Origin: an uncultured Mycoplasmatota bacterium
Lineage (GTDB): Bacteria; Bacillota_I; Bacilli_A; RF39; UBA660
Direction of reading: 5' to 3'
Length of the DNA: 32,233 nt
NCBI GenBank assembly: GCA_946494015.1
Contig: CAMMBL010000007.1
Location: 1-32,233 of the forward strand
Shown piece after piece: positions 1-32,233 of the stretch. How positions within the stretch are numbered: position 1 is the first letter of the stretch; each line of letters opens with the position of its first letter. The notes under the pieces were generated by a model that searched no databases, was not told the DNA's origin, and was given only the letters and a program-made list of their open reading frames with translations. Both the position numbers and the translations under genes were made by a program.

Positions 1-77
1 AAACAAAATATGGCTACTCCCATAATATAAACTTTTGAAACATCAGTTTTCATTAACTTCTTTATTTTATACTTCAT
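1..77 (-). CDS. N-terminal fragment of a TasA/SipW-like surface protein, cut by the window edge
   Basis: Only the first 25 codons lie in the window. They translate to MKYKIKKLMKTDVSKVYIMG and continue into a hydrophobic segment, almost identical to the start of the 30247-32072 surface protein. The start is the ATG at 77, behind a purine-rich GGATAGGAG site. By analogy with its paralogue this is a lysine-rich leader plus signal sequence for an exported protein. It lies downstream of serS on the same strand, and I see no hairpin with a U-tract just after serS, so read-through from serS is possible. The rest of the gene is outside the window, so its downstream domains are unknown. Confidence 0.8.
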   Translation of the reverse strand, partial: MKYKIKKLMKTDVSKVYIMGVAIFC

Positions 78-110
78 TTAACTCCTATCCTTTCTTTATT
101 TTACTACATT

Positions 111-140
111 AAAAAGAACAGAATATATCTATCCTGCTCT
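111..140 (-). terminator. Terminator-like hairpin in the leader, upstream of the start codon (left copy)
   Basis: On the minus strand AGAGCAGGATA and TATTCTGTTCT form an 11-bp stem (two G-U pairs) with a 4-nt loop, followed by five T. It lies about 34 nt before the ATG and after the candidate promoter. It could act as an attenuator or could end upstream transcription. Confidence 0.5.
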
Positions 141-167
141 TATTTCATAGTAAAAGAAAGGTACTAG

Positions 168-197
168 ATTATGGCTAAATGCCCCCCCCCCAGGTAA
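168..197 (-). promoter_or_regulatory. Candidate promoter with G10 tract in the -35/-10 spacer (left copy)
   Basis: On the minus strand TTACCT (197-192) is followed by ten G (191-182), then CATTTAGC and CATAAT (173-168), giving an 18-nt spacer. The -35 is weak and the -10 deviates from TATAAT, so this is a candidate only. A homopolymeric G tract inside the spacer is the arrangement of known phase-variable promoters such as neisserial porA. Confidence 0.45.
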
Positions 198-286
198 CTA
201 TTTGTAAACGGGAATCTATCATCTTTCATCTACTCCTTTCTTCTATCTTCTTATAACTTTATGTTAACATATTTTGATATGTTAGT

Positions 287-1579
287 CTATATTTTTTTAC
301 CTGGAGTTATTCTTTCAAGATTACCCATATATGGTCTTAAAACTTCTGGAATTAATACACTTCCATCTTTTTGATAGTTATTTTCAATAACAGCGATTAA
401 ACCTCGTGGTGATGCTACTACAGTATTATTTAAAGTATGGACATAATATGTTCCATTTTCTCCTTTAGTTCTAATACCAAGACGTCTTGCTTGAGCATCT
501 CCTAAAGTAGAACAACTTCCAACTTCAAAATATTTTTGTTGTCTTGGACTCCATGCTTCTACATCACATGATTTAACTTTTAAATCAGCTAAATCTCCAC
601 TACAACATTCTAATTGTCTTACTGGTACATTCATATTTCTAAATACTTCAACTGTATATCTCCACATTTTCTCATACCAGTCCATAGATTCTTCTGGTTT
701 ACATAATACTATCATTTCTTCTTTTTCAAATTGATGAACACGATATAATCCTCTTTCCTCTAAGCCATGAGAACCACCTTCTTTTCTAAAACAAGGTGAA
801 TAAGAAGTTAAAGTAATAGGAAGTTCATCTTCTTTAATTATTTGTCCCTTATAACGGCCAATCATTGAATGTTCACTTGTGCCTATTAAATATAAATCTT
901 CGCCTTCTATTTTATACATCATAGCTTCCATTTCTGGAAATGACATAACTCCTGTAACTACATCACTATGAATCATAAATGGAGGAATACAATAAGTAAA
1001 GCCTTTATCTATCATATAATCTCTTGCATAAGCGATCATAGCTTCATGAAGTCTTGCAATATCTCCTGTTAAATAATAAAATCCTTCCCCAGATGTTCTT
1101 CCCGCTGCTTCTTTATCCATACCATTTAAATTCATTATAATATCAGCATGATATGGTATTTCATACTCTGGAACATATGCTTCTCCAAATCGTTCCTTTT
1201 CAACATTTTCACTGTCATCTTTACCTATAGGAACAGTCTTATCCATTATATTAGGAATTACCATCATTTTTTCTTTTAATTCTTCATTTAATTTCTTTTC
1301 TTCTTCTTCAATAGATACTAACTTGTTATTAATCTCTTTAACTTCTTCTTTTTTCTTATTAGCTTCATCTGCTTTTTTATTTTTCATTAAAATACCAATA
1401 TTACTACTAATTTCATTACGATCTTTTCTTAACTCATCACCTTGTTGTTTTAAAGATCTAATTTTTTCATCTAAAGTAATTACTTCATCTACTAAAGGTA
1501 ATTTTTCATCTTGAAATTTCTTTTTAATATTTTCTTTTACTATCTCTTTGTTTTCTCTTACAAATTTAATATCTAACAT
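287..1579 (-). CDS. serS: Seryl-tRNA synthetase
   Basis: SerRS charges tRNA-Ser with serine in the cytoplasm. The protein is 430 aa from MLDIKFVREN, the usual bacterial length. The N-terminal ~110 residues form the lysine/glutamate-rich coiled-coil tRNA-binding arm. The class II core follows, with motif 2 around FRKEGGSHG and motif 3 near NNTVVASPRGL. The ORF-track start nine codons upstream is rejected because AAGGAGGAATT lies directly before this internal ATG and family proteins start MLDIK. The gene follows a serine T-box leader, so expression should respond to uncharged tRNA-Ser. It is preceded on the same strand by spoVS and followed by the poly-G surface-gene cassette. Confidence 0.97.
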   Translation of the reverse strand: MLDIKFVRENKEIVKENIKKKFQDEKLPLVDEVITLDEKIRSLKQQGDELRKDRNEISSNIGILMKNKKADEANKKKEEVKEINNKLVSIEEEEKKLNEELKEKMMVIPNIMDKTVPIGKDDSENVEKERFGEAYVPEYEIPYHADIIMNLNGMDKEAAGRTSGEGFYYLTGDIARLHEAMIAYARDYMIDKGFTYCIPPFMIHSDVVTGVMSFPEMEAMMYKIEGEDLYLIGTSEHSMIGRYKGQIIKEDELPITLTSYSPCFRKEGGSHGLEERGLYRVHQFEKEEMIVLCKPEESMDWYEKMWRYTVEVFRNMNVPVRQLECCSGDLADLKVKSCDVEAWSPRQQKYFEVGSCSTLGDAQARRLGIRTKGENGTYYVHTLNNTVVASPRGLIAVIENNYQKDGSVLIPEVLRPYMGNLERITPGKKI

Positions 1580-1601
1580 AATTCCTCCTTCTAAGTCGAA
1601 A

Positions 1602-1815
1602 AACAAAAAAAGGATAGCTACTTAAGGAGCCTATATAACTAAAAGGAATATAGAATATAGACGGTGCCATCCTTATTATTTCTTAATTTAGATAACGGTA
1701 ATACCCGGATATAAAATCATCTAAAGAGTAGATAGTTAAGTTTTTTTCATTGTTTCCACCAACCACAATGTCTCTATTAAAAAAAGATCTTAACATTATC
1801 TCTTGTTATCGACTT
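1602..1815 (-). promoter_or_regulatory. T-box riboswitch (serine) controlling serS
   Basis: The minus-strand leader contains the T-box core AAGGATGGCACCGTC. It contains the Stem I element GGTTGGTGGAAAC. It has a specifier loop between helices GTTAAG/CTTAAC and AAGAG/CTCTT. The loop reads TATCTA, giving specifier UCU (serine) at 1732-1730 followed by a purine, which fits serS. Downstream, AAGGATGGC can pair with GCTATCCTT followed by seven T, forming the terminator that overlaps the T-box. Uncharged tRNA-Ser would stabilise the antiterminator and allow read-through into serS. Confidence 0.92.
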
Positions 1816-1821
1816 ATTTAT

Positions 1822-1850
1822 ATTATAGGCATTATTTGTTAATTTTACAA
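1822..1850 (-). promoter_or_regulatory. Sigma-A-type promoter of the serS T-box leader
   Basis: On the minus strand TTGTAA (1850-1845), a 17-nt spacer and a perfect TATAAT (1827-1822) lie just upstream of Stem I, placing the transcript start near 1815. It lies immediately after the spoVS stop. Confidence 0.75.
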
Positions 1851-1858
1851 GTAGTTTT

Positions 1859-2119
1859 TTATTTTGTTTCAATTATTAGTTTTATTGCTGTTCTTTCTTC
1901 TCCATCTATTGCTATATCTGTAAATGCTGGAATACATACTATATTTTTACCTGATGGCGCTAGAAATCCTCTAGCTATGGCTACAGCTTTAATGGCTTGA
2001 TTTAAGGCTCCAGCTCCTACTGCTTGTATTTCGACACTTCCACTTGCCCTAAAAACATTTGCAAGAGCTCCTGCTACTGAATTAGGGTTTGATTTTGATG
2101 AAACTTTTAGTGTTTCCAT
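1859..2119 (-). CDS. spoVS: Stage V sporulation protein S
   Basis: This 86-aa protein (METLKVSSKSNPNSVAGALA...) matches the full length and highly conserved sequence of SpoVS, including the central VGAGALNQAIKAVAIARG and the FTDIAIDGEERTAIKLII tail. SpoVS is a small Alba-like putative nucleic-acid-binding regulator; in Bacillus subtilis its loss affects septation and sporulation. The start is preceded by AAAGGATG at a good distance. It appears to be a single gene between the serS promoter and the 2203-3192 gene. Relatives occur in some non-sporulating bacteria, so alone it does not prove sporulation, but the gerA operon and ylbJ here support it. Confidence 0.95.
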   Translation of the reverse strand: METLKVSSKSNPNSVAGALANVFRASGSVEIQAVGAGALNQAIKAVAIARGFLAPSGKNIVCIPAFTDIAIDGEERTAIKLIIETK

Positions 2120-2182
2120 AATTTATATCATCCTTTCTTTTTTCTAAATTATTGTATGAAGTAAAAGAATAATAAAGAACAA

Positions 2183-2206
2183 AAAAAAGAGTAAATTACT
2201 CTTTAA
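2183..2206 (-). terminator. Intrinsic terminator of the 2203-3192 gene
   Basis: Minus strand AAAGAGTAATTTACTCTTTTTTTT is a perfect hairpin with a T-tract that starts over the gene's stop codon. Confidence 0.8.
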
Positions 2207-3192
2207 AATAAACTTTCTATTTGGGAATTATTATTTTGTTGTTCATTAGTGTCTAAAGTTTCTGGTGTAACAATTGGTGGTGGAGAAACAACTTGTTGAT
2301 TATTAATGTTATTTTCAACATGATTATTTTCATTAGTAGACTGAGTTAAATTTTCTATAGTTGGTATTTTTATTTCTTCTGTTTTTGTTTCATCAACTTT
2401 TGGAGTAATTTCAACAGGCTCAATTTTTGGGGTTTCAACACTTGGCATTTCTACTGTTGAATTTATATTATTAACTGTTGGAATACTTTGAGTATTTTCT
2501 AGTGGATTAGCTCCCCCATATATTGGTCTATGAACATTTGAATCTACTTCTATATTAGATACTATTGGACTTGCTCCCCCATATATTGGTTTTGGTTCTT
2601 CTTTTGGTGGTTCTATAGGTTGAGAAGGTTTAGTATATACTGGTTGTGGCACTTCATTAAGTTGGGGTTGAACTTCAGTTGTTTCCATAGTTGGCGGTGT
2701 TGGTTGTTCATTAGTAATTAATGGTTCCACTTTAGGCATTTCAGGTTGATTATTATTTACATTAGGGGTTGTAATAACTACTGGTTCTTCTTTCTTAGGT
2801 TCAATAGGTTCAACTTGAGATACTACTGTAACTGGTGGAACTGAACTTAAATTTGTTTGATTATTATTTAATTCTTCTACTTTAGGTGTTGTTTGAATAG
2901 AAGCATTATTATTTTCTACTTGATTAATTGGTTGTTCTTGTGCTATTTGACTTGGAACAGTTACTGAAGGTGTTGCTTGTGGCATTGCTTCAGTTGTAAC
3001 TGGAGTATCTACTGAAGGTGTAGCCATGACATTAGCATCATGTTCTGCTTGAACTTCACTTTCCTTTTTAGTCTTTTTATTTCCTGTTGCAATAAAAATA
3101 ATTAATGCTATTAGAAGTAGTAAAACACCTCCAGTAATTAACATACCTGGAATTGATGTAAAAAAACTTAAATCAAAACTTGCTAATATCAT
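2203..3192 (-). CDS. Membrane-anchored low-complexity Pro/Glu/Asn-rich protein, function unknown
   Basis: From MILASFDLSF the protein is 329 aa. Residues ~14-37 are one strong transmembrane helix followed by a lysine-rich stretch (NKKTKKE), which by the positive-inside rule puts the long C-terminal tail in the cytoplasm. The remaining ~290 residues are low-complexity, rich in Pro, Glu, Asn, Thr and Val, with repeated PKVE/PKIEP units and two copies of PIYGGA(S/N)P. No enzymatic domain is visible. The N-out, single-TM, P/Q-rich layout recalls ZipA-like division tethers, but no ZipA C-terminal domain is present, so that is only an architectural resemblance. The ORF-track ATG four codons earlier sits directly on the RBS; the internal ATG has better spacing. 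It is a single-gene unit with its own terminator. Confidence 0.75.
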   Translation of the reverse strand: MILASFDLSFFTSIPGMLITGGVLLLLIALIIFIATGNKKTKKESEVQAEHDANVMATPSVDTPVTTEAMPQATPSVTVPSQIAQEQPINQVENNNASIQTTPKVEELNNNQTNLSSVPPVTVVSQVEPIEPKKEEPVVITTPNVNNNQPEMPKVEPLITNEQPTPPTMETTEVQPQLNEVPQPVYTKPSQPIEPPKEEPKPIYGGASPIVSNIEVDSNVHRPIYGGANPLENTQSIPTVNNINSTVEMPSVETPKIEPVEITPKVDETKTEEIKIPTIENLTQSTNENNHVENNINNQQVVSPPPIVTPETLDTNEQQNNNSQIESLF

Positions 3193-3233
3193 AATAACTT
3201 CCATCTCCCTTATCTTATACTAATTAAATAATA

Positions 3234-3273
3234 ACAAAAAACTATGCAAAAAGCAAATACTTTTTACATAGTT
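3234..3273 (-). terminator. Intrinsic terminator of the GntR-ABC operon
   Basis: Minus strand AACTATG-T-AAAAAG, a short loop, CTTTTT-G-CATAGTT, then a T-run. The stem is 14 bp with one mismatch and lies about 50 bp beyond the permease stop. Confidence 0.75.
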
Positions 3274-3322
3274 AGACAGATATTGTAAAGTGTTATTAGC
3301 TTTAAATAATTATATTTTATTT

Positions 3323-4114
3323 CTATTCAAGATTTAATTTTCTATTTAAAATATAGTTAGTAATTGGCATTATTATAGCAATTATTATTAGAATTAAAAT
3401 AATTAGAATAATAAATAATAAATTAATTGATGCTAGTGGTGTAAAAGTTGCATCTAATTGTTTAACAAAGTCTGGACTTATTATAAAAATAGATGATAGT
3501 GTTAATGCAAAATATATTTCATAAATAATATATAAAACGATATAGGCAATAAAGCTAAATGCTAATTTATTAGTATTTTTTAACTGGCCTATGGCTATAG
3601 ATAAATAACATAAAGATATTTGTGATAAATATGCTACTATAATTAAAATAATACAAAGTATTAACATTAACCACGCATCACTTGTGAAATAAGTAAATAA
3701 AGTATAAAGGTCATTAGTAAAACTTGTCCACTCACCATTACCTATTATTAAAATACAAATAGAAATCATAAAAATAACTGTACTAGAAATAGCTGTTATT
3801 AAAGATGTAAGTACTTTAGATGTTAAAATGGTACTTTTCTTAACTGGTAATGTGTTTACTAAATAAGCTCTTTCACTAGTAAAATCTAAATAAAAATCTC
3901 TAATATTTAAGAAAAATGTTCCTATTAATAGAATCATTAGTATTATGACATAGGCAAATACTACTAGGGCATTTAAAGTTGAAAATAGATTTGACAAATC
4001 ACTTAAATTATTAAAAATAATTGTTAAAATAGTAATAACTAAGGTAATTAGATAAATTGGTAGTAAGGTTTTAAATAAATTTTTTAAATCATATTTTAAT
4101 ACTTTCTTTAGCAT
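3323..4114 (-). CDS. ABC-2 type transporter permease subunit
   Basis: This 263-aa protein has six predicted membrane helices (about 19-39, 52-72, 98-128, 148-175, 180-215, 230-255) and a charged N-terminus MLKKVLKYDLKNLFK. That layout is typical of ABC-2 permeases of small GntR-linked transporters. It overlaps the ATPase gene by 7 bp and would form the membrane channel with it. No substrate can be read from the sequence; YtrA/GntR-linked systems of this kind in Firmicutes usually respond to cell-envelope antibiotics. Last gene of the three-gene operon. Confidence 0.85.
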   Translation of the reverse strand: MLKKVLKYDLKNLFKTLLPIYLITLVITILTIIFNNLSDLSNLFSTLNALVVFAYVIILMILLIGTFFLNIRDFYLDFTSERAYLVNTLPVKKSTILTSKVLTSLITAISSTVIFMISICILIIGNGEWTSFTNDLYTLFTYFTSDAWLMLILCIILIIVAYLSQISLCYLSIAIGQLKNTNKLAFSFIAYIVLYIIYEIYFALTLSSIFIISPDFVKQLDATFTPLASINLLFIILIILILIIIAIIMPITNYILNRKLNLE

Positions 4115-4803
4115 TTAAATTCCTCCCTAAATAAATCATTTATAGACTTGTTGGTTTCTTTTCTAATATTATCTGTACTACCAGTTCTTACTACTTTACC
4201 ATTTTTTAAAAATATTACTTCATCTAATACTTTTTCTAAATCACTAATTAAATGCGTTGAAATTAAAAGACTAGCATCATCATTAAAGTTAGTAAGAATT
4301 GTATCAATGATATAATCTCTTGCAGCTGGATCTATTCCTCCTATTGGTTCATCTAAAATATATAATTTAGCTTTTCTACTCATTACAAGAATTAGTTGAA
4401 CTTTTTCTTTTGTTCCTTTAGACATAGTTTTAAGTTCTTGATTTAAATCAAGATGTAATTTATTTATTAATTCTTTCGCTTTATTTATTCTAAAATCTTC
4501 ATAAAAATCTTTAAAATAGTTAAGTAATTCTAAGACAGTCATATTTTGATTTAAATAATTTTTATCTGGTAAATAAGAAACAATTTTTTTAGTTTCTACT
4601 CCTTTATTTAAACCATCTATTTTAATTGTTCCTCTATCTTCTTTTAATAAATCATTTATTAATTTAATTAAAGTAGTTTTACCACTACCATTTGGCCCTA
4701 ATAGTCCAACTATTTTTCCTTTTTCTATATTAAAAGTAACATCATCTAAAACTTTATTTTTTCCATAGCTTTTAGTAATATGATTAACTTCTAATAAAGC
4801 CAT
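4108..4803 (-). CDS. ABC transporter ATP-binding protein
   Basis: A 231-aa nucleotide-binding subunit. Walker A is GPNGSGKTT near residue 36, the signature region is a degenerate MSKGTKEKVQL near 128, Walker B is LYILDEPIGGID near 147, and the H-loop histidine is in ISTHLISDLE. MSKG in place of LSGG is common in this YtrB/EcsA/NatA-like class. It hydrolyses ATP to drive the 3323-4114 permease. Start and stop overlap tightly with the regulator upstream and the permease downstream, indicating translational coupling. Confidence 0.93.
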   Translation of the reverse strand: MALLEVNHITKSYGKNKVLDDVTFNIEKGKIVGLLGPNGSGKTTLIKLINDLLKEDRGTIKIDGLNKGVETKKIVSYLPDKNYLNQNMTVLELLNYFKDFYEDFRINKAKELINKLHLDLNQELKTMSKGTKEKVQLILVMSRKAKLYILDEPIGGIDPAARDYIIDTILTNFNDDASLLISTHLISDLEKVLDEVIFLKNGKVVRTGSTDNIRKETNKSINDLFREEFKC

Positions 4804-5162
4804 TATAAATCACTCTCCTTAATTATTTTCTTTATTTCTATATTACTATATCCTAATGATTTTAAAGTATTAATAAATTCTTGATATAAATTTTTAGCTA
4901 GTTTGTTCTTTTCTTTTAAAATAAACTCTTTATCATCTATAACATATTTACCATTAGTTCTAACTGTATAAATAAACCCTTCTTCTTCTAAGCTAGTTAA
5001 GGCTTTTTGCATTGTATTAGGATTAACCTGATATTTAAAAGCCAACTCTCTTACTGATGGTATTTTACTAGCTGGTAATAATTTCCCTTTAAATATTTCT
5101 TTTTTTATCAAGTCTTCTAGTTGTAAATAAATTGGTTTATCATTATCAAATGTATATGATAT
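4803..5162 (-). CDS. GntR-family (YtrA-like) transcriptional regulator, likely AUA start
   Basis: The ORF track starts at a TTG inside the winged-helix domain and so truncates the protein. The same frame continues upstream through TFDNDKPIYLQLEDLIKKEI, the conserved YtrA-type N-terminus, giving about 119 aa. The helix-turn-helix is at ~36-60 (KIPSVRELAFKYQVNPNTMQ), followed by a short C-terminal helical part. The AAGGAGGG ribosome site (5169-5174) is six bases before an ATA codon at 5162-5160, and no ATG/GTG/TTG exists between that site and the winged helix. The start is therefore probably AUA, or an ATG lost by mutation or sequencing error. It heads the ABC operon and probably autoregulates it through the adjacent palindrome. 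Confidence 0.85.
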   Translation of the reverse strand: MSYTFDNDKPIYLQLEDLIKKEIFKGKLLPASKIPSVRELAFKYQVNPNTMQKALTSLEEEGFIYTVRTNGKYVIDDKEFILKEKNKLAKNLYQEFINTLKSLGYSNIEIKKIIKESDL

Positions 5163-5178
5163 AAGTATCCCTCCTTTT

Positions 5179-5208
5179 TTGTATTACTTAATTAATACAG
5201 TTATACAA
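5179..5208. promoter_or_regulatory. Palindromic operator of the GntR-ABC operon
   Basis: TTGTATTACT-N10-AGTTATACAA is a 30-bp palindrome with 9 of 10 arm positions matching. It overlaps the -10 box of the operon promoter and lies just before the regulator's RBS. YtrA-family repressors bind such inverted repeats in their own promoters. It is distinct from the divergent promoter at 5247-5275. Confidence 0.7.
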
Positions 5209-5228
5209 TAATTATATGCTAATGTCAA
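5200..5228 (-). promoter_or_regulatory. Promoter of the GntR-ABC operon
   Basis: On the minus strand TTGACA (5228-5223), a 17-nt spacer and TATAAC (5205-5200) give a near-consensus promoter. The -10 lies within one arm of the operator palindrome, so repressor binding would block polymerase. Confidence 0.8.
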
Positions 5229-5246
5229 GTTCTTTTAGTAGTTAAA

Positions 5247-5275
5247 TTGAATAGTTTTTATTTATTATGTATAAT
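5247..5275 (+). promoter_or_regulatory. Promoter of the 524-aa gene
   Basis: TTGAAT (5247-5252), a 17-nt spacer and TATAAT (5270-5275), 30 bp before the start codon. It is divergent from the GntR operon promoter. Confidence 0.7.
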
Positions 5276-5305
5276 ATGTCTTAGAAAATGAAATGAGGCT
5301 TTAAT

Positions 5306-6880
5306 ATGATAGATAACAAATTAAGTAAATATAAGAATTTAGTAGTTAAAGATATTTATAAAAATGGAAATTATGTTTTTATTTCTTTAGATAATGGTCA
5401 AAATATTTTATTAAATGAAAAGAAAATATATGATATTTCAGAATATGATGCATTTTTTGAAGTTATTAATATGAATAATATTAATTATGCTATTTTAAGT
5501 AGGGATTATGATGCTTCTTATGTAATTAATTTAGAAACTAAGAAAGTTGTTTTTAAAGATAAAAATGTTTATCATATAAGTAAAGCTGATGATAAGTGTT
5601 TACATATAATTAGAAATATTGGTGATAATACAATTTATAATATTGAAACAAAAAAATATTTAACAGCGCCTTTAGGTTATGAGTTTGAAAAATCTTTAAA
5701 AAATAATTTATATGTTTTTAAAGAAAAGAATAATAATAAAGGCTTTTTTGACTCTAAAAGATTAATTACTGATTTTAATGGTAACGTTTTGTTAAGAGAT
5801 TTAGAAGGATTACTTAATTTTAGAGATAATCACTTGATAGTAGATAATGATGATATACTTACTATTATTAATTTAAATGATATTGATAATTTGCAAATTA
5901 AAACTGTTAAAAATGATCAGTCTTTACTTGCTAAGCCCCAAATATATGGTGATGGTAAGGTACTTTTGATTAAGGAAAATACAATTAGTCTTTATGACTT
6001 AGATTTAAAGTTAAGAAAAGAAATTAAAGTTGATAATTTAAAAGAAATTATAGATTTAGAGATAGTTGATGTTTTAAAATTACTTATTCCTAGTCAAGAA
6101 AATGATCAAGTTGTAAATAAACATTTATTTATTAATTTAGAAACTGAAAAAAGTCTTTCTCATAGTCGTATTGCCCCTTTTCCTTATTTTAATCCTTCTA
6201 CTTATGTAGGAATGGATTATCTTAATGGTAAAGAACAAAACTTTTATTTTTATGATAAAAATTTTAATTTAATTAGAAAGATTAAAGGATGTAAGTTTGA
6301 TAGTATTGATTGTAATAAAGAATGTATGTTTTGTATAGAAAACAATGGTAGAAAACAAGTACTTAATACAGAAAATGGTCTATTAAAAGATATTTCTTAT
6401 GATTATATTAAATTTCATGTTTTTGAGCCATATGGTTATGGAATTGATTTAGAAAAAGAAAAGATGGATTTCTTTGATTTGAATTTAAATGTAATCATAA
6501 AAGATTTTGACTATAATAAATATAATATAAATATTTTTCAAAATGAATTTAGTTATTTTATTATAAATGATTATTTATGTATTTCTAGCCATATTGTAGA
6601 TTGTTATGGTCAGTCACATTATAGAAGAATAATTGAGCAAAATAAAGGACCATTAATATTTGATAAAGTAGATTGTGATATTTATCCTTTAGATTCTTAT
6701 ATTAAAATAGTGGAAAATGGAGAAAATAAATACTTTAATACAGAAACTGGCCAGTTTACTTCTTTTGCTATTTTGGCACCTATTAATGATGAGGGAAAAA
6801 TAGATTTTACAAAGCTTGATAGTTCATCTTTGATTATTGATCAAAAAATTAAAGTAAAAAAACTAAAAAGACCATTTTAA
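5306..6880 (+). CDS. 524-aa repeat protein, possible divergent WG/beta-propeller fold, function unknown
   Basis: I do not recognise the family. The 524-aa protein has no signal peptide or membrane helix, so it is probably cytoplasmic. It is built almost entirely of short alternating hydrophobic/charged beta-strand segments with recurring phrases such as VINLETKKVV, YNIETKKY, INLETEKS and FNTETGQF, spaced irregularly along the chain. This resembles divergent WG-repeat or other beta-propeller proteins but lacks clear WG dipeptides. There is a cluster of cysteines near residues 330-350 (CKFDSIDCNKECMFC). It has its own promoter, a weak TGAGG ribosome site and a terminator, so it is a monocistron divergent from the ABC operon. 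Confidence 0.75.
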   Translation: MIDNKLSKYKNLVVKDIYKNGNYVFISLDNGQNILLNEKKIYDISEYDAFFEVINMNNINYAILSRDYDASYVINLETKKVVFKDKNVYHISKADDKCLHIIRNIGDNTIYNIETKKYLTAPLGYEFEKSLKNNLYVFKEKNNNKGFFDSKRLITDFNGNVLLRDLEGLLNFRDNHLIVDNDDILTIINLNDIDNLQIKTVKNDQSLLAKPQIYGDGKVLLIKENTISLYDLDLKLRKEIKVDNLKEIIDLEIVDVLKLLIPSQENDQVVNKHLFINLETEKSLSHSRIAPFPYFNPSTYVGMDYLNGKEQNFYFYDKNFNLIRKIKGCKFDSIDCNKECMFCIENNGRKQVLNTENGLLKDISYDYIKFHVFEPYGYGIDLEKEKMDFFDLNLNVIIKDFDYNKYNINIFQNEFSYFIINDYLCISSHIVDCYGQSHYRRIIEQNKGPLIFDKVDCDIYPLDSYIKIVENGENKYFNTETGQFTSFAILAPINDEGKIDFTKLDSSSLIIDQKIKVKKLKRPF

Positions 6881-6900
6881 GATTTCTTTTTAGTTTTTTT
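6856..6900 (+). terminator. Intrinsic terminator after the 524-aa gene
   Basis: AAAAAAACTAAAAAG and CTTTTTAGTTTTTTT form a long stem around the stop codon, ending in a T-run. Confidence 0.75.
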
Positions 6901-6924
6901 AATTTAAAGGTTTTAGGAGCATAG

Positions 6925-7740
6925 TTATATATTAAAAATAAATATATATAGTAATTTATAACCGAAGATTCTAATTAATTCTCTTATAGCAAAGATTATT
7001 AAACTAATAATTTTAAAGCCATAAAACTTAGGAGGTATTAATTTACCTATTACTAATCCCATAAATAATTTAATTAACAGTATACTCTTAGTGATATTAA
7101 AATTATTAAGCATCTTCTTCACCTTTTAAAATATTAATTATTCTGTTTTTTAATTCTTTGTCTGCTAATTCATCTCTTTTTATTTTTAATAGTTCTCCTT
7201 TATTTAAAACTACTATTTCATCACATAAATTTAAGGCAAGTTCTATAATATGAGTAGAAAAGATTAATATCCTATTCTTTTTCATTTCTTCTGCTACTAC
7301 AACATCAAATAATGTTAAGAGTTCATCTAATAATAAAATGTTTGGACTTGCAATTAAATAGATTAACATTTGCATTTTATTTTTCATTCCATGAGAATAA
7401 TCTTTCATTAGTTTATCTCTATCATCCATATCTATCTTAACGATGTCAAAATATTCAGCAATAGTTTTTTAGTCTTTAATATTTTCTTTATTAATATCTA
7501 TAAAGTATTTTAAAAATCCAGGAACAACAGGAGTTGATAAAACATACCCTATATCACTACTTTCTATTTTTTTATTAGACTTACCATTAGTTAAATATTC
7601 TCCCCTATCACACTTTAAATCTTCATTTAAACAGTTAAAGAAGTAGTCTTACTGGCTCCATTTCTTCTCAAAAAGCCCATAAATCTTACTACTTTCAAAA
7701 GTAAAATTAATGTTTTTTAACACACACTTTTTATCAAAGT
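6925..7740 (-). pseudogene. Decayed ABC transporter operon (ATPase plus permease remnant)
   Basis: Two ORF-track pieces and the apparent gap 7430-7742 are remains of one ABC system. Reading minus from ~7720, one frame gives INFTFESSKIYG, a neighbouring frame continues GFLRRNGASKTTSL (a Walker A), then the frame changes again to CLNEDLKCDRGEYLTNGK. Further on comes KYFIDINKENIKD followed by an in-frame TAA and KTIAEYFDI. The 7106-7429 piece keeps a signature-like YSHGMKNKMQ and a Walker B-like ILLLDELLTLFD with the usual Pro lost. The 65-aa 6925-7122 piece is a short hydrophobic remnant of the permease. At least two frameshifts and a stop make this non-functional. Its similarity to 3323-4803 is at family level only. 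Confidence 0.85.
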
Positions 7741-7742
7741 TT

Positions 7743-8228
7743 TTACTTAAAATTATCCTTATATATTTTTAAAGACTCTCCTAATATATCTCTATATTTT
7801 AAAAGATAGTTTTTAGTATATTCAGTCATATTAGACGGTAAGTTATCTACATTAAACCACTCTAACTTCTTACTTTCATTATCATTTACTTTTAAATCAC
7901 CACTATATTTTTTTACTACAAAGATTGCTGTTATATCATATAACTTATCTCCATTAGGATATTCTTTATATGTATCTTTTCCTGATAATACTTTTACCAT
8001 TTCTAAATCTATAATATCTAAGTTAGTTTCTTCTTTTAATTCTCGTTTTGCAACGTCTTCAAAGCTTTCCCCTAATTCCATCGCTCCACCTGGAAAACCA
8101 TACTGATTATAATCCGTTCGAAGTTGCATTAACACTTCATCTTTATCATTGAAAACAAATAAACCTACTCCTGCAGTTAAAATTGGATTATGCCCTACAT
8201 ATTTTCTTAAATCTTTAATATAACTCAT
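7743..8228 (-). CDS. NUDIX hydrolase
   Basis: This 161-aa protein has a full NUDIX box, GGAMELGESFEDVAKRELKEET, at residues ~47-68, with the REL-x-EE metal-binding core intact. The domain is preceded by the usual beta-strand segment (TAGVGLFVFNDKDEVLM) and followed by a segment ending in LEWFNVDNLP. NUDIX enzymes hydrolyse nucleoside-diphosphate-X compounds; the exact substrate cannot be told. The start codon overlaps the GNAT stop in an ATGA junction, so the two are translationally coupled. Size and layout resemble MutT/ADP-ribose-pyrophosphatase-like family members. Confidence 0.93.
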   Translation of the reverse strand: MSYIKDLRKYVGHNPILTAGVGLFVFNDKDEVLMQLRTDYNQYGFPGGAMELGESFEDVAKRELKEETNLDIIDLEMVKVLSGKDTYKEYPNGDKLYDITAIFVVKKYSGDLKVNDNESKKLEWFNVDNLPSNMTEYTKNYLLKYRDILGESLKIYKDNFK

Positions 8229-8740
8229 AGCAATTCCTTTCTCATTATATATCTTATTTTCCCACCATACATTAACTTCTCTTTATATTTTTTATAACCA
8301 GCATTCTCTAATGTTTTAAGGCTTGCTAAATTATTAGGATGAACAGTTGCATAAGCGTATTTTATACTAGCATCTCTTTCTTGCATTATAGACTCTGCTT
8401 TTAAAATTAAACTTTTCTGCAAATGATTTCCTCTATATTTTGGTAACACTCCAGCATTATCCATTTCAATAGATAAAGATATTTCATCTTTAGGTATTTC
8501 TTCAGCAAGTTCACAATTTATATTAATATATCGCTCTGCTATTAGAAAGCCTGCTAACTCATCTTTATATAATACTTTAAGAATAATAGCATTATCTTCT
8601 AATTTCTTTAATATCTTATCATATTCCATTAAATCAATAGAATACCATTCTTTATGCTCTAAATTTTCATAAATTATTTTACAAACTTTAATAATCTTTT
8701 CTATATCATTTTTATTTCCTTCTTTAATAATAAATTCCAT
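8225..8740 (-). CDS. GNAT-family N-acetyltransferase
   Basis: A 171-aa GNAT fold: an N-terminal MEFIIKEGNKNDIEKI strand-helix, a central beta-strand region and an acetyl-CoA-binding segment (NAGVLPKYRGNHLQKSLI), where the PKYRGNHLQ stretch is the motif A R/Q-x-x-G-x-G/A-like loop. The C-terminal VHPNNLASLKTLENAGYKK is the standard motif B. It likely acetylates a small molecule or protein N-terminus; the acceptor is unknown. First gene of a two-gene unit with the NUDIX protein; the ATG follows an AGGAGGAC-type site. Confidence 0.9.
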   Translation of the reverse strand: MEFIIKEGNKNDIEKIIKVCKIIYENLEHKEWYSIDLMEYDKILKKLEDNAIILKVLYKDELAGFLIAERYININCELAEEIPKDEISLSIEMDNAGVLPKYRGNHLQKSLILKAESIMQERDASIKYAYATVHPNNLASLKTLENAGYKKYKEKLMYGGKIRYIMRKELL

Positions 8741-8790
8741 AATGTCCTCCTAAAATGGTTAAACAAAATTACCATTATCATAATCATTAA

Positions 8791-9996
8791 TCAATTATTG
8801 TAAGCTTTTTTTCGCAATTTTAATAAAGTTATAGATTCTAAATGATAAGTATTAGGAAATTCATCTACTAATTTGATAGATTTAAGTTTATATTCACTAT
8901 CCAAGAGATTAATATCACGAGCAAGAGTTAAAGGATTACATGAGATGTAAATAATATTTTTTACTTTTAAGGATAAGAGAAAGTCTATTAAGTCTTTAGA
9001 AATACCACTTCTTGGGGGATCTAAAATAATAGTATCAGGTACATACTTTAGTTTATTAATAACTTTACTTACATCACCTAAATAAAACTCTGTATTAGTA
9101 ATATTATTTAACTTAGCATTACTTTTGGCATCCATTACTCCATCTTCAATAACTTCAATACCAATAACTTTTTTAGCATAATCACTTACTAATAAACTAA
9201 TAGTACCAGTACCACAATATAAATCATAAATAATATTACTGTTTAGTTCTTTTACTAAATCAATAACTTCTTTATATATTAAACTAATACCTTCTTTATT
9301 TACTTGAAAGAAAGAATCTTTTCTAACCATAAACTTTTTAGATAAAACTTCTATCATTAAAGCTGGAACACCACTGATTAGTTCATTATTATAGTATAAT
9401 GAACTAACTAAAAATGAAAAGAACTCTTTAATAGACTCTTTATCTTCCTTACCTTCTAATATTAACATAATCTTACCATCTAAAGATTTAATAATGGCTT
9501 TAGTTAGTTTCTTATGTACTTTAATAAAAGAATTAAGAGAAGCGGTTAGATTTATAATATTACTATCTAATAAATTACACTTATCAATAGAAATTAAATT
9601 ATTTGATCTTTCTTCATAGTAACCTATTTTATCTTTTTTAATATGAAATGTTACTTTATTACGATAATTATACTGCTTTGTTTTTAAAATATCTAAGTTT
9701 TCTAAATTATAGTTTGTATATTTAGAAAAAATATTTTTAATGGTATTCTTTTTAAATTCTAATTGTTCATTATAAGTTAAATGACCTATTTGACATCCTC
9801 CACATTCATTATAATAAGGACAATACTTTACTTTAAGAGGGTTGCATCTTTTACCAAGAGAATAGTTTTTTTTGCTATTTACTATATCGATAGAAACTTC
9901 TTCATTTAGTTTTACTTTAGGAATAAAAACAATTTTATTATTTATTTTAGCAATACCTCTACCTTGATGGTCATAATCTATTATTTTTACTTTCAT
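8791..9996 (-). CDS. rlmCD: 23S rRNA (uracil-C5)-methyltransferase, RlmCD/RumA family
   Basis: This 401-aa protein has the RumA layout. An N-terminal TRAM domain occupies residues 1-50 (IDYDHQGRGIAKI). A 4Fe-4S motif CPYYNECGGC follows near 59-68, with the probable fourth ligand in SIDKCNLL near 142. The SAM-binding motif is IYDLYCGTGTISLL near 255-268, then LDPPRSG and the catalytic nucleophile in YISCNPLTLARD near 350. It transfers a methyl group from SAM to uracil C5 in 23S rRNA (U747/U1939 type in Gram-positive bacteria) or possibly tRNA. It is a single gene on the minus strand. Paralogues with different target uridines look alike, so the target base is uncertain. Confidence 0.93.
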   Translation of the reverse strand: MKVKIIDYDHQGRGIAKINNKIVFIPKVKLNEEVSIDIVNSKKNYSLGKRCNPLKVKYCPYYNECGGCQIGHLTYNEQLEFKKNTIKNIFSKYTNYNLENLDILKTKQYNYRNKVTFHIKKDKIGYYEERSNNLISIDKCNLLDSNIINLTASLNSFIKVHKKLTKAIIKSLDGKIMLILEGKEDKESIKEFFSFLVSSLYYNNELISGVPALMIEVLSKKFMVRKDSFFQVNKEGISLIYKEVIDLVKELNSNIIYDLYCGTGTISLLVSDYAKKVIGIEVIEDGVMDAKSNAKLNNITNTEFYLGDVSKVINKLKYVPDTIILDPPRSGISKDLIDFLLSLKVKNIIYISCNPLTLARDINLLDSEYKLKSIKLVDEFPNTYHLESITLLKLRKKAYNN

Positions 9997-10108
9997 TTAG
10001 ATCACCTAATAATAGGTTACTACAAAATTTAATAAAGATGAAGGACTATTTAAAGATTATTATTATTATTTGAAAATTATAATATAAGTATAAAAAGGAG
10101 AATTAACA

Positions 10109-10347
10109 ATGTTTAAAAAATATAATATTAATGATTTATATATTGCTAATATTGATGCTTAGAATTAAGAAACAAAATTAGGTGGTGATAAAATTGGTGG
10201 TATTTTAAAAATTGGAGAAACTACCTTTTCATATATAACTATACTAGAGATAGAAATAATTTTAGTTATGTAATAAGTCATATAGAACCTTTTAATAAAT
10301 ATTATAATAAAGATGAGAAAATTAAGATTAAAAAGAAAAGTTTATAA
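10109..10347 (+). pseudogene. Small broken gene of unknown function
   Basis: This fills the gap 9997-10430. A good ribosome site (AAAAAGGAG) precedes an ATG at 10109 that reads MFKKYNINDLYIANIDA and then meets a TAG and a TAA within three codons. The same frame resumes as TKLGGDKIGGILKIGETTFSYI. After a frame change it continues NYTRDRNNFSYVISHIEPFNKYY to a stop at 10347. The intact ancestor would have been roughly 75-80 aa. I cannot assign a family. A perfect terminator follows, so the transcription unit itself survives. Confidence 0.65.
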
Positions 10348-10356
10348 GATAAGTTT

Positions 10357-10377
10357 GAGGTTAATACCTCTTTTTTT
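10357..10377 (+). terminator. Intrinsic terminator after the broken small gene
   Basis: GAGGTTAATACCTC is a 6-bp perfect stem with a 2-nt centre, followed by seven T. It insulates the gerA operon from upstream transcription. Confidence 0.85.
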
Positions 10378-10430
10378 ATTTAATAATAATCTATATTTTG
10401 GTAATACTAAAAGGGAGATGAGGTGAAGTT

Positions 10431-11849
10431 ATGCTTGCTGATGAGATTAAGAAAGCTTTTGGTAATGCTACTGATTTAATAATTAGACCTTTTATTATCG
10501 ATAATAAAGAAATAACTCTTGTTATGAGTGAAGTTTTAGGTAGCTCTGATTATGTAAATGATTTTATTTTAAAAAAGCTTTTGACTATTAAGTTTAATAG
10601 TAATGATATTGGTAATGAATTACTTAATTTTATTCCTACTAATAATGGTAAAATTTTAAATAAATTTAGTGATATGACTGATTATATTTGTATGGGGTTT
10701 GCTCTTTTACTTTATAGTGATAAAGAAGCACTAGCAATTGAAGCTAGAACAAGTATTGATCGAGGTGTTGCTGAAGTTAATAATGAAAGTACTGTTATGG
10801 GGAGTAAAGATGCTTTTAATGAAAACTTTAATACTAATATTGGGCTTATTAGAAGAAGAATTAGAACTAATGAGTTATATGTTGATGGAATGTTTATTGG
10901 GAAAAATACTAAGACTAAAATAGGCATTTTATATATGAATAATATAGCAATTAAGAAAAATGTTAGAGAAATTAAAGAAAAATTAGAGAAAATTAATGTT
11001 GATGGAATTATTGATACTGGAAGTTTAAAAACTTATCTTGATACCAAAACTAGTCTTTTATTTCCTACAATTATTTCAACAGAACGTCCTGATAGAGTAT
11101 CGCAAGCTTTACTTGAAGGAAAAGTTGCTATTGTTGCTGATAATTCACCTTTTGTTTTAATTACGCCAACTTTTTTTATAGATTATCTACATACTAGTGA
11201 TGATTATTATGGAAAAGCGATTAACGCATCTTTTACTAGAATAATTAGATTTATAGCTTTTTTAATAGCTATTTTTATTCCCGCTTTATATATTGCCCTT
11301 ACTACTCATAATCAAGATATTTTACCTCTTTCTTTATTTCTTAATTTTGCAAGTCAAAGAGAATCTGTTCCCTTTTCAGCTTTAATAGAAGCAATTTTCA
11401 TGAGTATTTCTTTTGAAATATTAAGAGAAAGTGATATTAGAAAACCAGCTAGTATGGGAAGTTCTGTTTCTATTTTAGGAGGATTAATATTAGGAGATGC
11501 GGCGGTTGCTGCAGGTATTATTTCTCCAATTATGATTATTGTTATTTCTATATCAGCGATATCTGGATTAGCCTTCTCATCAATGGAGATGATTTCAGCT
11601 TTAAGATGGTGGAGATTTATCTTATTATTTTTAGCTATGTTCTTTGGTTTATTTGGTATATTTACAGGCTTTATTATTCTTCTAGCTTCTTTAGTAACAA
11701 CAACTTCTTTAAATGTTCCATACCTTGCTCCATTTTCCCCTTTTATTAAAACTGAACTTAAAGATGCAATTATAAAAAGTGATAATAAAAAAATTAGAAA
11801 GCGTAATCCTTTACTAACAAAAAATATTATAAGGGAGATAAAAAAATGA
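10431..11849 (+). CDS. gerAA: Spore germination protein, GerA/GerAA family
   Basis: A 472-aa GerAA-type subunit of the germinant receptor, slightly shorter than B. subtilis GerAA. The N-terminal ~245 residues are the soluble domain (LIIRPFIIDNKEITLVMSEV..., then a conserved GIIDTGSLKTYLDTK). The C-terminal part has about five membrane helices, beginning IIRFIAFLIAIFIPALYIALT and including FEILRESDIRKPASMGSSVS and ILGGLILGDAAVAAGIISP, the most conserved stretch of PF03323 proteins. It sits in the spore inner membrane and with GerAB/GerAC senses germinants. The start follows a GAGGTG site. Its stop overlaps gerAC in ATGA, so the three genes are one operon, normally forespore (sigma-G) expressed; I did not identify that promoter. 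Confidence 0.96.
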   Translation: MLADEIKKAFGNATDLIIRPFIIDNKEITLVMSEVLGSSDYVNDFILKKLLTIKFNSNDIGNELLNFIPTNNGKILNKFSDMTDYICMGFALLLYSDKEALAIEARTSIDRGVAEVNNESTVMGSKDAFNENFNTNIGLIRRRIRTNELYVDGMFIGKNTKTKIGILYMNNIAIKKNVREIKEKLEKINVDGIIDTGSLKTYLDTKTSLLFPTIISTERPDRVSQALLEGKVAIVADNSPFVLITPTFFIDYLHTSDDYYGKAINASFTRIIRFIAFLIAIFIPALYIALTTHNQDILPLSLFLNFASQRESVPFSALIEAIFMSISFEILRESDIRKPASMGSSVSILGGLILGDAAVAAGIISPIMIIVISISAISGLAFSSMEMISALRWWRFILLFLAMFFGLFGIFTGFIILLASLVTTTSLNVPYLAPFSPFIKTELKDAIIKSDNKKIRKRNPLLTKNIIREIKK

Positions 11850-12814
11850 AAAAGATAATTATTATTTGTATAATACTATTATTATTTTTAGGTTATACTC
11901 CATATCATGAATTAAATGATTTAGCAGTGGTTGATGTAATGGCTTTAGAATTTAAGGATGATAAGTATACTCTTTATTTGAATGTAATTAATGATAAAAA
12001 TAAAGTTTATACCATTAAAGGTAATAGTTTAGGAGAAGTTTTTTTTAAAGCTAAAGATATAAATAATAAGAAAACTTATTATAAGCATTTAAATGTTGTT
12101 ATTTTTAATAAAGATATTTTAAAAAATAATAATAAGTTATTAACTTTTTTTAAAGATGAATTTACAGGTATTGATTATTTAACTTTAGCAACAGATAGTA
12201 ATTTGAATACTTTGTTTAATAAATATCATAAAGGGAAAGATTATAGAAGTTTTTTAGTAAAAGAAAAAAGTGAAACAGGTAGTATTGTTAATATATCTTT
12301 TAAAGATTTATTAAGTAGTAATTTAGATGAAATTAAAAACTATGTTATTCCAATTATTGGAGTTGACTCTAAATTATTTAGTAAGGGAATATATATTATT
12401 GATAAAGATTATATCTTAGATAAGGATTTAGCTAGAATTGTTTATTTACTTGATAATAAAATTACTACTTATAGTGAAAAAATAAAAGTTAAAAATAATT
12501 ATTATCAAGTTATAATTTATAATTTAAATACTTCTATTAGTTATAAAAATAATACTATTAATATTTCAGTAACTGGTAATATTGATAGTTCTGATACTAA
12601 TAATTTAGTAAATATTAAGAAAAAAATTATTAATGATCTAGAAGAAAAAACAAATGAATTAGTTACTTTAGAAAAACAAAAAGGATTTTATGTTTCTAAT
12701 ATTATTAATTATATTTATTTAAAAGAAAAAGATAATTCAGTTAATTCATATCAAAATGCTAATATAAAAATAAAGGTTAAATTAGAAGAAAAGGAGAGAA
12801 ATAATTATGATTAA
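11846..12814 (+). CDS. gerAC: Spore germination protein, Ger(x)C/GerAC family, lipobox cysteine missing
   Basis: A 322-aa GerAC-like subunit, somewhat shorter than the ~370-aa norm. The N-terminal hydrophobic stretch (IIIICIILLLFLGY) is followed by TPYHELNDLAVVDVMALEF, which matches the family's CWDxRELNDLAIVxxLGID block. The invariant lipobox cysteine is replaced by Tyr, so standard lipoprotein processing looks impossible and the protein would be N-terminally anchored or secreted. The rest fits the family, with a GVDSKLFSKGIYIIDKDY region and a C-terminal domain with helix NLVNIKKKIINDLEEKTNELV. It overlaps gerAA by 4 bp and gerAB by 8 bp. Confidence 0.9.
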   Translation: MKKIIIICIILLLFLGYTPYHELNDLAVVDVMALEFKDDKYTLYLNVINDKNKVYTIKGNSLGEVFFKAKDINNKKTYYKHLNVVIFNKDILKNNNKLLTFFKDEFTGIDYLTLATDSNLNTLFNKYHKGKDYRSFLVKEKSETGSIVNISFKDLLSSNLDEIKNYVIPIIGVDSKLFSKGIYIIDKDYILDKDLARIVYLLDNKITTYSEKIKVKNNYYQVIIYNLNTSISYKNNTINISVTGNIDSSDTNNLVNIKKKIINDLEEKTNELVTLEKQKGFYVSNIINYIYLKEKDNSVNSYQNANIKIKVKLEEKERNNYD

Positions 12815-13679
12815 TAAAAAAATTGGGTTATTACAAATTTCTACTTTAGCTTTCTTTTTAACTACATCTTCTTTTATTTTATTTTTTGAAAAAATTATTA
12901 GAGTTAGTAAATCTGATACGATTATTAGTATTATTATTGGATGTATATTTGATCTTTTATTATTTAAAGTTATATTGTGGGGAAGAAAAAAAATTAAATT
13001 TAATAATAAGATTGCTAATATATTTTTGATGATAGTTTTAACAGCTATTTTTATTTATTTACTTATTAATAGTACTAATTTTATTAAAACTAGTTTTTTA
13101 GCTAGTGGTAATTTTTATAGTATTATTATTTTACTTTTTCTTATGTGTTTAATTACTTCTAATAAAAGTTATAAAGAAATATCAAGTTTATCTTTAATAT
13201 TATTTTTTATATTTATACCTCTTTTTATTATTAATATAATTGGTAGTACTTTTAGTCTTGATTCTTCTTATTTAATGCCTCCTTTTGCTACTAGTTTTGG
13301 AAATATTATTATGGGTGCTGCTTTATTTATTATTTATACTATGTTACCTTTACTTTTACTTTTATTTATACCATATAATGAAATTGATAATAGAAAAAAA
13401 CAAGATAAATATTTATATCTTGCTTTAACTTTAGGATTTTTAGTAATAATAATTCAATACTTACTTTTATATTTTTCTTGTAGTATTAATATTATAACTA
13501 GTTATAATTATCCTTATATGTTAGTAATTAATAGTCTTTCTAGTTCTTTCATATTAGGAAGATTTAGTTATATTATTAGTTTTTATCTTTTATTTTCTTT
13601 AGTTATTACTCTTTCTTTAATTTTAACTATAATTAAGCATTTATTTCTTGACATGAATAACCTAAGGCTTCAAGATTAG
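12807..13679 (+). CDS. gerAB: Spore germination protein, GerAB family (APC-superfamily permease-like), short form
   Basis: A 290-aa multi-helix membrane protein starting MINKKIGLLQISTLAFF, the usual GerAB opening, with about eight to nine predicted helices. Family members are ~365 aa with ten, so this one is short. The GerAB subunit forms the membrane-embedded germinant-binding unit of the receptor. Assignment rests on position after gerAA-gerAC, topology and the N-terminus. An AAGGAGAG site precedes the ATG inside gerAC. The last 47 bp overlap tail-to-tail with the convergent 13633-14175 gene. Confidence 0.88.
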   Translation: MINKKIGLLQISTLAFFLTTSSFILFFEKIIRVSKSDTIISIIIGCIFDLLLFKVILWGRKKIKFNNKIANIFLMIVLTAIFIYLLINSTNFIKTSFLASGNFYSIIILLFLMCLITSNKSYKEISSLSLILFFIFIPLFIINIIGSTFSLDSSYLMPPFATSFGNIIMGAALFIIYTMLPLLLLLFIPYNEIDNRKKQDKYLYLALTLGFLVIIIQYLLLYFSCSINIITSYNYPYMLVINSLSSSFILGRFSYIISFYLLFSLVITLSLILTIIKHLFLDMNNLRLQD

Positions 13680-14175
13680 TTCTTTGGGTTGGTTTATCAT
13701 TAAAATAGTTACTTAAAGTTGTATTAGTATTATTAGCTTCTATACTTTCTTTAGTTAAAATTAAAGTTATATTATTACCAGTTTGTTTTTCACTAACTAA
13801 TCCGCTATTTCTAATAGTATTAATTTCAGTGGTAATTTGATTGTTATAATCTTTAATATTAATAGAAGCTGGGAATTGATAATAGAATGTTACTTTATTT
13901 AAAATACTATTAGCATAAGTACTAGTTATTATTGTATTGTAATTTAAATTATCGGCATTACCTGCCTTTTTACAAACTAAACTTGTGATATTAGCATTTA
14001 AATTGCCACTATTATTAGTTGTTGTTGCACTATTATTATTAATTTCATTTACATTAGTTTCTTCTTTAAAAAATATTCTAGTTAAAGGAGGAATAAAAAT
14101 CATTATAACAAGTAAAATCATAATTAAATATATAATACTATCAGGTATTGATGATTTAGCTGTCATTTGCTTCAC
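13633..14175 (-). CDS. Single-TM protein with extracytoplasmic domain, unknown
   Basis: A 180-aa protein I do not recognise. Residues ~13-35 form one membrane helix (IIYLIMILLVIMIFIPPL). An Asn/Thr-rich linker (NNNSATTTNNSGNL) follows, then a ~110-residue domain with two cysteines (LVCKKAG and GYSCQE) that could pair outside the cell. The N-terminus is short and polar and the bulk is predicted extracytoplasmic. Its start overlaps the 14156-14560 stop by 20 bp, so the two are probably co-translated and may interact. Its 3' end overlaps gerAB. Confidence 0.7.
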   Translation of the reverse strand: MKQMTAKSSIPDSIIYLIMILLVIMIFIPPLTRIFFKEETNVNEINNNSATTTNNSGNLNANITSLVCKKAGNADNLNYNTIITSTYANSILNKVTFYYQFPASINIKDYNNQITTEINTIRNSGLVSEKQTGNNITLILTKESIEANNTNTTLSNYFNDKPTQRTNLEALGYSCQEINA

Positions 14176-14560
14176 TTTCCTTATCTAACTTTTCCTTTAA
14201 TCTCATGTTGTATAAAAATTTTCTAATATAAAATATTAAGAATAGGAAAGGAATAATAGGGAAAAACATAAAGAAATAATATAATACAATATTAGATTCT
14301 ACTATATTTAAATTATGAAGTGTTTTTATAAAAGCAAAAGCAAAACCAACTGATACTGATAATAAAATCGCTGTAAAGATAATTCCTAAAACATTACTCC
14401 AATAATTAATAGCATAATTAACATCATTAGAATTTTTATCTTTATTTAAGTAGGTATATATTTTTGTTCCTATAAAAAATAATATTAAAACTACTGTTAA
14501 CGGTATTATTATATAAAAAAGTAAAATCTTAAAGTTTTCTGTTGTATAAATTGTTTCCAT
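14156..14560 (-). CDS. Three-helix integral membrane protein, unknown
   Basis: A 134-aa protein with three membrane helices (about 13-33, 56-78, 90-111) and a charged C-terminal tail (RLKEKLDKESEANDS). No known motif is visible. It starts after AGGTGAG and is the first gene of the pair with 13633-14175. Proximity to the gerA operon and ogt gives no clear functional clue. Confidence 0.7.
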   Translation of the reverse strand: METIYTTENFKILLFYIIIPLTVVLILFFIGTKIYTYLNKDKNSNDVNYAINYWSNVLGIIFTAILLSVSVGFAFAFIKTLHNLNIVESNIVLYYFFMFFPIIPFLFLIFYIRKFLYNMRLKEKLDKESEANDS

Positions 14561-14631
14561 CTATCACTCACCTATTATAATAATATCATAACTAAAAAAG
14601 TACTTCAACTTAAAAACAATTATTTTAGTTA

Positions 14632-15099
14632 TTAATTTTTTATCTTTACATTTTCTAATTCTAATAATTTTCTCTTTCGATTTATTCCCCCTACATAACT
14701 TCCTATATTATTTTTACTATTAATTACACGATGACATGGTAAGAGAATGGGACAAGGATTATTATTTAAAACTTTTATAATAGGACTTATTGTTTCTTCA
14801 TTACCTAGTTCTTTGGCTATTTCTTTATAGGTTTTAACTTCTCCATAAGGAATATGACTAACTATTTCTAATATTTTTGCTTCTAAGCCAAAGACTAAAT
14901 AATTATAAAAAGAAAAGGATTTTAATTCTCCTTTAAAATATAATTCTAGTTCTTTTTTTACTTTAATACTTAGAGCATTTTCTACTCCATTATCTATTTT
15001 GTCAACAAAACTAAGTGATAAAACAGCACAATCACTTGTATTTATTCTAATTAATCCTATTGGACTTTGATAAAAAGAAAGATAACTAACATGATACAT
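14632..15099 (-). CDS. ogt: Methylated-DNA-protein-cysteine methyltransferase
   Basis: A 155-aa DNA repair protein that removes O6-alkyl groups from guanine by transferring them irreversibly to an active-site cysteine. The signature LPCHRVI near residue 119 supplies the nucleophilic Cys and its His/Arg. The helix-turn-helix recognition segment IPYGEVKTYKEIAKELGN and the C-terminal GSYVGGINRKRKLLELE are typical. The N-terminal domain is Ogt-sized (no Ada metal domain). The ATG follows AAGGAGTAA. It lies 9 bp after the TVP38-like gene and is probably co-transcribed with it. Confidence 0.95.
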   Translation of the reverse strand: MYHVSYLSFYQSPIGLIRINTSDCAVLSLSFVDKIDNGVENALSIKVKKELELYFKGELKSFSFYNYLVFGLEAKILEIVSHIPYGEVKTYKEIAKELGNEETISPIIKVLNNNPCPILLPCHRVINSKNNIGSYVGGINRKRKLLELENVKIKN

Positions 15100-15108
15100 A
15101 TTTACTCC

Positions 15109-15681
15109 TTAAAATAATTCTATAAATAAGCTGTAAAATATTAATGTTAAGGGTTTCCCTAATATTATTATAAGAAAAAAACGTCTAAAGGTCAAATTGC
15201 TAATTCCAGCGATATAACATAATAAATCATCTGGGGCTCCAGGCAAGAGAATACCTAGAAAAAAGACTTTTTCGAATTTTTTATTCTTAACATATTTTAG
15301 ATATTTATTAATAGTTTCTTCTTTAAATAGTTTTTTTATTAATGGTAAGCCAAAATTACGACTTAAAAGAAAAGCCATTATACTTCCTAAGGTTAGGCCA
15401 GCATAATTATAAATAAAGCCAAGAACAGGTCCAAATGCTAGTGTTCCAGCTAGACAAGAGGCTCCACCTGGTATTACAGGAAAGACTACTTGAACAATTT
15501 GAATTAATAAAAAGATTATGGGACCTATAAGACCATATTTTTTTATTCTTCCTACTAGTAACTCTGGACTTGTTAATAAGTTCATTTTTATAGCATATAT
15601 AATAAAAGCTAATAATAGAATAGTGATTATAATAGTCATAATCATCATAACTTTTTTTAATGTTTTATTATCATCTGTCAT
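15109..15681 (-). CDS. TVP38/TMEM64 (DedA-superfamily) membrane protein
   Basis: A 190-aa polytopic protein with about five to six membrane segments. The SNARE-associated/VTT signature is visible as QVVFPVIPGGASCLAGTLAFG near 65-85, plus a later LLPGAPDDLLCYIAGISNLTF near 145-165 with the conserved acidic and proline residues. This superfamily includes lipid scramblase-like and undecaprenyl-phosphate-recycling proteins; the specific role here is unknown. First gene of a unit with ogt. Confidence 0.9.
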   Translation of the reverse strand: MTDDNKTLKKVMMIMTIIITILLLAFIIYAIKMNLLTSPELLVGRIKKYGLIGPIIFLLIQIVQVVFPVIPGGASCLAGTLAFGPVLGFIYNYAGLTLGSIMAFLLSRNFGLPLIKKLFKEETINKYLKYVKNKKFEKVFFLGILLPGAPDDLLCYIAGISNLTFRRFFLIIILGKPLTLIFYSLFIELF

Positions 15682-15806
15682 AGTATCACTCCTATTTCTA
15701 TTTTAACCAATATTGCTATATTAATTAGAATAAATGTAAAAATTATAGTTTAACGATTACATATTACTATTGGAATAACTGCTCGTCAATATAGTTTTAG
15801 TTGCTT

Positions 15807-16718
15807 TTAAATTTTTTCATCACTATCTATAGTAATATTAGCTAATTTTATGGCGGCTTCTTTTGTATTAGCTGTTAAAATAAATCTATTAACATGACAA
15901 AAATTAGCTCCTTTTATACCTGTTACTTGTTCTAAATTTTTATTAGTTAAACCAGCCCATTTTTTAGGAAAATAAACCCTACTTGTTTTATCATTTAAAC
16001 TAATTGGAACAGTTTTAATAGCATATCCTCCTCTATTTGATGGGTATATCACTAATTTAATTGTTTTACCTTTTAATGATGTAAGTATAGTTTCTTCATA
16101 AGGTAAATACTCATCTAAAATTAGGATAGGACCAGTATTTTTATTTAGTAATTGTTTTACTTTCTTGCTAGCAATTACTTTACCATTAATATTTTTTATT
16201 TCTTCAGTTAAAATTATCTTAGCTACCATAACGGCTTTAATAAATTGTTCATTTTCATCATCATTACTCATATAACTAGGATTAAACAATTTAATAATCT
16301 CACTAACTGTTTTTACTTTATAATTAGAAGTTATAACAGGAAAAATACCATTATCTATAGCATCTATTGCCTCTATAAAATCTTTAACTAAATAATTATA
16401 AATTGCTCTTGTATTTTTTAAATTAATTTTTTTTAAATAGGCTAAACCATATTCTTCAAAAATTAAACCAAAAGATGAGTATTTAATGTTATTTTCTCTT
16501 ATTTTAGCATCTGCTTGATGATGATCAAACTTACCTTTTCCAATATCATATACAATAGTTTTATTAGAAATATCATTAGGTACTTCTTTTAATCTTATTA
16601 CTTTAAAATCTTCAAAGTATAGATCTAAAAAAGCAGTTGCAAAAACTTCATCAGCATGCATGGTACCACTATGAGTAATTCCAAATGCTTCATGATAATC
16701 ACTTACGATTTTTACCAT
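15807..16718 (-). CDS. MYG1-family (UPF0160) DHH-like metal-dependent hydrolase
   Basis: A 303-aa protein of MYG1 length. It starts with the family hallmark ITHSGTMHADEVFATA (metal-binding His/Asp) near residues 14-29, then VYDIGKGKFDHHQ near 57-69. Later family blocks are IEAIDAIDNGIFP near 116-128 and KWAGLTNKNLEQVTG near 257-271. Eukaryotic MYG1 is a 3'-5' RNA exonuclease; bacterial members are inferred to be phosphoesterases/exonucleases. The start follows GGAGGAATT inside the end of the glycosyltransferase gene (20-bp overlap), indicating coupling. Confidence 0.92.
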   Translation of the reverse strand: MVKIVSDYHEAFGITHSGTMHADEVFATAFLDLYFEDFKVIRLKEVPNDISNKTIVYDIGKGKFDHHQADAKIRENNIKYSSFGLIFEEYGLAYLKKINLKNTRAIYNYLVKDFIEAIDAIDNGIFPVITSNYKVKTVSEIIKLFNPSYMSNDDENEQFIKAVMVAKIILTEEIKNINGKVIASKKVKQLLNKNTGPILILDEYLPYEETILTSLKGKTIKLVIYPSNRGGYAIKTVPISLNDKTSRVYFPKKWAGLTNKNLEQVTGIKGANFCHVNRFILTANTKEAAIKLANITIDSDEKI

Positions 16719-17961
16719 TTTCTAATTCCTCCATTCTTATATTAGCATTATGTTCTATTTTATCCCAAGCTAAATCTTTATTTTTTAGGGCTAAATATAA
16801 GCACTTGACATAACTTGCTAAGAAAATAGGATTATATAATAAAGCTTTTATTTTCATCTTTCGATTAAGTCTTAGACTATTTTTTTCTTTTACTAATAAA
16901 ATAAAAGTAAAAATAACTAATATTAAGTATACAGCAATAATAATTATAAATATTTGAAGTAGAAGTGTTGTTACTGGAATTTTAATAATTGAATTTGCTA
17001 TAATTCTATAAAGTAAGTTTATTAGATATAATATAAGACTAATAATTAATAAAATATAGGGTTTAACACCAACTAAAGCGGTATATAAAGATGGATAATT
17101 GGAATCTTTTTTTAAAGCTTTTTCTTTTAATAAGGAATAATATTTTCTTCTTGATTCAAAATAGCCTTTAACCCATCTTGTTCTTTGCTTAATAGTAATA
17201 TCATAAGTAGTTGGCTGTTCATCATAATATATAGCCTTAGTATTATAAGTAGAGCTTAAATTATGTAAAGTAGCATATAAACTTAACTCATAATCTTCAG
17301 TTAAACTATGAAAGGGATAACCTCCTAATTTTTCTAAAATTTTTCCTCTTATATAAAATCCTGTACCACTTATAGTTAAATTTAAATTATGTTTAGCTTT
17401 ATAATTATTAGAAAAAGTATTAATCATAGAAAATGTTAATGATGATGAGGCAGCATAGATACTATCATTACCATTTTTAGTATTTCTATAACCGATTCCA
17501 ATATCATAACCTTTTTTATAACTTTTTAACATTTCTTCAAAAAAATGTTTATCTAAAATATTATCAGCATCAAAAATAAAATAAGCATCATAATGTTTGT
17601 TTTGTTTTATTATTTCTTTAATAGCATCATCTAAAGCATACCCTTTTCTTCTTTTAGTTAAATCTTTACGATAAACTATATTAATATTTCTTTTTTTAGC
17701 AATAGTTACAGTAGGATCTTTTTTATCTTCTACTATAATATAAATATTTGTAGAATCTATTTTTAAAGTTTGTTTTTTTATACTATCTAATAAACCTTTT
17801 ATAACTTTAGATTCATTTCTTGCTGGTATTAAGATCGCAAAAGTAGGATTATTATTTACTTTATGAAGTTTTATTTTACATCCTTTTAAAGTTATTAAAT
17901 ATTCTTTAAAAAGCATATAAGTTGCAATAAAAACTAATATTAAACAAATTAAGGTTACCAT
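16699..17961 (-). CDS. Membrane-bound family-2 glycosyltransferase
   Basis: From MVTLICLILVF the protein is 420 aa. One N-terminal helix is followed by a GT-A domain at ~45-270: the IPARNESKVIKG nucleotide site, the DAYFIFDADNIL DxD-type motif, SLTEDYELS (catalytic ED) and TIKQRTRWVKG, the Q(R/Q)xRW motif. Then come two to three C-terminal helices. It resembles processive CesA/HAS/IcaA-type enzymes making polysaccharide at the membrane. The earlier ORF-track ATG lies inside the upstream gene; AAAGGAAAAATAAT supports this start. It lies between the CmpB-like and MYG1 genes in one minus-strand unit. Confidence 0.92.
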   Translation of the reverse strand: MVTLICLILVFIATYMLFKEYLITLKGCKIKLHKVNNNPTFAILIPARNESKVIKGLLDSIKKQTLKIDSTNIYIIVEDKKDPTVTIAKKRNINIVYRKDLTKRRKGYALDDAIKEIIKQNKHYDAYFIFDADNILDKHFFEEMLKSYKKGYDIGIGYRNTKNGNDSIYAASSSLTFSMINTFSNNYKAKHNLNLTISGTGFYIRGKILEKLGGYPFHSLTEDYELSLYATLHNLSSTYNTKAIYYDEQPTTYDITIKQRTRWVKGYFESRRKYYSLLKEKALKKDSNYPSLYTALVGVKPYILLIISLILYLINLLYRIIANSIIKIPVTTLLLQIFIIIIAVYLILVIFTFILLVKEKNSLRLNRKMKIKALLYNPIFLASYVKCLYLALKNKDLAWDKIEHNANIRMEELENGKNRK

Positions 17962-17962
17962 A

Positions 17963-18652
17963 TTATTTTTCCTTTCTAATTTCAAAGTTCATATTAGGAA
18001 AACTTTTAGCTAGAACTTTATCTGGATAAACTTTATCATATAGTTCTCCAACTGGTGTTAGTGGTTTTATATTATTTCTTCTTAAAGCACTCCTAATTAA
18101 GGCACTCCAAGATATAACCATATCTATTATTAAGAAAATTAAAAGGATATAAAAAATTATGGTTCCAATTTTTATAGGTATCTTTTCAATTAAATTAGAA
18201 ATAAGAGGATATAATACTTTTGCAAATAATAAAGTAAATAGTCCCCATACTATCATATATGGTATAGTAGTTCTACCATTTATATTTAAAAAATAGTTGC
18301 TATAATCCCAAGATATAGTATGAGTAAATGTTTCTTGTAAAAAACTAATTATATATTCAAACGCTCCCCCTAATATACTTCCATATAAAAAAGTTTTAAT
18401 ATTTGAATAGTTGGGTTTTACTAAAAGATATACTATTAAAACAGCCCCAGCGCCATAAATGGGACTAAAGGGTCCATAAATAACTCCCCTTCTTAATTCC
18501 CAAACAATATTTCCTGTTGAGATATAGACTTTTATTAAATTTAGAATTTGTTCATATAAGGCTCCTATAATAGAGCCTATAGCAAAGACTAAAAATAATT
18601 TTTTAGCACTATAACCTTCGGCAAAAACTTTATTATTTTTTATACTACTCAT
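17963..18652 (-). CDS. CmpB-like integral membrane protein (putative ABC-transporter type IV, PF06541-like)
   Basis: A 229-aa protein with about five to six membrane segments. It has the family blocks FAIGSIIGALYEQ near 21, RRGVIYGPFSPIYGAGA near 50-66, WDYSNYFLNINGRTTIPYMIVWG near 112-134, and a soluble C-terminal tail. These proteins are named as ABC-transporter-like but no ATPase partner is adjacent. The start at MSSIKNNKVFAEG is chosen because AAAGGGGTAGTAGT precedes it; the track's earlier start would lie in the upstream spacer. The stop abuts the glycosyltransferase start. Confidence 0.85.
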   Translation of the reverse strand: MSSIKNNKVFAEGYSAKKLFLVFAIGSIIGALYEQILNLIKVYISTGNIVWELRRGVIYGPFSPIYGAGAVLIVYLLVKPNYSNIKTFLYGSILGGAFEYIISFLQETFTHTISWDYSNYFLNINGRTTIPYMIVWGLFTLLFAKVLYPLISNLIEKIPIKIGTIIFYILLIFLIIDMVISWSALIRSALRRNNIKPLTPVGELYDKVYPDKVLAKSFPNMNFEIRKEK

Positions 18653-18748
18653 ACTACTACCCCTTTGACTTGTTGTTATTTTAACATATAATATGCAAAA
18701 TGACAAGAAAAAGCGTGGTGCTATTATAATAATTAGATGTTTTTTATA

Positions 18749-19459
18749 TTATTTTGTAAAAAGATCTATAGGTTTTTTTACATATTTTAATTTTTTAGAA
18801 ATTTCATGAGTAATATCTGTATTTTCTTCTACTTTAATATTAAAATCATTATGAATACAAGTTAGTAATTTATTATAATCAGCTTCATTAACTAATGATT
18901 CTATACAAATACTTTTAAATAGATTTAGAAGATTCTTTTTATTTAATATTGATATTAGACTTGTAGAAGTATCCATTGTGAAAAATAAGTCTGGATCTAC
19001 TATTATAATACCTTCTTTATTAATTACAGTATTATCTTTTTTGATATCTTCTGTACATACTCCAATATGTTCACTAAATATATTGAATAAGTTTTCTAAT
19101 TCTCTAAAGTTATCTAATATATAGTCTTTTTGTTCTTCTAATATATTTATTGAATTATTAGGATAATATTTTGCTGTATAGGCATCAGTTATAAATTGAG
19201 ATTTTATAAATTTATTTTTTAGCATTTTAGCAAAATTACTTTTATTATATATATCTAACAATTCGATAAAATGGGGATTATTTACATCTTTTAATATATC
19301 GAACATTTCAGGGCTTAATCTAAAATCAAGAATTGTTTCTTGATAATATTTTTTAAAGATTATATCTTTATTATATAGTATTTTAGCACAATGACCATGA
19401 TTTAAGTATTTCATATTATTTAATTTTAATGTTTCTTTATTTCTATTATAATAAGCCAT
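18749..19459 (-). CDS. Protein-kinase-like fold protein, unknown substrate
   Basis: From MAYYNRNKETLKL the protein is 236 aa; AAAGGAGGAG precedes this ATG. A kinase-like core can be traced: a short glycine-containing segment LNHGHCAKILYNK, then DIIFKKYY with a candidate ATP-binding lysine. A catalytic-loop-like CTEDIKKDNTVI at ~147-158 is followed by IIIVDPDLF, equivalent to the metal-binding DFG/D-x-D segment. This order fits aminoglycoside/choline-kinase-type (PKL) folds. I see no HRD motif and no resistance-gene match. It is a monocistron followed by spacing with no clear terminator. Confidence 0.65.
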   Translation of the reverse strand: MAYYNRNKETLKLNNMKYLNHGHCAKILYNKDIIFKKYYQETILDFRLSPEMFDILKDVNNPHFIELLDIYNKSNFAKMLKNKFIKSQFITDAYTAKYYPNNSINILEEQKDYILDNFRELENLFNIFSEHIGVCTEDIKKDNTVINKEGIIIVDPDLFFTMDTSTSLISILNKKNLLNLFKSICIESLVNEADYNKLLTCIHNDFNIKVEENTDITHEISKKLKYVKKPIDLFTK

Positions 19460-19563
19460 AATACTCCTCCTTTTAACACGATAAATTAAGTGCATTTAAT
19501 ATTTTATCATAAAGTTTAAAATTCTTTAAATATAATATGATTAATTTTATAATAAATACTAAA

Positions 19564-19597
19564 AAATCATCTAACTCAAGCTTGAATTAGATGATTT
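19564..19597 (-). terminator. Intrinsic terminator of the 19604-21320 operon
   Basis: Minus strand AAATCATCTAATTCAAG/CTTGAGTTAGATGATTT is a 17-bp stem with one wobble, followed by T6. Confidence 0.9.
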
Positions 19598-19603
19598 ATA
19601 TTT

Positions 19604-20704
19604 TTATTTAACTATCCAAAAGGTTGGTATATCTCTAAGACCATTAGTACCAGCGGCTACAGGATGATTTATTATTTTATTATTAATAACTAGAGCGCTT
19701 GAACTTCCTCCATCCATATTAGCAGCATTAATAGCACCATAATTTTCCATGATTTCAGTTAGATCACCCATATCAGCTCCAATTGAAGAAGCTAAACGAC
19801 CATTTATAACTAAAAGAAGGACAATACCATCTTCTCGCTGACCAATAGCTGTTCTAGGGGCAATACCCCAACCTCCATTTCCTTTAACAAAACTACTTTT
19901 ACCATTAACTATCAAGAATGGTCCGAATTCAATAGCATCTCTTATTCCCATATTTATAGCTTCTTCTTTACTCATTTTACCTAAAACTAATTTATTATCT
20001 TTAGTAAAACCTACAAAGCCTCCGCCCATACTAGCATCTTCATAATCACTTACGATTTGTCCATCTTTAATAACTGTTCCATGAGGTAAGGCTCCATTTG
20101 AATTCCAATCAGGATCATAAAAGCCTCCCGCATTAATAGCAATAATGGCATTTTCTCTTTTGGCTACAGTAGTAATTGCTTCTCCTTTTTTACCTAAATA
20201 TGCTGTTGTAGCAATAGAAATACGTGATGGATCATATACAGCTACTAAATATCCTTGATAACCACTTCCACTCACTTCAATGACTTTGTATAAATCATTT
20301 CCTTTATCTTTAGTTAAAATTTCTTTTTCATATTCATTTTTATATATCTTTTGATTAGTATTATAATCTTTAAAATTAATTAGATCAGGGTTTGAATTTT
20401 CATTAACTTCAATAATATGATTATTGGCAAGGACTTCATTTATAACTTTATCATTATAAAACCAAGTTGCTAAATATTGATGATTCATTGAAGTCATCGC
20501 TGAAGTTATCCAAAAATTTCTAAAGCTTCCAATTGGCCCATAAAAAAGAAAAAGGCCAAAAGCACATAAAATAATTATTAAAGTAATTATAATTTTTTCT
20601 ATTCTTTTACTTTCTTTTCTTTTTATTATTTTTAATTCTTTAGCAATACTAGGCATGATGATAGTTTTATCAAAGTTATCATTTTTATTCATCAGGTTCA
20701 GCAT
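19604..20704 (-). CDS. Phosphodiester glycosidase (NAGPA) domain protein, membrane anchored
   Basis: A 366-aa protein with a cytoplasmic N-terminus, one membrane helix (~39-58, ITLIIILCAFGLFLFYGP) and an extracytoplasmic C-terminal NAGPA-like domain (PF09992). Domain blocks are AIIAINAGGFYDP near 200, GALPHGTVIKDG near 217, APRTAIGQREDGIVLLLVING near 290-310 and the terminal NAANMDGGSSSALVI near 335-350. In mammals the domain uncovers mannose-6-phosphate; bacterial members are linked to exopolysaccharide or cell-wall glycan phosphodiesters. The start overlaps the preceding gene by 20 bp; an alternative ATG lies four codons downstream. Confidence 0.9.
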   Translation of the reverse strand: MLNLMNKNDNFDKTIIMPSIAKELKIIKRKESKRIEKIIITLIIILCAFGLFLFYGPIGSFRNFWITSAMTSMNHQYLATWFYNDKVINEVLANNHIIEVNENSNPDLINFKDYNTNQKIYKNEYEKEILTKDKGNDLYKVIEVSGSGYQGYLVAVYDPSRISIATTAYLGKKGEAITTVAKRENAIIAINAGGFYDPDWNSNGALPHGTVIKDGQIVSDYEDASMGGGFVGFTKDNKLVLGKMSKEEAINMGIRDAIEFGPFLIVNGKSSFVKGNGGWGIAPRTAIGQREDGIVLLLVINGRLASSIGADMGDLTEIMENYGAINAANMDGGSSSALVINNKIINHPVAAGTNGLRDIPTFWIVK

Positions 20705-21320
20705 TTTCTTCTACCTCACTAGCATCATTTAATTGCACACTTTCTTCTTGCTTACCCTTATATTCTCTATCACCATTTATATCTAAATAGTCACGATCTA
20801 ATTTTATTTCTTCTAACTTAGTATCATTACTTTGATTTTCATCTAACCATTTATTATAAGCTTTTATATTATTGTTATACCCTTTTACATCACTAACATA
20901 AGTGTTAACTACTTCTTCATATCCAATAACAACAGCTTCACATTTATTATTAACACTAACTTCTGGATAAAGAACATTTATACACTTATTTTTTAATTTA
21001 GAAAAGTTTTTATCAATAGCTTCTAAACTTTCTTTATAATTTGCAAATAATTCTTTATAATGTTCATCATTTTCTTTTAAAGTTTGATAATACATATCTT
21101 GCATAACTTCTTTATAAATGTTATCTCTTATCTTATTAAAATTATCAACATTACTCTTAAACTCATCATAAGTATTAACAACAACATTCATCCTCTTTTT
21201 AATCTCTGCTTGATCATTACTATAATTAATTACAGCATATATAATAATTCCTCCAATAATTAATAAAAATCCAATTAATATTATTATTCCTATATGTTTA
21301 TTTTTACGTTTAACTTCCAT
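20685..21320 (-). CDS. Single-TM coiled-coil protein, unknown
   Basis: A 211-aa protein with a basic N-terminus, one membrane helix (~9-31) and a long helical region (~35-170) rich in Lys/Glu/Asn. Two cysteines (KNKCINVL and NNKCEAV) are 15 residues apart, followed by an acidic tail. The body is probably extracytoplasmic. It is the first gene of an operon with the NAGPA-domain protein, with overlapping coding ends, so a role in the same envelope process is plausible. No family recognised. Confidence 0.7.
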   Translation of the reverse strand: MEVKRKNKHIGIIILIGFLLIIGGIIIYAVINYSNDQAEIKKRMNVVVNTYDEFKSNVDNFNKIRDNIYKEVMQDMYYQTLKENDEHYKELFANYKESLEAIDKNFSKLKNKCINVLYPEVSVNNKCEAVVIGYEEVVNTYVSDVKGYNNNIKAYNKWLDENQSNDTKLEEIKLDRDYLDINGDREYKGKQEESVQLNDASEVEENAEPDE

Positions 21321-21526
21321 AAATACACTCCTATTATCATAATACTATAATTTAATTTCTTTATCTTATTATGTAACACATCAAAAGAATTATTAATATC
21401 TTAGCTATTTAATTATAATATTTTTATTAGACAATATCAATACTAATATTTTTATTTAATCATATTATAATTAGAAATTTTATTAATATTGAAGTAAACT
21501 TTACAAATTAATGTTACTTATCACAG

Positions 21527-21555
21527 TTGAAAAGATAAAAAAATTAGTCTATAAT
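21527..21555 (+). promoter_or_regulatory. Promoter of the LCP gene
   Basis: TTGAAA (21527-21532), a 17-nt spacer and TATAAT (21550-21555), 27 bp before the start codon and upstream of a GGAGG site. The rest of the 262-bp gap 21321-21582 shows only AT-rich sequence. Confidence 0.8.
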
Positions 21556-21582
21556 GGAAAGGTATACATGGAGGTTAATTAG

Positions 21583-23628
21583 ATGAAAAAGAATAAAGAG
21601 AAAAACAAGGAGAAAAAGTGTCGTTTATGGCTTTTAATAATAGGTTTTATTGTTATTATTGCTAATATTTTTACTATTTATAATATTTTATTATTAGGTC
21701 CTGTGGAGGAATTAATAAGGTATATTATTATTGGGGTATTTGTTCTTTTAGATATAATTATTATTGTTAAAATTAGAGGAAAAAGAAAAAATAAAGAAAA
21801 AAAAGTTCGACTATTTACAGTTTTTTTGATCATTTATCTAATTTTAAATATTTTAATTAGTTTAGTGATTATGTATGCTTATGGTACAATATCTAGTATT
21901 AATAGAGATTATGTAACATATTCTAGTAGTCTTATTGTTAAAAGTGATAGTGCTTTTGATGACGTTAAAGATTTAAAAGATACTAAAATTGGTATTTTAA
22001 AAGATGAAAGCTCTCCTGAAGGTAATATTATTCCTAATGAAGTAATTAAAGAAAATAATTTAAAAGATGATAATAAAATAGTTAAATATGATGATTATTT
22101 TTCTTTAGTTGCTGATTTATATGAAAGTGAAGTTGATGCAGTATTTGTGCCAACAGATTATCCTTCTATGTTTAATAGTATAGAAACTTATCAAAATATT
22201 AGTAGTGAAACCAAAATTATTTTAACTAAAGAGAAAAAGATGAAAAAAGCAAGCACTAGCAATAGAGAAACTGCTTCATCTGGTAAATCTGTAACAGATC
22301 CTTTTACTATTCTTTTAATGGGAGTAGATTCAGCGGAAGAAGGATTATCTAAAAATACGGTTGCAAATGGTGATAGTTTAATTCTAATTACCTTTAATCC
22401 TGATACTTTAAATGCTACAATGTTAAGCATTCCAAGAGATAGTTATGTGCCAATTGCTTGTTGGAATGGAAATCCTGAAAATAAAATTACGCATGCGGCT
22501 GCTTATGGAACTGATTGTATGATGAGTACAATTGAAAATTACTTTGATGTTACAATTGACTATTATGCTAAGATTAACTTTAAAGGATTAGTTACTTTAG
22601 TTGATACTCTTGGAGGAATTACTGTAGATGTTCCACAAGATTTATGTACTGATAATTCTAATCGTGAAGGAGAAGTTTGTATCAGTCAAGGGGTTCAAAC
22701 ATTAAATGGTGAACAAGCTTTAGTACTTGCAAGAAATAGAAAACAATTAAGTGGTGGAGATTTAGATAGAGGTTTAAATCAACAATTAGTTATTCAAGGA
22801 ATATTAAATAAAGTTAAAGATATGAAAAGTATTAATCAAGTTATGAATGTTTTAAATACAGTTACTAATAATCTTGATACAAATTTTACAGAAAAACAAA
22901 TTTTATCATTTTATGATATTGCTAAAGATATAATGAATAATGCTCTACAAAAAGATGATGCTGATTTAATAAATATTGAACAGTTATATCTTGATGGTAC
23001 TGGTCAAATGATTTATGATGAGAGAAGTAGACTTGTTTTATGGGATTATGTGCCTAATGAACAAAGTAGAAAAGATATTATTAATGCTATGAAAATCAAT
23101 TTAGGTAAAAAAGAGCCTGAAATGATTAAAGAATTTACATTTTCAATAAATGATCCGGATTACGAAAAACAAATAACTGGAAGTGGTCCTTATAAAAAAA
23201 CATCTACTTATGATTTATTACCTGATTTTACAGGAGATAGTGAAGCGCAAGCTCGTAGTTATGCTAGTGCTCATGGAATTAGTATTCGTTTTGTAGGTAA
23301 TAGTGGTTATGTAGTTAGTCAAAGTTTACCAGCTAATAAAAGAGTTGATTTAATTAGTGGTAGTGTTGTATTAACATTATCAGGTAGTAGATATAACAAT
23401 GACGACGATGATGATGAGCCAGTTTATACTCCACCTACTGATAATACTGGTGATGAAGATGATACTAGTAGTAATGTACCTGGTATACCTCCATCTGGTA
23501 GTAATACTGGAACTGGATCTGGAGGAGATGCTGGTAATGGAGAAGATAATGATGGTCAAGGTGGAACAGATGGTGGAGATAAAAAACCTGGTACTGATAC
23601 TAATCCTGATGGTGCTACTACAGAATAA
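21583..23628 (+). CDS. Multi-domain LytR-CpsA-Psr (LCP) cell-wall ligase
   Basis: A 681-aa envelope protein. A basic N-terminus leads into three membrane helices (~13-33, 40-62, 77-98). Residues ~110-215 resemble half of a type-3 solute-binding protein (VKDLKDTKIGILKDE ... LYESEVDAVFVP). The LCP catalytic domain is at ~240-500 with FTILLMGVDS, MLSIPRDSYVP, FKGLVTLVDTLGGI and LVLARNRKQLSGGDLDRGLNQQ (the Arg/Asp substrate-binding residues). A PASTA-like module at ~540-600 (YDLLPDFTGDSEAQARSYA) ends in an acidic Gly/Asp/Thr-rich tail. LCP enzymes attach teichoic acids or polysaccharides to peptidoglycan, and the PASTA module likely binds the wall. Monocistronic, own promoter and terminator. Confidence 0.93.
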   Translation: MKKNKEKNKEKKCRLWLLIIGFIVIIANIFTIYNILLLGPVEELIRYIIIGVFVLLDIIIIVKIRGKRKNKEKKVRLFTVFLIIYLILNILISLVIMYAYGTISSINRDYVTYSSSLIVKSDSAFDDVKDLKDTKIGILKDESSPEGNIIPNEVIKENNLKDDNKIVKYDDYFSLVADLYESEVDAVFVPTDYPSMFNSIETYQNISSETKIILTKEKKMKKASTSNRETASSGKSVTDPFTILLMGVDSAEEGLSKNTVANGDSLILITFNPDTLNATMLSIPRDSYVPIACWNGNPENKITHAAAYGTDCMMSTIENYFDVTIDYYAKINFKGLVTLVDTLGGITVDVPQDLCTDNSNREGEVCISQGVQTLNGEQALVLARNRKQLSGGDLDRGLNQQLVIQGILNKVKDMKSINQVMNVLNTVTNNLDTNFTEKQILSFYDIAKDIMNNALQKDDADLINIEQLYLDGTGQMIYDERSRLVLWDYVPNEQSRKDIINAMKINLGKKEPEMIKEFTFSINDPDYEKQITGSGPYKKTSTYDLLPDFTGDSEAQARSYASAHGISIRFVGNSGYVVSQSLPANKRVDLISGSVVLTLSGSRYNNDDDDDEPVYTPPTDNTGDEDDTSSNVPGIPPSGSNTGTGSGGDAGNGEDNDGQGGTDGGDKKPGTDTNPDGATTE

Positions 23629-23658
23629 AGAGATAAGTTTAATTTACTTATCTCTTTT
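23627..23658 (+). terminator. Intrinsic terminator of the LCP gene
   Basis: AAAGAGATAAG and CTTATCTCTTT form an 11-bp perfect stem directly on the stop codon, ending in a T-rich tract. Confidence 0.85.
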
Positions 23659-23703
23659 ATTATGGTCTTACAACTGTTATTTTTTTATTTTTATCAACTA
23701 AAA

Positions 23704-23740
23704 TGAACACTTTTTAAGAATTTTGGTGAACGCTTTTTAA
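23704..23740. repeat. Pair of 14-bp direct repeats, possible relic of an IS end
   Basis: TGAACACTTTTTAA (23704) and TGAACGCTTTTTAA (23727) match at 13 of 14 positions and are 23 bp apart, joined by GAATTTTGG. Spaced TGAAC-type repeats like this occur at IS21-family termini, but no transposase is present. The second copy overlaps the stop of the protease gene. Confidence 0.45.
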
Positions 23741-24759
23741 AAATCCATATTTTCTAGATAAGACACCGCTTCATCAAAACTTCCAATAGCTTTAATTTTA
23801 ATATCATAATTATTTTTTTCTTTTTCTTTTAAGGCTTCTTTATAATTATCCCCTTTAGGAACTAAAAACAAGTCAGCTTTAGCTTTTACAGCACCATTTA
23901 ATTTATATTTTACACCACCTATTTCCCCTACTGTTCCATCACTATTAATTGTACCTGTTCCTACTATTTTTAAGCCATTAGTTAAATCTTTATCTATTAA
24001 TTTATCATAGATAGCTAGGGTTAACATCAAACCTCCACTAGGTCCACTTTCACTTTCTTTAAAATTAAGTTCTATTTTTGGAGAAGTTTTAAATTCATAA
24101 ATTGTACTAATAGAAACTCCTGTTAATTTTTTACCATCCATATTTTTTACAGTTGCAGTTACTTCTTTTTCTTTATTGTTTCTAATAACTGTAATAGTTA
24201 TTTTATTCCCTATATTACTATTATTAACAAAATTTGTATAATCTGTTATTTCTGTTATTTCTTGACCATTAACCTTTTTTAATTCATCACCTATTCTAAG
24301 ACCATTATCTTCTTTTTTTTCGATATAAATAACATAATAATGTTTATCTTTTATCTTAATTTCTTTATTAGCCTTATTATAGGCTAACATAATAGCAGTT
24401 TGATTAGCATTTTCTAAATATATCTTATTTCTAAATAATATATCAGCACTAGTTTCTTCTTCATTTAATTCTACATCTTCTTGTTTTTCAATATCATAAG
24501 AGGGAATAATATTACCCAATATAAAAGAAGCAACATTTCCCTGTAATTCTTTAACATAAGCAAAGTTTAATGATCCTTTGCTTTCTGTTTGATTCATGCC
24601 TATTTTAATTCTGTCATTAATATTAATTGTGCCACCTCCGGCATAAATATAATATGGTAATGGTATTATCAAAATTAAATATACAATTATTAAAAATATA
24701 ATACTTTTATAATTTTCTTTCATAAATTTTTTAATTTTTAAATACATTTTATTAAACAT
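23737..24759 (-). CDS. ylbL: PDZ-Lon (S16) membrane protease, YlbL/SepM family
   Basis: A 340-aa protease. One N-terminal membrane helix (~18-38) is followed by an extracytoplasmic region, a PDZ domain at ~125-200 (DNGLRIGDELKKVNGQEI) and a C-terminal Lon-type peptidase domain. The catalytic serine lies in ESGPSGGLMLTL near 238 and the catalytic lysine in GGVKYKLNGAVKAKAD near 280-295, giving an intact Ser-Lys dyad. Streptococcal SepM trims the competence peptide; B. subtilis YlbL is linked to cell-size control and DNA-damage recovery. It lies 46 bp from the divergent ylbJ, matching the ylbJ/ylbL neighbourhood in Bacillus but with altered orientation. Confidence 0.93.
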   Translation of the reverse strand: MFNKMYLKIKKFMKENYKSIIFLIIVYLILIIPLPYYIYAGGGTININDRIKIGMNQTESKGSLNFAYVKELQGNVASFILGNIIPSYDIEKQEDVELNEEETSADILFRNKIYLENANQTAIMLAYNKANKEIKIKDKHYYVIYIEKKEDNGLRIGDELKKVNGQEITEITDYTNFVNNSNIGNKITITVIRNNKEKEVTATVKNMDGKKLTGVSISTIYEFKTSPKIELNFKESESGPSGGLMLTLAIYDKLIDKDLTNGLKIVGTGTINSDGTVGEIGGVKYKLNGAVKAKADLFLVPKGDNYKEALKEKEKNNYDIKIKAIGSFDEAVSYLENMDF

Positions 24760-24805
24760 TATATCAGTCCTTTACTATACCATTATACCAAAAGAAGGTT
24801 ATTTT

Positions 24806-25714
24806 ATGAAAAAAAAATATCAGGAATTACTAGCAGTATTAATAATTTTATTTATCTATATTGGTATATTTTTAAAACCAACTCTAATTATTGAAAGTGG
24901 AATAAATAGTCTTAATATTTTTAAAACTAAACTTTTCCCTTCTATTTTTCCTTTCTTTGTTTTATCATATCTTATTCTTGATTTAGGATTAGCTACTAAA
25001 ATTAGTAATAAATTAAATTTTATTATTAAAAAATTATTCAATATTGAAGGAGAAGCTACCTTTATTATTTTAGTTAGTATTATTTCTGGATTTCCTAGTG
25101 GTTCTAAATATATTGCTACTTTATATAATAAAAAAAGAATATCTAAAAATACTGCTAATTATTTACTTACTTTTACCCATTTTGCTAATCCTCTTTTTGT
25201 TTTAGGAACCTGCGGTATTATTTTAAATAATATTTTACTTGCTTATAAAATATTATTTATTCAAATTATTTCTAATATTATATTGGGTATTATTTTAAGA
25301 CCTAAAAGTTCTGAATCATTTAAAATATCTCCTTATAAAGCTAATAGTTTTTTAGAAGCTTTGCCTAATGCTATTAATGAAGCAGTTAAATTATTATTAT
25401 TTATGTTGGGATCAATTACTTTTTTTATGTTTTTAGCAAAATTAATAAGTAGTTTTTTCAACCTTAATCCTTTTATAACTACTATCATTACAGGACTATT
25501 AGATTTAACTAGTGGTATTAGTTTAGTTGGTAATTTAAGTTTAGACTTGACTATTAAAGGTTTAATTATTTTAAGTTTTATTACATTTGGAAGTTTATCT
25601 GTTCATATACAAGTTTTAAATAATATAAAAGAGCAAGATATTAGTTATAAATATTTTCTTATGGGAAGAATTATTCAAACAGCTCTTGCTCTTTTACTTT
25701 ATCTTATATTTTAA
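24806..25714 (+). CDS. ylbJ: YlbJ-like sporulation integral membrane protein
   Basis: A 302-aa polytopic protein, about eight helices, somewhat shorter than B. subtilis YlbJ (~400 aa). Recognisable blocks are FKTKLFPSIFPFFVLSYLIL near 42-60, ISGFPSGSKYIATLY near 90-104 and LTFTHFANPLFVLGT near 120-135. These are the nucleoside-recognition/Gate-type repeats of the family. YlbJ is a sigma-E-controlled protein needed for spore heat resistance. AAAGAAGG precedes the ATG. Its stop shares TTAA with the convergent prepilin gene. Together with gerA and spoVS it supports endospore formation. Confidence 0.88.
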   Translation: MKKKYQELLAVLIILFIYIGIFLKPTLIIESGINSLNIFKTKLFPSIFPFFVLSYLILDLGLATKISNKLNFIIKKLFNIEGEATFIILVSIISGFPSGSKYIATLYNKKRISKNTANYLLTFTHFANPLFVLGTCGIILNNILLAYKILFIQIISNIILGIILRPKSSESFKISPYKANSFLEALPNAINEAVKLLLFMLGSITFFMFLAKLISSFFNLNPFITTIITGLLDLTSGISLVGNLSLDLTIKGLIILSFITFGSLSVHIQVLNNIKEQDISYKYFLMGRIIQTALALLLYLIF

Positions 25715-26205
25715 TATATATAATTAATTGGACATGTAATTATAAAAGAATATGTTTTATTAGTAAAATTTGGATGATTAAAAATTATTTCTATTTTTAA
25801 ATAATTTTTATCTAATAAATATTCTATTTTAGATTTTGTACTTAAAGTTAAATCAGCTATTTTAGGAATTGTATAATCTATTATATTATCAGTTTTACCA
25901 TAGCTAATAATACCTTCCTTACTATTAAGAATAAGCTTTGTTTCATAATTACTTGGATTATCAAAAGTTAAAATAGTTTCATCTTTATTAATAACATTAA
26001 CATTAATTAAATGACCCATTATTAAATCATCTTGAATTGTTTTTTGAATATTATTACTATAACTATCAACTTCATTATATATTTCTTCAACTTTTTCTTT
26101 ATTACGATAACTCATTATTGAATTAAAAATACTAACAACAATTATAGAAACAATAATAAAAGAAACTAATAATTCAATTGAAGTCATTCCCTTTTTATTG
26201 ATCAT
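25711..26205 (-). CDS. Type IV prepilin-like protein (minor pseudopilin)
   Basis: A 164-aa protein with a class III signal: short basic leader MINKKG, then MTSIELLVSFIIVSIIVVSIF with Glu at +5 of the mature chain, the prepilin-peptidase and assembly signature. A helix continues to ~50, followed by a beta-rich globular domain ending ITCPINYIY. The start overlaps the upstream pilin's stop (ATGA). Probably a minor pilin of a ComG/type IV pilus-like machine whose ATPase is encoded divergently at 26826. Confidence 0.85.
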   Translation of the reverse strand: MINKKGMTSIELLVSFIIVSIIVVSIFNSIMSYRNKEKVEEIYNEVDSYSNNIQKTIQDDLIMGHLINVNVINKDETILTFDNPSNYETKLILNSKEGIISYGKTDNIIDYTIPKIADLTLSTKSKIEYLLDKNYLKIEIIFNHPNFTNKTYSFIITCPINYIY

Positions 26206-26741
26206 AGTGCTACCTCCATAGTTCCATATTTGTTAGTATTATTTGCTTTATATTCTATTATTACTCTATAATATCCTTTACTTGAAGTTTTATTAGTATT
26301 TTTACTATAAGTAGGAAGATAATCTATATATTCTTTAAAATCACGAGAAAAACTATTATTATCTTTAATATATTTTTTAAATTCTACTGTATTATAAGTA
26401 GTTAAATATAATTTTGTAATGTTATTTACATCTTTAAAGTTTTGACAAATAGTACTACTATTATTTTCTTGATATAAATTACAGTCACTAATATCAATAT
26501 ACCCTATTGAAGCTGTTTTAGTATATATATCTGTTGGTAAACCTTTTAAGGCTATCATTCTAGCCCAATGAGCTATATATGTTGCTTCTACAGTATTATA
26601 ATTTTTATAACGTTCATATTCCCCTATAAGAGGTACAATATTAGTAAAAAGCAATGAGAAAATACCCATAATAAAAACACTAACGATTAAAGTTTCAACT
26701 AATAAAAAACCTTTTTGGTTTACTATTTTTGTCTTTCTCAT
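26202..26741 (-). CDS. Type IV prepilin-like protein (ComGF/minor-pilin type)
   Basis: A 179-aa protein with prepilin leader MRKTKIVNQKG and mature start FLLVETLIVSVFIMGIFSLLF (Glu at +5). The globular region has two cysteines (ISDCNLY and STICQNF), which could form a disulfide, and ends in a strand-rich tail. AGAGGAG precedes the start. First gene of the two-pilin operon, divergent from the GspE/PilB ATPase across 84 bp containing promoters. Confidence 0.85.
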   Translation of the reverse strand: MRKTKIVNQKGFLLVETLIVSVFIMGIFSLLFTNIVPLIGEYERYKNYNTVEATYIAHWARMIALKGLPTDIYTKTASIGYIDISDCNLYQENNSSTICQNFKDVNNITKLYLTTYNTVEFKKYIKDNNSFSRDFKEYIDYLPTYSKNTNKTSSKGYYRVIIEYKANNTNKYGTMEVAL

Positions 26742-26753
26742 AATAAGCTCCTC

Positions 26754-26782
26754 TTGTAATTAAGTTATTCTTAATATATAAT
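26754..26782 (+). promoter_or_regulatory. Promoter of the GspE/PilB gene
   Basis: TTGTAA (26754-26759), a 17-nt spacer and TATAAT (26777-26782), in the divergent intergenic region with the pilin operon. Confidence 0.75.
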
Positions 26783-26825
26783 ATATTATAGTAAAATAAG
26801 TGAATAAAGTAAAGGGGCTGATCGC

Positions 26826-28088
26826 TTGATAACTTATGATATGGCCAAGATGCCAATTGTTGATGTTGTAGATGATATTATATTTAATGCTGTTAAATCT
26901 GGAGCTAGTGATATTCATTTTGATCCACGTGATGATTTTTTGATGGTACGAATTAGAATAGATGGGGATTTACAAGATTATACTGAGATTCCTAAAATGT
27001 ATGAGAGAAACTTAATTACAAGAATTAAACTTTTAGCTAATATGAATATAACTGAAAGTAGACTTCCTCAAGATGGATCTATTAAAGGTAATATAAAAGG
27101 TGTTGATCTTGAAACTAGAGTTTCTACTTTACCTACTAATGAAGGAGAAAAGTGTGTTATTAGAATACTTGATTATAGTAGAAGTTTAGAAGGTATTGAT
27201 GCTTTAGGATTTAATAAAAGTAATTTTTTTAAACTAAAAAAAATGATTGCTGAACCCAATGGAATTATTTTAGTAACAGGTGCTACTGGTTCTGGTAAAA
27301 GTACAACAGTATATTCTATTTTACAGGTTTTAAATAAGAAAGAGACTAATATTATTACGGTTGAAGACCCTATAGAAATGAATATTGAAGGATTAAATCA
27401 AGTCCAAGTAAATAGTGAAATTGGACTTGACTTTTCAACTGTTCTAAGATCTATTTTAAGACAAGATCCTAATATTATTTTAATTGGGGAAATAAGAGAT
27501 AGTGAAACAGCTAAAATAGCTGTTAGGGCTTCTATTACTGGACATTTAGTTTTATCTACAATACATACTAATAATTCTTTAAGTACAATAGAAAGATTGC
27601 TTGATATGAATGTAGAAAGATATTTATTATCTAGTGCTTTATCTGGTATTATATCTCAAAGATTAGCAAAAAAAGTTTGTCCTTATTGTCATATAAAAAA
27701 GGAAACTACACCATATGAGAAAAAGGTTTTTAAACTTGCTTTAAATAAAGATGTCAAAGAAATTTATGTTCCTAATCTGTCAGGATGTGATAAATGTAAT
27801 AATGGTTATCGTGGTCGCATTGCTATTCAAGAAGTATTAATGATTAATGATGAGATAAAGAATGCTTTAAATGAAGAAAGATTAGAAAAAGAAGACTTAA
27901 ATAAATTAGTTTATACGTCTGATGTTATTACGATGCTTCAAGATGGGCTTCTAAAGGTTTTAGATGGTTCTACTTCTTTTGATGAAATCTATAGAATAAT
28001 AGATGTTGATGATGATTTAGATAGTTATTGTAAAATTAGAAATATAAATAATGATAGTTTTAATGATGATGGAGAGGAAATATTATAA
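26826..28088 (+). CDS. GspE/PilB/ComGA-type secretion ATPase
   Basis: A 420-aa AAA-like ATPase that powers pilus or pseudopilus assembly on the inner face of the membrane. A short N-terminal domain (SGASDIHFDPRDD) leads to the core: Walker A GATGSGKSTT near 158, Asp box EDPIEMNIEG, Walker B DPNIILIGEIRDSETA near 218 and His box TGHLVLSTIHTNN near 239. A zinc tetracysteine follows (VCPYCHIKK ... GCDKCNNGYRG). It lacks the long N1 domain of PilB, like ComGA. The start is a TTG after AAAGGGG; a later ATG has no RBS. No pilC/comGB, prepilin peptidase or pilT gene is in the window. Confidence 0.95.
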   Translation: MITYDMAKMPIVDVVDDIIFNAVKSGASDIHFDPRDDFLMVRIRIDGDLQDYTEIPKMYERNLITRIKLLANMNITESRLPQDGSIKGNIKGVDLETRVSTLPTNEGEKCVIRILDYSRSLEGIDALGFNKSNFFKLKKMIAEPNGIILVTGATGSGKSTTVYSILQVLNKKETNIITVEDPIEMNIEGLNQVQVNSEIGLDFSTVLRSILRQDPNIILIGEIRDSETAKIAVRASITGHLVLSTIHTNNSLSTIERLLDMNVERYLLSSALSGIISQRLAKKVCPYCHIKKETTPYEKKVFKLALNKDVKEIYVPNLSGCDKCNNGYRGRIAIQEVLMINDEIKNALNEERLEKEDLNKLVYTSDVITMLQDGLLKVLDGSTSFDEIYRIIDVDDDLDSYCKIRNINNDSFNDDGEEIL

Positions 28089-28122
28089 AAAAAATGTAAC
28101 AATAAACTAGTTACATTTTTTT
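28088..28122. terminator. Bidirectional terminator between the GspE and AlkD genes
   Basis: AAAAAAATGTAAC-N9-GTTACATTTTTTT is a perfect 13-bp stem with A- and T-runs on both sides, serving the converging genes. It overlaps the last bases of both coding regions. Confidence 0.9.
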
Positions 28123-28808
28123 AATAATAATTTTAATCTATCTTTTTCTTCTTTAGAAATACGTAATGATTCTCTTATTTTCATGATTGTTTTATTATAA
28201 ATAAATATATTAAGATTAGTATTTTCTAAAAAGTTTAAAAGTTTCTTTTTATTTAGAAAATAGCAATAACTTAATAACCAGGCTATTGCCATCATTACAT
28301 AATAACTATTATTTTTATTTTTTGACACAAGATCAAAAATAGTATCTAAATATTTTTCATCAATATAATAATTAAGTAAAAATACATATGCAGCTCTAAT
28401 TGTAAATTCATGATTAGAGTTAATATATTTTTTTAAATATGGTAAATAAGATGGAAGTTCTTCTTCTTTTAGTTTAAATCTATTTATAACCATATCACAA
28501 ATAGCCCAATTATCAACTTTACTAATAAATTTAGTAAAATATTTAATTCTAGTATTATTATCTTTTATTTTAGCAATAACAAAGCCTAAAATCATAACTT
28601 CTTCATAATATTTAAAATTAACTAATTTATAGTAGTTATCTATATCTTTATAATTAATTTTTTTAGCTAATTTATCTAAGTATTTAGTTCTAACTCCTAA
28701 TATTATATAATTAGTTTTTATAAGTTTTAATGAAAAATCACGATATTTATCTTCTTTATAACTTTTTAATTCTTCTATAAAGGTTTGATAAGTATTTTTA
28801 GTAATCAT
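28107..28808 (-). CDS. DNA alkylation repair protein (AlkD-like HEAT-repeat)
   Basis: A 233-aa all-helical HEAT-repeat protein of AlkD/AlkC type. The conserved features are VDNWAICDMV near 117-126 (Trp/Asp residues that recognise the lesion) and a surrounding run of ~30-residue helical repeats (NHEFTIRAAYVFLLNYYI; YYVMMAIAWLLSYCY). AlkD excises bulky or cationic alkylated purines without base flipping. Its start overlaps the preceding gene's stop (ATGA). Last gene of the ldh operon. It is the second alkylation-repair gene in this window besides ogt. Confidence 0.87.
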   Translation of the reverse strand: MITKNTYQTFIEELKSYKEDKYRDFSLKLIKTNYIILGVRTKYLDKLAKKINYKDIDNYYKLVNFKYYEEVMILGFVIAKIKDNNTRIKYFTKFISKVDNWAICDMVINRFKLKEEELPSYLPYLKKYINSNHEFTIRAAYVFLLNYYIDEKYLDTIFDLVSKNKNNSYYVMMAIAWLLSYCYFLNKKKLLNFLENTNLNIFIYNKTIMKIRESLRISKEEKDRLKLLLKKCN

Positions 28809-29125
28809 TTTCTTAGATTTTTCTCCATTGTAATAACTTTAACGTAGCTTATAACACTTGATATAATCATACCTATATTTAATATTAAGATTAAAATAGC
28901 AAATAAATTAAAGTCTGATAGTCCTCTTATTAGACTAGTAAGTTCATCTTCAGTCACAGCATTACGTGTTGAAAAATAGCTTAATGTTAGTATTAATGTT
29001 AACAAAAAATATAATAATGATATTATTCCTACTTTCCATTTTTTTAATCTAAAAAACTTATAAATACAAACAGCTTCTATCGCTAAAAAAAGAAAGATTA
29101 AAACTAAAAATATATAATTACCCAT
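28805..29125 (-). CDS. Small three-helix membrane protein, unknown
   Basis: A 106-aa protein with three membrane helices (about 4-22, 32-50, 73-95) and a basic C-terminus (KVITMEKNLRK). No known motif. TAAGGAGG gives a strong start. It is between ldh (12-bp spacing) and the AlkD-like gene (4-bp overlap), so it is co-transcribed with both. Confidence 0.7.
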   Translation of the reverse strand: MGNYIFLVLIFLFLAIEAVCIYKFFRLKKWKVGIISLLYFLLTLILTLSYFSTRNAVTEDELTSLIRGLSDFNLFAILILILNIGMIISSVISYVKVITMEKNLRK

Positions 29126-29137
29126 TTTACTACCTCC

Positions 29138-30055
29138 TTAATATAATTCTTTTGGTAAAATTTCTTCTAAAGCTTCTGTTATTATTTCACTGGATTCTTT
29201 TAATTTTTCTTCTTCATCTTTAGTTAATTTAATATTAATTATATCTTCTATCCCATTTTTACCTATAACAGCTGGTGTTGATAAATATACATCATAATAA
29301 CTGTTGTAATTTGATATAGCATAAACTTTTTTTAAGTTCATAATTATGGCAAGAGTAAGTTCAACAAGACAGCTAGCTACTCCATCACTAGTATATCCTT
29401 TTGATTTTACAATAGTACTTCCCATTTTCTTAGTTTCTAAAGATAATTGTTCTTTTTCTTCTTCTGTTAGAAAACAACTAATATTTTGAAGTCCTATATT
29501 AGCATTGCTCCAAGCGACAAATTGACTATTACCATGTTCTCCTAAAACATAAACATTTATATCACTTGCTAATACTTCTATTTTTTTACTAATTAAAGAT
29601 TTTAATCTAGCTGTATCTAACATAGTACCTGTACCTATTACTTTGTTATATGAATGGTCAGTATAATGTGCTACTAATTCAGTTATAACATCTAAAGGAT
29701 TAGAAGCAACTAAATATATTCCTTTAAAATTAGTATCTCTTAGTTTACTTGTAATATCTACAATAATTTCATTAGTTTTATATAAATCATTTAATCTATC
29801 TTTATCACTTTGAGATATTCCAGCAGTTATAACTATAATATCAGCATTATTACAATCATCATATGTTCCAATTTTAATATTAATATTTTTATTTTTATAA
29901 ACAAGTGATTGTTCTAGATCTAATATTTCTCCTTTTAAGTGATCAGTATTAATATCAATTAAACTAATATTTAGATCTAAATTTGATTCTAAGCATAGTT
30001 TTTTCAAATAACTAAGTCCTACATTGCCACAACCTATAATTACTATATTATTCAT
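29138..30055 (-). CDS. ldh: L-lactate dehydrogenase
   Basis: A 305-aa NAD-dependent enzyme that interconverts pyruvate and L-lactate. The NAD-binding GCGNVGLSYL is at 8-17. The specificity loop ITAGISQSDKDRLNDL has Gln at the position that separates LDH from MDH (Arg), then the catalytic Arg. SNPLDV, GTGTMLDTARLK (substrate Arg) and VLGEHGNSQFVAWS (catalytic His) follow. Length is close to usual (~315). The residue after the His is Asn-Ser rather than the common Asp-Ser, a minor variation. First gene of the minus-strand operon with the small membrane protein and AlkD. Confidence 0.92.
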   Translation of the reverse strand: MNNIVIIGCGNVGLSYLKKLCLESNLDLNISLIDINTDHLKGEILDLEQSLVYKNKNINIKIGTYDDCNNADIIVITAGISQSDKDRLNDLYKTNEIIVDITSKLRDTNFKGIYLVASNPLDVITELVAHYTDHSYNKVIGTGTMLDTARLKSLISKKIEVLASDINVYVLGEHGNSQFVAWSNANIGLQNISCFLTEEEKEQLSLETKKMGSTIVKSKGYTSDGVASCLVELTLAIIMNLKKVYAISNYNSYYDVYLSTPAVIGKNGIEDIINIKLTKDEEEKLKESSEIITEALEEILPKELY

Positions 30056-30203
30056 AAACTACTATCACCCTAGTTTTAGTTTATCATAAATTTAATATAA
30101 TATAAAGAATGAAAAATAAAAATTAAATCTTCTGTTCTTTATATTTTTATTATATCAAATTAATTATATTATTAATAATCTTTATCATTTAAGGTAAATT
30201 ATT

Positions 30204-30232
30204 AAAAAAATCATAATAAATTAATATCATGA
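30204..30232 (-). terminator. Intrinsic terminator of the surface-protein gene
   Basis: Minus strand TCATGATA-TTAATT-TATTATGA (8-bp stem, one G-U) followed by T7. It lies about 15 bp past the restored stop at 30247, supporting that position as the real gene end. Confidence 0.75.
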
Positions 30233-30246
30233 CTTTTTATTATTTA

Positions 30247-32072
30247 TTATCCTAAAGCAATAGTAAATGGGTTATTCTTTGTGCCATCTCCAGATGTTAT
30301 TATCACGTTAGATTTTAAATTCATGGATGGCTTAATACCGTTCTCAGAAGAATTAGGCTCATATAAAGCTATATCCCCCCATCCGCCTATACATTTATTA
30401 TAAGTAGTATCCTTTGGGGTTAAAATCCAATAATCTACATTTTTTCTTCTTTATCAAACTGTCCTGACATTAATTCTCCATAGCGAAGTAAGCCTATTTT
30501 AGCATTAGTTGTAGTCGAAGTTAAATTACTCATATTAATATCTTTATATTTAGCTAGTTTATATGATGCACCATTTCCTACTGTTCCAAGATACCATGTT
30601 GTACTATCCTCTATCATATCATTATAATTACTATCTACATAACTTGTTAAATAATCTTCATTTAAAAATCTTCCAATCTTAATACTAGTTGAAAACATTA
30701 AAGAACCATATTTTAATTGTAGAAAAGTAGTAGTTCCAGCTTTTAAAGGTTTATCACTAACTATTTTTGTTAAATTTTCTGTTTCATGGCTTACTATTCT
30801 ATATAAGTTGTTTACACCTGTCCCAAATCTTATATACTCACCACTATATCTAGTATTTAATTTTACGCTATTTAAATCAGTATCATTATCTCCACTTAAA
30901 CGATAGGGATCTTCTGCACTTCCATTACCACTTGCTATTTTTACATCTGATCTTAAATTTATAGCTGGACGAACACCTATTTTACCTACTGGGTCAAAGT
31001 AATTTATACTACCATCATCTAACAAATAAAAAACATTTGAAGTATTGTATGGTGTTAAAGTCCACCACCAAAGGCTATTATTTAAATAACCTGTTGAAGA
31101 ACTTGCTTCTTTGTAACTTGTTACATATTCATAATAATTTAATAATCCTACTGCATCCTCTACCATTGTTGTTTGAGCTGGCTTACTTGATGATGTTGTC
31201 TGTGTTGCATTCCATTTAGCATCCATTACAATAAATTTTTCAGGCTCTCTTAAATTTCCTAAAAAGCCATCTACTGTTGTATCATTTAGCCATGATTCCA
31301 TATTACTTCCTTTAAAAGCTGCACCATTAGAATAATTATAATTAATTGAACTTATATTCCACTGGGTCACTAATTTAATTGTCTTAGCACTATTGTTGAT
31401 ACTAACTGCTCTCCATAATTTACCGCTATACCATATATAATTATTGGGATCTGTTCCTGTTATAAAGGTATCTATTCCATCATCATATGTTCCCCCATTA
31501 TTTCCAACATTCTCTATTATGGTATCTGATGCTTTTATTACATATTCAGTAAATAAATGACCATCACTAGGTAGGCTTAAATCATTGTAATCAAGCCCTA
31601 TTTGTACTCCTAAATTAATATTTATACTACTACTGGTTGAATTAACTACTTTTATCTTATATAATTTCTTATCTCCATTACTTCCAGCTTTTGAGAAGAC
31701 TTCTCCTTTTTCTGTTGGAGGAATATCAGTACCTTCTTCTACAATGTATCCAGCATCTACTCCTGAAGGTAAGTCCCCTATATAATAAAAGTTTAATCTA
31801 GCATCTCTAGTATTTGTATTATTTAAATTAATTGTATAAGTAGCATTACTATTTCCTGGTACTGTTATTATATTTGTTTCATTATTATTTACTTTTAATT
31901 CATACTCTAATGTTCCGGTAATAATACTTATCGCTCTATTCTTTTCTTTATTTACTGTAAACATTGCATAGGAAAAATAACTGCCTAATAGTATTAAACA
32001 AAAGATAATTACTCCCATAATATAGATCTTTGATACATCAGTTTTCATTAACTTCTTTATTTTATACTTCAT
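30247..32072 (-). CDS. Large TasA/SipW-like surface protein, interrupted by a single-base frameshift
   Basis: The ORF track stops at 545 aa, but coding sequence continues in another frame. After DKEE a run of six A (30445-30440) reads KM-stop. One added A gives KNVDYWILTPKDTTYNK and continues to TIALG-stop at 30247, about 608 aa in all. Domains: lysine-rich leader, signal segment ending GSYFSYA, and a TasA/CalY-like beta-domain to ~170. Two related C-terminal modules follow, each ending W-x-L-T-P ... G(V/I)(R/K)P-x-(I/M)NL(R/K)S, the style of DUF6273-like C-lectin-type domains. The exported domain is probably on the cell surface. GAAAGGATAGAAG precedes the start. It is headed by the poly-G cassette; the shift could be a phase switch, a mutation or a sequencing error. 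Confidence 0.85.
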
Positions 32073-32109
32073 TTAACTTCTATCCTTTCTTTATTTTACT
32101 ACACTAAAA

Positions 32110-32135
32110 AGAACAGAATATATCTATCCTGCTCT
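32110..32135 (-). terminator. Terminator-like hairpin in the leader (right copy)
   Basis: AGAGCAGGATA/TATTCTGTTCT stem followed by T-rich TTTTTAG, identical to the left copy, ~38 nt before the ATG. Confidence 0.5.
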
Positions 32136-32162
32136 TATTTCATAGTAAAAGAAAGGTACTAG

Positions 32163-32193
32163 ATTATATCTAAATGACCCCCCCCCCAGGTAA
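32163..32193 (-). promoter_or_regulatory. Candidate promoter with G10 tract in the spacer (right copy)
   Basis: On the minus strand TTACCT (32193-32188), G10 plus TCATTTAGA as a 19-nt spacer, then a perfect TATAAT (32168-32163). A spacer of 19 is suboptimal; losing two G would give 17. The upstream CCCGTTTACAAATAG is conserved with the left copy. Confidence 0.5.
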
Positions 32194-32233
32194 CTATTTG
32201 TAAACGGGTGCTAGTATAATTTTGGTACACCTT

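Follow-up and report, generated by a model that had tools for sequence, protein, structure and literature searches.

A YtrA-type repressor gene with an apparent AUA start codon, conserved within a genus of gut Bacilli

The gene of initiation factor 3 (IF3), infC, starts with AUU, AUA or AUC and is autoregulated by IF3. To our knowledge, conserved bacterial starts other than AUG, GUG and UUG are on record for few genes only. In Staphylococcus aureus, infC uses AUA, and the AUA or AUU starts of ccpN, cvfC1 and citZ yield about 10-30% of the expression obtained with AUG, the AUA start of the ccpN repressor gene being common to Staphylococcus and Bacillus (PMC13009471). In Streptomyces, sigR is translated from GTC in a coupled operon and repressed by IF3; its near-cognate start sets stoichiometry, and a canonical start leads to overproduction (PMC5472188). 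IF3 requires Watson-Crick pairs at codon positions 1 and 2 and is more permissive at position 3 (PMC10158994). As to regulators of transporters, S. aureus PmtR, a YtrA-subfamily protein whose gene begins with ATG, acts as repressor of its own ABC operon, pmtR-pmtABCD, in which the repressor gene comes first and the shared promoter lies upstream of it (PMC5080381).

The locus described here lies in a window of 32,233 nucleotides (the whole stretch of DNA that was analysed) from a species of the Candidatus Onthousia group, a genus within the Bacilli. It resembles infC in that an AUH codon follows a strong Shine-Dalgarno (SD) sequence, and infC of this very genus also starts with ATA or ATC; it differs in that the product is a repressor and not a translation factor, the link to IF3 being drawn by analogy. 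With ccpN it shares a transcriptional repressor as product, a non-canonical start, an extended SD and conservation across species, although ccpN encodes another repressor, which controls gluconeogenesis, and has a start that Ribo-Ret and reporter assays have measured. Like sigR, it encodes a transcription regulator and comes first in an operon with translational coupling, but with AUA instead of GTC and without the setting of a sigma factor and its anti-sigma partner. It matches pmtR in subfamily, in its place as first gene of an ABC operon and in the promoter upstream of the repressor gene; unlike pmtR it lacks an ATG start, and neither the repressor nor the ATPase here reaches the NCBIfam cut-off, for PmtR and PmtA respectively. 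For infC, ccpN and sigR, near-cognate starts were already known; what is new, judging from sequence comparison, is the predicted presence of a GntR/YtrA repressor among them, and of a single genus with at least five apparently conserved AUH-start genes. A limited search of open-access papers found no report of a GntR/YtrA gene with a near-cognate start.

The repressor gene, its operon and its start codon

The gene occupies 4803..5162 on the minus strand (119 codons counted from the ATA). Its product matches Pfam PF00392 at 46.6 bits against a cut-off of 27 (E=2.8e-12), which places a winged helix at the N-terminus, and its closest PDB relatives are Lmo0741 and Lin1836. Besides the winged helix, two features assign it to the YtrA subfamily, whose members are very small and have a single short C-terminal helical region: its size (119 aa, with alignments to both relatives over almost the whole length), and its context, a conserved ABC operon with a predicted operator, a palindrome at its own promoter. 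Since the alignments with Lmo0741 and Lin1836 begin at residues 3-4, the residues between the ATA and the first downstream TTG are part of the conserved protein. The best NCBIfam model is PmtR (NF047563), at 74.7 bits and thus below its cut-off of 200.

The repressor gene is followed by that of an ABC transporter ATPase (4108..4803, minus strand; Pfam ABC_tran, E=1.7e-26), which has its own SD and an ATG overlapping the TAA stop of the repressor by 1 nt. The third gene encodes an ABC permease-like membrane protein (3323..4114, minus strand); it matched no Pfam or NCBIfam family, holds a conserved position and shows 25-67% identity to its counterparts in relatives. The order GntR, ABC ATPase, permease is kept within the genus and recurs in other families. 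A divergent gene of 524 aa at 5306-6880 (plus strand), matching no Pfam or NCBIfam family, adjoins the operon in some congeners as well (L049, L053), with about 51% identity.

Ahead of the repressor gene, a -35 box TTGACA (5223..5228, minus strand) and, 17 nt from it, a -10 box TATAAC (5200..5205, minus strand) can be read from the sequence; the consensus promoter scan demands a T at the last -10 position, so TATAAC is absent from its output. Just downstream of the -10 box lies the operator-like palindrome TGTATTAATTAAGTAATACA (5180..5199, minus strand; TGTATTA-N6-TAATACA), a perfect 7-6-7 repeat scoring 14/14. Scores of 12-14 out of 14 recur in all congeners having the region and in most outgroup operons, against a typical 9-10 in random 70-nt windows. 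The conserved operon and the palindrome support a predicted autorepression by the YtrA-type protein, and together with the promoter ahead of the gene they lend substance to the autoregulation that the first-pass annotation had put forward.

Following an in-frame TAA, the minus strand reads TAC AAA AAA GGA GGG ATA CTT ATA TCA TAT ACA TTT GAT AAT GAT AAA CCA in the GntR frame, that is, (stop)-Y-K-K-G-G-I-L-I-S-Y-T-F-D-N-D-K-P-I-Y. From this upstream stop to the conserved FDNDKPIYLQL the frame holds no ATG, GTG or TTG, and the first canonical codon is the TTG at 5109..5111 (minus strand), codon 18. The SD AAAGGAGG (5170..5177, minus strand), recognised by sequence and by its score in our scan, is separated by 7 nt from the ATA at 5160..5162 (minus strand); the GGAGGG at 5169-5174 is 6 nt from the same codon, or 7 nt if counted from GGAGG. 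Both the missing canonical codon ahead of the YtrA N-terminus and the strong GGAGGG 6 nt from the ATA had been pointed out at first pass and are confirmed. A second in-frame ATA, at 5166-5168, directly abuts the SD and was rejected as a start for being too close. The RNA of the start region matched no known RNA family, and its local fold is unremarkable (z=0.17).

GntR orthologues were taken from 60 relatives and from a genome collection, and the start codon was compared in 23 genomes of the genus. Most of these belong to one close clade, so the 23 genomes count as about three independent lineages, namely the window, L066 and one shallow clade. The codon aligned to the start is ATA in 22 of them and ATC in the remaining one (L066); in none is it ATG, GTG or TTG, and the strong SD stands at a fixed spacing. 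Outside the genus, but within its family and class, around 20 orthologues have ATG at the aligned position, the outgroup N-terminus typically reading M-x-[FYW]-x-F-D-N, and a few distant relatives have TTG or GTG near it. As the orthologous operons of other genera carry ATG there, the AUH start is a derived trait of the genus. The start-codon comparison in relatives, a check proposed at first pass, was thus run and left the AUA start unrefuted, ATA or ATC being kept in all 23 genomes of the genus with no ATG. On this comparative evidence, translation of the repressor is close to certain to begin at the AUA at 5160-5162.

The best explanation of the locus, to which we give a probability of roughly 0.7, is an autoregulating YtrA-type repressor translated from this AUA, with low and IF3-sensitive synthesis. 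The initiator tRNA would pair at the first two positions of AUA, and the strong SD would offset the mismatch at the third. Such a start would lower repressor synthesis to a fraction of the AUG level and could make it sensitive to IF3 and to growth state. Because the ATPase on the same transcript is served by an SD and an AUG of its own, the repressor would be low relative to the transporter, and a scarce repressor would leave the operon easily induced. By analogy, the near-cognate start probably keeps the repressor scarce; low, IF3-sensitive synthesis seems likely in the light of the work on S. aureus, Streptomyces and E. coli.

AUH starts of other genes, and selection or drift

The parallel with infC drawn at first pass is borne out inside the genus. 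Among 30 of its genomes, infC (G000:C14:20542-21051, plus strand, in the same genome as the window; in relatives, L116 and L098-L127) has the start ATA in 25 and ATC in the other five, after GGAGGTG; an upstream ATG in G026 is severed by a stop and cannot be the start.

Further cases were sought in sampled stretches of this genome that total 648 kb, or about 53% of it, and hold 717 ORFs. An unfiltered scan for SD-aligned codons proved too noisy and was replaced by filtered scans, which admitted ORFs with an SD score of at least 19 that lack a canonical start upstream of this SD and within the next ten codons. All four ORFs that passed have ATH at the spaced position (ATA, ATA, ATA and ATC), so that chance fails to account for the ATH starts; they encode the GntR repressor, a peptidase-C26 protein, a thioredoxin_3/MTH895-like protein and a protein without a family. 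Of two control scans, that of a more distant genome (400 kb) yielded a single ORF with strong-SD ATC/ATA candidates; that of a same-family genome, over a small sample of 153 kb, yielded no strong-SD AUH candidates.

The Peptidase_C26 gene (L131:16176-16862 = G000:C2:36176-36862, plus strand) starts with ATA, its first canonical codon being about codon 63; the start is ATA or ATT in 16 genomes (ATT in 15 congeners) and ATG in more distant species. Since varying spacer lengths shift the GTG of its SD in and out of frame, the ATT or ATA itself must be the start. The Thioredoxin_3/MTH895-like gene (L215:9407-9649 = G000:C27:9407-9649, plus strand) has ATC here; counted over the genus, about 16 genomes share this ATC and one has ATA. 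In some congeners (L255, L260, L262 and L263; also L258 and L261) this gene carries an in-frame TAA or a change of frame, a disruption about nine codons in, just before NCSNGMK, that stems from a shared short sequence replacement. The family-less gene, with AGGAGGTGAT ahead of its ATA, encodes 239 aa (L208:8103-8819 = G000:C20:8103-8819, minus strand); the aligned codon in congeners is ATA, ATT, ATC, ATG (three) or GTA (seven).

A genome-wide shift in start usage was rejected, given that ATG dominates, making up 171 of the 200 strong-SD canonical starts in the scan. A YtrA paralogue in the same genome has ATG after a similar SD, so the AUH start is specific to the gene.

A different reading of the same start would be tolerated drift: AUA is used, but merely because, in an AT-rich genus with loose start recognition, a strong SD makes any AUH codon suffice. 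We regard this as possible though rather unlikely. The genes concerned, at least five in number, are functionally mixed and include non-regulators (the C26 and thioredoxin-like proteins), and the ATG of the family-less gene in three congeners fits such a laxity; yet in most species it is the same orthologues that carry AUH starts, the dominance of ATG elsewhere extends to the YtrA paralogue, and ATC, only about 4% of the Ile codons in the genes of the window, is nonetheless the recurrent start of one gene. Substitutions in the GntR gene number 55, 35 and 172 at codon positions 1, 2 and 3, and this dominance of third-position changes indicates an intact gene under purifying selection. On the tree of this gene, third positions with a majority of A saw 0.92 A-to-G events each and codon 1 saw none, but testing codon 1 for selection among the congeners gave no significant result (P ~0.4), an absence of significant excess conservation that drift would also accommodate. 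The lack of any reversion to AUG is compatible with selection against AUG and weakly suggests it.

It is conceivable, if doubtful, that infC, the repressor, the C26/amidotransferase-like gene, the MTH895-like thioredoxin gene and the family-less gene constitute an IF3-responsive translational regulon, which would couple a transporter repressor to translation status. Because the same genes, that of IF3 included, keep AUH across many species, the genus as a whole could be used to test near-cognate starts as selected regulation.

Other candidate starts and sequence error

In most congeners the repressor could in principle start not at the ATA but at a GTG that lies within the SD GAGGTGAT, three codons ahead in the same frame. 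The first-pass statement that no better codon exists holds in the window; about 20 congeners do read GTG-ATA-ATT-ATA in frame, with the GTG nine bases upstream of the ATA. This GTG, however, is part of the SD, being itself the site that pairs with the anti-SD, and is not preceded by another SD. The window species and L066 lack it and have GGG there; where outgroup SDs contain a GTG, this mostly falls in another frame, and in the SD of the C26 gene its frame varies. We therefore consider initiation at the GTG very improbable.

Translation from the TTG at 5109-5111, giving a protein of 102 aa, is still less credible. It has in its favour that this TTG is the first canonical codon in the frame, but it lacks an SD and would cut off the conserved FDNDKPIYLQL and the beginning of the GntR domain. 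Nor is it conserved: the corresponding codon is ATA in 20 congeners and TTA in one, and their first canonical codon is codon 46-51, too late for a working GntR protein. As far as sequence can tell, the view that the TTG goes unused stands. The ORF finder nevertheless reports precisely this TTG start and 102 aa, and standard gene callers would likely truncate this gene in the same way, as had been anticipated at first pass. Callers limited to ATG, GTG and TTG misplace AUH starts, and the start sites and N-termini of AUH-start proteins in these gut bacteria would often be mis-annotated.

A sequencing or assembly error at 5160-5162, imaginable in a draft genome of 78 contigs, is negligible in probability and already refuted by the relatives, 23 separately assembled genomes sharing the codon class at this start. 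A pseudogene with a lost start was rejected as well, the GntR ORF being intact everywhere and its changes falling mostly at third positions.

Farther afield, a 90-codon ORF (IGVKKEYPKRYMTISELLPYGFARC) on the minus strand of L285 (G059), from distant Bacilli, has AAAGGAGG followed by ATC and is possibly another near-cognate start.
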